This document shows, in pieces, positions 1 through 64,000 of a stretch of 64,000 bases of DNA (positions are counted from its first letter, which is position 1; each line of letters starts with the position of its first letter). The stretch is from Lentisphaerales bacterium. Its GTDB lineage: Bacteria > Verrucomicrobiota > Lentisphaeria > Lentisphaerales > Lentisphaeraceae. The notes under the pieces are model-generated. The model ran no database searches. It had not been told where the DNA came from and saw only the letters and a list, made by a program, of their open reading frames with translations. Location of the stretch: positions 62,001 to 126,000 of the forward strand of contig JAKVBD010000004.1 of assembly GCA_022446985.1 (NCBI GenBank), written 5' to 3'. A program made the position numbers and the translations under genes.

Positions 1-6
1 TTTCAT
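1..6 (-). CDS. 5' end of a divergent gene, partial
   Basis: On the minus strand an ATG at 6-4 is preceded, eight bases upstream, by GGAGG (19-15), a good ribosome binding site. Only two codons (Met-Lys) lie inside the window, so the product cannot be named. It is divergent from metZ and would share the roughly 180 bp intergenic region with it. Confidence 0.45.
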
Positions 7-19
7 AATTTGAACCTCC

Positions 20-189
20 ATTTACTTTCACATGATGAATCATTAAGAGGTTGAGCTTCTCATGGTTTGTTAGAAAAATTTCTCAAATAAAAAAGGCAAT
101 GGGCATGACATCTTGCTTTCAAGGCTTAGCAACGTTATTGTTGCAGGATTAAACAGGCGATCAGCTAATAATAATTTTGAGATAAGAAG
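20..189 (+). promoter_or_regulatory. metZ leader with small hairpin
   Basis: This is the intergenic region between a divergent start at position 6 and metZ. It contains a perfect 5-bp hairpin, GCAAC/GTTGC (129-144, six-base loop), about 45 bases before the metZ start. Methionine genes are often controlled by SAM riboswitches, and an AAGAG followed by TTGAG near 44-54 faintly recalls the start of SAM-I. The conserved core of SAM-I, SAM-II or SAM-V could not be assembled, so no riboswitch is called. The start at 190 has only a weak ribosome binding site (AAGAAG directly upstream). Confidence 0.3.
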
Positions 190-1365
190 ATGTCAGACAA
201 AAATTTTGAAACAAATGCGATTCATAACCAGATAAACCGTTCGGAATTCAGGGAGCACTCTGTACCGATATATATGACTTCGAGTTTTGTTTTTGAAGAT
301 GCAGAGCAGGCGAGAGCGTTGTTTGCAGATGAAGTTCCGGGAAATATTTATACGCGCTTTTCAAATCCGAATAACAGTGAGTTTATTGATAAACTGTGTG
401 AGATGGAAGGCTGTGAAGCTGGCTTGGCAACATCATCCGGTATGGCTGCTATGTTCATTTCTCTTGCTTCAATTCTAAATCAGGGAGATCATGTATTAGC
501 TTCTCGTTCTCTTTTTGGTTCAACACACCAGATTATGACTAGTATCTTACCTCGCTGGGGTATTTCACATACTTATGTAGACATCATGAATCCGGATGAG
601 TGGGAAGGAGCAATTCAGGAAAATACCAAAATGATTTTTGTTGAAACGCCTTCTAATCCAGCATTGGATTTGATTGACCTTGAGTGGTTGGGTAAGCTTG
701 CGAAAAAGCATGATATTCTGCTTGCTGTGGATAACTGTTTTGCGACACCTTACTTACAGAGACCAGCTGATTTCGGGGCAGATATTGTCGCTCACTCTGC
801 AACAAAGTTTATTGATGGTCAAGGCCGTTGTATAGCTGGTGCAGTTTTAGGTTCAAAGGAAATTATTCAAAAGATTCGATTCTTTGCCCGTCACACTGGA
901 CCTTCTTTGTCACCAATGAATGCTTGGGTTCTGTCTAAGAGTTTGGAGACATTGGCGGTTCGTATGGATCGTCACTGTGATAATGCATTGGCTTTGGCAA
1001 AACACCTAGAAGTGCATGAAGAAGTAGAGTGTTCAAAGTATCCTTTCCTTGAGTCTCACCCGCAGTATGAACTTGCTAAGAAGCAAATGAAGAAAGGCGG
1101 TGGCCTCGTTACTTTTGAAGTTAAAGGCGGTATTGATCGTGGTCGTAGGTTCTTAAATGCTCTGAAAATGTGCTCATTTACAGCTAATCTTGGTGATACC
1201 CGTACGATTGCGACTCACCCTGCATCGACAACTCACTCGAAATTGTCAGATGAAGAGAGAATGAATGTAGGTATTTCACCGGGTCTTGTGAGAATTTCTG
1301 CTGGACTTGAGCATATCGATGACATCATAGCAGATATCGATCAAGCTCTGGAAGTTTCTAAGTAA
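190..1365 (+). CDS. metZ: O-succinylhomoserine sulfhydrylase
   Basis: This is a 391-residue PLP enzyme of the Cys/Met-metabolism (cystathionine gamma-synthase) family. MetZ joins O-succinylhomoserine (or the acetyl ester) with sulfide to make homocysteine, a direct route to methionine in the cytoplasm. The PLP lysine is K206 in SATKF, with the phosphate-binding TSSGMAA at 81-87 and D181-N182 for the pyridine ring. The N-terminal stretch TSSFVFEDAEQARALFA is typical of the MetZ subgroup rather than cystathionine synthases or lyases. Length is normal for the family. It is monocistronic as far as can be seen; the following gene starts 79 bases later. The exact acyl donor (succinyl or acetyl) cannot be read from sequence alone. 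Confidence 0.9.
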   Translation: MSDKNFETNAIHNQINRSEFREHSVPIYMTSSFVFEDAEQARALFADEVPGNIYTRFSNPNNSEFIDKLCEMEGCEAGLATSSGMAAMFISLASILNQGDHVLASRSLFGSTHQIMTSILPRWGISHTYVDIMNPDEWEGAIQENTKMIFVETPSNPALDLIDLEWLGKLAKKHDILLAVDNCFATPYLQRPADFGADIVAHSATKFIDGQGRCIAGAVLGSKEIIQKIRFFARHTGPSLSPMNAWVLSKSLETLAVRMDRHCDNALALAKHLEVHEEVECSKYPFLESHPQYELAKKQMKKGGGLVTFEVKGGIDRGRRFLNALKMCSFTANLGDTRTIATHPASTTHSKLSDEERMNVGISPGLVRISAGLEHIDDIIADIDQALEVSK

Positions 1366-1444
1366 TTAAGTCATAGGCCCTTGCCTCATGAACTGATAAA
1401 CGGTAGTATATAGGCGTTTATATTGTTGATTTGGGTGAGGGTTT

Positions 1445-2917
1445 GTGAAAGCGTTTCAATTTTTTCTTTTATCATTTTTATTCGTTAACTCGGGATTTTC
1501 ATTAGAACGAATTCTTGTAGAAAACTTAGATGTAGTCGATTTCTGCCTTATGGATCACTACAATTTGGAAGAATCTCACCCAAGTCTTCAAACTTATTAT
1601 GAACGTTGCGAAAATAGTGTTGTAGCTTCGTTAACTAAAAGAAATTTACGTGATGTCTTAGCAAGTAAGCACATGAACGAAGACTTCACAAAGATGATTC
1701 TAAGTGCTTATCAAAGACGAAACCTTACTGAAGCAAAGCTCTTATTGAGCTATCTTATCGCGGATTTTAACGATTATGAAAACTACAAAGATAGCTTCAG
1801 GTCGAGATTAATTAACTTCAAAAAACTTTTGCGGCATAGTAATGATGTTCCGCACTTTTTTAATACTTCCAAGCGCATAAGTTTTGTTCGCAATCAGTTA
1901 AGTTTTAATTACAAAGGGCAAATTTACACCATAACAATTGAGCCCAACAGCAAGCGAAATATTTCGACTGTAAAAAGCTCGGGATATTTTGATATACTCA
2001 GCCATGCTTTAAGAAGCTTAATGCAAGTCGGCCGCTTTACTCCGGTTGATATTTCACTCAGCCGTAAAGAAAATGGGGCGCCTTCTTCTTATCTTGATCC
2101 AAACTACCTACTTTTTAAGTTACACTCAATGACTCGTGCTGAAGACTCTCCAGACATGGCCATGTTAGGAGACGTAGATTCACAAGGTAATTGTATTCGA
2201 TATTACTATATGAGATCTTCCTTGGATGGGTTGAGTAAAGATGAAAAATATATTTTGGTTAGTAGAGAAGCTAAAGAACAGATTCTTGAGGTCGTTAAAA
2301 TTGAGGGGATAGAGGTTCTCTCTGAAAAGATTTTTATAGCGCCAAAAAGCATTAATGATGCTTTTGCGATCATTGATAATCCTGGGAAATATCTTTTTAT
2401 GGCAGATACCTATAAGATTCTTATGGCGAGCATTAAACAAAAATCCAAGTGGCCAGGGATTATTAAGGCTTTGGACCGTTTACTTGAGAAAGATCCAGGG
2501 TTTTTGTCTGCAGAGATTCTGAAAGATGTTTTAACAGGAAAGGTCAAGAAACAATTGAGTTTTGCTTCATCATTTCGGGAGTTTAATTTATTTTTTAGAT
2601 TACTGGATATAGATAATAACTCAACTGCGCAGTTGGTTTATGAAGTGAAATCGGAAATCGCTAAAGTCGTCAATATTATTCATCCGGAATTGAGAACTTT
2701 GGTTAGAGACTGCGATGAGATTGCCGATCACCGTTTAAAGCTATTTAAAAATCCTCGACCTAGCGCTGTCAGTAAAAAGGGAACAACTCTTAGTCGAGGC
2801 GGAAGTTCATACCGCACGGTCAGTCAACAGCTCTATAAAAAGATTAGAGAGGTTAGACTGAAGAGAGATATACTTCTCGACAAGCAGAATGTTTTAGAAA
2901 GTATTTTTGATAGGTAG
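1445..2917 (+). CDS. Secreted protein of unknown function
   Basis: A 490-residue protein starting at GTG, with GGGTGAGG just upstream. It has a Sec signal peptide (MKAFQFFLLSFLFVNSGFS) and is otherwise hydrophilic and rich in Lys, Arg and Ser. No known domain was recognised. The C-terminal 80 residues are strongly basic with a coiled-coil look. It ends five bases before the start of a gene for a secreted Lon-type protease domain, so the two are almost certainly co-transcribed. A shared role, such as substrate, partner or chaperone of the protease, is likely but unproven. I see no transmembrane segment after the signal peptide. Confidence 0.75.
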   Translation: MKAFQFFLLSFLFVNSGFSLERILVENLDVVDFCLMDHYNLEESHPSLQTYYERCENSVVASLTKRNLRDVLASKHMNEDFTKMILSAYQRRNLTEAKLLLSYLIADFNDYENYKDSFRSRLINFKKLLRHSNDVPHFFNTSKRISFVRNQLSFNYKGQIYTITIEPNSKRNISTVKSSGYFDILSHALRSLMQVGRFTPVDISLSRKENGAPSSYLDPNYLLFKLHSMTRAEDSPDMAMLGDVDSQGNCIRYYYMRSSLDGLSKDEKYILVSREAKEQILEVVKIEGIEVLSEKIFIAPKSINDAFAIIDNPGKYLFMADTYKILMASIKQKSKWPGIIKALDRLLEKDPGFLSAEILKDVLTGKVKKQLSFASSFREFNLFFRLLDIDNNSTAQLVYEVKSEIAKVVNIIHPELRTLVRDCDEIADHRLKLFKNPRPSAVSKKGTTLSRGGSSYRTVSQQLYKKIREVRLKRDILLDKQNVLESIFDR

Positions 2918-2922
2918 GGAAT

Positions 2923-4593
2923 ATGAAAAATATTTTAATTCTTACTCTTTGCTTTTTTATACCCTTCACCAAGGCAGAATTCTTATATCCAAATACAGAC
3001 GTTTTAGAAATAACTATAAAACTAAGTGAGAAGCAGCGAAATAAGTTTTTTTACTGGTGTAAAAAAGAGTTTGAGATTTACGAGAAGATTGATCGCTCTC
3101 TAGCCGGGAAAGCCTTGGCGTTATGCCGGGCCATTTCAGGTAAGGATCTTTTTGATTCTTATTTTTTGAATAAAGCTTATGGCATAGGCGATATGCCCAA
3201 AGAAGTAGCGATTAAAGATGTCATGAATGATTTTGTTCAGATGACAAATGGCAGTCCAGATCAACAAAGGCTTGCCTGGTATATTTTTGACTACTTACAC
3301 TCAGCAGATCCATCGGAAGATTTGGATATAATTTTGAAAGGGCTCCCTAAGGGGAATTGGGAGTATCTGGTTCCTTCTTTAGTTAATATTTTTCCCACTT
3401 CAGTTGATGAAGATCCCAAACCGAAATTATCAGATCTTAATTTAGGGGTTCCGGCAGCTCGGGAGTATTCATTTAAGCCTCGTCATCCAGCAAGGAAGTA
3501 TGCTACTGTCAATGGTTTGATTGTTAGCAGTATGGATAATCACCGGTCTATTGGGGCTCCAGTAAGAATTTCAGCAAAGATTGTTCAAGCAAGGCATGAA
3601 AGCAAAGCTATTTTCCTTGATGAAGAAACGGGTATGGATATGAAACGCTCGTTGTCGAATGCAGAAATTGCTTTAAATAGTCGCTTCCCTGTATTGTTTA
3701 AAGATAATAATGTCAGAGTCTCATTCGCCAGAAGAGAGTCCAGTAAAGACGGGAATTCAGCTGGAGTAGCTTTTACTTTGTTGCTGTATTCATTATATGA
3801 AGGTATCGAGTTGGATGAAGCTAGTGCGGTGACTGGTGTTATCATGCCTGACTTATCGGTTAAAGCCGTTGGAGGAGTTCCAAGTAAGGTGAGGGGCGCA
3901 AATATCCGCGGTTTGAAATATGTCGTTATCCCTCATGAGAATATGGAAACTGTTGGTGACATGACTCTTTTATATGAGTTGAAGACAATTTGGCAGACAC
4001 AGATTTTTACAGCCGAGAATTTCAGTGATGCTATGCAAATTGCCAGAGTTGATAAAGATGCTAAAACAGCGGATGCAATTCAGCGTTTCAACTCAGTCGC
4101 AGAGATACTGGATAAGGGCGGAAAAGCGATTAAGGAGAATCGTAGTTTTCTCATGTCTGAGTTGGAAACAATTGTAAAATTAAAGCCAAATCATGAATCG
4201 GCTCAAGTGTTATTAAAGTTTTTTAAAGGGGACCGCCCTAAGAGGTTAAGTCTAAATGGCTCTTCTGATTTACTTTTTATGGTTGTCGATCGGGTATTGA
4301 GAATTTCAGTAAATGAAGCCTATAAAACATCTGAGGATGCTTTTGTCTATAATAAGAGCTTTTTGCAGCGTGCTGCGAAGAAGCTGGATCCGATAACGGC
4401 TCGTTTCAGTAGTAAATTAAGCAGTTATATAACGACGCTTATTAAGTACAGGAATCTTCTAGAGAAGAATATTCACAAGGACTTTTCTAGTTTAGGGACG
4501 GCTTTTAGTCTTTTGAATAAAGAAGCTGCTCAACTGGAAAAGACGCGTGGTGAGTTGGATAAGATCTGGAAACAGATAGTTAAGAAGATGTAA
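2923..4593 (+). CDS. Secreted Lon-like (S16) protease-domain protein
   Basis: A 556-residue protein with a Sec signal peptide (MKNILILTLCFFIPFTKA). Its middle part matches the Lon proteolytic domain: the catalytic Ser is S279 in KDGNSAG and the catalytic Lys is K322 in GGVPSK, followed by GLKYVVIPHEN as in Lon. The Ser-Lys distance is 43 residues, the same as S679-K722 of E. coli Lon. No AAA+ ATPase (no Walker motifs) is present, so this is an ATP-independent, exported S16-type protein. The N-terminal ~190 residues and C-terminal ~170 residues are unassigned; the latter is helical and charged. It forms a two-gene unit with the secreted protein upstream (five-base gap) and is closed by a hairpin terminator. 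Confidence 0.85.
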   Translation: MKNILILTLCFFIPFTKAEFLYPNTDVLEITIKLSEKQRNKFFYWCKKEFEIYEKIDRSLAGKALALCRAISGKDLFDSYFLNKAYGIGDMPKEVAIKDVMNDFVQMTNGSPDQQRLAWYIFDYLHSADPSEDLDIILKGLPKGNWEYLVPSLVNIFPTSVDEDPKPKLSDLNLGVPAAREYSFKPRHPARKYATVNGLIVSSMDNHRSIGAPVRISAKIVQARHESKAIFLDEETGMDMKRSLSNAEIALNSRFPVLFKDNNVRVSFARRESSKDGNSAGVAFTLLLYSLYEGIELDEASAVTGVIMPDLSVKAVGGVPSKVRGANIRGLKYVVIPHENMETVGDMTLLYELKTIWQTQIFTAENFSDAMQIARVDKDAKTADAIQRFNSVAEILDKGGKAIKENRSFLMSELETIVKLKPNHESAQVLLKFFKGDRPKRLSLNGSSDLLFMVVDRVLRISVNEAYKTSEDAFVYNKSFLQRAAKKLDPITARFSSKLSSYITTLIKYRNLLEKNIHKDFSSLGTAFSLLNKEAAQLEKTRGELDKIWKQIVKKM

Positions 4594-4629
4594 TCCGGGC
4601 CGGAGCCCGGATTAAGAGATTATTTTTTC
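4592..4629 (+). terminator. Terminator between convergent genes
   Basis: A perfect 9-bp stem, AATCCGGGC/GCCCGGATT, with a four-base loop (4592-4613) overlaps the stop codon of the S16-domain gene. A T-rich tract follows at 4620-4629. It ends the plus-strand unit; the hairpin may also act on the convergent malic enzyme gene. Confidence 0.75.
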
Positions 4630-6032
4630 TTGGCGATGCCGGTCTTTTGGGCGGCTTTTTTAACTGCGCTTGCGACCTTGTTGACTACCTTTTTGTCAAA
4701 TACGCTTGGGATTATGTAATCCGCACAGAGGCTGTCTTCTGGAATAGTTTCAGCTATAGCGTATGCAGCTGCAACTTTCATCTCTTCATTTATATCAGTT
4801 GCCTGACAATCGAGGGCGCCTCTGAATATGCCAGGGAAGCAAAGAACATTATTTATCTGGTTGGGATAGTCACTTCTGCCGGTTGCCATAACAGCAACAT
4901 GTGGGTAGGCGTCTTCCGGCATGATTTCCGGAGTCGGGTTACTCATGGCAAAAACTATGGCTTTGTCGGTCATTTTGCTGACATCTTCCGCAGAGATGAT
5001 TTCCGGTCCGGATAAACCAACAAATAAATCGGCACCGACCATAACTTCTTGCAGCTTACCAGCCAGCTTTTCAGGGTTTGTGCATGACGCATATTCCTGC
5101 TTCGCCGAATTCATATTTTCCCGGCCTTCGTAAAGGGCTCCAGTTCTATCAAAGCCTATGATATTTTTGACGCCAAGAGCGAGCATCATATTTGTGCATG
5201 CAGTACCGGCTGCACCGACACCTGCAACAACGACTTTTATGTCTTCTGGCTTTTTGTTGACAACCTTTAGGGCATTGATAAGAGCGGCAGTCATGACAAC
5301 AGCAGTACCGTGCTGGTCATCATGAAATACAGGTATATCGAGCTCCTCATTTAAGCGCTTTTCGATTTCGAAGCAGCGAGGAGCTGAAATGTCCTCAAGG
5401 TTCACGCCACCAAAAGTAGGAGCAACAGCTTTAACTACCTTTATGATTTCTTCTGTATCTGTTGTATCCAGACAAAGAGGGAAAGCATCTACGCCGGCAA
5501 ATTCTTTAAAGAGCATAGCTTTACCTTCCATAACCGGCATAGCAGCTTCAGGTCCTATATCGCCTAGTCCAAGAACAGCAGTACCATCACTGACGATAGC
5601 GACGGTATTTTTTTTAATTGTTAATCTGTGAGCATCCTCAGGCTTTTTATGAATAGCCTTACAAACACGGGCTACACCAGGGGTGTAGGCCATAGACAGT
5701 TCATCTCTAGTTTTTAGAGGAGACTTGCTGGTCACTTCTATTTTACCGCCAAGGTGCAGTAAGAAAGTTCTGTCAGAAACATTTTGGACGATGACGCCTT
5801 CAACAGCTTCGATAGCCTTGCAGATTTCTTCAGCATGGGTTTCATCGGTTGTATCGACAGTAATATCGCGGATGATGTGCTTTCCCTCTACACGGATGAT
5901 ATCTATGGCGCCAATGTTACCACCTGTTTCACCGATAACTGCGGTAACTTTTGCCAGAAGGCCTGGAGTGTGATTGAGTTTCAGACGAACGGTGATGGCG
6001 TTACTTGCACTTGTACTCTTATTTGAAGGCAT
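4620..6032 (-). CDS. NAD(P)-dependent malic enzyme with ACT domain
   Basis: A 470-residue protein. Residues 10-85 form an ACT-like regulatory domain (LKLNHTPGLLAKV, with an IGAID motif). The rest is a prokaryotic-type malic enzyme: SMAYTPGVARVCKAI, SDGTAVLGLGDIGP (a signature of bacterial malic enzymes), FHDDQHGTAVV for metal and substrate binding, and a Rossmann motif VVAGVGAAGTA. It oxidatively decarboxylates malate to pyruvate and CO2, linking the TCA cycle to pyruvate and reducing power. The short ACT-fused form is known from several bacteria and suggests allosteric control by a small ligand. The start is supported by AAGGA seven bases upstream. Cofactor preference (NAD or NADP) cannot be told. 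It lies 112 bases downstream of hisD on the same strand. Confidence 0.9.
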   Translation of the reverse strand: MPSNKSTSASNAITVRLKLNHTPGLLAKVTAVIGETGGNIGAIDIIRVEGKHIIRDITVDTTDETHAEEICKAIEAVEGVIVQNVSDRTFLLHLGGKIEVTSKSPLKTRDELSMAYTPGVARVCKAIHKKPEDAHRLTIKKNTVAIVSDGTAVLGLGDIGPEAAMPVMEGKAMLFKEFAGVDAFPLCLDTTDTEEIIKVVKAVAPTFGGVNLEDISAPRCFEIEKRLNEELDIPVFHDDQHGTAVVMTAALINALKVVNKKPEDIKVVVAGVGAAGTACTNMMLALGVKNIIGFDRTGALYEGRENMNSAKQEYASCTNPEKLAGKLQEVMVGADLFVGLSGPEIISAEDVSKMTDKAIVFAMSNPTPEIMPEDAYPHVAVMATGRSDYPNQINNVLCFPGIFRGALDCQATDINEEMKVAAAYAIAETIPEDSLCADYIIPSVFDKKVVNKVASAVKKAAQKTGIAKKK

Positions 6033-6144
6033 AAGTTGTCCTTTTTCTTATGTTCAATTCTGAATTGTTGGATCCAGATTTTTACTGCTTATGTACACGT
6101 CCTAAAGGAAATAGTGCTGCAATTCAATGCAGTACTTAATTAAT

Positions 6145-7428
6145 TTAGTCAAATCTTATGGTGCCACTGCGACCATGGGCGTCCAGGCCTTCAGCTTTGG
6201 CGAAGGCTGACATCGCGTCCACTTCTTTGGAAAGAGCGTTTTGGCTGTACTTAACAAGACTGGTACGGCGGAAAAACTGATTGACCGTCAGGCCGTTGAA
6301 GTATTTGCCTGCTCCACCGGTTGGGAGTACGTGACTTGGTCCGGCAACAAAGTCTCCGAGAGGTTCTGGTGTCCATGGACCTAAGAAAATGGCTCCAGCG
6401 GCATTTATATTTTCAGCGACTGCTTCAGGGTCTTCAGTCATGATTTCAAGGTGTTATGCTGCGTACATATTCGCGACTTCAGCAGCTTCTGCCATGTTGG
6501 CAACTTCGATTAAGAAAATGCCGTTGTCGACAACTTTGTCGATACACTCAGCCCTTGAGAGCAGGGCTTTTTGTTTGAGCACTTCAGCTTCTACTTCTTT
6601 GAGAGTCTCAGCACAATCACTGACAAGAACAGCTTGTTCAAATCCAGAGCCGTGTTCAGCTTGTGAAAGTAAATCTGCAGCGATGAAATTAGCCGGAGCT
6701 GATTTATCTGCTATGACCATGATCTCAGAAGGACCGGCAACAAGATCCAGAGCAGTATAGCCGTAGACCTGCTTTTTAGCAGCCGTTACGTAAGCATTTC
6801 CGGGGCCGACAATTTTTTCAACTTTCTTGATAGTATCAGTACCATAAGCAAGAGCGCCAATTGCGTAGACTCCACCCATTTTGTAGATTTCAGTTGCTCC
6901 GCAAACTTTGGCTGCGTAAAGAATAGCCGGGTTGACTGAGCCATCTTCAGCACCTTTAGTCGTTACAACGATCTCTTTGACGCCTGCAGCTTGGGCCATA
7001 GTCGCTGTGTGAAGAACTGTAGAGACAAGAGGAGCAGTTCCTCCTGGTACATAGCAAGCAATTCTGTCGAGAGGGGAGAACTTCTCACCTAAGGTGACTC
7101 CTTCACGTGGATTATATTTCCAATCTTCAGGAATGCTTTGTTTGCTGAAATCTGTAATATTGTCATGAGCCAGTTTTATGGCGTTCTTTATATCGTCGTT
7201 AATCAGGTTCTCAGCATTATCAATTTCTTCTTGAGTAACTTTGAACGTTTCAGGAGTAAGTGACAATTTGTCGAATTTTGCAGCGTAGTCAATTACTGCT
7301 TGATCACCGCTTTTACGAATATCACTTAGAATTGTAGCGACACTGCGTTCGATATCTTCTGGAAACGCAGTTCTATTGAATAGAGGAGAGAAATCGCTCT
7401 CTGCATCTTTGTATTTGAGAAAGATCAT
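6145..7428 (-). pseudogene. hisD: Histidinol dehydrogenase interrupted by one in-frame stop
   Basis: HisD performs the last two oxidations of histidine synthesis (histidinol to histidine, two NAD). The reading frame from 7428 to 6145 is one continuous 427-residue HisD except for a single TAA at 6456-6454 (codon 325). Codons around it read A-A-stop-H-L-E-I, where the family has APEHLEI: the stop replaces the catalytic Glu (E326 in the enterobacterial enzyme), while the adjacent catalytic His is present. Zinc ligands Q256, H259, D359 and H418 all remain, and no frameshift exists. GAA to TAA is a one-base change, so this is a very recent inactivation, a sequencing error, or a readthrough site. 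Without readthrough the product is 324 residues and inactive. No other his genes are nearby. Confidence 0.9.
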
Positions 7429-7514
7429 AATTGTATTCTTAAAAATAAAGTTTCATTTAATAAAAATTTTCATTACTATACACTTATGAGTGAGGAATCC
7501 ACGGCGGGAATTTT

Positions 7515-8351
7515 ATGAAGGACACGGAAAATCAATTAAAACCCTGGCAGAATAGGCTCCATGAGATTATTTACGAGGCTGATACTCCAGCGGGTAAATT
7601 CTTTGATCTTGCTCTGATTATTGCCATTTTGTTAAGTGTTATAGCTGTGATGCTTGAGAGTGTTACTGGTATTTATACTGAGTATAGGACACTTTTTATA
7701 AGCCTGGAGTGGGGCTTTACAGTTATATTTACAATCGAATATATCTTGCGTTTGATATGTATAACAAAACCTCACAAATATGCTTTCAGTTTTTTTGGGA
7801 TTATTGATCTTTTGGCTATCTTGCCGACTTACATAGGCCTCTTTTTGCTTGAGACAAATATTCACTCTCTGGCGATTATAAGAATTTTGAGAGTCTTGCG
7901 GGTTTTTAGGGTGTTGAAGTTAACTCCTTATCTCAGTGAAGCGAATATTCTTACTAAGGCTTTAACAGCGAGTAGACGTAAAGTTTTTATCTTTTTTAGC
8001 AGTGTTTTATTTTTAGCTGTTATTCTTGGAGCGATTATGTATCTGATAGAGAGTGCCAGTAATCCTAGTTTCAGCAGTATACCTAAAGGTATTTACTGGG
8101 CAATAGTCACAATCACGACAGTTGGTTATGGAGATATCTCTCCAAGTACCGACCTCGGTCAATTTGTTTCTTCATTTGTTATGATTCTAGGTTATGCAAT
8201 CATTGCAGTGCCAACAGGGATAGTGACTGTCGAGATTAATGAGGCTATGAGAAAAGCGACTTCTACTTCGACCCAAGCTTGCCCAAGTTGTAGTCACGAA
8301 GGGCATGATACAGATGCGAAACATTGCAAGTATTGTGGCTCAAGCCTGTAG
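7515..8351 (+). CDS. Voltage-gated K+ channel with C-terminal zinc ribbon
   Basis: A 278-residue Kv-type channel subunit with six transmembrane segments. The voltage-sensing S4 is clear at 121-137 (RILRVLRVFRVLK, Arg every third residue), and the pore has the potassium filter TTVGYGD at 201-207. It would sit in the inner membrane as a tetramer and pass K+ on depolarisation. After S6 (about 215-236) comes a short cytoplasmic tail ending in C256-x2-C259 and C271-x2-C274, a predicted zinc ribbon. The ribosome binding site GGGA precedes the ATG. Divergent from hisD. The ribbon is an unusual tail for a small bacterial Kv channel and might assemble or gate the tetramer; that is inference. Confidence 0.9.
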   Translation: MKDTENQLKPWQNRLHEIIYEADTPAGKFFDLALIIAILLSVIAVMLESVTGIYTEYRTLFISLEWGFTVIFTIEYILRLICITKPHKYAFSFFGIIDLLAILPTYIGLFLLETNIHSLAIIRILRVLRVFRVLKLTPYLSEANILTKALTASRRKVFIFFSSVLFLAVILGAIMYLIESASNPSFSSIPKGIYWAIVTITTVGYGDISPSTDLGQFVSSFVMILGYAIIAVPTGIVTVEINEAMRKATSTSTQACPSCSHEGHDTDAKHCKYCGSSL

Positions 8352-8575
8352 TCTAATAATTATTTTGAGAAGAAATTGTTGCAAAATGATTCTTTTGGCT
8401 TGTAAAAGAATTTTTAATGTCTAACGTTGTTGCAAATTTACAGGAAAGAATAATGATCAAAACCAAAACATTTAGAGCTTATAGCACCTGCACAAGGCAT
8501 ACACTGTCTATGTGGATGTTTACACAGGAAAGGTTTTGGTTGAATTAAGATTGTTATATTCGATAAGATTTTCTA
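8352..8575. other. Intergenic stretch with a doubtful small ORF
   Basis: This is the first part of a 526-bp region without an annotated gene (8352-8877). It holds only a 31-codon ORF with a fair ribosome binding site (8453-8548, listed separately) and is AT-rich. TTGAAT (8540-8545) and TAAGAT (8564-8569), 18 bases apart, resemble a weak sigma-70 promoter pointing into the terminator at 8576. Nothing else stands out. Confidence 0.5.
8453..8548 (+). CDS. Possible 31-residue small protein
   Basis: ATG at 8453 preceded by AGGAAAG (8442-8448); stop at 8546. The predicted peptide begins MIKTKTFRAYSTCTRH. Downstream, a different frame over 8490-8550 reads VYVDVYTGKVLVELR, which looks more protein-like than the frame following the ATG. 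This may mean the real gene carries a one-base frameshift near 8495, or that neither frame is translated. A terminator hairpin follows at 8576. Confidence 0.3.
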   Translation: MIKTKTFRAYSTCTRHTLSMWMFTQERFWLN

Positions 8576-8609
8576 AGCCCTTCCTGAAGATTTAGGAAGG
8601 GCTTTTTTT
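8576..8609 (+). terminator. Rho-independent terminator
   Basis: A 10-bp perfect stem, AGCCCTTCCT/AGGAAGGGCT (8576-8585 and 8594-8603), with an eight-base loop is followed by seven T residues. It ends transcripts from the K+ channel gene or the small ORF at 8453. Confidence 0.85.
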
Positions 8610-8773
8610 ATGTTTTGTTGCTGAAGAGCAATGGGGAGGCGCTGGTAGTAATCAGCCCGGGGAAACTGTCACTGACCGAAGGTCGGACTTTGATAGAGGT
8701 CCTAAGAGGACAAGATGAAGGTTAAGATTCTTAACCGGGGTCAGCTGAAGGTCAGCTGGCCCCTTTTCTTTTT
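8610..8773 (+). ncRNA. Candidate structured small RNA, unknown family
   Basis: About 160 bases lie between two plus-strand terminators and have no plausible ORF. Small hairpins can be drawn in series: TTGCT/AGCAA near 8618-8631, GACC/GGTC near 8674-8685, GTCC/GGAC near 8698-8710 (which competes with GGAC near 8685 for the same GTCC), and GGTTAAG/CTTAACC at 8720-8736. A strong terminator closes it at 8737-8773. A second terminator so soon after the first implies transcription starting in between, which supports a separate RNA gene. I could not match it to SRP RNA, 6S RNA, RNase P RNA, tmRNA or a known riboswitch. Confidence 0.4.
8737..8773 (+). terminator. Strong rho-independent terminator
   Basis: A 12-bp stem, GGGGTCAGCTGA paired with TCAGCTGGCCCC (8737-8748 and 8752-8763, one G-T pair), with a three-base loop is followed by TTTTCTTTTT. 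It is the 3' end of the candidate RNA at 8610. Confidence 0.85.
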
Positions 8774-8791
8774 AGGGTATGTAGCTATTGT

Positions 8792-8836
8792 CGACTTATA
8801 CGACTTATACGACTTATACGACTTATACAACTTGTA
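8792..8836. repeat. 9-bp tandem repeat
   Basis: Four perfect copies of CGACTTATA (8792-8827) followed by a degenerate fifth copy, CAACTTGTA (8828-8836). There are no spacers, so it is not a CRISPR. Nine bases is three codons, but no gene runs through it. It lies between the terminator at 8773 and the tRNA-Gly genes and may vary in copy number by slipped-strand replication. Confidence 0.9.
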
Positions 8837-8877
8837 CGGTAGCGTTATGTAATTGAAAAAATATGAGAAGTAAAGAG

Positions 8878-8949
8878 AGCGAGTGAACGGATTCGAACCG
8901 TCGACATTCACCTTGGCAAGGTGAAGATCTACCACTGAGCTACACTCGC
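8878..8949 (-). tRNA. tRNA-Gly (GCC), degenerate copy
   Basis: A 72-nt cloverleaf with anticodon GCC in the loop TTGCCAA and T-arm GGTTCGAATCC. It is identical to the neighbouring copy except for one base in the D-stem (GATC instead of GAGC), which breaks the second D-stem pair. It also lacks the encoded CCA that the other copy has. It is the downstream member of the pair. It may still be expressed, but looks like a decaying duplicate. Confidence 0.85.
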
Positions 8950-8973
8950 ATGAGCATCTTAGAAAAAAGTTGG

Positions 8974-9045
8974 AGCGAGTGAACGGATTCGAACCGTCGA
9001 CATTCACCTTGGCAAGGTGAAGCTCTACCACTGAGCTACACTCGC
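8974..9045 (-). tRNA. tRNA-Gly (GCC)
   Basis: A 72-nt glycine tRNA with anticodon GCC, intact acceptor stem (GCGAGTG/CACTCGC), a full four-pair D-stem and the standard T-loop TTCGAAT. The discriminator T is followed by an encoded CCA at 8973-8971. It is the promoter-proximal member of a tandem pair with the copy at 8878, 24 bases apart, so both are likely cut from one transcript. Confidence 0.95.
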
Positions 9046-9161
9046 TTCTCAAGCGTGCGTAGATAATACTCTTGAGTAGGTTAAATGCAAGAGCGTTTAT
9101 TTGATTTCTTGAACTTTTTTGATGAATTAAAAAAAGGGGGGTATTTAAGCTTAAAATATAC

Positions 9162-9190
9162 AAAAAAAGGAGCTTCAAATGAAACTCCTT
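9162..9190 (-). terminator. Terminator of the aldolase gene
   Basis: Read on the minus strand, AAGGAGTTTCA pairs with TGAAGCTCCTT (9190-9180 with 9177-9167, one G-T pair, very short loop), followed by seven T residues. It sits 30 bases after the fba stop codon. Confidence 0.8.
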
Positions 9191-9220
9191 AAGATCTGAA
9201 AAGTACTATTTTTCGGTGAA

Positions 9221-10255
9221 TTATTTACCGAAAAGGGTAGTTCCTTCACCATGTAGGTTACGGATAGCTTCTTTAACACGCTCTTTGATGCCGTTTTCAG
9301 CAAGTTTCAAGTAAGCACGCGGATCGTAGGCTTTCTTGTTACCAACTTCGCCTTCAACCTTGAGAACACCATCATAGTTGTTGAAGATGTGGTCAACGAT
9401 TGGACGAGTGAAAGCGTACTGAGTGTCAGTGTCAACGTTCATTTTGATTACGCCGTACTCAAGAGTTTCAGCGATCTCTTCTTCTGTTGAGCCAGAACCA
9501 CCGTGGAATACGAAGTCGAAACCAGCGTCAGCACCGTACTCTTTTTGCAGAGCAGCTTGACCGTCACGTAGGATACCTGGCTTAAGAACAACGTTACCAG
9601 GCTTGTATACGCCGTGAACGTTACCGAAAGTAGCAGCAAACATGAAACGTGCGTTTGGAACTTCAGATAGACGCTTATAGACGTAAAGCATGTCTTCGTC
9701 AGTAGTGTAAAGTTTGTCTTTAGAAACGTTGGATGTGTCGTGGCCATCTTCTTCACCGCCAACAACACCAGCTTCAACTTCAAGGATGATACCTAGCTCA
9801 GCACACTCTTTAAGTAGTGGCACTGAGATGTCCATGTTCTCTTCTAGAGAGATAGGTGAGCCGTCGAACATGTGAGAGTTGAAAAGTGGCTTTTGGCCAG
9901 CTGCTACTCTTTTCTTAGAGATTTCGATTAGCGGCTTAAGGAAAGAGTCAACTTTCTCTGGCATACAGTGGTCAGTGTGAAGTGCGATGTTAACATCGTA
10001 CTGATCAGCCACTAGGTGAACGTACTCAGCTAGAGCTTGAGCACCAAGAACAGCATCTTTAACAGCTAGACCAGAAGCGAATTGACCGCCACCAGTTGAA
10101 ACCTGAATGATACCGTCAGTCTTCATTTCAGCGAAAGCTGCAATTGTACCATTGATAGTTGGAAGTGAAGTAATGTTAATAGCTGCGTATGCAAAGTTAT
10201 TTTTCTGCGCATTGTCAATCATTGCACAGTACGTATCGTAATCAGCGATTGGCAT
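9221..10255 (-). CDS. fba: Fructose-bisphosphate aldolase, class II
   Basis: A 344-residue zinc-dependent aldolase that splits fructose-1,6-bisphosphate into dihydroxyacetone phosphate and glyceraldehyde-3-phosphate in glycolysis, and does the reverse in gluconeogenesis. The zinc and catalytic motif HTDHC is near residues 93-97, with LEVEAGVVGGEEDGHD near 158-173 and the phosphate-binding FHGGSGS near 250. The length and insertion pattern fit the class IIA (FbaA) type. The start is supported by AAGGAT upstream. It is expressed alone: a strong terminator follows, and 190 bases separate it from the Sel1 gene behind it. Codon use is strongly biased, as expected for an abundant enzyme. Confidence 0.95.
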   Translation of the reverse strand: MPIADYDTYCAMIDNAQKNNFAYAAINITSLPTINGTIAAFAEMKTDGIIQVSTGGGQFASGLAVKDAVLGAQALAEYVHLVADQYDVNIALHTDHCMPEKVDSFLKPLIEISKKRVAAGQKPLFNSHMFDGSPISLEENMDISVPLLKECAELGIILEVEAGVVGGEEDGHDTSNVSKDKLYTTDEDMLYVYKRLSEVPNARFMFAATFGNVHGVYKPGNVVLKPGILRDGQAALQKEYGADAGFDFVFHGGSGSTEEEIAETLEYGVIKMNVDTDTQYAFTRPIVDHIFNNYDGVLKVEGEVGNKKAYDPRAYLKLAENGIKERVKEAIRNLHGEGTTLFGK

Positions 10256-10445
10256 AAAGCTTATCCTTCTGAATTAATTCCTGTTGTGTGGTATAAAAAG
10301 GCTCAGTGTGGTCATACATCATTCACACAAGTGCCTTGGGATCAAATGCAATCCCCATATTCTTGTCTTACGACAATTTTACGCCACACAGTAACTGAAA
10401 TGCTCTGAAAGACAAGTTTAAACGGATTTTATTACATACTTTAGC

Positions 10446-11945
10446 TTATCTGGTGAGCGATCTTAGCTCTTGTAAAGCTTTCTTGTGACCGAGGTTAGCC
10501 GCTTCTCTTAGGAGTGAAGCCGCATATTTAAGATTCGGCTCAATACCTATGCCTTTAAGGTAAGCAAGCCCTAAACGATATGAGCCTTCAGCATCTTTTT
10601 CCTGTGCAGCCTTTTCATACCACTCAAAAGATCTCTTGGTATCGATTTTTCCGTATTTGTCTGTTTCATAGAACATGCCTAAATCAATCATTGCAGTTGT
10701 GCTTCCAAGTTCTGCAGCTTTCTTGAACATACTTTCGGCAAAGCCTGGATTTGAACTGACCCCTTTACCAAATAGGAAAGCAAGTGCTAGTTCTCTGGTA
10801 GCTTCGATATGGTCGAGCTTGGTTGCTTTTTGAAAGTAGGAAATCGCCAGTTGTTCATTTTTTGGGACCATTTCGCCTGTTTGGTACAGAACGCCCATAG
10901 TGTAGAGTGCTGCATTGAAGTTCATCTCAGCCGCTTTTTGGTAGTGTTCAAGTGCCTTCTTTTCATCTTTCTCGACACCTTCTCCAGTTGCGTAGCATGC
11001 TCCAACATTGAAGATAGCTTGTCTATTTTTTAGTTTGGAAGCTTTCATGTACCACTGAAAAGCCATTTCAGGGTTGTATGGAACTGCTCGGCCAGTTGCG
11101 TAACAGTTGGCAACAGCTAATTGAGCGGGAGAATAATTTCTTTCAGCAGCTCTTCTGTACCACTTGAAGCCTGTTTCAGTATCTTTTTTTACTCCCATAC
11201 CGTTGATGTAGCAATAGCCAAGTTTAGCTTGTGCTTCAGGACTTTCATTGTCAGCAGCCAGAACAAGCCAGCGCATACTCTCTTTATAATTTTGAGTTAA
11301 GCCCAAGCCATTGTTGTAATAGTCAGCTACTTTTAGTTGAGAGTAAGCATCGCCTTTCTGGGCAGTTCTTAGATAATAGCGAGCAGCGATTTTGTGATTT
11401 TGTTCACCACCAAGACCATTTTCAAAGTAATGGGCTAGTTTCTTTTGGGCGCGAATGTCATTTAGGATTGCAGCTTGGCTGTAGTAGTGGCGAGCCTTTT
11501 CATATTTCTTCATATTGTCGAGAAGCATGGCTGCGTTAATGTTTGCGGTTTGAAGGCCAAAGTCTGCAGCTGTCATGTAAAGCTCTAGGGCTTTATCTGG
11601 GTCTGGTTGTACTCCAGTGCCTCTGACGTAACATCCAGCCAAGTTAAATTGGCACTGTCTACTGTTTAGGTCGGCACCCTTCTGATACCAATAAATGGCT
11701 TTTTTGAAATCCTGTTCAACACCACCACGGCCATAAAAATAATTGTTACCAACTTCAAGAATTGCACCGCGGTTGCCTTTCTCTGCTTCGGATTCCATGC
11801 GCATCATTTGCTCTTTTAGGCGCTTTTTCTTTTCTTCTTTGATTTTTTCCGGATCTTCTTCTTTAATAATCTGGCGCTGGTTGTCTTCTTGTTGAGAGAA
11901 TAGTGAGACTGAAAAGATCAGGAGAAGGCTAAAAAATATTTTCAT
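10446..11945 (-). CDS. Secreted Sel1-repeat protein
   Basis: A 499-residue protein with signal peptide MKIFFSLLLIFSVSLFS and a charged linker (residues 18-55) rich in Glu and Lys. About twelve consecutive Sel1-like repeats of roughly 36 residues run from residue 60 to the end. Each follows the A/LG-xxYxxGxGV-xxDxxKAxxWYxKAA pattern of the TPR-like SLR solenoid. Such proteins act as extracytoplasmic scaffolds for protein interactions. No catalytic domain is attached. It is divergent from larB. Partners cannot be inferred from the neighbours, and the ribosome binding site is weak. Confidence 0.9.
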   Translation of the reverse strand: MKIFFSLLLIFSVSLFSQQEDNQRQIIKEEDPEKIKEEKKKRLKEQMMRMESEAEKGNRGAILEVGNNYFYGRGGVEQDFKKAIYWYQKGADLNSRQCQFNLAGCYVRGTGVQPDPDKALELYMTAADFGLQTANINAAMLLDNMKKYEKARHYYSQAAILNDIRAQKKLAHYFENGLGGEQNHKIAARYYLRTAQKGDAYSQLKVADYYNNGLGLTQNYKESMRWLVLAADNESPEAQAKLGYCYINGMGVKKDTETGFKWYRRAAERNYSPAQLAVANCYATGRAVPYNPEMAFQWYMKASKLKNRQAIFNVGACYATGEGVEKDEKKALEHYQKAAEMNFNAALYTMGVLYQTGEMVPKNEQLAISYFQKATKLDHIEATRELALAFLFGKGVSSNPGFAESMFKKAAELGSTTAMIDLGMFYETDKYGKIDTKRSFEWYEKAAQEKDAEGSYRLGLAYLKGIGIEPNLKYAASLLREAANLGHKKALQELRSLTR

Positions 11946-12094
11946 TGAAAATTACACTCTTATTTTATGCTGATCACGGTAGTATGTGATTTCAAATAAT
12001 GTACTATACGTCAAAAATTGTCGACCAATATAACTGGTTGAGATTGATGTGACAAGAACGTTTCTTGGGAATTCACAAATTCAGGATATTTGCA

Positions 12095-12835
12095 ATGGAT
12101 ATAGATAAATTAATTGTTGACCTAAAGACAGGTAAGCTTTCCGATAAAGACTTCAAAAGTGAATTGTTAAAGACTCAAGTTCAGGATTTGGGTGATGTGG
12201 TTCTTGATCTTCAAAGAGAGGCTCGTTGTGGAATTCCTGAAGTAGTTTTTGCGCAGTCTAAGACAGTCGAACAAATATTGGTTGCTGCTGAGAGATTACT
12301 TGAAAAATATGATCGTTTGCTTATTACCCGCATTAAAGACTCTAAGGCAATTGAGGTGATGGAGCGCCTTGCTGAAAAGGGCTGCACTTATGAGAAGGAT
12401 GCAGAGGTAATCTACAAACTTCCTCCGGTAAAAAGTGAAAAGACTGTTTTGATTTTGACGGCAGGCACTTCGGATATTGCTGTAGGGCGTGAAGCTGAGT
12501 TGACTTGTCGCATGTTTGGTTTGACTACCAGGATGAAAGTAGATGTTGGTGTTGCTGGTCTTCATAGGCTATTGGGTATCAGTGAAGAGTTGCTTGCAGC
12601 AGACTGCATCATAGTATGTGCCGGAATGGAGGGGGCTTTGCCAAGTGTTGTCGGTGGTTTAGTGAAAGTACCAGTGATTGCTGCACCGGTCAGCTGCGGC
12701 TATGGAACCGCCTTTTCAGGCCTTACTGCAATGCTTGGTATGTTGAATTCTTGCGCTAGTGGCTTGACGGTTGTGAATATAGACAATGGCTTTGGGGCAG
12801 GTTATGCTGCCGGGCGCATTCTTGCAGGTAAATAG
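12095..12835 (+). CDS. larB: Nickel-pincer cofactor synthesis protein LarB
   Basis: This 246-residue protein belongs to the PurE-like family of LarB, the P2CMN synthase. LarB carboxylates and hydrolyses nicotinic acid adenine dinucleotide to make the precursor of the nickel-pincer cofactor used by lactate racemase and relatives. Recognisable features are the N-terminal helical part with GIPEVVFAQSKT and the C-terminal PurE-like core: LTAGTSDIAVGREAE, MKVDVGVAGLHRL, VCAGMEGALPSVVGG and PVSCGYGTAFSGL. The frame is open from a TTG at 12065, but ATG at 12095 gives the usual family length and is chosen. No larC, larE or larA lies in the window, so the pathway is either scattered or reduced. The stop codon directly abuts the folC start. 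Confidence 0.88.
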   Translation: MDIDKLIVDLKTGKLSDKDFKSELLKTQVQDLGDVVLDLQREARCGIPEVVFAQSKTVEQILVAAERLLEKYDRLLITRIKDSKAIEVMERLAEKGCTYEKDAEVIYKLPPVKSEKTVLILTAGTSDIAVGREAELTCRMFGLTTRMKVDVGVAGLHRLLGISEELLAADCIIVCAGMEGALPSVVGGLVKVPVIAAPVSCGYGTAFSGLTAMLGMLNSCASGLTVVNIDNGFGAGYAAGRILAGK

Positions 12836-14131
12836 ATGTCTTTCAGTTTTGATGATGCTCAAGAGTATTTGGATACCCTTTTGGTTTTTGGGATTAAGCT
12901 TGGTCTAAAGAATATGGAGGTTCTTTGTGAACTTTTGGGAAACCCACAGGATGCTCTAAAGTTTGTTCACGTTGCCGGTACAAATGGGAAAGGTTCTTCT
13001 TGCTCAATGTTAGCAGCAGCATGTAAAAATGCCGGAATTAAAACAGGCTTTTACTCCTCGCCATTTCTTTGTAACTTTACGGAGCGGTGGCGAGTTAATG
13101 GTGACGAGGTTTTAAAAGAGCAGGTAGCTTCAGCAATTGAGAAAATAGTTGCTGTTGAAGAGGAGTTGATTAAGCAGACTTCAGTGAAGCCAACCTATTT
13201 TGAAGTTTTGACTGCAGCGGCTTTACTTATTTTTAATGAGGCAAAAGCAGATATTGTCATTTGGGAAACTGGTATGGGCGGACGTTTAGATGCAACAAAT
13301 GTCGTTGAGCCTATTCTGTGTTTAATTACCAATATTGGAATGGATCATACCCAGTATTTGGGCGATAGCTTAGAAAAGATTGCAGTAGAAAAAGCAGGTA
13401 TCATTAAAAAGGGTATTCCGGTCATTGTAGGAGAGTTGGATGATGTCGCGAGAAAAGTCATCCTTGAAGTCGCAGAAAGCCAAGGCGCCGCAGTTTCTCA
13501 GTCGTCTATGAGTCGCATTATTGACTTGGGGATTTCGGAAGAGTCTAAAAGGCATCTAAAATATACATCTCCACAAAAATCAAATGAAATGCTATTTTCA
13601 ATGGTTGGAAAATATCAGCTTAAAAACATAGGTCTGGTATTGCGGGCTTTAGAGTTTATCGCCGGTGAATTTAATGTTGATTTTGAAGCATTGGCCTATG
13701 GCGCAACTCAGGCAATTTGGCCAGGACGTTTTGAAGTCCGTGAAAATTTGATTCTTGATGGTGCTCATAATGAGCATGCAGTTCAAGTGTTAATAGAGTC
13801 ATTGGTAGAAATTTACCCTGAGCAAAAGTTTAACTTTATATGTGGAATTTTAGCGGATAAAGAGTGGCAGTCTCTGTTGGATAAAATTTTGCCAATCGCA
13901 AATAATTTTTATCTGGTGGAAATTGATAATGTCAGGACATCAAAGCCAGAGTTCTTGGAAGAATATCTACTAGATAAAGGAGCTGAGGTTACTGGTCGTG
14001 GTAAAGCTAAGGATGCTTTAGGTTCTATAGATGAGAATGAAAAAACTGTTGTAGTTGGTTCATTGTATTTGATAGGAGAGTTTCTCTGCATGTTAAATGG
14101 TGGTGAGGCTTTAAAAATAGATAAGCTTTAG
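12836..14131 (+). CDS. folC: Folylpolyglutamate synthase / dihydrofolate synthase
   Basis: A 431-residue Mur-ligase-family enzyme that adds glutamate to dihydropteroate or to folates, using ATP in the cytoplasm. The FolC P-loop HVAGTNGKGSSCSML lies near residues 42-56. Other signatures are TGFYSSPFL, WETGMGGRLDATNVV, LITNIGMDHTQYLG (with the metal-site residues) and LILDGAHNEHA. Length is normal. Start and larB stop are adjacent (TAG-ATG), so translation is probably coupled. Pairing of larB with folC has no obvious metabolic logic, although both handle nucleotide- or cofactor-type substrates. Confidence 0.93.
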   Translation: MSFSFDDAQEYLDTLLVFGIKLGLKNMEVLCELLGNPQDALKFVHVAGTNGKGSSCSMLAAACKNAGIKTGFYSSPFLCNFTERWRVNGDEVLKEQVASAIEKIVAVEEELIKQTSVKPTYFEVLTAAALLIFNEAKADIVIWETGMGGRLDATNVVEPILCLITNIGMDHTQYLGDSLEKIAVEKAGIIKKGIPVIVGELDDVARKVILEVAESQGAAVSQSSMSRIIDLGISEESKRHLKYTSPQKSNEMLFSMVGKYQLKNIGLVLRALEFIAGEFNVDFEALAYGATQAIWPGRFEVRENLILDGAHNEHAVQVLIESLVEIYPEQKFNFICGILADKEWQSLLDKILPIANNFYLVEIDNVRTSKPEFLEEYLLDKGAEVTGRGKAKDALGSIDENEKTVVVGSLYLIGEFLCMLNGGEALKIDKL

Positions 14132-14151
14132 GCCGGAATGACCCGGCCTAA
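14128..14151. terminator. Hairpin between folC and pilT
   Basis: A perfect 9-bp stem, TTAGGCCGG/CCGGCCTAA, with a six-base loop overlaps the folC stop codon between two convergent genes. It lacks a clear T-run on either side, so it may stall or protect 3' ends rather than act as a classical terminator. Confidence 0.6.
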
Positions 14152-14160
14152 AAGCGTTAA

Positions 14161-15264
14161 TTAGCCAATAATACCGTTGTCTGTACCGAGGAAGATACCT
14201 TTTAGGTTCATTGTTAGAGCCTCTGGGTTGTTGGATTTTTCCAGTGCAGCTTCTTCTGTGATGATACCTTCGTTGACCAGTTCTAGTAGTCTTTGGTCGA
14301 AAGTCATCATGCCGAACTCTTTTCCTGCAGCGATAGCATTCTCAATCTTACCAATTTTATCTTCTTGAATAAGCTTTTTAATTGTTGAGGTATTGAGCAT
14401 GATTTCATTACATGGAACGACACCTTTCCCAGAAGCGCGAGGCACTAGGCGTTGACAGACGATAGCTTTAACATTTTCAGAAAGAGCTTTTCTCATGGCG
14501 TCTCTCTCTTCATGAGGGTACATGTCTAGAATACGGCTTATGGATTGACCTGCATTTGCTGTGTGCAGTGTTGACATGACCAAGTGACCCGTGTCAGATG
14601 CGGCAATAGCAGACTCTAAACTTTCGCGATCACGCATTTCACCAACAACAATTACGTCAGGGTCCTGTCGAAGTGCGTGTGAAAGTGCAGATTGGAAAGT
14701 AATGACGTCGATACCGACTTCACGTTGTTCGAAAATACATTTTTTGTCGCTGAAGGCATACTCAATCGGGTCTTCAATTGTGATGATATGGCGGTTTTTG
14801 TTATTGTTCATGTATTCGAGCATACAGGCCATAGTGGTTGATTTGCCAGAGCCTGTAGTGCCTGTTACGAGAATTATGCCACGCTCAAAGCAGGCAATTT
14901 CATTGATTACTTGCGGAAGACCAAGAGATTCAAGGGGGAGGACAGTACTTTTAACGTGTCTAAGTGTCATAGAGACAAGACCACGCTGTTTGTGCAAGTT
15001 TGCACGGAAGCGGCCAGCGCCATCTTCTTCAAATGCGAAGTCTGCATCACCAGTTTCTTCAAACTTTTCAATCATTTTCTCTGTGGTTAATTCTCGAACC
15101 GCAGACATTAGAAATTCTTTGTCGGGTACAAAACCCTCGATTTCAAGAAGTGAACCATCAACGCGTAATACGACGGTACTGTTTTCGCGGATATGCCAAT
15201 CTGAAGCGCCCTCTTGAACACCGGTGACCAGTATTGAGTTTAATTTTGAAGTGACTGTAGGCAT
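14161..15264 (-). CDS. pilT: Type IV pilus retraction ATPase PilT
   Basis: A 367-residue hexameric secretion-type ATPase that powers pilus retraction at the inner membrane. Walker A is GTTGSGKS (135-142), followed by the Asp-box region ITIEDPIEY, Walker B IVVGEMRD and the His-box TLHTANA. The N-terminal PAS-like domain (1-110) and the C-terminal helices typical of PilT/PilU are present. The start has AAGGAG upstream. There are no other pilus genes in the window, so it is not in a pil cluster; distinguishing PilT from the accessory PilU is not certain. Confidence 0.9.
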   Translation of the reverse strand: MPTVTSKLNSILVTGVQEGASDWHIRENSTVVLRVDGSLLEIEGFVPDKEFLMSAVRELTTEKMIEKFEETGDADFAFEEDGAGRFRANLHKQRGLVSMTLRHVKSTVLPLESLGLPQVINEIACFERGIILVTGTTGSGKSTTMACMLEYMNNNKNRHIITIEDPIEYAFSDKKCIFEQREVGIDVITFQSALSHALRQDPDVIVVGEMRDRESLESAIAASDTGHLVMSTLHTANAGQSISRILDMYPHEERDAMRKALSENVKAIVCQRLVPRASGKGVVPCNEIMLNTSTIKKLIQEDKIGKIENAIAAGKEFGMMTFDQRLLELVNEGIITEEAALEKSNNPEALTMNLKGIFLGTDNGIIG

Positions 15265-15392
15265 ATTTGCTCCTTATTTCATGCTGAGAGTATTTATTGT
15301 AAGCTTTATTATCGTTTCGCAGCCTCTATAGTGCAAGAGGATAATGTTAAAATCTGACAAAAGTAACTCTTTTGATAGTTCTTGGGGAATTT

Positions 15393-16223
15393 ATGAAGCA
15401 CCGGATTAGTTTTTTAATGCTTATTATTTTGTTTTTGTCTGCTTGTATGAGTATTTCACCAGAGCAGCAGAAAAGGATTATTTATACACATGAGCAGTTA
15501 AGTGTTGGCGGGTTGGATTTAGCGGATGATATTACCTTTGTGTGTATGAGGAATGAATTTTACTCTGGGCGACTGAATAATTTGGTGAGTTGGAAGAATT
15601 CTCAAGAATTGATGAAGAGCGTTGCCGAAGATTACTTAAAAATTGATAAGTTTGTTACGATTGAGGCAGTTGATCAGGTGAAGCTGCAGGACTTTTTTAC
15701 CAACTTAAGAGGAAAGCGTTTAATTCTTTACTTTTCAAGTCATTTATTGTCGAATGGCCATATCATATTTGGCAATGAAGAGAAGCTTGGACTGAAAGTT
15801 TTTGCTGACTATGTGAATAGTCTTCAAGTACCTACTTTACTGATTTTTGATACCTGTTATTCTGCAAAGCTGAAGCCATTTTTGAGTAACAAGAATGTAT
15901 CGGTTTTCTATACGGGTAAGTCAGATGAGTTAGTGTATGATATGCGCATTAAAGGGCAGAAGTTGAGCGTTGATGAGAAGTTTAATTTTCTTCGCAAGTA
16001 TCTGCATGTTATTTATGATTGGCAGGAGCGTAACTTTTCTTTGTTCTCAGTACTTTTTGTTGATTCGTTGATTTCTGGAAGAAAGCCTAATAATTTGGGG
16101 CAACTTTTTGAGCAGATGATTAAAGGTAATGAAGAGGTGAGGAAAGTTTTTGGCATGGGCAAGTATTCACAAATGCAATTTGTTGACTCAGATGCCAATT
16201 GGGGAGAGCTTGAGTTCAAATAA
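15393..16223 (+). CDS. Caspase-like (clan CD) lipoprotein
   Basis: A 276-residue protein from an ATG with GGGGA upstream; the frame is open further upstream but without a better start. A lipoprotein signal peptide ends in LSAC with lipidation Cys18. The rest resembles the p20 fold of caspase-like (C14) peptidases: a strand plus catalytic His, LILYFSSH (H117), and a strand plus catalytic Cys, LLIFDTCYSAK (C155, the DxCYS signature). The length of the linker (38 residues) fits the family. This is a distant match made by motif only. It would be anchored in the periplasm, where caspase-like enzymes are rarely described. The C-terminal 90 residues are unassigned. It is monocistronic, followed by a terminator. 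Confidence 0.65.
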   Translation: MKHRISFLMLIILFLSACMSISPEQQKRIIYTHEQLSVGGLDLADDITFVCMRNEFYSGRLNNLVSWKNSQELMKSVAEDYLKIDKFVTIEAVDQVKLQDFFTNLRGKRLILYFSSHLLSNGHIIFGNEEKLGLKVFADYVNSLQVPTLLIFDTCYSAKLKPFLSNKNVSVFYTGKSDELVYDMRIKGQKLSVDEKFNFLRKYLHVIYDWQERNFSLFSVLFVDSLISGRKPNNLGQLFEQMIKGNEEVRKVFGMGKYSQMQFVDSDANWGELEFK

Positions 16224-16246
16224 AAAAAGCCGCTTAAAGCGGCTTT
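16222..16246 (-). terminator. Terminator of rplU
   Basis: A 9-bp stem, AAAGCCGCT/AGCGGCTTT, with a three-base loop (16226-16246). On the minus strand it is followed by a run of T residues, so it ends rplU. On the plus strand it may also serve the caspase-like lipoprotein gene. Confidence 0.8.
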
Positions 16247-16265
16247 GAAAACTTTGACAAGCTGA

Positions 16266-16574
16266 TTAAGCTTTGATGCCTGTAATTTTTACAGTGCTGT
16301 AAATCTGTCTGTGGCCTTGTTTTCTTCTGTAGCTTTTACGTCTTTTCATTTTGAAAACAACGATTTTCTTAGCTTTAGATTCGCCAAGTAGTTCGTAAGC
16401 AACATTTGCACCATCGATGAATGGAGTACCGAATTTTGGCTCTTCGCCACCAACAGCAAGAACTTTGTCGAAAGAAGAAGTACTGCCAGCTTCACCTTGC
16501 AGGCGTTCTACTTGAATGACATCGCCTTCCTGCACTTTATATTGTTTTCCGCCTGTCTCAATAACTGCGTACAT
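16266..16574 (-). CDS. rplU: 50S ribosomal protein L21
   Basis: A 102-residue ribosomal protein starting MYAVIETGGKQYKVQEGD, the L21 signature, and ending with the basic segment KMKRRKSYRRKQGHRQ that contacts 23S rRNA. Length is normal. In most bacteria rplU is followed by rpmA (L27), but here it stands alone with its own terminator, so rpmA must lie elsewhere. AAGGAT precedes the start. Confidence 0.95.
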   Translation of the reverse strand: MYAVIETGGKQYKVQEGDVIQVERLQGEAGSTSSFDKVLAVGGEEPKFGTPFIDGANVAYELLGESKAKKIVVFKMKRRKSYRRKQGHRQIYSTVKITGIKA

Positions 16575-16679
16575 TTTAATAAATCCTTAAATAATTGCTG
16601 AAAATCAATCAGTATTTAATCTGAGAGGTGTGGAATATAACCGAAGAAACTTCACTTGCAAGTGAAGATTTGAAATCAA

Positions 16680-19538
16680 TTACAAGTCACTGATAATGTT
16701 TATTTCTTCACTTACATGAACCGTTGAAACGGCGACTAAATCTTCCGGAAGTTGAGAGATAACATCGACCTCATAATTGGCCTTAATTTCAATGTCAAGT
16801 CCACCATCTCTGTTGGTGACCCAGTCGACACTTATATAGCCATGTGGAGTTGGGATTTTGGATTTTACCCACTCGACAGGACCTGGTAAAGGGTTGAAAT
16901 ATACTTGTTTGTAGCCTGGGGCTGCAGGTCTAATACCAGCGATATCTGTAAAGACGTAAATATTTGGTGAAACCCCATAGCCATGGCATAAACTTGAATT
17001 GAGGGTAGGGGTTGTTTTAAGGGTTGGATTGAAGAATTCCCACCAGGTTGAGGCGCCAGCTTTTATCATGTCTCCCCAGTACCACTTTATGAAGTCAATT
17101 GCCCATTCGCGTTTGTTGAGGCCAAAAGCCGTTTCGAGTACGAAGTAGTTGAAGAATGGGTTGAGTAAATTAGTGGTCGGCAGTTTAAAGTATGGTGATT
17201 CTTCGAGGAAAATATTGTCGAAGATTGTGTTGTAGTCACCAGGGTTTGGTAGTGAGCCGTACATGGCGAGTACGTTAGTGTGTAATGTGTAGGACTCCGA
17301 CCTTTGGCTATTTGCATAACAGTCTGCAAAGAGACCACGATCTTCATTCCAGCATAAGTCTCTAATGGTTTTGGCTACATGTTTAGCACGATTTCTTACA
17401 GTGCTTGCAGAATCTGGTATATTTGCATAGTCAAAGATCCAAGCTGCAGAATGAAGGGCTCTGCAGTATAGCGCATTGAGACCTGTAACAATGCCTTGTC
17501 GGTCGATATCTTCATGATCGAGGAAGCAGAGTTCACCTAGATTTCCGCCCAGGACTTCAAGCTCAGGAAGAGCCAGACTGTTGTAGTAGTCCATGAGGTG
17601 GCCAAGAGTAGGCAGGCAGATCTCAAGTAAATCTCTGTCATCTGTATATAACAGGTGCTTCTGAAGCCATTTTACCCAATGGAGAGGGTAGTCTGGGATA
17701 TTAAAATAAATATCACTCGGGCAGGCACCGGGTATTTCACCAGTTTCGAATTGCTGTGTGGCAAATTCTATAAGAGCTTTACGTGAGAGAGTGTCAGTGC
17801 CCATTGTTTGCAGGCTGGCCATTGCCTGGATTGCAGCATCTGCAATATATTGACAAGCGTCTCCAGAGGGTGTGTCGACAAAATTATATTTTGAGCAGCT
17901 TTCTAGGGTCTGTAGGCCTACTTGGTAGATTCCGTTTATAATTTCATCGTTAGAAGAGAATTTACCTTTCATTTCTTCTTGTACACCAATGACGCGTAGA
18001 GCAGGGTTCTTTATGAAGCAACTTTCTTTGGCGTCTCTGACATGGATTGCTAAGTATCTGAATGAACGGGTATTTTGGGTTGACCAAGTGATTTCTTCTT
18101 GAGGTAGGATGATAGTGTCTGACTGTCTACCATGGTTACTGTGCAGTGGCAGTAGTTTACCATCGATGCTCAATTCGCCGTAAATGATGTCTATAATATC
18201 TCCTGAGTTTCCAGAAAATGTAATGAGTGGTGTTCCACTGGCGCATTTTCCAAGATCTAGTATAACGTATTCACTAGAGCTGAGTTCTAGGAAGCCAAGA
18301 GGTTCTTCTGTTACTGAACTTGGAGTGAAATCCAGAGACATGAGGTAGGCAGAGGTGTCACAAGGTCTAAGATTGTGATAGGAGACCTGTTGCATTTGAT
18401 CAAAGTTTAATAGGCCTGAAATATGAGAGAATGGAATAAGAAGAGGTCCAGCTAGTTTCCAGCCAAGTGTTGGTTCCTCTGCAGGTTTCTGGACTGCTTG
18501 CATTTCTGCCGCAGGGAAATTATGAAAGTTTATTGTTATACCTGCTGAATTGTGATCTCCGTAGTATATAACGATTACGTTGTTCCAGCCTTGTTGGATT
18601 TGAGCATGGCAATGAGAGTTACTTTCTATGCCTTCAAGGCAAGTCATCGGCTTGAGCCAATCAGGGTCAGCTCCATTTAGGGAGCGTTGGTCGCCTTGTG
18701 AATTAACTAGGCTTCCATTAATAAATAGCTTATACGAGTCGTCGCAATGTACAAAGACCTCTTCCTGAAAGGCATTTGCGCTATGAAATGAGCAATGTGC
18801 AACATAGGTGCCCGGCGTTGTAATTATCTGATTGAATTCGACATTTAAAGAGGCTTTGTCAGGTCTTGTAAGTCCACGTGCTGTTATATTTTTGAAATGG
18901 ATCTGAGAACTTGTGAATTCAGGTAGTTGTCAAGGTAAAAGTTCATGAGGCGAAACTGCTGAAATAATATAAGCTTCAGACCATTCATGAGGACTTTTGA
19001 TAGTTAAGTCAGCAGAGTCTTTGGTCTCAAAGATTTTATTCCATTGGCGATTATAATTTCTCAGATCTTGTGTCTCAACGAAGCCGTGTGAGGTAGATAT
19101 TCTAAATTGATTTGGAAGCATATGTTGAGCTTTTGCAGTAGTCCAGGTGTCATCGGTGGCAAAATGGCTAGTGTCATCGATGTTAACTTGGACCCATAAG
19201 CCATCGCTTTGTTTAGTATTGCTTAGACGTGAGATTTGAGGGTTGCTGGCTTGGATGCTTATGATATTTTTACCTGTTTGCAGCAGGTGTGTGATGTTGA
19301 AGTATTGAACATATGAGTGGGTTCTGATGGATGGGCATGGTCCAAAAGAAAGGTGTTGCTCATTAATATAGATATTGAAATACGTGTGACAGCTGATCCA
19401 CATCTCGGCAATGCCTGGAACTTCATTTAAGGTGAACTTACGGCGGAAAAATACGTGAGATTCACGATAAGGTTGGGTTTCTGGCTCAGACCAGATCCAG
19501 TTACCGAACAAGCCGTCAGGTAAAGCGATATCAGACAT
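16680..19538 (-). pseudogene. GH78-like alpha-L-rhamnosidase interrupted by one in-frame stop
   Basis: One continuous frame of 952 codons is broken only by TGA at 18932-18930 (codon 203), in the context HELLP-stop-QLPEF. CGA (Arg) to TGA is the simplest origin. The N-terminal part (1-202) has the beta-sandwich typical of GH78 enzymes (WIWSEPE, FFRRKF, YFNIYIN). The rest carries the jelly-roll lead (LDLG, IIDIIYGE) and the six-hairpin catalytic domain with DTPSGD near 555 and GASTWWEFF near 828 (candidate acid Glu), then CHGYGVSP. Such enzymes remove terminal L-rhamnose from plant or algal glycans. No signal peptide is seen at the start. An ATG at 18647 gives a 655-residue open piece that lacks the N-terminal domains and is unlikely to be a true start. 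Confidence 0.85.
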
Positions 19539-19803
19539 ATATAAACTCCGTATTTCAAATTATAAATTTAAGGTAGCTTTGTCACTTTGAATATCAAATA
19601 AACATAAATGTTGAATATGTTAAAAAATAACTTTGGTTATTTTTGAGCTAAGTGTTTGAAGTTTAGATGTTAGAAGGTATAAGTATCGGCCATTTTTATG
19701 GGTGCGAAATATTTTGTTGTGCACCTTGTAATGAAATGCTAACTATAACCAATAACCAAAAATTATACAGTGAGTAGCTGTATGGTTTACATAAGTGAAA
19801 TAT

Positions 19804-21492
19804 ATGGAATTCGTAAACCTCGAAAACATCCCAAGCATGGACGATTTGCTTGGTGAAGTTGATTCAAGCACAGAAAATTACGTTGAGGGTAAGCTCATCA
19901 GCGGTATCGTTGTAGAAAAGAAAGACAATGGTGCACTAATTGACATCGGTTACAAAGCTGAAGGCTTTGTAGGTAAAGATGAGTTTAAAGACTGGGATGG
20001 TCTAAAAGTTAAAGATCAAGTTGATGTTTTTCTTGAGACTATTGAAGATGAAAATAATATGCCTGAGATCAGTGTTCAGAAAGCTGAGCTTCAGAAGTCA
20101 TGGGATATCCTTCTTACTGAAAGAAATGAAGGTGACATCGTTAAAGGTCTTGTTAAGTACAGAGTTAAAGGTGGCTTGATTATCGATATCGGTGTAGACG
20201 GATTCCTTCCTGGTTCACACGTTGACATTGGTCCTGTTAGAAACCTTGATGATTTCCTCAACAAGGAATTTGAATTTAAGATTTTGAAAATCAACATCGA
20301 CAGAAAGAATATTATTCTTTCACGTCGTGAGCTACTTGAAGAAGCTCGTGAAGAGCAGAAAGAAGCTCTTCTTAAAGTTATCAATATTGGTGACATTCGC
20401 AAAGGTATCGTTAAGAATATCACTGACTTCGGTGCATTCATTGATTTGAATGGTATGGATGGTCTTCTTCACATTACAGATATGAGCTGGGGGAGAATTT
20501 CTCATCCATCTGAAATGCTTGCTATGGGTGATGAAATTGAAGTAATGATTCTAGATATCGATACAGAGAAGCGTCGTGTATCACTTGGCCTTAAGCAGAA
20601 GAGTAAAGATCCATGGGAGAAAATCGGCGAAAGATTCCCTGTCAATACTTCTATCAAAGGTAAAGTTGTTAATATTATGCCATACGGTGCTTTCGTGGAA
20701 ATCGAAGAAGGTATCGAAGGTCTCATTCACGTTTCAGAAATGTCTTGGACTAAGCGTATTACTCGTGCAAGCGATGTTCTTATGGTTGGCGAAGAAGTTG
20801 AAGCTATTATTCTTGACATTCAGTCTGAAACTAAGAAGATCTCCCTTGGCCTTCGTCAGACTACTGAAAATCCTTGGGAAATTATCGCTCAGAAATACCC
20901 TGTAAACTCTACTGTTAAAGGTAAAGTTCGCAACCTTACTTCTTATGGTGCTTTCGTTGAGATTCAGGATGATATAGACGGTATGATCCACGTTTCAGAT
21001 ATGTCTTGGACTCGCAAGATCAATAATCCTGCTGAAGTTCTTAAGAAAGGTGATGAAGTTGAGGCAGTTGTTCTTGAGATTAATCCAGAACAGCAGAGGA
21101 TTTCACTCGGTATTAAGCAGCTTGGCGAAGATCCATGGGAAAAGATCGAAGATCTATTTAAGATCGGCGACATGGTGAAAGGTTCTGTTACTAAGATTAC
21201 TTCTTATGGTGCTTTCGTTGAACTGATGAATGGTATTGACGGTTTGGTTCACATCACTCAGCTAAGTGACAAGAAAGTAAATCGCGTAAAAGATGTTCTA
21301 AATCTTGGTGATGATATTGAAGCTAAAGTAATAAAGATCGATAATGACGAGCGTCGTATTGCTCTAAGTATGAGATCTGGTCAGGCTTCAAACTTCAATG
21401 CTGCTCCTGCTGCAGATGCAAGCTTCGGCGGTATTGGCGATATCTTCGACTCTGCTCTTGAAGGTCTTGACGTCCCAGACGACAAAAAGTAA
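19804..21492 (+). CDS. rpsA: 30S ribosomal protein S1
   Basis: A 562-residue protein with six consecutive S1 (OB-fold) RNA-binding domains, each ending in a repeat of the form LGL/IK-Q-xxxPW. S1 binds mRNA leaders on the 30S subunit and helps initiate translation. The second domain is more divergent, as in other S1 proteins. ATG at 19804 is chosen; a GTG nine bases upstream (19795) is in frame. Neither has a recognisable Shine-Dalgarno site, which is common for rpsA because S1 regulates its own mRNA. About 250 AT-rich bases upstream have no gene. Confidence 0.95.
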   Translation: MEFVNLENIPSMDDLLGEVDSSTENYVEGKLISGIVVEKKDNGALIDIGYKAEGFVGKDEFKDWDGLKVKDQVDVFLETIEDENNMPEISVQKAELQKSWDILLTERNEGDIVKGLVKYRVKGGLIIDIGVDGFLPGSHVDIGPVRNLDDFLNKEFEFKILKINIDRKNIILSRRELLEEAREEQKEALLKVINIGDIRKGIVKNITDFGAFIDLNGMDGLLHITDMSWGRISHPSEMLAMGDEIEVMILDIDTEKRRVSLGLKQKSKDPWEKIGERFPVNTSIKGKVVNIMPYGAFVEIEEGIEGLIHVSEMSWTKRITRASDVLMVGEEVEAIILDIQSETKKISLGLRQTTENPWEIIAQKYPVNSTVKGKVRNLTSYGAFVEIQDDIDGMIHVSDMSWTRKINNPAEVLKKGDEVEAVVLEINPEQQRISLGIKQLGEDPWEKIEDLFKIGDMVKGSVTKITSYGAFVELMNGIDGLVHITQLSDKKVNRVKDVLNLGDDIEAKVIKIDNDERRIALSMRSGQASNFNAAPAADASFGGIGDIFDSALEGLDVPDDKK

Positions 21493-21528
21493 TTCTTGAG
21501 AAAAGATTAAAGTTAAAAAAAACTTGAA

Positions 21529-21556
21529 TTGACAAGAGGGGCAAGGAGCCTATATT
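21529..21556 (+). promoter_or_regulatory. Sigma-70 promoter of the tRNA-Thr-tuf operon
   Basis: A perfect -35 TTGACA (21529-21534), a 16-base spacer and the -10 box TATATT (21551-21556) lie 26 bases before tRNA-Thr. A 7-bp inverted repeat, GGGCAAG/CTTGCCC, flanks the -10 box (about 21539-21563), so it could be an operator. It follows rpsA closely and drives one of the most strongly expressed operons. Confidence 0.8.
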
Positions 21557-21581
21557 CTTGCCCTTAATCATAAATGAGTAG

Positions 21582-21656
<75 letters not shown>

Positions 21657-21690
21657 TATAAAAAAAACGTGGATAAAGGAAATATATAAA

Positions 21691-22887
21691 ATGGCTAAGG
21701 AAACATTCGAAAGAACTAAGCCTCACGTAAATATTGGTACAATCGGCCACGTGGACCATGGTAAAACCACGTTGACTGCTGCCATTACCACAATTCTCGC
21801 TCATGCAATGGGTGGAGAGGCCATGAATTATGCTGATATCGATAATGCACCTGAAGAGAAGGCTCGTGGTATCACTATTAACACTTCTCACGTTGAGTAT
21901 GAGACGTCTAACCGTCACTACGCTCACGTTGACTGTCCTGGTCACGCGGACTACGTAAAGAACATGATTACTGGTGCTGCTCAGATGGACGGTGCTATTC
22001 TTGTAATCGCTGCAACTGACGGTCCTATGGCTCAGACTCGTGAGCACATCCTACTTGCTCGTCAGGTTGGGGTTCCAGCTATCGTTGTTTTCATCAACAA
22101 AGCTGACCAGCTAGATGGTGACGAAGAGATGCTTGAACTAGTTGAGATGGATATCCGTGACATTCTTAATCAGTACGACTTCCCTGGTGATGATCTACCA
22201 GTAATCAGTGGTTCTGCTCTTAAGGCATTAGAGTCAGGTGATTCTTCTTCTGATGATGCAAAAGCTATCATGGATCTTATGGCTGCTGTTGACGAGTATA
22301 TTCCAACTCCGGATCGTCCAGTTGACCAAGATTTCCTAATGCCGATCGAGGACGTATTCTCAATCGAAGGTCGTGGTACTGTTGTTACTGGTCGTGTTGA
22401 GACTGGTGTAGTTAAAGTCAACGAAGAGATTGAAATCGTTGGTATCAGAGAGACTACTAAGACTACCTGTACTGGTGTTGAAATGTTCCGCAAACTTCTT
22501 CAGCAAGGTGAAGCTGGCGATAACATCGGCGCACTACTTCGTGGTACTAAGAAGGATGAAGTTGAGCGTGGTCAGGTTCTTGCTAAGCCAGGTACAATTA
22601 ATCCTCACACTAAATTTAAAGGTGAAGTTTACGTTCTTTCTCAGAAAGAAGGTGGTCGTCACAAACCTTTCTTTGCTGGATACCGTCCACAGTTCTTCTT
22701 TAGAACTACTGACGTAACTGGTGTTATTGCTCTTGAAGAGGGTAGAGACATGGTTATGCCTGGTGATAACGTATCTATCGAAGTTGAACTAATTGCACCA
22801 ATCGCGATGGCTGAGAAACTTCGTTTCGCTATCCGTGAAGGTGGTAGAACTGTAGGTGCAGGTACTGTTAGCTCAATCGTTGAGTAA
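21691..22887 (+). CDS. tuf: Elongation factor Tu
   Basis: A 398-residue GTPase that delivers aminoacyl-tRNA to the ribosomal A site. Motifs are G1 GHVDHGKT (19-26), G3 DCPGHADY (81-88) and G4 NKAD (136-139; NKCD or NKVD in most species), followed by domains II and III with [11 protein letters not shown] near the end. Codon use is highly biased. It is located between tRNA-Thr and rpmG, not after fusA, and no second tuf copy exists after fusA in this window. Confidence 0.98.
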
Positions 22888-22925
22888 ACAAAACCTGACT
22901 GCCTCTGTAAAATAAGGAGCCTGCT

Positions 22926-23087
22926 ATGGCAAAAGGCGCTAGAGAAACCATTATTCTTCAGTGTACAGAAACTGGAGAGAGGACTTATAGCAGTAGCAAA
23001 AATAAGACCAATACTCCTGGTCGTATTGAGCTGAAGAAATATAATCCTAAGGTCCGCAGGCATACCCTCTACAGAGAAACTAGGTAA
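22926..23087 (+). CDS. rpmG: 50S ribosomal protein L33
   Basis: A 53-residue small basic protein beginning MAKGARETIILQCTETGER and ending KYNPKVRRHTLYRETR, clearly L33. AAGGAG precedes the ATG. Only one Cys is present near the N-terminus and no CxxC pairs, so this is the zinc-free type of L33. It lies between tuf and tRNA-Trp in the usual order. Confidence 0.93.
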   Translation: MAKGARETIILQCTETGERTYSSSKNKTNTPGRIELKKYNPKVRRHTLYRETR

Positions 23088-23095
23088 ATTTGGGT

Positions 23096-23171
23096 AGGTG
23101 AGTAGCTCAGTTGGTAGAGCATCGGTCTCCAAAACCGAGGGTCGCAGGTTCGAACCCTGTCTCACCTGCCA
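23096..23171 (+). tRNA. tRNA-Trp (CCA)
   Basis: A 76-nt tRNA with acceptor AGGTGAG/CTCACCT, anticodon loop CTCCAAA (anticodon CCA, tryptophan), T-loop TTCGAAC, G discriminator and encoded 3' CCA. It sits between rpmG and secE, a conserved arrangement. Confidence 0.96.
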
Positions 23172-23192
23172 TTTTAAATACTGGATTCAGTA

Positions 23193-23384
23193 ATGAGCAA
23201 TCCGATCAGAAGATTTAGTAAATACACTGTCGACACAGTAGAAGAACTTAAAAAATGTTCGTGGCCACAAAAGCGTGAGCTAATTGAGTCGACGATTGTT
23301 GTTACTGTAGCCTGTCTAATCCTAGCTCTATTTGTAGCAGTGGTTGACTTGGCCTTTGGAAATGTAATACAATGGCTGATTTAA
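23193..23384 (+). CDS. secE: Protein translocase subunit SecE
   Basis: A 63-residue single-span SecE. The conserved amphipathic helix FSKYTVDTVEELKKCSWPQK is followed by one transmembrane segment (about 33-60). It clamps SecY in the inner-membrane SecYEG channel. This is the short form without extra N-terminal spans. It is followed by nusG, as in nearly all bacteria. Confidence 0.95.
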   Translation: MSNPIRRFSKYTVDTVEELKKCSWPQKRELIESTIVVTVACLILALFVAVVDLAFGNVIQWLI

Positions 23385-23427
23385 TTCAGTCAATTCTTAG
23401 AGGATTAAGAACAAGGATTAATGTTTG

Positions 23428-23979
23428 ATGCAAGGTAAATGGTATACCCTACAGGTTCTTTCTAATAAAGAGAACAAAGTAAGAGAGTCGATTGAGAAAA
23501 GAATCGCTCTGGAAGGCATGGAAGATTATATCTTTGAGATTCTTGTCCCTCAGGAAAAAGTTACAGAAATTAAGCGTGGGAAAAAGACGACGATTAATCG
23601 TAAACTATTCCCGGGTTATGTATTCGTTAATGTTGAATTAGAAGATGATTTTTCAAAAATCCGTGAGGATGTTTGGTACTTCATTAAAGACACTAACGGA
23701 GTTATAAATTTTATCGGTGGTGATAACCCAGTAGCTTTAACAGCAACGGAAATTGATGACATTCGAAATGCTCTCAAGTCTGATGAAAAAGCTGTTAAGC
23801 CAAAAGTTGATTTCACAGCCGGTGAAGTCGTGAAGATTAAAGATGGTGCATTCGAGAACTTCGAAGGCTCTATCATTAATGTCGATCCGGATAGAGGTAA
23901 GCTTCAAATTGAAGTTACTATATTCGGCCGTTCTACACCAGTTGAAGTTGAATACTGGCAAGTAGAGCGGAGTAACTAG
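23428..23979 (+). CDS. nusG: Transcription elongation factor NusG
   Basis: A 183-residue factor that travels with RNA polymerase, suppresses pausing and couples transcription to translation or Rho. The NGN domain ([30 protein letters not shown]) spans 1-115, and the C-terminal KOW domain ([19 protein letters not shown]) about 128-180. An in-frame TTG lies one codon upstream; ATG at 23428 is chosen. Confidence 0.96.
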
Positions 23980-24011
23980 AACCTTTAAGTAATCTGTTAC
24001 AGGGAAGGATT

Positions 24012-24443
24012 ATGGCAAAAAAGGTTAAAGGCGAAATAAGATTGCAGATCCCGGCTGGACAAGCCAACCCAGCACCGCCGGTAGGCCCAGCGCTAGGTGC
24101 GCAGGGTGTGAACATTATGGAATTCTGTAAGGCATTTAATGCCCAGACACAGCAACAATCTGGAACTATAATTCCAGTTGTAATTACTGTGTTTCAGGAC
24201 CGTTCGTTCACGTTTATTACCAAATCTCCGCCTGCACCAGTCTTGATTAAAAAGGCTGCAGGTTTAGCTTCTGGTTCACAGAAGCCAGGAAGCGGATTTG
24301 TTGGCAAAGTCTCCGTGGCGCAACTCTTGGAAATCGCTGAGATCAAAAAAGATGACCTTAAGGTCAATAGTGAAGATGCTGCTGTTCGTTTGTTAAAAGG
24401 AACGGCGAGAAGCATGGGAATCGAGGTGGTCGATGAAGCGTAG
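24012..24443 (+). CDS. rplK: 50S ribosomal protein L11
   Basis: A 143-residue L11 with the N-terminal [21 protein letters not shown] proline-rich stretch of the thiostrepton-binding domain and the C-terminal rRNA-binding domain (KTGSGSQKPG-like region). It is part of the GTPase-associated centre. The last 11 bases overlap the start of rplA, suggesting coupled translation. Confidence 0.97.
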
Positions 24444-25128
24444 TAAACTCTACAAATCCAGATTGTCTTCGTTCGACCGTGCCGGTGCATACTCTCTTGA
24501 AGAGGCTGTGAAGATTATTAAGGCTATGCCAAAACCAAAGTTTGATGAAACTATTGACGTTGCATTCAAGCTTGGTATTGATACTCGCCAATCTGATCAG
24601 AACGTACGTGGCGCAGTAACGTTGCCAAATGGTACTGGGAAAGATATCAAAGTTGTCGTTGTCGCTGATGGAGAAGCCGCAGAAGCTGCTAAAGCTGCTG
24701 GTGCTGATGAAGTTGGTTCTGCTGAATTGATCGAAAAGATTAAAGGCGGATGGACAGAATTTGATGTATTGGTTGCCACTCCGGCTGCCATGAAAGAAGT
24801 AAGAACTCTAGGTCGTGTACTTGGTCCAAGAGGCTTAATGCCTAATCCAAAGACCGGTACAGTAACAGACGATACAGCTGCTGCAGTGAAAGAATCTAAA
24901 GCAGGTCGTGTTGAGTATAGAGCTGATAAAGGCGGTGCTGCACACATGCCACTAGGTAAGGTTTCGTTTGAAGCTGGTGCTCTAGTGGAAAATGCAGAGG
25001 TTGCTATAGGCGCTATCCTTAAAGCTCGTCCAGCTGCTACTAAAGGTAACTATGTTATCAGCTGTACTCTAAGTGCGACTATGAGTCCCGGCGTTAAAAT
25101 TGACCTGAAAGACATACTGAAGGTGTAA
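24433..25128 (+). CDS. rplA: 50S ribosomal protein L1
   Basis: A 231-residue L1, the core of the L1 stalk that handles exiting tRNA. Signatures include [33 protein letters not shown] and [15 protein letters not shown]. In other bacteria L1 represses its own operon by binding the leader mRNA of rplK; only 32 bases separate nusG from rplK here, so any such site would have to be very compact. Confidence 0.97.
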
Positions 25129-25130
25129 TC

Positions 25131-25652
25131 ATGAGACCGGAAAAACCAATCGTAGTTGAACATATCCAGAGTTTACTGGATGAGTCCGGAAATTTCCTTC
25201 TTGTTTCTTATATGGGAATGTCTGTAAAGAAACAGGAAGAATTAAAAGGTCTACTAAAAGAGCAAAATGCTCAGTTCCAGGTTCACAAAAATAAGCTAAT
25301 CAAAAAAGCAGCTGAAGGTAAGTCTTACGCTGGACTAGCTGACCTAGAACTAACTGGTGGTACTGCTGTCGTTTATGGCGAAGGCGAGACTCCAGAGTGG
25401 GCTAAAGTAATTAAGAAGTTTGCTAAAGAGAATGAAGAAGTTTCATTTAAAGCAGCATTCCTTGACGGGGAACTTCTTGATGAGAAAGAAGCAGTAAAAG
25501 TAGCTGATCTACCAACTAAAGATGAAGCTCGTGCTAAACTTCTTTCTGTTATTAAAGCCGGACCACAGAAGCTTGTTGGCATCTTGAACCAGACTTACGC
25601 TGGCGTGCCTTCTGTTATTAAAAATTATTGTGATAAACAAAACGAATCTTAA
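25131..25652 (+). CDS. rplJ: 50S ribosomal protein L10
   Basis: A 173-residue L10, base of the ribosomal stalk; its C-terminal helix carries L7/L12 dimers. Signatures are LLVSYMGMSVKKQEEL, FQVHKNKLIKKA and LTGGTAVVYGE. It begins two bases after rplA, which leaves no room for the long L10 leader that regulates this pair in enterobacteria and Bacillus. Control must act from a site inside rplA or further upstream. Confidence 0.96.
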   Translation: MRPEKPIVVEHIQSLLDESGNFLLVSYMGMSVKKQEELKGLLKEQNAQFQVHKNKLIKKAAEGKSYAGLADLELTGGTAVVYGEGETPEWAKVIKKFAKENEEVSFKAAFLDGELLDEKEAVKVADLPTKDEARAKLLSVIKAGPQKLVGILNQTYAGVPSVIKNYCDKQNES

Positions 25653-25669
25653 TAAGCGGAGATTGAGAA

Positions 25670-26068
25670 ATGTCTGAAACTGTAGAAGTATCAAAAGAAA
25701 TTACTGAGCTTATCGAAAAGCTCGAAGGTATGACTGTACTTGACTGTATTAACCTTGTTAAAGCCCTAGAAGAGAAGTGGGATGTAACTGCAGCAGCTCC
25801 AGCTGTTGCTGTTGCAGCAGCTCCTGGTGCTGGTGGTGGCGAAGCTGTTGAAGAGCAGACTGAGTTTGACGTCATCCTAGCTGACATGGGTGCTAACAAG
25901 ATCGCAGCAATTAAAGCTGTACGTTCTGTTACTGGTCTTGGTCTTAAAGACGCGAAAGAGCTTGTTGAAGGTGCTCCAAAGCCACTTAAAGAAGCTGTTA
26001 GCAAAGACGAAGCTGAAAAAATCAAAGCTGAAGTTGAAGAAGCTGGAGCGAAAGTCGAAGTTAAATAA
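25670..26068 (+). CDS. rplL: 50S ribosomal protein L7/L12
   Basis: A 132-residue stalk protein with an N-terminal dimerisation helix, an Ala-Gly-rich hinge ([17 protein letters not shown]) and a C-terminal factor-binding domain ([30 protein letters not shown]). Highly biased codons. A hairpin between this gene and rpoB probably sets the lower expression of rpoBC. Confidence 0.97.
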
Positions 26069-26102
26069 GACTGCGATATTTCTAGCTTAACAATTGGCTT
26101 AT

Positions 26103-26146
26103 TAGGGGTCAGGTTTATGCCTGTCCCCTATACTATTTTATTTTAC
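26103..26146 (+). terminator. Attenuator between rplL and rpoB
   Basis: TAGGGG-T-CAGG pairs with CCTG-T-CCCCTA (26103-26130, one internal T-T mismatch), followed by a T-rich but interrupted tract. The position matches the partial terminator found between rplL and rpoB in E. coli, which lets only part of the polymerases through. Confidence 0.65.
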
Positions 26147-26174
26147 TAATACCATCATTGAGGTTTGTTTGAGT

Positions 26175-29100
26175 ATGTCAAAACGAGTTAACTACGGAAG
26201 GTTACCGGATGTTATTGATATCCCGGATCTGATCTCTGTTCAGTTAGATTCTTTTTTTGAGTGTCTACAGTCAGGGTCATCAGCGGAAGAGCGCACCAAT
26301 ACCGGGTTGCAAGAGGCTTTCACAGAAGTTTTCCCAATTGAAAGTTTTGACAAGAATTGTACGCTGAATTTTGTATCCTATGAGTTAGGAATCCCTAAGA
26401 AGTCAATGATTGACTGTCTTAAAGATGGGGAGACTTATGCCGTACCACTTCACGTGACTTTCCGTTTGGAAAATAAGTCGGCTACAGATGCTAAAGGGGA
26501 AATTATTGAAGATCGAGTCTATATGGGCGATATCCCTATGATGACTGATCGTGCAACTTTTGTCATTAACGGTGCAGAGCGCGTTATAATAAGTCAGTTA
26601 CACAGAACACCTGGTATTTGCTTTGAGAAGAGCAAAAGTACTGCCGGCCGTACACTTTACTCGTACAGAATTATTCCTGATCGCGGTTCCTGGATGGAAG
26701 TCCAGTATGATAATAGCGATCTTATGTACATTTACCTGGATAGACGCCGCCGCAGACGTAAATTTTTAGTTTCGACTTTCCTGCGTGCACTGGCATATGA
26801 AACAAATAGAGAGTTGCTCGATGTTGTCTATGGCATCGAAAAAAATTCTCTTTCAGCTATTGGCAAGAAAGATAACTTAAGTGATCTTTATGCTATTGAA
26901 GATATTCTCAATGATGAAGGCGATATTGTCGCAAAAGGTCTAGAGCCTCTAAGTCCGGTAATCCTTGATGCTCTGAAGGATATGGGTGTCAAGAAGCTTG
27001 AATTTGTAGATACTAAAGTACTTGGTAATACATTTATTCTTGCTGTTGAACGCGATCCATCAACAGATGCTGACGATGCTCTTAAGACAATATACAAGAA
27101 AATGCGTCCAGGCGATCCCCCAAGTACTGCAAATGCTAAGCAGTTATTGAAGCGTTTGTTCTTCGATATGAAGCATTACGATCTTGGCTATGTTGGTCGT
27201 TATAAGATCAATCAAAAGCTTAAAATTGACGTGCCAAAAGAAGAGAGAACTCTTCAGCCAGACGATATAGTAGCTGCTACTAAGTATGTTATGAAACTCA
27301 AAACTTCTAAGGGTCGTATTGACGATATTGACCACTTAGGTAGTCGTCGTGTTAGAACAGTCGGTGAGCTTGTTCAAAATCAGGTCCGTGTTGGTCTTGC
27401 TCGTACAGAGCGTTTGATCCGTGAGCGTATGACTTTATTTGATATGGAGTCAGATACTATGACTCCTGCTAAACTAATTAACCCTAAAGCACTTCAGAGT
27501 GTAGTTCGAGACTTCTTTGGTCGCTCACAGCTGTCACAGTTTATGGATCAGACAAATCCACTTGCAGAACTTACTGCTAAGCGTCGTCTTTCTGCTTTAG
27601 GTCCTGGTGGTCTTAGCCGTGAAAGAGCAGGTTTCGAAGTTCGAGACGTTCACTCTTCTCACTATGGTAGAATTTGTCCTATTGAAACTCCAGAGGGACC
27701 AAACATTGGTCTGATTTCTTCGCTGGCGATTTTCGGTAAAGTTAACAGTTACGGTTTCATTGAGACTCCTTATCGTAAAGTTATTGACGGTAAAGTTACA
27801 GATGAGATCGAGTATGTAACTGCTGACTCAGAAGAGGAGTTCGTTATTGCACAGGCAAATGCCGAACTTGAAGATGGTAAATTTACACAGCAATTTGTAC
27901 TTTCTCGTAATGAAGGTGACTCTGGAGACCAAGAGAGTGAAGCAATTACTCACATGGATGTATCTCCAAAGCAGTTGGTCTCACCAGCTACAAGTTGTAT
28001 CCCATTCCTAGAACACGACGATGCAAACCGTGCATTGATGGGATCAAACATGCAGCGTCAGGCAGTTCCGCTTTTATGTGCTGAGTCTCCACTTGTTGGT
28101 ACTGGTATGGAAGCAACTGTTGCTAAAGACTCACGCGCTGTTGTTTGTACTAAAATTGATGGTGTCGTTGCAAGTGCAACAAGCACTAAGATCGTTGTAA
28201 CTGCAGATGGTAATCTACCAGCAGATGAAGCTGACTTAACAGAAGAGAATGTTTACGAACTCTATAAGTTCATGCGTTCGAACTCCAGTACTTGTATGAA
28301 CCAGAAGCCTATCGTTAAGGCTGGTGATACAGTTAAAACTGGTGATGTTATTGCAGATGGTTTTGCTACACAGGGTGGTGAACTTGCTCTTGGTCGTAAC
28401 GTTCTTGTGGCATTCATGCCATGGTGTGGTTACAACTTTGAGGATGCGATTATTATCAGTGAAAGAATTGTTCACGATGACGTTTACACAAGTATTCACA
28501 TTGCTGAAGCTAACATTCAAGCACGTGACACTAAGCTTGGTCCAGAAGAGATTACTCGTGACACACCAAATGTTGGTGAAGAGGCTCTTCGTAACCTTGG
28601 TCCAGAAGGTGTTATTCGTCTAGGTGCTGAAGTTAAGCCTGGTGATATCCTAGTAGGTAAAATCACTCCTAAGAGTGAAACTGAACTTGCTCCGGAAGAA
28701 AGACTTCTTAGAGCAATCTTCGGTGATAAAGCTGCTGACGTTAAAGATTCATCTCTTTACACGCCTTCAGGTGTAAGCGGTGTTGTTATGGATATCCGCG
28801 TTGAGCGTAAAGTTGATCCTACTAAGGTTTCTGTTTCTAAAGCTGACATAAAGCGCCAGGTTAAAGAAGCAAACAACAATTATAAAGTTCAGTATCAGGA
28901 ATTCCTTGATGACCTGGCAGACAAACTTGGTTCCATTCTTCTTGGGTCAAAGCTTCCAGTCGACATCGTAAGTGAAGAAGACAACGGTTCAACTGTTGTT
29001 ATTCCTGCTAACAGAAAAATTACTAAAGTACTACTACGTAAGCTTGCTAGTCATCACGACACTTACTCGCTTCCTGATGGTCCAGCTAAGGATCAGATTG

Positions 29101-29933
29101 ATGAAGTGATGAAGTCATTCAACTTACGTCTTAAAGATATTAAACTCCGTCATCAGGAGAGTATCGAACAGCTTGAGAGCTCTGAGGGTAAAGACCCTGG
29201 TGTAATCAAAGGTGTTAAAGTCTACATCGCAGCTAAGCGTAAGCTTTCTGTTGGTGATAAGATGGCTGGTCGTCACGGTAATAAAGGTATTGTTTCAAAT
29301 ATCGTTCCTATCGCTGACCTACCATTCCAGAAAGACGGTACTCCGGTAGATATTATCCTTAACCCACTTGGTGTACCATCGCGTATGAACGTTGGTCAGA
29401 TTCTTGAGACTCACCTGGGTTGGGCAGCAAAGAAGCTTGGCTACAATATCGCCTCTCCAGTTTTCGATGGTGTACCTGAAGCGAAGATCCGTGAGCTTCT
29501 TGTTGAAGCTGGCTTACCAGAAGACGGTAAAGCTGAACTATTCGACGGTCGTACAGGTGAAAGGTTTGCTCAGAGAGTAACTGTAGGTCAGATCTACATG
29601 CTTAAACTAGATCACTTAGTTGTGAATAAAATCCACGCCCGTGCAGTTGGTCCATACTCATTGGTTACACAGCAGCCTCTTGGTGGTAAAGCACAGCATG
29701 GTGGTCAGCGTTTCGGAGAAATGGAAGTTTGGGCACTTGAAGCATATGGCGCAGCTTACACTCTACAGGAAATGTTAACAGTTAAGAGTGACGACGTTGT
29801 CGGTAGAACGAAGATTTACGAATCAATAGTTCGCGGTGATAATACTCTAGTTGCTGGTATTCCTGAGTCCTTCAACGTTCTTATGAAGGAAATGCAGAGT
29901 CTTTGTCTCGATATCAGAGTTAAGCGCGGCTAA
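26175..29933 (+). CDS. rpoB: RNA polymerase subunit beta
   Basis: A 1252-residue beta subunit. The rifampicin-binding cluster reads FFGRSQLSQFMDQTNPLAE, with the usual wild-type Gln, Asp, His-position and Ser residues, followed by LGPGGLSRERAGFEVRD, and later GRHGNKGIVSNIVP and the C-terminal GGQRFGEMEVWALEAYGAA. An in-frame TTG lies two codons upstream; ATG at 26175 has GAGGT at a better distance. Length is shorter than in enterobacteria, lacking their large insertions. Confidence 0.98.
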   Translation: MSKRVNYGRLPDVIDIPDLISVQLDSFFECLQSGSSAEERTNTGLQEAFTEVFPIESFDKNCTLNFVSYELGIPKKSMIDCLKDGETYAVPLHVTFRLENKSATDAKGEIIEDRVYMGDIPMMTDRATFVINGAERVIISQLHRTPGICFEKSKSTAGRTLYSYRIIPDRGSWMEVQYDNSDLMYIYLDRRRRRRKFLVSTFLRALAYETNRELLDVVYGIEKNSLSAIGKKDNLSDLYAIEDILNDEGDIVAKGLEPLSPVILDALKDMGVKKLEFVDTKVLGNTFILAVERDPSTDADDALKTIYKKMRPGDPPSTANAKQLLKRLFFDMKHYDLGYVGRYKINQKLKIDVPKEERTLQPDDIVAATKYVMKLKTSKGRIDDIDHLGSRRVRTVGELVQNQVRVGLARTERLIRERMTLFDMESDTMTPAKLINPKALQSVVRDFFGRSQLSQFMDQTNPLAELTAKRRLSALGPGGLSRERAGFEVRDVHSSHYGRICPIETPEGPNIGLISSLAIFGKVNSYGFIETPYRKVIDGKVTDEIEYVTADSEEEFVIAQANAELEDGKFTQQFVLSRNEGDSGDQESEAITHMDVSPKQLVSPATSCIPFLEHDDANRALMGSNMQRQAVPLLCAESPLVGTGMEATVAKDSRAVVCTKIDGVVASATSTKIVVTADGNLPADEADLTEENVYELYKFMRSNSSTCMNQKPIVKAGDTVKTGDVIADGFATQGGELALGRNVLVAFMPWCGYNFEDAIIISERIVHDDVYTSIHIAEANIQARDTKLGPEEITRDTPNVGEEALRNLGPEGVIRLGAEVKPGDILVGKITPKSETELAPEERLLRAIFGDKAADVKDSSLYTPSGVSGVVMDIRVERKVDPTKVSVSKADIKRQVKEANNNYKVQYQEFLDDLADKLGSILLGSKLPVDIVSEEDNGSTVVIPANRKITKVLLRKLASHHDTYSLPDGPAKDQIDEVMKSFNLRLKDIKLRHQESIEQLESSEGKDPGVIKGVKVYIAAKRKLSVGDKMAGRHGNKGIVSNIVPIADLPFQKDGTPVDIILNPLGVPSRMNVGQILETHLGWAAKKLGYNIASPVFDGVPEAKIRELLVEAGLPEDGKAELFDGRTGERFAQRVTVGQIYMLKLDHLVVNKIHARAVGPYSLVTQQPLGGKAQHGGQRFGEMEVWALEAYGAAYTLQEMLTVKSDDVVGRTKIYESIVRGDNTLVAGIPESFNVLMKEMQSLCLDIRVKRG

Positions 29934-29955
29934 TTAGAAGGAGAAGGAAGGAATT

Positions 29956-32900
29956 ATGGATACGACTCTTGTCAAACAAATGATAGGTGCCGAAAGCTCG
30001 AGTAACTTTTCGCAAGTTACTATTGGCCTGGCCTCTCCCGAAGTTATTACTTCATGGAGCCGTGGGGAAATTAAAAACCCTGAAACAATTAACTACCGTA
30101 CATTTAAGCCTGAAAAAGGCGGTCTTTTCTGTGAAAGAATTTTTGGACCGACTAAGGATTGGAAATGTAACTGCGGTAAGTATAAAAGAATTAAACATAA
30201 AGGTATTGTCTGTGACCGTTGTGGTGTTGAGGTAACTCAGTCACGGGTTCGTCGTGAGCGCATGGGTCACATCGATCTAGCAGTACCTGTATCGCACATT
30301 TGGTTCTTCAAATGTATGCCGAGTCGCCTTGGTCTTGTTCTTGACATGACTGCACGTGCTCTTGAGCGTATCATTTACTATGAAGACTGGATTGTTATTG
30401 ATCCGGGCGATACACCACTACAGCTTAAGCAAATCCTTACAGATGTTGAGTACCGTGAAGCTCAGGAGATGTACGGTGATTCATTCCAGGCAGGAATGGG
30501 TGCTACAGCTGTAAAAGAACTGCTTAAACAGGTAGATCCTGAGGCTCTACTTGAGCAGCTTGCAGCTGAAATGGCAGCCACTAGAAGTAAAGCTAACCAC
30601 AAGAAGATTGCTAAGAGAATGCGTCTTATGGAAGGTTTCATGAATAATGGAACTAAGCCAGAGTGGATGATTATTGAAACTCTACCGGTAATACCTCCAG
30701 ACCTACGTCCTCTAGTGCCACTTGAAGGTGGTCGTTTTGCGACTTCTGACTTGAATGACCTATATAGACGTGTTATTAACCGTAATAACCGTTTGAAAAA
30801 CCTACTTCACCTCCGTACTCCGGAAGTGATCATCCGCAATGAGAAGCGTATGCTTCAGGAAGCTGTGGATGCTCTGCTTGATAATGGTCGTCATGGTCGT
30901 GCTGTAACAGGTGCAGGTAACCGTCAGCTTAAGTCACTTTGTGATATGCTTAAAGGTAAGTCTGGTCGTTTCCGTCAGAACTTGCTTGGTAAGCGTGTTG
31001 ATTACTCTGGTCGTTCTGTGATCGTTGTTGGTCCTGAGCTAAAACTTCACCAGTGTGGTCTTCCTAAGCAGATGGCTCTAGTTCTATTTGAACCATTTAT
31101 TATCCGCCGTCTTAAAGAGCAGGGTGTTGTTCACACTGTTCGTAGCGCTAAGAAGATGATTGAAAGAGGTGCAACTGAAGTTTGGGACGTTCTTGAGGAA
31201 GTAACTCAAGGTCACCCTGTTATGCTTAACCGTGCACCAACTCTTCACCGTCTTTCTATTCAGGCATTTGATCCGGTATTGATTGAAGGTAAAGCGATTC
31301 GTGTTCATCCACTGGTATGTGCAGCTTATAATGCTGACTTCGATGGTGACCAGATGGCGGTACACATTCCTCTGTCAAATGAAGCACAGATGGAAGCGAA
31401 GCTACTTATGCTTTCGCCAAATAATATTTTCTCACCAGCAAATGGTAAGCCATTATGTACTCCTACACAGGATATGACACTAGGCTGCTACTTCATGAAT
31501 TACTGGAATAGTAAAAATGAAAAGCTGGATGCTGATAAGCTAACTGCTTATAACGATGTTAATGAAGTTCTATGGGCGATGGATTCCGGTATTATCGGTA
31601 TTCACGATCTAATTAGATTCAGAAACCCGGATTTTGGTAAGGATAGGCCTTGGGGTAAGTCAGATGTTAAGTACATCGCGACAACTGCAGGACGTTGTAT
31701 CTTCTGGGAAGTATGGCCAGATGAAATGGGCTTCTACAATGACAACGTTACAAAGAAAACTCTAGGTAACCTGATCAGTCAGTGTCACGACCACCTGGGT
31801 CGTAACGAAACTGTTAAGACTCTTGATGGTCTTAAGAAAACTGGTTTCCAGTATGCGACTAAGTCTGGTTTCTCTGTAGCAACAGTCGATATGATTATTC
31901 CTGATGAAAAGAATCAGGTAGTCGCTCTTGCAGAAAATGAAGTTGATGAGGTTCGTCAGCAGTTCATTAATGGTGTTATTACAGAGCGTGAAAGATACAA
32001 TAAATGTATCGATATCTGGACGCATGCAAATACTCAGGTCGCTTCACACCTATTTGGTACTATTGCTCACAACATGGGTCTTGATGAAATTAACTCAGTA
32101 TGGGCCATGCTTGACTCCGGAGCAAGGGGTTCTAAAGATCAGATCCGTCAGTTGGCAGGTATGCGTGGTCTAATGGCTAAACCATCAGGTGAAATCATTG
32201 AACGTCCAATTAAGTCAAACTTCCGTGAAGGTCTAACAGTTCTAGAGTACTTCATTAGTTCACACGGTGCTCGTAAGGGTCTAGCGGATACAGCTCTTAA
32301 AACTGCTGACTCCGGCTACATGACTCGTAAACTTGTTGACGTTGCTCAAGACGTTATCTGTACTGAAGAAGATTGTCAGACAACTAAAGGTATCTGGGTT
32401 AAAGCCATCCGTGAGGGTGACGATGATATGTTACCACTTGAAGACCGTATCATTGGTCGTATAAGTGTTGATGATATTCACGATCCACTTAGCAAAAACA
32501 AGGAAGACCTATTGGTCTCAGCTGGTCAAGAAATTGACAGTGAAATTGCAACTAAGATAGTTGACCGTGGTATTGAAAGTATTCACATTCGTTCTGTTCT
32601 AACTTGTGAAGCTGAAACAGGCGTATGTTCTACTTGTTATGGTAGAATGCTTGCAGATGATGCACCAGCTAAGATTGGTGATGCCATCGGTATCGTTGCT
32701 GCTCAGTCAATCGGTGAGCCTGGTACACAGCTGACAATGCGTACATTCCACGTTGGTGGTGTCGCAACCACTACATTTAAGAAACCGGTACTTAAAGCTA
32801 AGTACGCTGGTAAGATCGTACTTGTAGATGCACGTACAGTTGAGCAAGAAGACGGCTCATTGGTTGTTATCAATAAGAACGGTAAGCTTAATATTGAAAA

Positions 32901-34110
32901 TGAAGACGGCGTTTACGTTGAGTCAAATGACCTTGTAACTGGTACAGTTATTTCTAAGAAAGACGGTGCTAAAGTTAAGGCTGGCGAAGTATACGCTAAG
33001 TGGGACCCACACAATGTCCCAATTATTACAGAAAATGCCGGTACTGTAGAGTTCCGTGACCTTGTAGAAGGTGTAACTCTATCTCGTGAAGTTAAGTCTA
33101 CTGGTGAAGAAGAAATCGTTGTTCTAGAACACCGTGATGACCTTCACCCGCAGTTAGCTATCGTTGATGGTGCAGGCGAAATTATTTCACACTACTCACT
33201 ACCAGCTGGTGCTCACATTATGATTAATGAGGGTGACAAAGTGGTAGCAGGTGAGTTCCTGGCGAGAATTCCTCGTCAGAGTGCAAGAACAAAAGATATT
33301 ACTGGTGGTCTTCCACGTGTAGCTGAATTATTTGAAGCTCGTCTTCCTAAAGAGCCTGCTTATATTTCAAAGATTGACGGTATTATCGAATTCGGCAAGC
33401 AGACCAAAGGTAAGCAGCTTGTCATTATTAGAGATCCTGAGACTAACGTCGCAGAAGAGCAATTGATCCCGACTAACCGTCGTATTACTGTTCTACAGGG
33501 CGACTTCGTAAGAAAAGGTACATCACTCACTGACGGTGCAGTAGTCCTACAAGACATGCTGGAAGTTTGTGGACCTCAAGAGTTGCAAGAGTACCTTGTA
33601 AATGAAGTTCAGGAAGTCTATCGACTTCAGGGTGTTGAGATCAATGATAAACACGTTGAAGTCATCGTTCGTCAAATGATGCGCAAAGTAAGAATTACTG
33701 ATTCTGGCACAACTAAGTTCCTAACTGGTGAACAGGTCGATAAGAAGGCGTTCCAGCTAGAAAACGACAGAGTTGTTGCAGAGGGTGGACAGCCGGCAGA
33801 AGGTCAGGCAGTTCTTCTTGGTATTACTAAGGCATCACTTGAAACAGAGAGTTTCATCTCTGCTGCATCTTTCCAGGATACTACAAGAATCCTTACAGAC
33901 GCTGCCACACTGGGTAAAGCGGATGTACTTAAAGGCTTCAAGGAAAATGTGATCATGGGTCACTTAATTCCTGCTGGTACCGGAATTGAACCTCTAAGAT
34001 CTATGAAGGTCATTAAAGAGGGTGTTTCAGTTGCAGATACAGAAAAGAGCGAAGAAGAAAATCAGAGTGACAAGCTTGCTTCAGCTAAGGCAATGCTGTC
34101 CCTAGATTAA
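29956..34110 (+). CDS. rpoC: RNA polymerase subunit beta'
   Basis: A 1384-residue beta' subunit, 22 bases after rpoB with AGGAAGGAA before the ATG. The N-terminal zinc finger [20 protein letters not shown] binds near the RNA exit. The catalytic magnesium loop [12 protein letters not shown] is intact, as are the trigger-loop region [14 protein letters not shown] and the second zinc site ([13 protein letters not shown]). No unusual insertions were noticed. Confidence 0.98.
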
Positions 34111-34116
34111 TAAATA

Positions 34117-34175
34117 AAAAAGTCCCTTAGCTAACTTGCAATGATAACATGTTACGTTAAACTAGGGGACTTTTT
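34117..34175 (+). terminator. Terminator after rpoC
   Basis: A 14-bp stem, AAAAAGTCCCTTAG/CTAGGGGACTTTTT (34117-34130 with 34162-34175), ends in T residues. It has an unusually long 31-base loop that itself contains a small palindrome (AACATGTT). It separates the rpoBC operon from the rpsL operon. Confidence 0.85.
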
Positions 34176-34210
34176 GAAAAATAGATGATGTTGATATTTA
34201 AGGATTTTTT

Positions 34211-34588
34211 ATGCCAACAATTAACCAACTTGTAAGAAAAGGCCGCGGGAGTAAGTCTCGTAAGTCAAAGGCCAGAGCTCTTGCAAAATGTCCACAGAGA
34301 CGTGGCGTTTGTATTCAGGTGACTACAAGAACACCTAAGAAACCTAACTCAGCTCTACGTAAAGTAGCCAGAGTTCGTCTAACTAACGGCGAAGAAGTTA
34401 ACGCATACATCGGCGGTGAAGGTCACAACCTTCAGGAACACAGTGTTGTTCTGGTTCGCGGCGGTCGTGTACGTGACCTTCCTGGTGTACGTTACCACCT
34501 TGTTCGTGGTGCTTTGGACTCACTTGGCGTTGATAAACGTGGCCAGGGTCGTTCTAAGTACGGTACTAAGAAGCCTAAGAAGAGCTAA
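34211..34588 (+). CDS. rpsL: 30S ribosomal protein S12
   Basis: A 125-residue S12, part of the decoding centre. [15 protein letters not shown] carries the usual streptomycin-sensitive lysine, and [13 protein letters not shown] and the basic tail are typical. AAGGAT precedes the ATG. First gene of the str-S10 transcription unit, starting 35 bases after the rpoC terminator. Confidence 0.98.
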
Positions 34589-34603
34589 TTTGGGATTTTA
34601 TAA

Positions 34604-35074
34604 ATGAGAAAGAAAAGAGCTCCAAAACGCGAAGTTTTACCAGATTCACGTTACAACAGTGAATTGATGTCCAGACTAATCAATATGGTTATGTCTGACG
34701 GCAAAAAAGCAACAGCTGAAAAAGTAGTTTATAAAGCTATGGATGCAGTCGCTAAGAAAGTTAAAGATGCAGATGCCCTAGAAGTTTTCTTCCAGGCTCT
34801 TGAGAACATTAAGCCTCAGGTTCAGGTTAAGTCTCGCCGTGTTGGTGGTGCTACATACCAGGTTCCAGTAGAGGTTGCTCCAGATAGACAGATGGCTTTG
34901 GCAATGAGATGGTTGATTACTTACTCAGCTAACCGTAAAGGTAAGCCAATGCACATCAATCTTTCAAATGAGCTTGTTGACGCATACAACAACACAGGTA
35001 GTGCCGTTAAGAAGAAAGACGATACTCACCGTATGGCAGCAGCAAATAAAGCTTTCGCGCATTACCGCTGGTAA
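34604..35074 (+). CDS. rpsG: 30S ribosomal protein S7
   Basis: A 156-residue S7 that organises the 3' domain of 16S rRNA. Signatures are [40 protein letters not shown] and the C-terminal [13 protein letters not shown]. It lies between rpsL and fusA in the standard order. Confidence 0.97.
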
Positions 35075-35109
35075 TCTGCATTAGTTTTACTTAAGAGGTT
35101 TGTCCACTA

Positions 35110-37173
35110 ATGAGCAAAGACGTAGTTAGAGATATTCCTCTTGACCAGGTTAGAAATATCGGTATCATGGCTCACATAGATGCCGGTAAGACGACCACGA
35201 CTGAAAGAATTCTATATTACACTGGTGTCAACCACAAAATAGGTGAAGTTCACGATGGCGCAGCCACCATGGACTGGATGGAATATGAGCAGCAACGCGG
35301 AATTACCATCACAAGTGCTGCAACCACCTGTTACTGGCATGACAAAAGAATCAACATCATCGATACACCAGGTCATGTAGATTTCACAATTGAAGTCGAA
35401 AGATCATTAAGAGTTTTAGATGGAGCCGTCGCAGTCTACTGTGCAGTAGGCGGTGTACAGCCCCAATCAGAAACAGTCTGGCGGCAGGCACGTAAATACA
35501 ACGTGCCTGCCGTTGCTTTTATCAACAAGATGGACCGAGTAGGGGCCGACGTTGAGAAAGCTGTAGAAGATATCCGCACCAAACTCCGCGCAAATCCAGT
35601 TCTCCTTCAACTTCCTATTGGCTGTGAAGATACGTTTTCCGGAGTTATCGATCTGGTCAAGATGAAGACTATTACTTTTGAAGATGACAAAGGAACAACT
35701 GTCGTAGAGGCAGATATTCCTGAAGATATGGCAGAGGCTGCAGAGCTCGCCAGACTCGAAATGATCGAAGCGATTGCTGATCACGACGAAGAGATCGCCG
35801 AAATTTTCCTAATGGATGAGATCCCTGAAACAGATATGCTTAAGGCATCTATTAGGACTTTGACATTGGCGAATACAATAGTACCGGTTCTTTGTGGTTC
35901 AGCTTTCAAAAATAAAGGAGTTCAGACACTCCTTGATGCAGTTGTTGACTATCTACCAAGTCCATTGGATATCGGTGGAGTCACAGGTAAACACCCAAAG
36001 ACCAATGCAGAAATTGAGCACAAGGCCTCTGATGAAGAGCCGACCACTGCTTTGGCATTTAAGATTTTTTCAGACAAGTATGTAGACCGTCTTACTTATG
36101 TTAGGATCTACTCTGGCGTAATTAAAAAAGGTATGACACTTCACAATCCTCGTTCTGGTAAGAAGGAGCGTATTGGTAAGATTCTTAGAATGTACGCCAA
36201 TAAACAGGAAGAGACAGATCAAGCCTTTGCCGGTGAAATCGTCGCACTTGTCGGTGTTAAGTTAGCCAAGACTGGTGATACACTATGTCAAATGGATAAA
36301 CCAATTGTTCTTGAGAACATGGTTTTCCCGGATCCTGTTATTTCTATAGTAATTGAACCAAAGTCAAAAGCTGACAAAGATAAGCTTGAAGGAGCTTTAA
36401 AGTCTTTGACTGACGAAGATCCAACATTCCAGGTATCTGAGAATGAGGAAACAGGTCAGACCCTAATTTCCGGAATGGGTGAACTTCACCTGGAAATTAT
36501 CAATGAGAGACTTGTTAAAGAATTTAATGTTTCTGCAAATACCGGTAACCCTATGGTTGCTTATAGAGAAGCTGTTACTGCTGCTGCTGAAGGCTCAGAA
36601 GAGTTTATCAGAGAGCACGGCGGTAAGAAACTTTATGCTAAGATTATTCTTAAGATTGAACCTAAACCTCGCGGTTATGGAGTCACAGTTGAGAGTAAAA
36701 TTCCTGATGGTGATGTTCCACAAGATTACATCAATGAAGCAATTCAAGCTGTTAAAGTGCAAGCAAAAACAGGTGTAGTTCATGGCTATTCACTTATCGA
36801 TTTCCATTGTGAATTGATTGGTGGAGCATCTTCTGCAACTGATTCCACTGAAGCTGCTTTCCAGGCAGCAGCCTCAATTGCTTTAAGAGATGCAGTGGAA
36901 AAAGCCGGTGTAATTGTCCTTGAACCAATTATGAAACTTGAAATTGATTCCCCAGAGGAAAATACCGGTGATATTATCGGTGATGTTTCAAGTCGTCGAG
37001 GACAGGTTGTAGAAATGAAAAGCGATGGTATAGTTGCGCGCATTACGGCTACTGTACCGATGGCGAAGCTATTCCGCTATACAACAGATTTGCGCTCCAT
37101 GTCTAAAGGACGTGCGGTTGCAACTATTGAACCATCTCACTTCGAACAAGTGAGTGGTAATATAAATGAGTAA
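35110..37173 (+). CDS. fusA: Elongation factor G
   Basis: A 687-residue translocation GTPase. G1 [10 protein letters not shown] (21-30), switch [11 protein letters not shown]4 NKMD and the domain IV-V signatures are present. Start preceded by AGAGG. In many bacteria tuf follows fusA; here rpsJ follows after 23 bases, joining the str and S10 operons. Confidence 0.97.
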
Positions 37174-37196
37174 TACATAATAAGGTATAAACAAAA

Positions 37197-37508
37197 ATGG
37201 CTAACAAACAGACCATTAGAATTAGACTTCAGGCCTATGACCATAGAGTTCTTGATCAGTCTGCTGGCGAAATCGTCAGAACTGTGAAGCGCTCAGGTGC
37301 TAGAGTTGCTGGTCCAATTCCTCTGCCTACTCGTATTGAACGTTTCAGTGTGAACCGTTCTCCGATGGGTGATAAAAAGTCTATGGAGCAGTTCGAAATC
37401 AGAACTCACAAAAGACTTCTAGATATTGTTGATCCAACTCCGAAAAGTGTTGATGAATTGAAAAAACTGAATCTACCCGCTGGCGTAGATATCACAGTTA
37501 AAATCTAA
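37197..37508 (+). CDS. rpsJ: 30S ribosomal protein S10
   Basis: A 103-residue S10 with the usual [16 protein letters not shown] start and [11 protein letters not shown]-type loop (here [17 protein letters not shown]). Besides its ribosomal role, S10 binds NusB/NusG in antitermination complexes. It lies directly downstream of fusA and leads into rplC. Confidence 0.97.
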
Positions 37509-37519
37509 CGGAGTAGGAA

Positions 37520-38152
37520 ATGGCTGGTTTAATTGGTAAAAAACTGGGTATGACCCAGGTTTATGACGAGAACGGTAAAGTCGTTCCTGTAACAGTTATA
37601 CAAGCAGGTCCTTGTCCTGTACTTGACATTCGTACACAGGACAGTCATGGTTACTCTGCTCTACAGGTTGGTTTCGGTAACAAAAAAGCTAAGAACGTTT
37701 CTAAAGCTGTTATTGGTCACCTTAACAAATCTGGTAACGCAGAAAACCCTCCTGCATTAATTAAAGAAATTCGTTTATCTGAAGATCCATCCGAAGAGCT
37801 AGGTCAAGCTGTGACTGTTGAAGCTTTTGAAGCTGGTTCTTACGTGGATGTCACCGGCACAGCAAAAGGTAAAGGTTTCCAAGGTGTAGTTAAACGTTAT
37901 AACTTCGGTGGTGGTCGTGCATCACACGGTGGTGACTGGACAAGAAAGCCTGGCTCTATCGGTATGTGTGAATTCCCCGGCCGTGTTTATAAGGGCAGAA
38001 AGATGCCTGGTCAAACTGGTAACGTTAAGCGTACAATCATGGGTCTACAGGTCGTTTCAGTTCGTCCTGAAGACAACGTAATTCTTGTAAAAGGTGCCGT
38101 ACCTGGTGCTAAAGGCGGAATCGTAGTACTCCGCACTGCCAAGAAGAAATAA
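37520..38152 (+). CDS. rplC: 50S ribosomal protein L3
   Basis: A 210-residue L3 starting MAGLIGKKLGMTQVYDENG, with the central loop KGKGFQGVVKRYNFGGGRASHG that reaches the peptidyl transferase centre. GGAGTAGG lies just upstream. Normal length and position. Confidence 0.97.
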   Translation: MAGLIGKKLGMTQVYDENGKVVPVTVIQAGPCPVLDIRTQDSHGYSALQVGFGNKKAKNVSKAVIGHLNKSGNAENPPALIKEIRLSEDPSEELGQAVTVEAFEAGSYVDVTGTAKGKGFQGVVKRYNFGGGRASHGGDWTRKPGSIGMCEFPGRVYKGRKMPGQTGNVKRTIMGLQVVSVRPEDNVILVKGAVPGAKGGIVVLRTAKKK

Positions 38153-38167
38153 GAGAGGATTTAGACA

Positions 38168-38818
38168 ATGAGTAATACAGTCCAAGTTTTCGATAAGTCT
38201 GGCAGTGCAGCTGGTGAGCTAGAGCTCCAAGCTAAGTGGCTTGAAAGAGAAAAAGGCGAGCAAGCTGTTCATGAAGCAGTTGTTGCCTATCTTGCAGGTT
38301 TACGCGCAGGTACAGCTAAGACTAAAACTCGCAGCGAAGTAAGTGGTGGCGGTAAGAAGCCATTCAGACAGAAAGGTACAGGACGTGCACGTGCAGGTTC
38401 AAGCCGAAGCCCAATCTGGCGCGGTGGTGGTACTATTTTCGGTCCAACTCCACGTTCTTACAAAAAGCACGTTAACAAGAAAGTTAGAAGACTAGCTGTT
38501 CGTCGCGCTCTTGCAGAAAGAGTAGATGCAGGCGAAGTAGTGGTTGTTGAAGAATTTTCTTTTGACGCGCCAAAAACTAAAAATGCTGCAGCATTCCTAA
38601 AATCAATTGATGCAACTAACAGACCTGTTGTTATCGTCAGTGACTCTGTCATGGATGACAACGCTAACAATACTTACCTTTCTTTCAGAAACGTTGGTGG
38701 TTGTTCTATCGTAGGTGCTGGTTGGGTCAATGCATACATTTTACTGAGCGGTAAAAAAGTCGTAATCACTAAAGAAGCTCTTGAGCAACTTGGTGAGCGC
38801 ATCGCTAAGGAGGATTAA
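38168..38818 (+). CDS. rplD: 50S ribosomal protein L4
   Basis: A 216-residue L4. The extended loop lining the exit tunnel is recognisable (KKPFRQKGTGRARAGSSRSP and WRGGGTIFGPTPRSY). In E. coli L4 represses the S10 operon; whether it does so here cannot be seen because rpsJ is fused behind fusA. AGAGG upstream. Confidence 0.97.
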   Translation: MSNTVQVFDKSGSAAGELELQAKWLEREKGEQAVHEAVVAYLAGLRAGTAKTKTRSEVSGGGKKPFRQKGTGRARAGSSRSPIWRGGGTIFGPTPRSYKKHVNKKVRRLAVRRALAERVDAGEVVVVEEFSFDAPKTKNAAAFLKSIDATNRPVVIVSDSVMDDNANNTYLSFRNVGGCSIVGAGWVNAYILLSGKKVVITKEALEQLGERIAKED

Positions 38819-38819
38819 T

Positions 38820-39104
38820 ATGAACGATCCATACGCAGTTATTAAAACAGTAGTACTTTCTGAGAAGAGTAACTCTCTGACAGAAGAGCAGAACAAGTAT
38901 ACCTTCAAAGTAGACAAAGCGGCTACTAAGATTGATATCGCTCGTGCTGTTAAGGCTATCTGGGGTGTTGCGCCAAAGAGTGTTAACACAGTTAACTATC
39001 AGGGTAAAAAGAAGCGTCAGCGTACAAAGTTTGCAGGAAGAGCTGCATCTTTCAAAAAAGCTATCGTTACTCTTAAGCCTGATGACAGTATCGAAATCTA
39101 TTAA
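38820..39104 (+). CDS. rplW: 50S ribosomal protein L23
   Basis: A 94-residue L23, the docking site for trigger factor and SRP at the tunnel exit. The ATG at 38820 lies one base after the rplD stop and has AAGGAGG (inside rplD) at the correct distance, which decides against longer upstream starts. Conserved parts are the SEKSNSLTEEQNKYTFKVD and VNTVNYQGKKKRQ segments. Confidence 0.96.
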   Translation: MNDPYAVIKTVVLSEKSNSLTEEQNKYTFKVDKAATKIDIARAVKAIWGVAPKSVNTVNYQGKKKRQRTKFAGRAASFKKAIVTLKPDDSIEIY

Positions 39105-39125
39105 TTTCTCTAAGAGGTTTAAAAA

Positions 39126-39953
39126 ATGGGTTTAAAATCATATAAACCAACAACTCCCTCATTGAGGAACATGGTCACAAGTGACTACTCTGAAGTAACT
39201 CGTTCAACTTCTGAGAAGTCATTGACTAAAGGTAAGAAGAGCACTGGTGGTCGTAACAACCAGGGTCGTATTACTACTCGTTTCCGTGGTGGTGGTGTTA
39301 AGCGTAATTACCGTCAAATTGACTTTAAACGTAATAAAGACGGCATTCCGGCGAAAGTTGCCCACATTGAGTATGATCCAAATCGTAACTCAAGAATCGC
39401 ACTTCTTCATTATGCTGACGGCGAAAAGCGTTACATTATTGCACCTGAAGGTGTAGTACAGGGCGACGTTCTAATGAACGGCGACACAGCTGAGTTCAAG
39501 CCAGGTAACTGTATGACTCTAGACAGAATTCCTCAAGGTATGACAGTTCACGCAATTGAACTAATTCCTCAGCAGGGCGCTGTTCTAGCTAGATCTGCTG
39601 GTCAATCTGCTACTCTTCGTGGTAAGATCGATAACTATGCTCAGATTAAACTACAATCTGGTGAAGTTCGTCTTATCAACCTAAAGTGCCGTGCAACTAT
39701 CGGTGCAGTTGGCAACTCTGAGTTTTCTAAGTTAAATACCGGTAAAGCTGGTAAGAAGCGTTATCAGGGTAAAAGACCACACGTACGTGGTGTTGCGATG
39801 AACCCGGTCGATCACCCAATGGGTGGTGGTGAAGGTCGTACTTCTGGTGGTTCTCACCCGGTATCACCTTGGGGTCAGCTTGCTAAAGGTAAGAAGACTC
39901 GTAACCCTAGAAAGTCTACTAAGATGATCGTAGAGAAAAGGAAGAAGAAATAA
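39126..39953 (+). CDS. rplB: 50S ribosomal protein L2
   Basis: A 275-residue L2, required for peptidyl transferase activity. The hallmark [20 protein letters not shown], with the essential His, is present, as is the N-terminal [21 protein letters not shown]. The last base of its stop is the first of the rpsS start (TAATG), so the two are translationally coupled. Confidence 0.98.
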
Positions 39954-40222
39954 TGGGACGTTCTATTAAAAAAGGTCCATTTGTTGACGCTCACCTACAG
40001 AAAAAAGTAGATGCAGCTAATGCTTCTGGCAGTAAAAAACCAATTAAAACTTGGTCTCGTAGATCCCTTATCCTTCCAGATTTCGTGGGATTTACTTTCC
40101 AGGTTCACAATGGTAAAGAATTCGCAGATGTTTTTGTTTCTGACAACATGGTCGGTCACAAACTTGGTGAATTTGCTATTACCCGTGCATTCAAAACTCA
40201 CGGTGTTATGTCCGGTAAATAA
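39953..40222 (+). CDS. rpsS: 30S ribosomal protein S19
   Basis: An 89-residue S19, starting [19 protein letters not shown] and containing [23 protein letters not shown]. It is the last gene of the cluster here: a strong terminator follows 20 bases after the stop, and the genes that normally come next (rplV, rpsC, rplP, rpmC, rpsQ) are absent from the window. Confidence 0.97.
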
Positions 40223-40242
40223 ACTTTACTTGTACATGAAGA

Positions 40243-40272
40243 AAAAGGCGGTCCGAAAGGTCCGCCTTTTTT
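40243..40272 (+). terminator. Terminator ending the str-S10 operon
   Basis: A 9-bp stem, AAAAGGCGG/CCGCCTTTT (40243-40251 with 40262-40270), plus two inner C-G pairs across a T-T mismatch and a GAAA tetraloop, then a T-run. It may act on both strands, serving the convergent gene at 40294. Confidence 0.88.
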
Positions 40273-40293
40273 GTTTCCCCTATGTATGGAGAG

Positions 40294-40875
40294 TCAATAT
40301 TTACTGAATTCGTAGAAGAGATCCATGCCATCTGTATTCAGTTTATAAAAGATAGTTGTTGCATGAGTGACTTCATCTTCTATGTCATCATGATGACGTT
40401 GGTAAGGCTTTATGATCACAGGCCGGGCACCGATGTAGCCATCTATAGAGCTGTCCATTTCTCCCGTTCTATATAATGATTTCTTTTCATGAGCGACTTT
40501 CTTAAGAATGCCTTCCTTGGCATCTTCACCAATCCATGAATCGCTTATGAGTTGCGAGCGACAATAGCTTTCGACGTCTTCCCGATGGATTTTGTGGATT
40601 TCTTTTTTAAGCATGGTTAGGGTCTTCATCATGCGATTTGTGGATTCTTCCAGTGAATCCATCATTTTTTCACCATACCAATTATAAAAGTCATTTTCAT
40701 GGCCTTCGGCTTGTTCACTGTTGATTTCATTGAACCTCGAAGCAAAATCAGGTTCTTTCTCTGGCATTTCCTTACTGGCTAAGTGCAGTAAGTGGATAAT
40801 TTTTTGGTTGGGGTGGCTATACTCTTCGCCCGATAATAGTGAGAATTCACTCTCTTTCACCTGAATATGTTCCAT
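40294..40875 (-). CDS. Hypothetical cytoplasmic protein
   Basis: A 193-residue, strongly charged protein without signal peptide or membrane segment. A clear ribosome binding site (GAGGAG, eight bases before ATG) supports the start. It is mostly helical with many Glu, Lys and His residues; HHDDIEDEVTH near 165-175 has a possible metal-binding look, but no family was recognised. It stands alone, convergent with rpsS and 72 bases downstream of the LysM-protein gene on the same strand. Confidence 0.6.
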   Translation of the reverse strand: MEHIQVKESEFSLLSGEEYSHPNQKIIHLLHLASKEMPEKEPDFASRFNEINSEQAEGHENDFYNWYGEKMMDSLEESTNRMMKTLTMLKKEIHKIHREDVESYCRSQLISDSWIGEDAKEGILKKVAHEKKSLYRTGEMDSSIDGYIGARPVIIKPYQRHHDDIEDEVTHATTIFYKLNTDGMDLFYEFSKY

Positions 40876-40947
40876 GGTGCATCTCCTCTTATTACAGTTA
40901 ATTTACAATCTCTAGAAGAGGTATGCGAATATTTCAGGTAGAATGAT

Positions 40948-41448
40948 TTAGAGCTCTAGCTTTTCCAGTTTTTTACATGTCCTGAAAATCTGTTTGAGGG
41001 CTTCTTTGGCATTGCCGCGTATTTCGACCTCTTTACATTTTAGAGCTTTCATGAGAATCGGTACGGCTTTCCAGTCACTGTCTATAAGCTGGTTTAGAGC
41101 ATTGTTTCTTGTTTGAAAATCTTCTGCACCTAACTGGTCGATTAAGTAAGTTAAAGAGCGACTTTTACTTCCTATGAAGCTCTTAACATTTAATCCTGGT
41201 AGTTTGATAACTTTCCCAGGGTAAAAGTTTTCATAAGAGTGGAGTTCCGGATTTAGGTAAAGAATGAAAGAAGGAGAGACTTTGCATTTGGCTGCAAGTG
41301 CTACAAGGCTATCATTTTTTTCAATGCAGTACTTGTCTATGTTTTCAGAAAAATCAGCTTTCAAATTTGGAAAATACTTCTCAATAGCTGTAGCATTTAA
41401 ACTTATTAAGCTAAGTAAAACTAAAAATAATTTTATTGCTTTGATCAA
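40948..41448 (-). CDS. Secreted LysM-like protein with C-terminal HEAT-like helices
   Basis: A 166-residue protein with signal peptide MIKAIKLFLVLLSLISLNATA. Residues 37-82 resemble a LysM module (YCIEKNDSLVALAAKCKVSP, then a NPEL and PGKVIKLP ending), which binds peptidoglycan glycan. Residues 100-160 form paired helices of the HEAT type (LIDSDWKAVPILMKALK, EVEIRGNAKEALKQI). LysM normally has Gly-Asp where this has N-D. A cell-wall-associated adaptor is likely. It sits downstream of sppA with 93 bases between them. Confidence 0.65.
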   Translation of the reverse strand: MIKAIKLFLVLLSLISLNATAIEKYFPNLKADFSENIDKYCIEKNDSLVALAAKCKVSPSFILYLNPELHSYENFYPGKVIKLPGLNVKSFIGSKSRSLTYLIDQLGAEDFQTRNNALNQLIDSDWKAVPILMKALKCKEVEIRGNAKEALKQIFRTCKKLEKLEL

Positions 41449-41541
41449 ATTTCATCCTCAGTAATTGATTAGTAATCAACACTCAAGGATGTTTCTCTTG
41501 TTGCCGGGGCTGAAATTAATAAAGTTTTTTAGTTTAGGCGT

Positions 41542-43314
41542 TTAGTAAGGGTACTGTGGACTTACTAAAAGCACTCCTTCATTTGCGAATAATTGTAGTT
41601 GTTGCAGGAATGAACTTAGTTGTTTAGCCAGCATAGGATTCAATGAATGCAGGCTTTTGATTTGTGACTTAATTAAACTATGGGTAAATAAGTTACTTAG
41701 AGAAGAGTTGTCTGACTGAATAAAAGTGTTGTCTTCATCCTGACGCAACTCTTTTGAAAGGAGATCCATGATATCTACTTTCTTGGGATAAACGCTTAAC
41801 TTGAAATTACTTATATTAGAATTTTTTGCAGCTAACTGAATAGCTTCTGTTAGTCCGCCAATTTGATCAATTAAACCAAGGTTTAGAGCCTGGCTGCCTG
41901 TATAGACTCTACCACCGGCTATAGCTTCCAGTTCTTCAGTCAATTTGCCCTTTCGACCACTTTCAACTCTCTCTTTAAATGTGTCGTAGACTCTTGAGAA
42001 AGACTTTTTGATTAAGTGTTTTTCTGTATCTGAAAATTTTTGCGTAGGCGACATGATATTACTGAATTGCCCAATGTTGTACTGATGCGTAGAAATGCCC
42101 AGTTTGTCGAGCATTTGTTTGAAAACGACTTTGCCGCCAACAACTCCTATAGAACCTGTAATGGTCGAATTTTCAGCAAATATATGATCGCCTGGAGCTG
42201 CGATATAGTAACCTCCACTTGCAGCGATATTGCCCATGCTGATGATTAACGGTTTGCCTGCTTTTTTGAATTCAAGTAAAGCTTGGTAAATGGCTTCGCT
42301 GACTTGAGCTGAGCCACCCGGCGAATTCACTCTGAGAACCATTGCTTTGACAGTTCTGTCTTTTGTCTGTTTGAGAATATGTTTTCTTAAAGGTTCACCA
42401 TTAAAGTTCGTGATTGGTCCTTCAAGAGTAGTTACAGAAATCTTTTTAGACATATCTCTAACTGGAGGTGCAGAAAGCTTTTGTATTAGAACGAACAGAT
42501 CCATGATGCTATTCATCTTTAATTTTTCAGTTTTTTGAACGCCATACTTGGAAGTAATAACTAAGTCATTGCCGTAACCGCTTCTGATGGTAGATGCAAG
42601 ATCTTTATGGAGGCTTAGGTCAGAAACGAGTTTCTTAGATTTTGCTTCTTCAGAACTGAAGATACCTATTTCAGTGAGTTGTTTAACTTCTGCTTCTTTT
42701 AAGTTTTTATTTTGAGCAATTTGTTTAATTGTATTGGCGTATATTTCATCGAAAAGTTTTTTGCTTTGAGCGGCGCTTTCTTTGCTTGGTTGTGTTAAGT
42801 AAAAAGGTTCACCAGCAGATTTAAAGTCGCCGATATGGATTACATCTGCCTCTAAGCCAAGTTTATCAAGCAACCCTTTGAAATACATATTTTGAAAACT
42901 CATCCCATTGAAGATGACTTCGCCTTGCGGGAATAGGTAAAGCTTTTCTACAGCTGTTGCAGCGACCATATTAAGGTTCGAAAGGTTTGTCGCAAAGTAA
43001 ATGGTATCTTTACCTTTAGTTTTCAGTAGCTTCATGAGCCTGCAGAGTTCTTCAGTTTGAGCTAGGCCAAGTCCTGAAAACTCACCATAAAATAAGCAGG
43101 CTTTTACATTGGGATCATTTGCTGCTTTTTGTAATCTTTGAGTTAAGGATAGAAAGGTAGTGGGGACTTGTTCTTTGTTAAATATTTCTTCAAGACCCGG
43201 TTCTTGATGGCCTTCCGTGTAAAAACGATCAAGATGAAAGATCGCGACGATTGGTTTTTGGTTTTGTGCATATACACTAGTGCAGAACAGGAGAAGTAAG
43301 AATAATTTTTTCAT
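41542..43314 (-). CDS. sppA: Signal peptide peptidase SppA, 67K type
   Basis: A 590-residue membrane-associated serine protease that degrades cleaved signal peptides. The long double-domain form is present: catalytic Lys K165 in GDFKSAGEP in the first half and catalytic Ser S366 in NIAASGGYY in the second; the gap of 201 residues nearly equals that of E. coli K209-S409. An N-terminal hydrophobic segment (MKKLFLLLLFCTSVYA) targets it to the envelope. AAGG before the ATG at 43314 fixes the start; the frame is open to 43356. It follows the C45-type gene by ten bases and so belongs to a three-gene operon. Confidence 0.93.
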   Translation of the reverse strand: MKKLFLLLLFCTSVYAQNQKPIVAIFHLDRFYTEGHQEPGLEEIFNKEQVPTTFLSLTQRLQKAANDPNVKACLFYGEFSGLGLAQTEELCRLMKLLKTKGKDTIYFATNLSNLNMVAATAVEKLYLFPQGEVIFNGMSFQNMYFKGLLDKLGLEADVIHIGDFKSAGEPFYLTQPSKESAAQSKKLFDEIYANTIKQIAQNKNLKEAEVKQLTEIGIFSSEEAKSKKLVSDLSLHKDLASTIRSGYGNDLVITSKYGVQKTEKLKMNSIMDLFVLIQKLSAPPVRDMSKKISVTTLEGPITNFNGEPLRKHILKQTKDRTVKAMVLRVNSPGGSAQVSEAIYQALLEFKKAGKPLIISMGNIAASGGYYIAAPGDHIFAENSTITGSIGVVGGKVVFKQMLDKLGISTHQYNIGQFSNIMSPTQKFSDTEKHLIKKSFSRVYDTFKERVESGRKGKLTEELEAIAGGRVYTGSQALNLGLIDQIGGLTEAIQLAAKNSNISNFKLSVYPKKVDIMDLLSKELRQDEDNTFIQSDNSSLSNLFTHSLIKSQIKSLHSLNPMLAKQLSSFLQQLQLFANEGVLLVSPQYPY

Positions 43315-43324
43315 TTGGCCTTCT

Positions 43325-44422
43325 TTAAAATACTTTGAATGTTTTCCACTCACCAAGGTGAGGTTGACTTCGGCAGGCGTGTATCAGTCCAGCTTCAGGC
43401 TCTATTATAATTGAAGCATTCGTACTTATTCCTGCATCATCACTATGGCGGCATATGGAAAGCTCGTCACCATCTCGATCGGATAAAATTTGTTTAATTT
43501 TATTAACGCTCAGAAAACCATTTTTAACTAACTCGTCGACTCTAAGTTGGCGGTGACAAGTAGACTCTCCCATATCTTCAGCTTCAAGTGACTTTAGTTC
43601 TGATGTAAGTATATGGTTGCAGTGTGTGACTATGCCATCTTTTGAGGTGATTTCAGCATGTTTGGTAGCTGTACATTCCAGACCGCTGTATTCGCCCTTT
43701 TTATCTCCAAATAGGAAATAATGTGCTCCGCTTCTAGTGGCATTGGTAATCATGTCTTTAACCTGCTCGTGAGTTGACAATTGCATCGCTTTATGTATCA
43801 AGTTGAGATAGTGTACTCCTGGCTTACTATCTGTTGATTTGATATTGTTTGTCCCTATTGCGATTCCTTCACTGTTGAGGCCAATAAGAGAAAGCCCTCC
43901 CGCCACAGTTAGATTATAACTGGAAGGAGCATCATCGGGATGGCGAATGACGAAACAAACATAAGGCATATTAGTTGTGCCAAGATCCCAGTTTTGAGCC
44001 AATATTAGCTTGCCGTTTTCACTTCGTTCACGAGATACAATCATAGAAGTGCAACCAAAGCCATCTGCTATTTTGCCCCATGAAAGAACATCACGATAAT
44101 CAGTTAGTCCCTGTAACATCAAGATCTGTTCAATATTGAGATCAGCTCCTTGAGCAATGCCTCTTGTCTCTTCATAAGTGTTTTTGTCAAAATCCTTAAT
44201 AATGGGCGTACAGCTTTTGAGGAGATCTAATGCTTGTTCTTCAGTAAAGGTTCTACCCCGTTCTGCAGCATGTTCAAGTGCTGCTGACATGCGAACTTTG
44301 TATAAATCGTGTATTTGTGAACGGCATGCTTCACCAAATTGTTGGCCAATTTGTGAATAGGAGCCTTTGAGTTCTATTACGGGTAATTTTTCTATGGGTA
44401 GTTCGAAAGGTTTTGAACTCAA
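43325..44422 (-). CDS. C45-type (acyl-transferase/amidase) Ntn hydrolase
   Basis: A 365-residue protein related to peptidase family C45 (acyl-CoA:6-aminopenicillanate acyltransferase-like). These enzymes activate themselves by cleavage before a nucleophilic Cys and hydrolyse amide bonds. The expected site is FGCTSMIVS (Cys124). Other family features are GSYSQIGQQFGEA near the start, LAQNWDLG, and GLSLIGLNSEGIAIGTNN. No ATG lies near the start; TTG at 44422, with GGAGAG five bases upstream, is chosen over a TTG at 44476 that lacks a ribosome binding site. The substrate is unknown. It lies between an alpha/beta hydrolase and sppA, suggesting peptide or amide degradation. Confidence 0.85.
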   Translation of the reverse strand: MSSKPFELPIEKLPVIELKGSYSQIGQQFGEACRSQIHDLYKVRMSAALEHAAERGRTFTEEQALDLLKSCTPIIKDFDKNTYEETRGIAQGADLNIEQILMLQGLTDYRDVLSWGKIADGFGCTSMIVSRERSENGKLILAQNWDLGTTNMPYVCFVIRHPDDAPSSYNLTVAGGLSLIGLNSEGIAIGTNNIKSTDSKPGVHYLNLIHKAMQLSTHEQVKDMITNATRSGAHYFLFGDKKGEYSGLECTATKHAEITSKDGIVTHCNHILTSELKSLEAEDMGESTCHRQLRVDELVKNGFLSVNKIKQILSDRDGDELSICRHSDDAGISTNASIIIEPEAGLIHACRSQPHLGEWKTFKVF

Positions 44423-44499
44423 GGTTGCTCTCCAGTTTGTATTATTTCCTGTACTATGAGTATAGTGTGAGAGCAAAAGTAAGGCAAGGAATTTATGTA

Positions 44500-45411
44500 T
44501 TAGTGTCTTTCGAGAGAATCAGCAAAACTTGCTAAAGATCTCGTATACTGTGAGTCGTATATAGGGAAGTCATAGTCACCATCTGATAATGAAAGGAACA
44601 TCTTAGGCTCGCCGGCAGCTTTATAGAGCTTTTGGCCCATTCTAAATGGTATATGAGGATCTTCAGGAGAATGAATAACAAATACTGGGGCTTTGACAGC
44701 ACTTAATCTTTCTGTAGTTGGAAATTCACTAAAGCAAATGATGTCTGTTGGCAAAGCCCAGAATTTCATTCTGGTTAAATCTTTCAGGCTGGTAAAAGTG
44801 GATTCGAGAATCAAGCCATCACAATCAATTTCAACAGCCAGTTTCGATGCGACACCGCCTCCAATTGAATGACCATGTAAAATAAAGCGCTTTTCAGTCA
44901 GTTTATTATCCTTTAACCATTTGTAGGCTGCACGTGCATCTTTGTAAAGACCATCTTCCGATGGTTTCCCAGTACTTATGCCAAATCCTCTGTAGTCGAA
45001 TGAAAGTACGTTATAGCCGTTTTTATTCCAGGTTTCTATAACATCGAGGTCATTCGAAAGGTTACCTTTGTTTCCTCGGCAAAAAAGGACAGTACCTTTA
45101 TTTAAACCAGACGGGACATACCAGGCATTTATTTTTTGATTATCTGAAGTCTCTAGAATGAGGTTCATGAAAGAGTGGCCGACATGAACTGGAACTCTGC
45201 CAATTTTATTCGATGGTTTATAGAGTAAGCTGTCCTGGAAGCATATGTACATTAAACAAATTAAAAAATAGGTGAGACCAACGGTTAATGAGAAAGTTTT
45301 TATGGCGCGAACTATTGGGGATTCGGCTTTTTTAACCCGAGATTTACTGCTGTCGGACGGTAATTCCCCAAATCCTTCCAGCTGTATGTCTATATTTGTT
45401 TGTGTATTCAT
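44500..45411 (-). CDS. Membrane-anchored alpha/beta hydrolase, catalytic His apparently lost
   Basis: A 303-residue Bem46/ABHD13-like alpha/beta hydrolase with one N-terminal transmembrane segment (38-58). The nucleophile elbow GHSIGG (S182) is intact, with RGNKGN and DYRGFGISTGKP as in the family, and an acid near HSPEDPHIPF. At the C-terminus the family has a His-Asn-Asp type motif, but here the sequence is LSDGDYDFP, with Tyr (codon TAT) where the catalytic His (CAT) is expected. That would be a single C-to-T change. If correct, the enzyme is inactive or uses another residue. It is the first gene of an operon with the C45-type hydrolase (23-base gap to the chosen TTG's upstream frame; 77 to the start) and sppA. 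Confidence 0.8.
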   Translation of the reverse strand: MNTQTNIDIQLEGFGELPSDSSKSRVKKAESPIVRAIKTFSLTVGLTYFLICLMYICFQDSLLYKPSNKIGRVPVHVGHSFMNLILETSDNQKINAWYVPSGLNKGTVLFCRGNKGNLSNDLDVIETWNKNGYNVLSFDYRGFGISTGKPSEDGLYKDARAAYKWLKDNKLTEKRFILHGHSIGGGVASKLAVEIDCDGLILESTFTSLKDLTRMKFWALPTDIICFSEFPTTERLSAVKAPVFVIHSPEDPHIPFRMGQKLYKAAGEPKMFLSLSDGDYDFPIYDSQYTRSLASFADSLERH

Positions 45412-45666
45412 ATTATCCAGAACTGTTTCTTCTCAAAATCCTGTCACCCCTGCTACTTATAAATATGCAAGAAATCACTGATCTCTTACAATTTAACTGA
45501 AAAATATCATCGTTTTCGTTATGATAAAGCTAAATTTGTGGAGAATAAGTGTCTTTTAAAAACTTATTTCTAAGGTTTGTCGTAAGTGTACGTTAGCACT
45601 TTAAATAACTTGATAAATGATGCTCTCTGAGTTAGATTTGGCCGAATTTATTTTAAGGTATTACAT

Positions 45667-45774
45667 ATGAGTGCAGGTAAAGGTGATAAGCCCAGACCGG
45701 TCGACCGTAAAGGTTGGGAGGAGTCAAAACTCTGGAAAAACATCGAAAAGAAAAAAGCCGATAAAAAGGCTTAA
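45667..45774 (+). CDS. Conserved 35-residue microprotein
   Basis: The peptide starts MSAGKGDKPRPVDRKGWEE and ends in a Lys-rich tail. GKGDKPRPV is shared by a widespread family of tiny proteins of unknown function annotated in many bacteria and some phages. It is flanked by a 255-bp upstream region without other genes and by a strong terminator, as expected for a real, separately transcribed gene. It is highly basic and could bind nucleic acid; that is inference. Upstream AAGGT is a plausible ribosome binding site. Confidence 0.8.
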   Translation: MSAGKGDKPRPVDRKGWEESKLWKNIEKKKADKKA

Positions 45775-45780
45775 AATTTC

Positions 45781-45815
45781 AAAGGCCGCAAGTTATGAGT
45801 ACTTGCGGCCTTTTT
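45781..45815 (+). terminator. Terminator shared by microprotein and phoD
   Basis: A perfect 13-bp stem, AAAGGCCGCAAGT/ACTTGCGGCCTTT (45781-45793 with 45801-45813), seven-base loop, then T residues. It can act on both strands, ending the microprotein gene and the convergent phoD. Confidence 0.9.
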
Positions 45816-45817
45816 AA

Positions 45818-47647
45818 TTATTTGGCGTGAATTGGCTCAGCGTATTTAAGCTCGCCTGTTAGTCCGTCATAGAACTGGAAAAGTACATGTGGCTTAACAA
45901 AAGGAATCAATCTTTCGCCATCGCGCTCAATTGGATTATTAAATACATTGCGAATATCGATAACGCAGTAGTGAGGGAAGAGTCTATTTGCACGAGGAAT
46001 ATCATTTCTTGCATAAGTGGACCAGCGAATATCGCATTCACGAGGGCCATATTTAAATTTGCCATTGATTGGACGGTTTCCTTCGTCTTCAGGTCTGTGA
46101 TTCACAGAGTTGTGTGGACCGGAGGCAAACTCCCAGACATTGTCAGTGATTTTTACAGAGTAAGAATTATGAAGGTCCCCAGAAAGGACAAATACGCGTT
46201 TGTTTAGTTTGTCCCAGAAGTTGATTAATTTTTCTCTTTCATCTAGAAATACTGTCCATGCATCATCTTTAGTTGCAGCATCGAAGTGATGACCACCACC
46301 ACCAACATGTGGAACCATGAAGTTAACAGAAGATATGAGGAAGTAGAAGTCTGCATCCTTTTTCTTCATGAGATTCATCATCCATTCGCGCTGCTTTTTA
46401 CCGATCATTGAGATGCCTTTTTTACCAGGATTTTTGGTATCGTGCATTTCTCTGTGAGTTTTAGTGTCGAGGAATATAAAACGGCAGTTAGAAACTTTGA
46501 ATGAACCATAAGAACGACGACCAATGGAGTAACTGCTGGTTTTTGTTTCAGCAGCAGCCGGGCTTACTTGAATGCGATGTTTGTCTAGAACTTCAACAAT
46601 ACTGTAAACATTTGCATTTGGGTCACCGCCTTCAGTATCACCTTGTGGAATATCTTTGACTGCAGCGTTGGGGGTGTTCCAGTGTACGTGTAGATTTGCA
46701 GCTTGATCGAGGTCAATTTTCGTGAAGTCCGCAGACTTGTCAACGATTATATCTGAGCCTTTAGTCATTTGACCTTTGCCAAAGTGGATACCTTGTTGAG
46801 TTTCGGTGAAGTTAGCCCATCCGAGATAATCGTACCAACCTTCTGTTGCGATGTCACGAATAACAGCACGTCTGTTTCTGTAGCCTTCTTCACCGCAGCC
46901 AAAAACGTCATTCAATAGTTCATGGTCATCAAAAGTGTAGTAGGTCGGAACATGTCTGTGCCATTCAGCAAGGTTTTTTGGACGAGACATATAAGTCTTG
47001 TAATTTTCCCAGACTCCTGTGATGACAGGAGCGACATCGACAATTTTTGGTGTGTGTGTGGCATTTGTTTGCTTGATCCACTTATCTGCTGGGTAATCAC
47101 GGTCTTCTTCATAAAGCCAGTCACCATTTAAAATCGCAAAATCAATTTTATCACGCACCTTGGCATTTAGTGTATCGTAAGCCGGCATAGTAGGTCCAAG
47201 ACCAGCAGGATTTGGACTTTGGTTATTTCCGCAGGCAAATTCGAAACTGAAATTAAATAGTCCATCAGGGTTAAGGTCAGTTTTTAGAGTCTTGCCATCT
47301 CTAAGAGTTTTGAAAGATCCAGGAGGGCTGACTTGTTTGTCACCTGAGAAGATTGCGTAGTGATACTTTTTGCCAGGTTCCAATCCTGAGAGGGTGATTG
47401 TACCGGTATTATCATTTTCCAATTTAGTTATGATAGGCTCAGTAGAGTTGTCATAAGCACCTTCGGATAGACCATATCGAACATGAAACTTAGTTGAGTT
47501 TTTCGTTCTGGCCCAGACGGTAATGCTGCTAGATGTCTGTTTTCCCAGCATTGGTCCATGTGTTAAAGGTGCAACAGGTCCTTCAGGGGCTGTTTTACAC
47601 GAACTCAAAAGAAGAGTTGCTGAGACAAGTAAGGAAGAAAATTTCAT
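45818..47647 (-). CDS. phoD: PhoD-like alkaline phosphatase lipoprotein
   Basis: A 609-residue lipoprotein: signal peptide ends LLSSC, lipidation Cys17. Next comes an N-terminal Fn3-like PhoD_N domain (SSSITVWARTKNSTKFHVRYG), then the metallophosphatase domain with FAILNGDWLYEED (metal site), FDDHELLND and LSGDLHNSY. PhoD enzymes use Fe3+ and Ca2+ to hydrolyse phosphomono- and diesters, supplying phosphate to marine bacteria. The family is usually Tat-exported; here the signal shows no twin Arg and looks like a Sec/lipoprotein signal. It stands alone on the minus strand. Confidence 0.88.
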   Translation of the reverse strand: MKFSSLLVSATLLLSSCKTAPEGPVAPLTHGPMLGKQTSSSITVWARTKNSTKFHVRYGLSEGAYDNSTEPIITKLENDNTGTITLSGLEPGKKYHYAIFSGDKQVSPPGSFKTLRDGKTLKTDLNPDGLFNFSFEFACGNNQSPNPAGLGPTMPAYDTLNAKVRDKIDFAILNGDWLYEEDRDYPADKWIKQTNATHTPKIVDVAPVITGVWENYKTYMSRPKNLAEWHRHVPTYYTFDDHELLNDVFGCGEEGYRNRRAVIRDIATEGWYDYLGWANFTETQQGIHFGKGQMTKGSDIIVDKSADFTKIDLDQAANLHVHWNTPNAAVKDIPQGDTEGGDPNANVYSIVEVLDKHRIQVSPAAAETKTSSYSIGRRSYGSFKVSNCRFIFLDTKTHREMHDTKNPGKKGISMIGKKQREWMMNLMKKKDADFYFLISSVNFMVPHVGGGGHHFDAATKDDAWTVFLDEREKLINFWDKLNKRVFVLSGDLHNSYSVKITDNVWEFASGPHNSVNHRPEDEGNRPINGKFKYGPRECDIRWSTYARNDIPRANRLFPHYCVIDIRNVFNNPIERDGERLIPFVKPHVLFQFYDGLTGELKYAEPIHAK

Positions 47648-47874
47648 GTTCAGTTCTTTTGTTTTTTATTAAGTTGTTTTGCAGACTGCTTTTGTCCAAA
47701 ATCTGCATTTGTTTCAGGACTTATACGAACATTTTGAAAAAAGCTGACGGTATTTGCTAAATTTTTTAAGAAAAAGATGAAATTTTACAATGCAAACTTT
47801 TTGTGGTTTCTGCAGTGAATTCATAAAAAGCTCTGCTAGTCTGAATGCAAAGAATAAAGACATGGATGTTTTTT

Positions 47875-48744
47875 ATGAAGGTTTGGATTACCGGTGCAAC
47901 TGGCCTTTGTGGCCGAGCAGTAACTAAGGTCTTAAAAGAGAATTTTGACGTCACACCTACAGCATTTTCACGTGCTCAAGGAGACGTTTTTAAATTAGAC
48001 CTGACTTCAGAAGTGGAAGTTCGGGCTTTTTTTGAAACCCATAAACCAGATGCCTTAGTTCACCTAGCGGCTGAAAGAAAGCCGGATATCTGTGAAAATC
48101 AAAAAGATGTAACGGACTCTCTGAATATCTCTGCGACTCAAAGACTGGCTCAGTTAACGAAAGAGTTTAATTGCTGGTTTCTATATCTTTCGACAGATTA
48201 TGTTTTTGATGGCAGTCAGCCGCCTTACTTTCCAGACTCCAAAGCTAATCCTCTGAATTATTATGGAGTTTCGAAGTTGCGCGGAGAGGAAGTAACCATT
48301 GAGGAAAATAGTAATGCTGCAGTTCTTAGAGTTCCTGTTCTTTATGGTGATGTAGAGGAATTGGGCGAGTCTGCAATTACCAGTATCGCAAAGTTGTTAT
48401 CTTCAACTTCAGAAGCCAAAGTAGACCACTGGGCGACGCGTTTTCCGACACTTGTGTATGATATAGCTCAAGTAATTGAAAAAATGCTTTTGGGCAAGCC
48501 AGCTGGTATATTTCATTACAGTGGAGAAGAGGCGATGACAAAGTATGAAACAGCGAAAATTATGGCTGAGTTACTCGGGATAGAATCGGGCCATTTGGTA
48601 GCGGAACCCAATCAGACTGGATCTGCACTTCGACCTAAGAATGCTCAATTGGATACTGCTAAACTTAAAGATGCTGGTTATTATGTTAAACCGACCAGTT
48701 TAGTAAGCTGTATTAAGGATATCTTGAGCCCGCATTTCCAATAA
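47875..48744 (+). CDS. RmlD-like NAD(P)-dependent sugar reductase (SDR family)
   Basis: A 289-residue extended short-chain dehydrogenase. Cofactor site GATGLCGRAV near the start, strand with LVHLAAERKPD, STDYVFDGSQPPY, and the catalytic Tyr-Lys pair in NYYGVSKLRGEE. It belongs to the RmlD family (dTDP-4-dehydrorhamnose reductase), which also includes the vertebrate MAT2B regulatory subunit; no other rml genes are adjacent, so assignment to rhamnose synthesis is not supported. An upstream in-frame ATG exists, but the ATG before KVWITGATG gives the canonical start. It is divergent from phoD. Confidence 0.85.
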   Translation: MKVWITGATGLCGRAVTKVLKENFDVTPTAFSRAQGDVFKLDLTSEVEVRAFFETHKPDALVHLAAERKPDICENQKDVTDSLNISATQRLAQLTKEFNCWFLYLSTDYVFDGSQPPYFPDSKANPLNYYGVSKLRGEEVTIEENSNAAVLRVPVLYGDVEELGESAITSIAKLLSSTSEAKVDHWATRFPTLVYDIAQVIEKMLLGKPAGIFHYSGEEAMTKYETAKIMAELLGIESGHLVAEPNQTGSALRPKNAQLDTAKLKDAGYYVKPTSLVSCIKDILSPHFQ

Positions 48745-48895
48745 AAAATCACATTTTTATCTTGTTGTTAATTTGTAGCCGAATGTGGCACAATTGTTGG
48801 GCTTGGATTATGCTCAAGTGTACTCTTGCACAGGTAGGATAAATTTGTATAATCTACAGGGTAGCGTTTAAACTGTATTGAGAATTCTCTTGAAT

Positions 48896-50878
48896 ATGAC
48901 TGATTCTATAGTTAAGATTAAAAAATACTCTTTCATGGGTGTAGTCTTTGCATTTTTCTTTGCAGGGGCATCATTCGCCTTGTCCATTTGGACAAAAATT
49001 CACACTGCTGACTTACTGTTTTATGTAGCCTTTAACAGTTTCTTCTTTTCTCTATTGTTGTTCAATGAGCACCGTTTGATCTATCGCTCTGCTTTAGAGG
49101 AAGACGATCAGAAGCAGGTTAGAAAAAGTGCTGGAGCATCTAAAGATTTATTTGATGAATCAGATGAAGCACTGCTATTAGCTTCTCGCTCGTTAAAAGC
49201 CTGGCGTTCTTATATCCTTCCTTCCGTCACAATAATTTACGGTGTTGGCGCAATAGTTTATTTGGTTTTTAGATGGCAGGCCTGGAGTGAACGTATTCAG
49301 GTAAATATGGATAATCAAATGGCTGCGGCAGCATGTGCTGGAGCATTGGGAGTCTGTTATTTCTTGGTGGGTGCATTTTATGGTGGGGCATCAAAGCAGT
49401 CAGATGGTATTAAACTACGTCCGTTCTCAGCGTGGGCTTATTTTTCGTCAATTATGTGTATCGCTCTCGTAGCTGTATTGTTTTTTAGCGGAAAAGATTA
49501 TCCGGATACAGACTACTATGTAAATAGGACAGTATTGTGTTTGCTAATCTTTCTCGCTTTTGAAATTTCCATAAACTTTCTAGTTGATTGGTATAGACCA
49601 AGATTTCACAAAGATGAAAAATCAATTCTTGAAAGTCGTTTGTTGGGGATATTTACCGATTCAGGAAGTATAGCTTCAAATATCGCTCATGCTCTTGATT
49701 ACCAGTTTGGTATTAAGGCTACTGAAACAGGTTTTTATCGCTTCTTTTTAAAGAAGTTTTTACCTATCCTAGGACTTCAGCTAATAACTCTCTATCTATT
49801 GAGTTGTTTTACTCTTATCGAAACAGGACAGAGGGGAATTAAAGAAACTTTAGGTAAGATAGATTCTACTGTTGAGTTAAACCCAGGACTTCATATCACT
49901 ATGCCGTGGCCAATTTCTAAAATTCACGTTTTCCCTGCTGACCAGATTCAAACTGTTGAAGTAGGGCTTCAGCCCAAGAAAAATGATGGTCCGGAAGAGC
50001 CTCCAATGGATGAAGAGGAACAAGTTGTTACTGTTACCGAAGATATTGTCCTTTGGAGTAAAAGGGGCCATCACCAAGAAGGTATGGAAGATATAAAGTA
50101 CATCATTTCAACAAAAGAAGGCCAAAGTACGAATTCTCAGAACTTAGGACAAGTGAATATGATCACTATTAAGATCCCTGTTCAGTATCGCATCAAAAAA
50201 CATGAGCAGGGTAAAAAGTCTCCTTTGTATGAGTATATGTTTGAACATGCAAATGCAAAAAGGGCACTGAAAGACACAGTCGCAGAAGTTGTAATGACTT
50301 ACTTGAGCGCAGCAGATTACTATGATTTCCTAGGTAAAGACCGTGAAGATGCTTCTGGAATATTGTATGACTTATCTCAAAAGGCTGTGGATAAACTGGA
50401 GCTTGGAATTGAAATTGTAGAATTAGCTTTGGAGACAACTCATCCACCAGGCAAGGTAAGTAAATCTTATGATGACGTGATAGCAGCAATATACGACAAA
50501 GATATTAGTACTTTTGATGCAAATATTGAGAAGGATAAAGTCTTGTCAGAGGCACGGATTAAAGAGAAAAATATTGTCGTTAAGGCAGAAGCAGAAACGG
50601 GACTTATTGATTACAGCGGTGAAGATGGTAAAACTGAAAAAGTATCTATGAAATTGGCTTTAGCTAAAGAAAAAGCTATTCGCTTAAAGTCTCAGCAGGA
50701 AAGTTATAATTCTCAACCTTACCTGTTTAGTTTAATTAACTACTTAGCTGTGATTGAACAAGGATTAATCGATACAAGAAAGATTATTATCGATAGCTCC
50801 AAATCTGGTTACAATTTTCGTTTCGACTTAAAGCCGAAACTGGCTCCTGACTTAGAAAATCTTGAAATCCCCGAATAG
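48896..50878 (+). CDS. Polytopic HflK-like SPFH protein
   Basis: A 660-residue membrane protein with about seven hydrophobic spans (near 13-33, 38-56, 107-126, 143-163, 179-197, 210-230, 287-306), followed by a C-terminal SPFH/band-7 domain from 308 (ETGQRGIKETLG, LNPGLHITMPWPISKIHVFP). Ordinary HflK has one span and about 400 residues, so the 280-residue polytopic head is an extra domain. A long acidic insert (EEPPMDEEEQVV) interrupts the SPFH domain near 367-380. Alternate TTG start at 48878; ATG chosen. HflK/HflC form large rings that control FtsH; SPFH relatives organise membrane microdomains. First gene of a five-gene operon. Confidence 0.85.
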   Translation: MTDSIVKIKKYSFMGVVFAFFFAGASFALSIWTKIHTADLLFYVAFNSFFFSLLLFNEHRLIYRSALEEDDQKQVRKSAGASKDLFDESDEALLLASRSLKAWRSYILPSVTIIYGVGAIVYLVFRWQAWSERIQVNMDNQMAAAACAGALGVCYFLVGAFYGGASKQSDGIKLRPFSAWAYFSSIMCIALVAVLFFSGKDYPDTDYYVNRTVLCLLIFLAFEISINFLVDWYRPRFHKDEKSILESRLLGIFTDSGSIASNIAHALDYQFGIKATETGFYRFFLKKFLPILGLQLITLYLLSCFTLIETGQRGIKETLGKIDSTVELNPGLHITMPWPISKIHVFPADQIQTVEVGLQPKKNDGPEEPPMDEEEQVVTVTEDIVLWSKRGHHQEGMEDIKYIISTKEGQSTNSQNLGQVNMITIKIPVQYRIKKHEQGKKSPLYEYMFEHANAKRALKDTVAEVVMTYLSAADYYDFLGKDREDASGILYDLSQKAVDKLELGIEIVELALETTHPPGKVSKSYDDVIAAIYDKDISTFDANIEKDKVLSEARIKEKNIVVKAEAETGLIDYSGEDGKTEKVSMKLALAKEKAIRLKSQQESYNSQPYLFSLINYLAVIEQGLIDTRKIIIDSSKSGYNFRFDLKPKLAPDLENLEIPE

Positions 50879-50893
50879 AGAAGAGGGAAATAT

Positions 50894-51856
50894 ATGGCAG
50901 AACATACACATAATCATGATCATAATCATGACCACCATCATAATCATGATAAAAAACGTCATTGGCCGGCAATTATAATTGTTTCAACCTGTGCGATTAT
51001 TTTTCTAGTGTCTTCTATGACTTTCACTGTTTCCAACAGCGAACATGTTATTGTTAAACGTTTTGGAAGTTACAGTAAATTAGCTTCAGAGGGTTTGAAC
51101 TTTAAATGGCCTTACCCCGTCGATGATATTGCTCGCATTGATAAAAGAATACAGCATTTCGAGAGACCGTTAACCCAGACAGCACTGGCTGATGTCAGAA
51201 ATCTTTTGGTATCTGTAACTGCAGGTTGGAAAGTAAGTGACCCTAAGCTGTTTTTAGAGTCTGTGAATAGTATCGACAGTGCTGAAGGAGTAATGAAGAA
51301 TATCATTGGTACCCCTACAGGTAACATTTTTCCCAAATACGGCTTAACGCAGGTGTTTACTACAGATTCAAAGTCTCACAAGATTGATGAAATTCGTGCT
51401 AATATTCTTGCTGGTGCAAAAGATATTGGCAAGAAGTACGGAATCGATGTGGTTTATGTTGGCTTCACTCAATTAGCTTTTGCTCCTTCAGCGACTGCAG
51501 CAGTATTGAACAGAATGAAGAGCGAAAGAAAAGTGATCGCGGAAAAGTACCGTAATCAGGGTAAAGAGAAGGCAGAAGAAATTATTCGGAATGCTAAAAA
51601 GGAAGCCCGCCAAAAGGAAGTCACAGCTGAAATTGAAGCAGAAAAAATTCGTCGTCAGGCAGACATCGATGTCGCTGAGATTTACCGAAGCTTTGAAAAC
51701 CCTGAACTTGTAGCCTTTTTAAAGCAACTAGAGTCTTTAAGAAAGGTCCTTGATAATAAAACTCAAATGGTCATTGACCTCAATACTCCACCATTCAATC
51801 TTATGAAAGGTGAATTCTTCTCTGATCTAAAAGAAAAAGCAGAGAAGAAAAAGTAA
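50894..51856 (+). CDS. HflC-like SPFH protein with His-rich N-terminus
   Basis: A 320-residue protein. The first 20 residues contain nine His (alternating with Asn, Asp and Thr) and look like a metal-binding cytoplasmic tail. One transmembrane segment (25-44) follows, then the SPFH domain (EHVIVKRFGSYSKLASEGLNFKWPYP) and a coiled coil of Lys and Glu (about 215-265: EKAEEIIRNAKKEARQ). It is the HflC type. Spacing to the previous gene is 15 bases with AGAGGGAAA upstream; its stop abuts the next start (TAAATG), so coupled translation is likely. Confidence 0.88.
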   Translation: MAEHTHNHDHNHDHHHNHDKKRHWPAIIIVSTCAIIFLVSSMTFTVSNSEHVIVKRFGSYSKLASEGLNFKWPYPVDDIARIDKRIQHFERPLTQTALADVRNLLVSVTAGWKVSDPKLFLESVNSIDSAEGVMKNIIGTPTGNIFPKYGLTQVFTTDSKSHKIDEIRANILAGAKDIGKKYGIDVVYVGFTQLAFAPSATAAVLNRMKSERKVIAEKYRNQGKEKAEEIIRNAKKEARQKEVTAEIEAEKIRRQADIDVAEIYRSFENPELVAFLKQLESLRKVLDNKTQMVIDLNTPPFNLMKGEFFSDLKEKAEKKK

Positions 51857-52990
51857 ATGTCAGAGCATCCAGAAAACGACATCCCAATAAATGAAGGAGC
51901 AGAATCGCTTGTAGGAGCTTTGCGCTTTTTATTTGTAGGTTTGCGAATAATTATGGTGATACTTGTAGTACTTCTGTTTAGAACGGGATTTTTTACAGTT
52001 GAACCTACAGAGCAGGTTTTGACATTCAAATTTGGAAAGTTGCAAGTAGATACTACTGGAGAAGCAGTTTATACATCTGGATCCTCAAAGGCTCACTGGG
52101 TATGGCCTCAACCAGTAGGTGCAACCTTAAAGCTACCTTCAAAATCTACTTTAATGAGTTTAGAGGCGAATAGATTTTGGCACGAAAAAGGTCAAAGTGT
52201 AATTGCTAAGCCAGGTGAAGATGATCAGGATAGCAATGACGTGTTGACACTGGGTAAAGATGGTTATGTTATAACTGGTGATGCCTATCTGTTTCATGTT
52301 AAGGTAACTTTGACCTATCAAATCACTAACGCTGTTAGTTTCTTTAATTCTTTTTATGCGCTGGATGAAGCCGGTAACTTTGATCAAAAGTCAAGTATGG
52401 AGTTGGCAGATAAGGTATTCAGATCGCATTTGGAGTCTGTTGTAACTTTGGAGTCAACAGGCTGGAGAATTGACGATGCTTTTTATGAGAAACTGAATGA
52501 TTATCGCAGTACGATGAAACAAAGGCTAATTAAAGAGATCGAGACTTTAGATTACGGTATCACGGTTGATCGGATAGACATCAAATCCGAAGATAAAATG
52601 CCGCTTCGTCAAGTGAGAGGGACTTTTAATAAGGTCAACCAAGCAAATGCCGAAGCACAAAATGATATTAATACAGCTCTTCAAGAAAGAAGTAAAATTC
52701 TTCTTAAAGCCTCCGAAAATGCAACTCAGGTTAAAGCTGATGCAGAGGTCTATAAAAAGCAAAGCAAAAGTTTATTAGAAAATCTCAAGGAGTTGGATAA
52801 GAAGTTTGGAGAAAGCTCTTCACAGGATTTGATGTACCTCTACATGGATGAAATGTCTAAAATTCTGCAGCAGACAGATCACCGTTTTGTCATCCGTCAG
52901 GATGCTAGTGGTAAAGATAACTATTGGTTAGAATTAGGGCCTGATTCTATTAAAGATAGAAAAGAGGGAGATGACAATGCTTCCGAATAA
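51857..52990 (+). CDS. HflK-like SPFH protein
   Basis: A 377-residue protein with a short cytoplasmic N-terminus, one transmembrane span (about 21-42), the SPFH domain (RTGFFTVEPTEQVLTFKFGKLQ, SKAHWVWPQPVGATLKLP) and a coiled coil towards the C-terminus (about 265-310). It resembles HflK by layout and would pair with the HflC-like protein encoded just upstream. With the polytopic SPFH protein this gives three family members in one operon. The end overlaps the P-type ATPase start. Confidence 0.85.
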   Translation: MSEHPENDIPINEGAESLVGALRFLFVGLRIIMVILVVLLFRTGFFTVEPTEQVLTFKFGKLQVDTTGEAVYTSGSSKAHWVWPQPVGATLKLPSKSTLMSLEANRFWHEKGQSVIAKPGEDDQDSNDVLTLGKDGYVITGDAYLFHVKVTLTYQITNAVSFFNSFYALDEAGNFDQKSSMELADKVFRSHLESVVTLESTGWRIDDAFYEKLNDYRSTMKQRLIKEIETLDYGITVDRIDIKSEDKMPLRQVRGTFNKVNQANAEAQNDINTALQERSKILLKASENATQVKADAEVYKKQSKSLLENLKELDKKFGESSSQDLMYLYMDEMSKILQQTDHRFVIRQDASGKDNYWLELGPDSIKDRKEGDDNASE

Positions 52991-54938
52991 AGTAAGTGAA
53001 ACTATAAATACTCACGACCATCATCACGATGGAGATTGCTGCCATGGAGACGATGGTCACGGTCACGCACACGTTCCTCTCTGGGTGACTATGCTTGGTG
53101 GAATATTAGTACTGAACAGTTTTCTTGCGGATTGGCTTTACACAGGTTCTAAATTTCAAACACAATTCAGTGCATTAGCTGGAGCGTTGATTCTTGGTGT
53201 TCCAATTATTTGGGCGGCAATTAAAGATGTCGCTGCAGGTCGTTTTTTTATGAACGAATTAGTTGCATTAGCATTATTGGCGGCATTCATTGGAGAAGAC
53301 TATCAGACTGCTGGTTCAGTTGCGTTCTTTATGCTTTTGGCGATTATGATTGAGCATAGAACTGCGATTGGTGCCAAGACTTCAATTGAGCAATTAATCA
53401 AGTTAACCCCAAGACAAGCCAAAAAAATTCTTGAAGATGGTACAGAGCAGGAAGTAGATGCTTTAGAATTGAAGGTCGGGGACCTTGTCGCTGTACGTCC
53501 TGGAGAGGCTTTCCCAATTGATGGTACAGTGGTTAAAGGTATAACTTCTGTTAATCAGGCGTCAATTACAGGTGAGTCATTGCCGGTAGATAAGATTGAA
53601 GATGATGAAGTTTATGCTGGTACTCAAAACCTGACAGGGCGTATTGATATAAAAGTGACCAGGGTGGGGCAGGATACAACTCTTGGTAAGGTTAAAAACC
53701 TTATAGAGCAGGCAGAAAATACGAAATTACCTGTGATGCGAATGATTGATAAATATACCGGTTACTATGTTCCAACAGTTTTAATGATTGCCGGCCTGAC
53801 ATATTTCTTTACACAGTTTAACCTTGACCGAGTAGTTGCGATTTTTGTTATATCTTGTCCATGTGCCTTGGTTATTGCAACTCCTTCAGCAATAGTTGCA
53901 GCTATAGCTTCAGCTGCTCGGTTGGGAATATTGGTTAAAGACGTAAGTCACCTGGAGCTTGCTTCTAGAATTAAAGCCTTAGTGTTTGATAAAACAGGAA
54001 CTCTCACAGAAGGTAATCTTGTAGTAAGTAAAATGCAGCCTGCTGAAGATGTTGAATTGGCTCAGCTTTTGAAAGTAGGAGTTACTGCAGAGAGTCAGAG
54101 TAACCACCCAGTTGCCAAAGCTATGACTCGCCTTGCAGAAGAGGCTAACATTAAATGGGAGAACCCAGGAAAATGTGAAGAAGTCGCAGGTAAGGGTGTT
54201 GAGGCTCACATAAATGGAAAAGTCTTTAGGGCGGGTCGTAAGATATGGCTCGAAGAGCTAGGGATAAACTTAAGCGGTGTTGAAGATTTAAAAACAGACA
54301 AAGCTGAAGGCAAAAGTATTGTTTACGTTGCGGAAGACGATAAAGCACTTGGATGGATTGCTTTAAGTGATGCTATTCGTAAAGAAGCTAAACCTATGGT
54401 AAATGAATTAGCTCATTTGGGAATCACTAACTGTAATATGGTTACAGGTGATAATAATTCTGTAGCTCAAACAGTGGCAGCTGAAATCGGTATCAACAAA
54501 ATTTCATCTGAGTGTCTACCTCAAGAGAAAGTCGATTATGTCGAAGATCTAAAGAAGAAAGGTTACATGGTTGCAGTTGTTGGTGACGGTGTGAATGATG
54601 CGCCTGCATTAGCCTCAGGTCACATTGGCATAGCTATGGGTGCTATAGGTAGTGATATCGCCGTTAATAGTGCATCGATTGCTCTTATGAATAACGATCT
54701 GCGCCGTATTCCATTTTTCTTACAGCTATCTAGAAAAACCAGTACAGTCATGACTCAAAATCTACTAATTGGCTTATTCTCAATTCTTGGTGGCTTAATG
54801 CTTTCAACTCTTGGTTTGTTAACTGGAGTGAATGCAGCTATTATACACACAGTCAGTACTTTGATAATAATTCTCAATAGTGCTCGACTAGTTCGTCAGG
54901 GTGAAGAATTAGAAGCTAAAGCAGCGGCAATAGAATAA
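52977..54938 (+). CDS. P1B-type heavy-metal ATPase with His/Cys-rich N-terminus
   Basis: A 653-residue metal-export or uptake ATPase. Residues 13-32 are rich in His, Asp and Cys (HDHHHDGDCCHGDDGHGHAH) in place of the usual HMA domain. Transmembrane metal site CPC (294-296), phosphorylation site DKTGT (D338), TGES (198-201) and GDGVNDAP are intact. The last span reads IHTVSTLIIILNSARL: His, Ser, Thr and Asn-Ser but not the common HEGxT, HDGST or DKG motifs, so the metal (Zn, Cd, Co or Cu) cannot be assigned. ATG at 52977 is chosen since GGGAG lies six bases before it; it overlaps the preceding SPFH gene by 14 bases. Confidence 0.9.
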   Translation: MLPNKVSETINTHDHHHDGDCCHGDDGHGHAHVPLWVTMLGGILVLNSFLADWLYTGSKFQTQFSALAGALILGVPIIWAAIKDVAAGRFFMNELVALALLAAFIGEDYQTAGSVAFFMLLAIMIEHRTAIGAKTSIEQLIKLTPRQAKKILEDGTEQEVDALELKVGDLVAVRPGEAFPIDGTVVKGITSVNQASITGESLPVDKIEDDEVYAGTQNLTGRIDIKVTRVGQDTTLGKVKNLIEQAENTKLPVMRMIDKYTGYYVPTVLMIAGLTYFFTQFNLDRVVAIFVISCPCALVIATPSAIVAAIASAARLGILVKDVSHLELASRIKALVFDKTGTLTEGNLVVSKMQPAEDVELAQLLKVGVTAESQSNHPVAKAMTRLAEEANIKWENPGKCEEVAGKGVEAHINGKVFRAGRKIWLEELGINLSGVEDLKTDKAEGKSIVYVAEDDKALGWIALSDAIRKEAKPMVNELAHLGITNCNMVTGDNNSVAQTVAAEIGINKISSECLPQEKVDYVEDLKKKGYMVAVVGDGVNDAPALASGHIGIAMGAIGSDIAVNSASIALMNNDLRRIPFFLQLSRKTSTVMTQNLLIGLFSILGGLMLSTLGLLTGVNAAIIHTVSTLIIILNSARLVRQGEELEAKAAAIE

Positions 54939-56197
54939 TGAGTGAAGTTGAAGAAACGGTGATTGAAGCCGTTGGCCTTTCGAAAGTATTTAAAGATTTT
55001 TGGGGGCGCCCCAAAGCCAAAGCCGTTAATGGTATAGATTTTAAAGTTAAAAAAGGCGAAGTATTTGGCTTATTAGGACCAAACGGTTCAGGTAAATCGA
55101 CTACTATCAAGATGCTTTTAGGGTTACTTTATCCAACCCGTGGTGCTCTACAGATTTTCAATAAATCACCCCGCGATGTAAAGACAAAACAGCGCATCGG
55201 TTATCTTCCTGAAGAAACATACCTCTATAAATATTTATCTGCTGGCGAGACTATAGACTTTTTTGGTTCACTTTTTCAGCTTTCAGGGCTCGAGAAAAAG
55301 AAGCGTACGGAACAGCTTTTGGATATGGTTGGTCTGAAGAATGTCGGGAAAAGGTCTGTTGGAGAGTTTTCAAAAGGCATGGCCAGACGTGTCGGATTAG
55401 CCCAGGCACTGGTTAATGATCCCGACCTGATTATTCTCGACGAACCGACATCTGGTCTCGCCCCAGTTGCCTGTAAGGAAGTGAAGAATTTGATTAAGAC
55501 TTTAGCAGAGCGTGGAAAAACAGTCATTTTGTCCAGTCACTTGTTGGCGGATGTAGAAGATGTAGTTGATCGCGTTGTTGTTCTTTATGGAGGACAAATA
55601 AGAGCTGAAGGAACTACAGATGAGCTTCTGCTTGTTGAAGATAAGACGACAATTACGACTCCGAAGATGTCTAAGGATGTTTTAGAAAAAGTTCTGAAAA
55701 TTTTACATGAAGAGTATTCTTCTGAGGATATGGAAATTACTCATCCTCGTTTAGATCTGGAAAGCTTCTTCCTGGATGTAGTAAACAGAGCTCGCTCAGA
55801 AAGTATTCATACTGCAGGGGCAGAAACAGGACAAGTCGCTGAATATTTGCGCTCGTCTTCAGATTCTGCTGTTAAAGAAATGGCCGCTCAGATTAATGTT
55901 ACTGATTCTGAAGAAGAAAAAGCCAGACTGCAGGAAAAGCTTGAAGAGAAAGAAGCTTCTGCAAAACTCGCTGCGATTGTTCAGGAATCTGAGGAAAAGC
56001 CTCAAATGGAAAGTGTTGATGAAAAAGAAGCGCTTTCTGAAGAAGCTGTCGCAGAAAACTCAGAGAAGCTGGAGGCGCTTGTGGACCAAATAAAAGAACC
56101 AGTGAAACAAGCCGAGCCAGAAGTTGAAAAGAAGTCTGAAGAAGATCTGTCTAAAGCAAACGATAAGCTAAAACAGCTACTTGGTGGTGATGATTAA
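54938..56197 (+). CDS. ABC transporter ATPase with long C-terminal extension
   Basis: A 419-residue protein. Residues 1-235 form a normal ABC ATPase of the drug/lipid-exporter type: Walker A GPNGSGKST, signature FSKGM (LSGGQ equivalent), Walker B LIILDEPTSG and the switch His SSHLL. Residues 250-419 are an acidic, helical, Lys/Glu-rich tail without recognisable domain. No permease gene follows: the next gene is convergent. The start overlaps the ATPase stop by one base (TAATG), so it is part of the operon. Its permease may be the polytopic SPFH protein or lie elsewhere; this is inference. Confidence 0.9.
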   Translation: MSEVEETVIEAVGLSKVFKDFWGRPKAKAVNGIDFKVKKGEVFGLLGPNGSGKSTTIKMLLGLLYPTRGALQIFNKSPRDVKTKQRIGYLPEETYLYKYLSAGETIDFFGSLFQLSGLEKKKRTEQLLDMVGLKNVGKRSVGEFSKGMARRVGLAQALVNDPDLIILDEPTSGLAPVACKEVKNLIKTLAERGKTVILSSHLLADVEDVVDRVVVLYGGQIRAEGTTDELLLVEDKTTITTPKMSKDVLEKVLKILHEEYSSEDMEITHPRLDLESFFLDVVNRARSESIHTAGAETGQVAEYLRSSSDSAVKEMAAQINVTDSEEEKARLQEKLEEKEASAKLAAIVQESEEKPQMESVDEKEALSEEAVAENSEKLEALVDQIKEPVKQAEPEVEKKSEEDLSKANDKLKQLLGGDD

Positions 56198-56586
56198 GCC
56201 TTACCTTTCTCGAGACTAATATTGATAAGCTTATCGATGTTAGAGTAGAGCATATTATTATCAATAGGCTTGTACATTAGTTCCATATCATCTTTCGATT
56301 TACACTCCGCTTCAAGTGACATAGCCTCAGCTGTCGTTAAACCAGTGATAAAGATAATTGGCGTATTAGGTGAGTTTTTCTTAATTTTTTCAGAGACTTC
56401 TATGCCATTTAATCCTGGTAGGTTTAGGTCAAGAAGAACGAGATTGAACTCTATGTCTTCCATCATTTTTAATGCTTTTTCGCCCGAATCACAAATTTCC
56501 GTTTTATAACCTTTTTCCTCTAGGATAGCACTGATTAACATTTGGATTTGTGGTTCATCGTCAACAATTAAAATTAATGGTGTCAT
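56194..56586 (-). CDS. Single-domain response regulator
   Basis: A 130-residue CheY-like receiver with no output domain. The acidic pocket D9-D10, phosphoacceptor D53 (LLDLNLPG), the Thr in FITGL and the Lys in MYKPID are all present, so it can be phosphorylated. No histidine kinase is adjacent. It is convergent to the ABC gene and overlaps its end by four bases. Role unknown: it may act in a phosphorelay or chemotaxis-like control. Confidence 0.9.
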   Translation of the reverse strand: MTPLILIVDDEPQIQMLISAILEEKGYKTEICDSGEKALKMMEDIEFNLVLLDLNLPGLNGIEVSEKIKKNSPNTPIIFITGLTTAEAMSLEAECKSKDDMELMYKPIDNNMLYSNIDKLINISLEKGKA

Positions 56587-56659
56587 GCAGATTCCTCTAA
56601 ACTATAGATATTTTATTTTACACTCTCAGAAGTATTCACTACAAGTATTTTGTAATAAA

Positions 56660-57505
56660 TCATTTCACTTTAACTAAGATGACCGGTCTAGGGTTACTAC
56701 CGCAAAATATATTTATATTTTCACCTGACCTTTTAAAAGATAACTGTTCATTAGTGAAGGTTGGGCCCTTAAAAGAAGCATCGAGTTGGGTAATTCGGGA
56801 GTTGCCGTTTAGTAATGTTGTAGTTCTTGCTAAAACCCACATGCCATGAGCAATACTTCTTTTGTAGCCAAATAGACTTGCTGCAATGCTAGAAATATGA
56901 ATTGGATTATAATCTTTACATATTTTTGCGTAGCGCCTGCCGATATCTGCAGGTACTGAAACTTTTTCGGTCAAGAAATGTGTATCATCTAGTTTGGTAT
57001 AAATGTTTTCATCTTCTGCCGCTGGGTCTTCTTTGTGAATTTTTACTTTTTTTAAGAAGGTACTTTTAGAACGCCATACACAGGTATCATTCCGTTTCAT
57101 TTCAGTAAGCATGTCAAATTCAAAACCCTGTGCTCTAAACCGTCCAGAATAAGTAAAGACTTCTATGGCGTAACTCTGTTTGGGATCTAAATCCTCTAAA
57201 ATTGAAATTCTGTTGCGCAGGTGTAAGAGTCCGGCTGGAACTATAGGGAAGTGTTTGTCGGCGACCAATGCAAGCATGACAGGACCAGCCAAAACGTATG
57301 GGTAGGTTGCAAAAAGAGAATCTTGATTAACTCCACAAAGCTTATTGAAGAGTTCTAAGTGTTGCGGATTTATAGTTAGATCATTTAAAGTGTACTTAAG
57401 GCCTGGGAGTTGTCCGTTATCCGGGATTTGACTGCTAAAGCGGCTGATTAATTTAAGATAAGAAGCAGTTGTAGAAGGCACTTCAGTTAAATTAATATTT
57501 TTCAC
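56660..57505 (-). CDS. MaoC-like hotdog dehydratase
   Basis: A 281-residue protein with the hotdog hydratase motif DYNPIHISSIAASLFGYKRS followed by IAHGMW; the conserved Asp, Asn and His form the active site. MaoC-type (R)-hydratases act on enoyl-CoA or related thioesters. The first half is a second, degenerate hotdog domain. The start is a GTG preceded by GGAGAG at four bases; a GTG four codons upstream has no ribosome binding site. No CoA-ligase, ketoacyl synthase or other lipid genes are near, so the substrate is not inferable. Confidence 0.8.
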   Translation of the reverse strand: MKNINLTEVPSTTASYLKLISRFSSQIPDNGQLPGLKYTLNDLTINPQHLELFNKLCGVNQDSLFATYPYVLAGPVMLALVADKHFPIVPAGLLHLRNRISILEDLDPKQSYAIEVFTYSGRFRAQGFEFDMLTEMKRNDTCVWRSKSTFLKKVKIHKEDPAAEDENIYTKLDDTHFLTEKVSVPADIGRRYAKICKDYNPIHISSIAASLFGYKRSIAHGMWVLARTTTLLNGNSRITQLDASFKGPTFTNEQLSFKRSGENINIFCGSNPRPVILVKVK

Positions 57506-57628
57506 GAAACTCTCCACTTTTGTCCATTATACTTAATTAAAATCAGCCTCAGCATCGCTAAAAATTAAAAAAATATTTAAAATGTTACAATAAAGTTTAA
57601 TAGGGGCCGTTATGTGGTTGGAGAAAGT

Positions 57629-58180
57629 ATGAACAAGAACGAGTTATCGGATAAAGAATTAATCGAACTCTACCTTGCTCAGGATGATGCCGCTTTTGAA
57701 ATACTTTACTCCCGGTATAAAAATGCAGTTTACTCATATTTAAATAAACTTATTCCGGGGCAGACCACACTGGTAGATGATTTATTTCAGCAAGCCTGGA
57801 TGAAAGTCGTGAAGAATATGGCGAAGTATCAGGATAAGCAAACATTCCTAGCATGGGTGATTCGCATAGCAAGAAACCTTTCGATTGACTATTTTCGAAA
57901 AGAAAGTCGTCGCAATTCAACGTCTCTGGATAGTATAGACGCAGACGTGCCAGACTTTGGCCTGCCATCAGTAGGAATCGAATGTGGTGAACTTGGTAAA
58001 GCTATATCAGAGGCCGTTGAAACTCTGCCAGCAGACCAGAAAGAGGTTTTTGTACTAAGGCAACAAAATGTGCCATTTAAAGAAATAGCCGTTATTCAGG
58101 AGACGACGCTGAACACAACATTGGGAAGAATGCATTATGCAGTGAATAAGCTTCGTGGCTTATTGAAGGACTGGGTATAG
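57629..58180 (+). CDS. ECF-type RNA polymerase sigma factor
   Basis: A 183-residue sigma factor. Region 2 (FEILYSRYKNAVYSYLNKL through FLAWVIRIARNLSIDYFRK) recognises the -10 element, and region 4 (LPADQKEVFVLRQQNVPFKEIA) the -35. ATG chosen because GGAG lies five bases before it. Followed nine bases later by a zinc-type anti-sigma gene and a secreted protein, a typical ECF module. Which promoters it controls cannot be seen; the target is probably this operon itself. Confidence 0.93.
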   Translation: MNKNELSDKELIELYLAQDDAAFEILYSRYKNAVYSYLNKLIPGQTTLVDDLFQQAWMKVVKNMAKYQDKQTFLAWVIRIARNLSIDYFRKESRRNSTSLDSIDADVPDFGLPSVGIECGELGKAISEAVETLPADQKEVFVLRQQNVPFKEIAVIQETTLNTTLGRMHYAVNKLRGLLKDWV

Positions 58181-58189
58181 GAGAAAATT

Positions 58190-58726
58190 ATGAAATGCGA
58201 AGACGTACAAAAGAAAATTTTAATAGAAGATTTAAAGGACTTGGATATTCAGAACCATATAGCTGGTTGTGATGCTTGTCAGGAGTTTCAAAAAGACTTT
58301 GGAGTAATTATGGCTGACCACGAAAAGATAGAAGTTCCCAAAAGTCTTGACGAAAAAATCCTTACTTTTGCTAAAGAGAATAGGCCTGAAGTTAAGCCGG
58401 CTAACAAACCGATTATTCCTTTTGTGTTTATGGCTATAGCAGCCATTATAGCTATTTTGCTTTCTGTGAATATTCTGAATACAGAATCAGAGAAAATAAA
58501 GAACTCACCAGGTTTTGTCGATAATCAAGAAGTTGACGAAGATCAAAAAGTGGTAAATCCGGTTGCGCCGAAGAAGGCTAAAGAAATGGTCGCAGAAGTT
58601 CCTGAGGAATCACAAAATATCGATGATGTCCTGAATAATTTATGGAGTGATGACTCAATCGATGCAGATTTGATGGCAGTGGAAAGTGAATTGTTTGTAT
58701 TAAGTGCAGAGCTCTATACGAACTAA
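58190..58726 (+). CDS. Anti-sigma factor with zinc motif
   Basis: A 178-residue membrane protein. The N-terminal ZAS motif H23-x3-C27-x2-C30 (NHIAGCDACQEF) is that of anti-sigma factors that hold ECF sigma factors inactive. One transmembrane segment (about 74-94) is followed by an acidic periplasmic part rich in Glu, Asp and Val. It lies directly downstream of the sigma gene. Release probably follows an envelope signal sensed by the periplasmic part or by the repeat protein encoded next; this is inference. Confidence 0.88.
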   Translation: MKCEDVQKKILIEDLKDLDIQNHIAGCDACQEFQKDFGVIMADHEKIEVPKSLDEKILTFAKENRPEVKPANKPIIPFVFMAIAAIIAILLSVNILNTESEKIKNSPGFVDNQEVDEDQKVVNPVAPKKAKEMVAEVPEESQNIDDVLNNLWSDDSIDADLMAVESELFVLSAELYTN

Positions 58727-58737
58727 GGTAGGTTGAT

Positions 58738-59472
58738 ATGAAATTATTGATGATTTTATTTATAGTTCCTTATTTTCTTTTTGCTCAGGGGGAACGACCT
58801 GAGGAGGAAAAAGGTAAAAGAAAGGGACCTTTTAAAGGCGATATGTTTAAAGATCGCGAAGCCAAAATGGAAAGAGTCCAAAAGATGCTTGAGCATAAAA
58901 ATCCCGAAAAGTATGCTGCGCTAATGAAATTGAGAGAAGATAGCCCAGAGAAGTTTCGTGAGGAAATGCGTAAAGTATTGCGCGAATTTTCAGAAAAACT
59001 TGGCAGGATGAAACCTTATGGTGGGCCTTACGGAGCGGGTGGAGGCGAGCGTCATTGGTTACGTGAAATGAGTGAAAAGAATCCCGAAAAGTATGCTGCG
59101 CTTATGAAATTGAGAGAAGATAGCCCAGAGAAGTTTCGAGCTCAGATTGCGAAAGAATTCTCAAGTCGTATGAAAAAGAGACCTATGATGGATCCAAAAA
59201 TGCAAGAAGCCATTCACGAAGCGACTAAGAGTTATCATGAAGCTCCAGAAGACCAAAAGGATGCTGCAAAAAGCACTCTAAGAAAGTTAATGTTAGAATC
59301 TTTTGAGCAGGATTTAAAACATAGACGTCAAATGGCGGACCGTTTGGAGAAACACCTTTCCGAAGTTAAAGCACAAATTGAAGCTAGAGAAAAAAATGCT
59401 GATTCAGTCATTGAAGAACGCATGAATTTTCTTTTAGAGAAGACAAGCGGTAAAAAGCCTAAGAAACCTTAA
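58738..59472 (+). CDS. Secreted charged repeat protein of the sigma operon
   Basis: A 244-residue protein with signal peptide MKLLMILFIVPYFLFAQ. Two near-identical segments, NPEKYAALMKLREDSPEKFR, at 55-74 and 115-134 lie exactly 60 residues apart, with a glycine-rich turn between. Composition is dominated by Lys, Glu, Arg and Met, mostly helical, reminiscent of periplasmic CpxP/Spy-like or heavy-metal-sensing helical proteins, though no direct match is claimed. Twelve bases behind the anti-sigma gene, it probably senses an envelope stress. It ends four bases inside the convergent AraC gene. Confidence 0.75.
   Translation: MKLLMILFIVPYFLFAQGERPEEEKGKRKGPFKGDMFKDREAKMERVQKMLEHKNPEKYAALMKLREDSPEKFREEMRKVLREFSEKLGRMKPYGGPYGAGGGERHWLREMSEKNPEKYAALMKLREDSPEKFRAQIAKEFSSRMKKRPMMDPKMQEAIHEATKSYHEAPEDQKDAAKSTLRKLMLESFEQDLKHRRQMADRLEKHLSEVKAQIEAREKNADSVIEERMNFLLEKTSGKKPKKP
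58900..59138 (+). repeat. Direct 59-bp repeat inside the secreted-protein gene
   Basis: Copies at 58900-58958 and 59080-59138 match at 58 of 59 bases, the difference being a silent CTA/CTT Leu codon. The 180-bp period keeps the frame. Near-identity at silent positions points to a recent duplication or gene conversion. Confidence 0.9.
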
Positions 59473-60308
59473 AAAGAAGACTTGCTGTACTGGGTTGGCG
59501 ACATACCGGTCAGCTTTTTGAATTGTCTACTAAAGGAAGGTAAGTCTGGGTAGCCAAGCTCAAGAGCAACACTGTGTAGGTGTAGTTTATTTTCCCAAAG
59601 CATTTTTTGAGCTTCGCGAATCCTTATGCGAATAAGATAGTCTTGAGGAGAGCAGCCTATAACTTCTTTGAATATTTTACGGAAGTTTTCTAAGCCATAT
59701 CCAGCTTTATCTGCCAAGATTTGATTAGATAATCTGATCCCAGGCTTATTATCGATTAGCTTGCAGATGGCTAACATATCCTCTTGAAACTGTGGGGTGT
59801 TATTTTTGGGGATCAGTTTGTTCTTTATTTCAGCAAAGAACTGAAATATTAAGTTACTGGCCTCCATATCCTGCGAAGTTGGTAAGCTATCTATTTTTTT
59901 GGTTAGATCCAGAAGATAATTGATCCAGGTAAGTTCCAATTCTATATGGTGGCATTTATCGAGTTCAGGGAGAAAATTATTGGCAGCTAAATACTGATAA
60001 ATGCTTTTTGGGACTATAATGAAAAACTCGCACCAATTTTCATTTTTTGCTCTGTAGACAGCATGTCGAGTACCTGGTTTGCGAATCAATAACGTACCCG
60101 GTTTTAAATCTAGAGGCTGCTTTCCTTCAACAGTGAAACTTCCATGGCCTTGGATAACATACATAAGGACAAGGTTTTGTTTGACCAGTTTTTCTCTACT
60201 ATTGTTTTCATAGTAGCAGCCTATACTCATGTTCTGTCGGTTTGGAAATAATCTTCGAGCTGTTTTGTCGCGAAATTTGTCGCATAAGCTTTGAATTGCA
60301 GCTTTCAT
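59469..60308 (-). CDS. AraC-family transcription regulator
   Basis: A 279-residue regulator: N-terminal cupin-type ligand-binding domain (GTLLIRKPGTRHAVYRA) and C-terminal double HTH (about 178-278: LADKAGYGLENFRKIFKEV, LGYPDLPSFSRQFKKLTGM). Such regulators with a cupin domain often sense sugars and control carbohydrate-use genes; the nearest glycosidase is 40 kb away, so the target is unknown. Located between metG and the sigma operon, same strand as metG, 29 bases downstream of it. Confidence 0.9.
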   Translation of the reverse strand: MKAAIQSLCDKFRDKTARRLFPNRQNMSIGCYYENNSREKLVKQNLVLMYVIQGHGSFTVEGKQPLDLKPGTLLIRKPGTRHAVYRAKNENWCEFFIIVPKSIYQYLAANNFLPELDKCHHIELELTWINYLLDLTKKIDSLPTSQDMEASNLIFQFFAEIKNKLIPKNNTPQFQEDMLAICKLIDNKPGIRLSNQILADKAGYGLENFRKIFKEVIGCSPQDYLIRIRIREAQKMLWENKLHLHSVALELGYPDLPSFSRQFKKLTGMSPTQYSKSSF

Positions 60309-60337
60309 ACGTAGAGGGCGGCCTAAGCCGCCATGAA

Positions 60338-62479
60338 TTAACCGATTTTGCCGTTTAAGATTAAAGTAGTTTTAAGGGGCTGCTCTCCAGCAAAAAGAGG
60401 CTCTCCATCTATGCTGACAGTACCGTCTACAGTGCGCAAGGCAGCTTCTTTGAAAGCAATTATATCTATCTCAGGTTTCTCGACAGGAGTTTCACCTTCT
60501 TTAGTAATAACTGTTCCAGGAGCAGCATCACCACAATCGATGACTTCCATCTTTTTCTTTTTAGATACAGCTAGGACCATTCCGTGGGACTTTACTCCAC
60601 TTAGTTCTGCAGCACTTAGATTAGATGCTACCATAACATGTTTGTTTAGCAGGTCTTCTTTTTCGAAGTACTTAACTAAACCGGAAGCAATAATTACTGG
60701 TTCATCTCCACCGAGGTCAATCTTTTCGACGTAAAGGTGTTCTGCTGTTGGGTGGTTATCTATTTCAACGATCTTACCAACCTTCAGTTCAACTTTTGAC
60801 CAAGGGTCTTCTTTCTTTTCGCCACTAAATTTTTCTTTAAAATTATCAATAATCTTCTCATCAAGTTTTTTGAAGAGAATTTCTGGTTTTTCTGTTTGAT
60901 GGCCATACAGACTATCGAATTGTCCCAGTTTATCCCAGTTTTGTGGTTCAAGATTAAGCATTTTGAAAATGCGACCTGATGTTTCTGGCATAAATGGTTC
61001 AATCATAATGGCGATGTCTTTCACCAAGTGAGTAAGAATACTTAAAGTTGTGGCAGCGTAAGTTGGATCTTCTTTAATTTTCTTCCATGGTTCCTGCTTG
61101 TCGAAGAAAACATTACCAGCTTGAGAGATTTTCAGAATCAATCTTAATGCTTCTTTTAAGCCAACTTTTTCTAGACTGTCGGTTACATCTGCCTGTAGGT
61201 CGTGAATTTCTTTCATGAAATGCATGTGTTCTGGAGCATAAGCCGGTTCATCTATTTTACCGCCAAGTTTATCCTTGCTGAAAACAAGAGAACGGTTAAC
61301 GAGATTACCAACATTGTTAATGAAGTTCTTGTTGATATTTGTCACGAAGTCATTCCAACTGAATGCTGTATCTTGACGCTCAGGACGAACAGCTAAAAGG
61401 TAGAAACGCCAAAGGTCCACATGGATGCCAGAGTTGATAACATCTGTACCAAAGACTCCAGTGTTGCGAGATTTTGAGAACTTAGTGTCTTCATAATTGA
61501 GGTACTCGGTAGAGCTGAGGTGGTGAACCATCGTCCAATCAGCTCCGTGAGCCAACTGTGTAGCAGGGAACATCAAAGAATGGAAAGGGATGTTGTCCTT
61601 GGCCATGAATTGGTAAAGTTCAGTGTTTTCAGGATTTTGCCACCAATCTTGCCAAGTTGCAGGGAAAGCATTTTTAGTGATAGAAACGTAGCCGATAGGG
61701 GCATCAAACCAGACGTAGAAAACCTTATTTTCAAAGCCCTCTTTAGGAACGGGAACGCCCCATTTTAGGTCACGGGTAATAGCGCGTGGCTGAAGTTCCA
61801 TTTTCATCCATGACTGAGTTGTTGTCTTGGCATTGTTCGGCCAGAAACCTTCGTCCATAGCTGTGTTTTGAAAAGCTTCGAGCTTATCTTTGATGCCATT
61901 GAAGTCGAGGTACAAGTGGTGGGTTTCTTTAAGAACAGGTTTGCTGCCATCTAAAGAGCAAACTGGATTAATCAATTCTGTTGGTGTCAGCATAGAACCA
62001 CAACCATCACACTGATCACCGCGAGCATCTTCGTATTTACACTTAGGACAAGTACCGGTTATTAAGCGGTCGGCGAGGAATTTCCCAAGAGTTTCACTGT
62101 AGAACTGTTCGGACTCTTTGTGAATGAGGTAACCATTTGCCAATACTTCTTCAAACATGCTTTGTACGACTTCTGTGTGTGTGTCAGTAGAGGTGCGTCC
62201 AAAAGCATCAAAGGAGATGTTGAAGTGCTCATAAATATTTTTGTGAACTTCATGGTATTTATCGCAGATTTCTCTTGGAGTTAAGCCTTCTTGAGTCGCT
62301 TTAGTTTCAGTTGCAGTTCCGTACTCGTCAGTTCCGCATATATAAAGAGTTTCGTTGCCGCTTGATCTAGAATAGCGGGCATAACAGTCTGCCGAGAGGA
62401 CACAGCCAATAATATTGCCCAGGTGTGGCTCATTATTAACATATGGTAAAGCAGAAGTAATTAATCGTTTTTTGGACAT
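60338..62479 (-). CDS. metG: Methionyl-tRNA synthetase
   Basis: A 713-residue class I synthetase. HIGH motif PHLGN, zinc site CPKCKYEDARGDQCDGCG, and KMSKS-loop KFSKSRN (here FSKS in place of MSKS). The C-terminal EMAP/Trbp111-like tRNA-binding domain (about 560-660: VELKVGKIVEIDNHPTAEHL) allows dimerisation. Start has AGGA eight bases upstream. The roughly 50 residues after the EMAP domain (about 665-713) look like an extra tail (ALRTVDGTVSIDGEPLFAG). Complete and intact. Confidence 0.96.
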   Translation of the reverse strand: MSKKRLITSALPYVNNEPHLGNIIGCVLSADCYARYSRSSGNETLYICGTDEYGTATETKATQEGLTPREICDKYHEVHKNIYEHFNISFDAFGRTSTDTHTEVVQSMFEEVLANGYLIHKESEQFYSETLGKFLADRLITGTCPKCKYEDARGDQCDGCGSMLTPTELINPVCSLDGSKPVLKETHHLYLDFNGIKDKLEAFQNTAMDEGFWPNNAKTTTQSWMKMELQPRAITRDLKWGVPVPKEGFENKVFYVWFDAPIGYVSITKNAFPATWQDWWQNPENTELYQFMAKDNIPFHSLMFPATQLAHGADWTMVHHLSSTEYLNYEDTKFSKSRNTGVFGTDVINSGIHVDLWRFYLLAVRPERQDTAFSWNDFVTNINKNFINNVGNLVNRSLVFSKDKLGGKIDEPAYAPEHMHFMKEIHDLQADVTDSLEKVGLKEALRLILKISQAGNVFFDKQEPWKKIKEDPTYAATTLSILTHLVKDIAIMIEPFMPETSGRIFKMLNLEPQNWDKLGQFDSLYGHQTEKPEILFKKLDEKIIDNFKEKFSGEKKEDPWSKVELKVGKIVEIDNHPTAEHLYVEKIDLGGDEPVIIASGLVKYFEKEDLLNKHVMVASNLSAAELSGVKSHGMVLAVSKKKKMEVIDCGDAAPGTVITKEGETPVEKPEIDIIAFKEAALRTVDGTVSIDGEPLFAGEQPLKTTLILNGKIG

Positions 62480-62642
62480 ACAAAAAATCCTGTAAAATCA
62501 TAAATTTAAAAAGCTTTTTCGAAGATTACAGACAGAAGTCCAAAAGGTCAATGTCGATGCTCGCTTTAGTCGAAGTCTTATTGAGGCGCGAACGCCAAAT
62601 AGAATGAAGGTTATTGATGATACGGGAAAGTATAAAAATGCA

Positions 62643-63770
62643 TTAATCTTTATAAATAAGGCTTCTACCTTGCTTTATAAAGGGTTCGATTCTTTGATTT
62701 TCACGCAGAATATGTTGCTTGATTAATCCCGCGAGTTGTGTTTCAGGAAAGTGATGCAGGCTGTAAGTAGGGCACGGAATTAAGCCTCTTTGAATTTTAT
62801 GCTCTCCTTGTGCCCCGGCCTCAAATATTTTGAATTTGTGTTTTATCGCATATTCTATGGGGCGGTAGTAACATAACTCAAAGTGAAGGTGTCTGACTTC
62901 ATCAAAGGCCCCCCAGTAACGTCCATAGATTTTATCTCCGCCAATGAAGTTTAAGGTGCCTGCCAGGAGTTGGTCATTTCTATATGCGAGGTAAAGAAGT
63001 ATGTTTCCCGGCATCTTTTCAAAAATCAATCTAAAGAAGTCTTCGGTGAGGTAATCGTAAGAGTACTTCTTGTCTATTGTTGACATATATAGTTCGTAAA
63101 AAGCAGCGGCATGCTCTTGGACTTCATTACCACAAATTTCCTTGATTTGAATGTGAGAAGCTCGGCTTATTTCTTTGCGCTCTCGTCTGACTTTTTGACG
63201 TTTTTTTTGTTTCAAATAACTAAGGTAATGATCAAAGTCTTCATAGTTGGCATTTTGCCAATGGAATTGAAACGTCTTTCTAAGTGTGAAGATGGCTTTT
63301 TCGGCGATTTCATTTACATTAGGCGTCGAAAAGAGAACATGACTACTGGAACATTTTTCCTGTTTTTGTAGTAGAAGAGTGTGCTCAAGTAAAGCATTTG
63401 TTACTTGACTGTAATCGGCACTTTTCGCGACGAGTATCTTAGGGCCAGTTGCAGGCGTGAAAGGGATTGCCGAAGTTAGTTTCGGGTAGTACGCAGCTCC
63501 CGACTTTTGCCAGGCATCTGCCCAAGCCCAGTCAAAGATGTACTCTCCATAGCTGTTTGTCTTTAAAAAAAGAATCATTGCGCCGATGATTTCATCATTT
63601 TCCATTGCTGTTATATATCTGGGAAACCAGCCTGTCCTTTGACCAATAGATTGGCTTTCCTCTAGTGCTCTTAAGAACTCGTATGAGGCAAATGGGAAAT
63701 TTTTTGGTGTTAGTTTATTCCAGCATTCAGCAGAAATTTGCAGAATGCTGGTCAGTACGTCTAATTTCAT
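62643..63770 (-). CDS. COG3146-type acyltransferase-like protein
   Basis: A 375-residue GNAT-fold protein of the COG3146 (peptidogalycan biosynthesis/recognition) family. The typical start SAECWNKL, FASYEFLRALEESQS, and the core FDWAWADAW, YYPKLTSAIPFTPATGPKI, LSYLKQKKRQKVRRE and PCPTYSLHHF are seen. Members are thought to transfer or add aminoacyl or acyl groups; the substrate is not known. Start overlaps the stop of the kinase gene upstream by four bases (ATGA), so the two are co-translated. Confidence 0.85.
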   Translation of the reverse strand: MKLDVLTSILQISAECWNKLTPKNFPFASYEFLRALEESQSIGQRTGWFPRYITAMENDEIIGAMILFLKTNSYGEYIFDWAWADAWQKSGAAYYPKLTSAIPFTPATGPKILVAKSADYSQVTNALLEHTLLLQKQEKCSSSHVLFSTPNVNEIAEKAIFTLRKTFQFHWQNANYEDFDHYLSYLKQKKRQKVRRERKEISRASHIQIKEICGNEVQEHAAAFYELYMSTIDKKYSYDYLTEDFFRLIFEKMPGNILLYLAYRNDQLLAGTLNFIGGDKIYGRYWGAFDEVRHLHFELCYYRPIEYAIKHKFKIFEAGAQGEHKIQRGLIPCPTYSLHHFPETQLAGLIKQHILRENQRIEPFIKQGRSLIYKD

Positions 63771-64000
63771 CTTAGGGCAAGTAATGCAATAACTATTATC
63801 AAAAATACTATAATGGTAATTAAAAGTGGAAAAGATGACTTTTTGTTCTTAGAGGACTTAACTGAGTTAATTTTTCCGACATTTGAATTGACTTTAATTT
63901 TCTTTTTAGATGAAGGAGTTTCTTTCAAAAGGGAAATAACACTCGACCAATCTTTGGGCCGTTCACTAAGTTCTATCTCCATAAGCTTTTCAATGATATT
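63767..64000 (-). CDS. C-terminal end of a membrane-anchored Ser/Thr kinase, partial
   Basis: The frame is open from the window edge, so the gene continues beyond 64000. The visible 77 residues start with NIIEKLMEIELSERPKDW, matching kinase subdomain XI, where the Arg-Pro of the RP motif lies in a conserved helix. A Lys/Ser linker then leads to one C-terminal transmembrane segment (FPLLITIIVFLIIVIALLAL) and stop. This suggests a Hanks-type kinase with the catalytic domain in the cytoplasm. The identification rests on a short stretch and on the arrangement seen in related bacteria. Confidence 0.6.
   Translation of the reverse strand, partial: NIIEKLMEIELSERPKDWSSVISLLKETPSSKKKIKVNSNVGKINSVKSSKNKKSSFPLLITIIVFLIIVIALLALR

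Follow-up and report, generated by a model that had tools for sequence, protein, structure and literature searches.

A predicted caspase-fold lipoprotein of a Lentisphaerales bacterium and the association of its family with FecR-domain and CHASE2-cyclase genes

The window analysed here is a 64,000-nucleotide stretch on contig C206 of the 6.3 Mb genome of a Lentisphaerales bacterium (G000), and it encodes a caspase-like lipoprotein, P0001 (Table 1). The ORF runs from an ATG to a TAA codon; an alternative upstream TTG start at 15372 would add seven residues ahead of the signal peptide. The gene lies between a pilT-type ATPase gene and rplU, and an inverted repeat is found on the rplU side, where one repeat was detected against a mean of 0.8 in shuffled sequences. 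The pilT gene also adjoins the caspase-like gene in the sister genome (G001) and in a genome from a second genus of the same family (G002), and pilT and rplU are directly adjacent without a caspase-like gene in three genomes of a third genus (G003, G004 and G005). The sister genome encodes a full-length homologue at the same place with 33% identity, which makes the caspase-like gene the least conserved among ten syntenic genes, the others exhibiting 58-97% identity. Elsewhere in the window, a rhamnosidase-like gene named by eye (16680-19538, minus strand) carries one in-frame stop and corresponds to a single 953-residue frame in the sister, and a tandem pair of tRNA-Gly (gcc) genes is located at 8877-9045 on the minus strand.

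Table 1. Features at the caspase-like locus (window coordinates).
Feature	Position	Strand	Basis
Caspase-like lipoprotein gene P0001, 276 aa	15393..16223	+	ORF; homologues in genome searches
Type II signal peptide with lipobox L15-S16-A17-C18; Cys codon 15444-15446	15393..15446	+	Sequence
Predicted caspase p20-type core, residues 45-190	15525..15962	+	AF2 models, structure matches
H117, predicted catalytic His	15741..15743	+	hhalign pairing with Pfam-recognised C14 His; 13/17 members
D153, invariant Asp, two before Cys	15849..15851	+	17/17 members
C155, predicted catalytic Cys	15855..15857	+	hhalign pairing; 16/17 members
Inverted repeat between convergent caspase-like gene and rplU	16226..16246	.	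Terminator-like score on - strand
pilT-type ATPase, divergent neighbour	14161..15264	-	Named by eye from sequence
rplU (ribosomal protein L21), convergent neighbour	16266..16574	-	Named by eye

The N-terminus of P0001, MKHRISFLMLIILFLSAC, resembles a type II signal peptide with an LSAC lipobox and Cys18, and by pattern and eye the protein thus carries the signal peptide, lipobox and Cys of a bacterial lipoprotein. The lipobox pattern is also present in three of the five other Lentisphaeria members of the family (G002, G013 and G023), and a lipobox was recognised by eye in G001. One further match to the pattern occurs in the second class (G476), and none in the members of G017 or G329. Nearly all members have a signal peptide-like start by eye, the start in G453 being ambiguous. 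The motifs S-S-H117 and D153-T-C155-Y-S are present with a His-Cys spacing of 38 residues. The bare pattern H-(25..70)-DxC is found in 6 of the 52 stop-to-stop frames of the window that have at least 150 residues, and in 1560 of 20,000 shuffles of the ORF; when each part must also be preceded by hydrophobic residues, the numbers fall to one of 52 frames and 70 of 20,000 shuffles. The motif by itself is weak evidence for the caspase reading, and it rises above chance because of the sister homologue, the conservation of His, Asp and Cys, and the predicted fold. H117, D153 and C155 are invariant in the first seven aligned sequences (P0001 and six homologues).

P0001 does not match any Pfam family, a sequence search against the PDB gave nothing useful, and NCBIfam returned just three weak matches far under their cut-offs. 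PADLOC gave no match for the three family members scanned, a scan of viral contigs found no relative of P0001, and a scan of genome contigs recovered the sister gene alone. A six-row family profile (A2) reached two Pfam-recognised Peptidase_C14 proteins, and hhalign paired H117 and C155 with the dyad of these proteins (E 4.6e-9, probability 96). P0001 scores below the gathering cut-off of Peptidase_C14 (PF00656), and the best score among the ten of 17 members scanned was 13 bits (L012) against a cut-off of 21.4; P0001 is therefore placed as a relative, not as a member, of Peptidase_C14. The legumain-type C13 family (PF01650) does not match P0001 and has no match at E<=0.001 in the window's genome. 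With the models described below, the P0001 family is placed as a putative new caspase-fold family of clan CD.

The AF2 model of P0001, built from two sequences, has a low mean pLDDT of 46.5. The model of the sister protein is also low on average (56.1), with blocks at 65-91 within residues 91-180. Residues 47-172 of the P0001 model exhibit an alternation of strands and helices like that of a p20 domain, and an alpha/beta p20-type core of clan CD is predicted, at low model confidence, at residues ~45-190 of both models; the C-terminal ~85 residues (~190-276) are without a confident model in either. H117 and C155 follow predicted strands 109-114 and 148-152, so that the model and the C14 pairing together place a His-Cys dyad at the ends of core strands as in the clan CD caspase fold. 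In the VIA comparison, the best match of the P0001 model was metacaspase-4 (Z 11.8, rmsd 2.9, 138 aligned); lower ranks were taken by GPI transamidase chain K, CHAT, legumain, caspases and Raptor. The matches also include Raptor/Kog1 chains of TOR complexes, which carry a caspase-like domain, and a chain of a type VI effector complex (9qpe_G). For the sister model, metacaspase-4 was matched with Z 12.7 (rmsd 2.5, 139 aligned), and the 50 VIA matches listed (Z 10.6-12.7) comprise metacaspases, GPI transamidase chain K, legumains, caspases and MALT1, all of which we take to belong to clan CD.

Foldseek gave no match at E<=0.001 with the P0001 model, the weaker matches being a mixture of caspases, dehydroquinases and Raptor, and all 17 matches of the sister model at E<=0.001 are metacaspases, CHAT or CED-3. 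Type II dehydroquinases appear in Foldseek from E 6.7e-3 for P0001 and 1.6e-2 for the sister and were rejected as reflecting a shared alpha/beta arrangement; they are absent among the 50 VIA matches listed for each protein. Families C11, C25 and C80 are likewise absent among the structure matches listed, which does not speak against a relationship to them. Judged from these models, P0001 almost certainly adopts a caspase fold. The preliminary description had reported the place, strand, length, lipobox and both motifs of the protein, and all of these were confirmed. It had asked for structure prediction and comparison with metacaspases, and it named a lack of the alpha/beta sandwich or of His/Cys conservation as grounds for rejection. 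Both are present, metacaspase-4 is the top VIA match of P0001, the Foldseek matches of the sister below that threshold all have the caspase fold, and the caspase-like lipoprotein reading is supported.

Overlapping samples were searched (59 relatives, 387 genomes from the phylum, 197 from the class and 286 from a second class). Together with the inspection of one gene neighbourhood, which added one member, this yielded a family of 17 members in 16 genomes. Matches were obtained in 8 of 387, 7 of 197 and 11 of 286 genomes, and 6, 6 and 9 of these were counted as members after exclusions; at most the best 12 candidates per genome were scored in the 197-genome search and the best eight in the 286-genome search. 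Genome searching has false negatives, as the 286-genome search did not report G497. G023 was found in the class search and is unlisted in the phylum search, where it was probably not drawn. The six Lentisphaeria members are those of G000, G001, G002, G013, G017 and G023, and the second class contributes 11 copies in ten genomes (G329, G453, G456, G460, G461, G466 with two copies, G470, G476, G497 and G586).

Matches in G095 and G299 were dropped as Pfam-recognised C14 proteins, one of the two G299 matches having been scanned, and the match in G119 was dropped as a canonical-looking C14 protein by eye. Also dropped were a C13/C14-type lipoprotein on contig C77 of G017 and, by eye, a protein of the same second type in G020. 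The former (L016, 1108-2016, plus strand) represents a second clan CD-like type within the same bacterial class, with a lipobox by eye and a Pfam score above the cut-off for C13 and just below it for C14; the latter (L018, 1095-2060, minus strand) looks like it and also has a lipobox by eye. A large protein at L013 (256-3252, minus strand) carries ankyrin and Sel1 repeats together with a caspase domain that Pfam recognises. A caspase-like domain followed by Transglut_core2 and TPR repeats is found in G017 and G023 (L003, 1474-3357, and L005, 1210-3048, both on the plus strand); this fusion was set aside as a functional clue, the single Transglut_core2 match in the window's genome being a stand-alone protein.

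Both His and Cys are kept in 13 of the 17 members, including all six from Lentisphaeria. The four copies without the His lie in three genomes: G460 and G470 each have Gln at this position, and G466 has one copy with Leu, in which Cys is also replaced by Ser, and one with Tyr. These copies sit in frames of 272-322 residues. With the His lost in four copies, catalysis is dispensable for some members. The gene of G586 is broken, with the His in one frame and the Cys in another, and it is counted as keeping both letters, not as an intact gene. A tree of 16 members, drawn without G586, nests the Leu/Ser copy of G466 among intact members and places the other three near G497; the tree thus draws two origins of His loss, and a single origin is possible. 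The counts for the dyad, and those for linkage and co-occurrence below, come from related genomes and do not represent independent events.

Caspase-like, FecR-domain and CHASE2-cyclase genes occur in a row in seven of the ten second-class carriers (G329, G453, G456, G461, G476, G497 and G586), and five of these seven linked sets include a beta-barrel-type gene. The order in G453, G456 and G461 is barrel-type, FecR-domain, caspase-like and CHASE2-cyclase gene. In G476 the barrel-type and FecR genes have changed places, and in G329 the cyclase gene runs divergently to the other three. The sets of G586 and G497 begin with the cyclase gene, followed by the FecR and then the caspase-like gene, with no barrel gene seen. 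Pfam identified FecR in the proteins scanned from G023, G329 and G456, CHASE2 and Guanylate_cyc in those from G000 and G456, and an Autotransporter beta-domain in the barrel protein of G329; the barrel-type protein of G456 had no Pfam match. The caspase-like gene of G497 was found by inspecting the region beside its CHASE2-cyclase gene, a small prediction that was borne out. No caspase-like gene lies beside the cyclase gene in G010, G015, G030, G052 or G382. Barrel-type genes stand beside the His-less copies of G460 and G470, and no cyclase gene was seen near these copies in the 13 kb read for G460 or on the whole 6.6 kb contig of G470. In G466, neither a barrel-type gene nor a cyclase gene occurs within 13 kb around each copy.

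Neither the window's genome nor any other Lentisphaeria carrier was seen to have the three genes linked; the only linked pair is that of G023, where a FecR gene lies immediately before the caspase-like gene. The contigs of G002, G017 and G023 are short. The window's genome co-encodes all three components at unlinked places, with the caspase-like gene on C206, the cyclase gene, which adjoins a kinase-like gene, on C101, and a FecR-type gene on C208 whose product is of the same kind (158 bits). This FecR type is also encoded in G001, G002, G013 and G017, and some of the 12 FecR matches in each of the non-carriers G003-G005 were examined for it. The FecR-type protein is secreted and has a coiled-coil-like stretch and an Arg/Lys-rich tail: the last 40 residues contain 8-17 Arg/Lys against 2-7 Asp/Glu in 12 of 13 proteins, that of G017 being cut off. 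The FecR-type gene of the window's genome (L107, 5562-8145) and a sigma-factor-like gene are divergently oriented, and an anti-sigma-like gene comes after the latter; these names were given by eye. FecR-domain matches number 31 in G000 and 37 in G001 against 1-12 in eight other genomes searched, and FecR is expanded in the genus of G000 and G001.

Pfam CHASE2 was detected in all seven carrier genomes tested and in none of three same-family genomes without a caspase-like gene. A profile of the extracytoplasmic part of the cyclase was used to delimit a subtype, set by us as matches of over 230 bits across most of the profile, with the contig-end pieces of G017 and G023 added; at most the best seven candidates per genome were scored in Lentisphaeria and the best five in the second class. 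Nineteen of the 197 Lentisphaeria genomes match the profile, and 11 have the long subtype, comprising all six carriers and five of the other 191 genomes (G010, G015, G030, G052 and G382), for which no caspase-like gene was reported. Over ~510 residues, the piece in G017 shares 47% and that in G023 45% identity with the cyclase of the window's genome, against 31% for the other CHASE2 protein of that genome. The profile matches 95 of the 286 second-class genomes; eight have the subtype, and seven of these are carriers. In the eighth, G471, the cyclase gene lies close to the edge of a 4 kb contig, which ends before the neighbour.

The subtype is thus present in 13 of 13 genomes that keep both dyad letters and was found in none of the three with His-less copies alone among the best candidates scored (five of seven in G460, five of 19 in G466 and five of six in G470). 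These three genomes carry other CHASE2 proteins, with best pieces of 76-101 bits, and the absence of the subtype from them is not firm. Towards low scores the boundary of the subtype is soft: G497 reaches 235 bits, G586 244 bits and the next match 114.5, a separation that is mainly one of match length, and the score per position is scarcely higher in these two (0.50-0.54) than in another CHASE2 protein, one of G329 (0.43).

P0001 shares with Peptidase_C14, orthocaspases and metacaspases (PF00656; plant metacaspase-4 and yeast Yca1 structures) a common p20-type core and the places of the His and of the Asp-x-Cys, and differs from them in having no Pfam C14 match, an export signal with lipobox and a short, 38-residue His-Cys spacing; no p10 is recognised in the protein, whose C-terminal ~85 residues have no confident model. 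Clostripain-type C11 enzymes such as fragipain and the gingipains are, as is predicted for P0001, exported clan CD peptidases with a His-Cys dyad, whereas P0001 has no Pfam match to any family. Bacteroides C11 enzymes are lipid-anchored. Fragipain, a clostripain-related enzyme that needs its His-Cys dyad, matures exported proteins in Bacteroides according to the available text of PMC8406203. Pseudo-orthocaspases, described in the accessible part of PMC6426788 as 8.6% of bacterial caspase homologues, with 90% of cases alphaproteobacterial or cyanobacterial, resemble the four family members with substituted dyads, and the combination of Gln with a retained Cys, seen twice here, is reported there as well; P0001 is unlike them in that its dyad is intact. 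The preliminary description held that caspase-like proteins anchored in the envelope are rarely described, which is too strong in one respect: as excerpted, a 2012 survey of 671 prokaryotic caspase homologues lists 98 as membrane and 30 as extracellular by annotation, with 529 sequences lacking localisation information (PMC3501461).

A metacaspase-CHASE2 fusion protein is known from Trichodesmium erythraeum in the accessible portions of PMC3501461 and PMC2853523, and as in the present family a caspase fold is there tied to a CHASE2 receptor. The Trichodesmium arrangement is a single protein, for which the excerpts name no cyclase and predict a cytoplasmic caspase domain (PMC3501461), whereas the proteins here are separate, a cyclase is the output, and the caspase fold is expected outside, on the side where CHASE2 also lies. 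The BiofilmReg operon of Burkholderia encodes a FecR-domain protein with a signal peptide beside a CHASE2 histidine kinase, and this adjacency resembles the sets described above (PMC5192318, in the part available). Its output differs, consisting of a histidine kinase and a response regulator; its FecR protein carries LysM, and no caspase-like protein is named in that part, which also calls the signals of CHASE2 receptors unknown. CHASE2 is further mentioned in connection with TRADD-N systems in the available text of PMC8195603. No description of an exported caspase-like protein associated with FecR and a CHASE2-cyclase was found among the listings and the cited passages obtained by searching an open-access library.

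P0001 is interpreted as an envelope-anchored caspase-fold peptidase belonging to a FecR/CHASE2-cyclase signalling set, a reading in which catalysis, substrate and signalling are predicted and to which we assign a probability of roughly 0.45. As a rival, P0001 could be a stand-alone surface maturation protease that trims exported or surface proteins, the FecR/CHASE2 linkage being merely regulatory. The lipobox, the caspase fold and the absence of a close same-strand neighbour in the window agree with such a role, for which clostripain-like and gingipain-type enzymes of clan CD may serve as a parallel; it leaves the FecR/CHASE2-cyclase gene set and the tie between dyad and cyclase unexplained, and we consider it somewhat unlikely. 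The loss of the His in four of 17 copies, one of which has lost the Cys too, would suit a non-catalytic scaffold that uses the caspase fold as a binding module and cuts no peptide, as is presumed for pseudo-orthocaspases. This appears rather improbable for P0001, which together with the five other Lentisphaeria members keeps His, Asp and Cys despite the low conservation of the protein (33% against the sister).

The neighbouring pilT gene might instead suggest a partner of type IV pili or twitching, as the two genes adjoin in three genomes of two genera. Their transcription is divergent, rplU lies on the other side, the pilT-rplU pair exists without the gene in three relatives, and the gene resides elsewhere in other lineages, all of which makes a pilus role very improbable. 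A role as effector of regulated cell death has hardly any likelihood: its sole basis is that caspase homologues of prokaryotes are in general associated with such a role, and it is opposed by the export signal, by the lack of a PADLOC match in the three family members scanned and by the lack, by eye, of an immunity gene beside P0001 in the window.

The proposed signalling set consists of the peptidase, a secreted FecR-domain protein and a nucleotidyl cyclase with a CHASE2 receptor. CHASE2, FecR, the barrel and a signal-bearing caspase-like protein face the periplasm or outer membrane, and the cyclase domain alone faces the cytoplasm. P0001 is most likely an active cysteine peptidase in the outer membrane that would act in the periplasm, its catalysis and location both being predicted, and a lipid tether would hold the peptidase in most Lentisphaeria members. 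The Asp two positions before the Cys of metacaspases occupies an S1-pocket position that favours Arg/Lys, and by analogy D153 suggests a similar preference in P0001. Upon perturbation of the envelope, the peptidase would cut a periplasmic partner, for which the basic tail of the FecR-type protein and the CHASE2 ectodomain of the cyclase are candidates; cleavage of the tail is speculation, and the tail may alternatively bind the membrane or another partner and contain no cleavage site. Cutting of the partner would then switch the cyclic-nucleotide output, and no simpler mechanism would give every component a role. The unlinked genes of the window's organism would presumably still work together. 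Counting against this mechanism are that lack of linkage, the copies that have lost the His, and the five genomes that encode the cyclase but have no caspase-like gene reported. Processing of surface proteins and a damage response, both suggested for this protein at the outset, gained neither support nor contradiction here; the evidence points more to a signalling partnership.

The family may represent an undescribed route by which extracytoplasmic caspase-fold proteolysis sets the inner level of a cyclic nucleotide and the peptidase degenerates where the cyclase is lost, a possible though doubtful extension of the signalling reading. To our knowledge, it is known for few bacterial caspase homologues what they cleave in nature. 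The present family, which escapes recognition by Pfam, is accompanied by named candidate partners that should share its compartment, which makes a natural substrate directly testable. If the signalling reading holds, extracytoplasmic proteolysis would be joined with cyclic-nucleotide signalling, and CHASE2 receptors would gain a candidate input.
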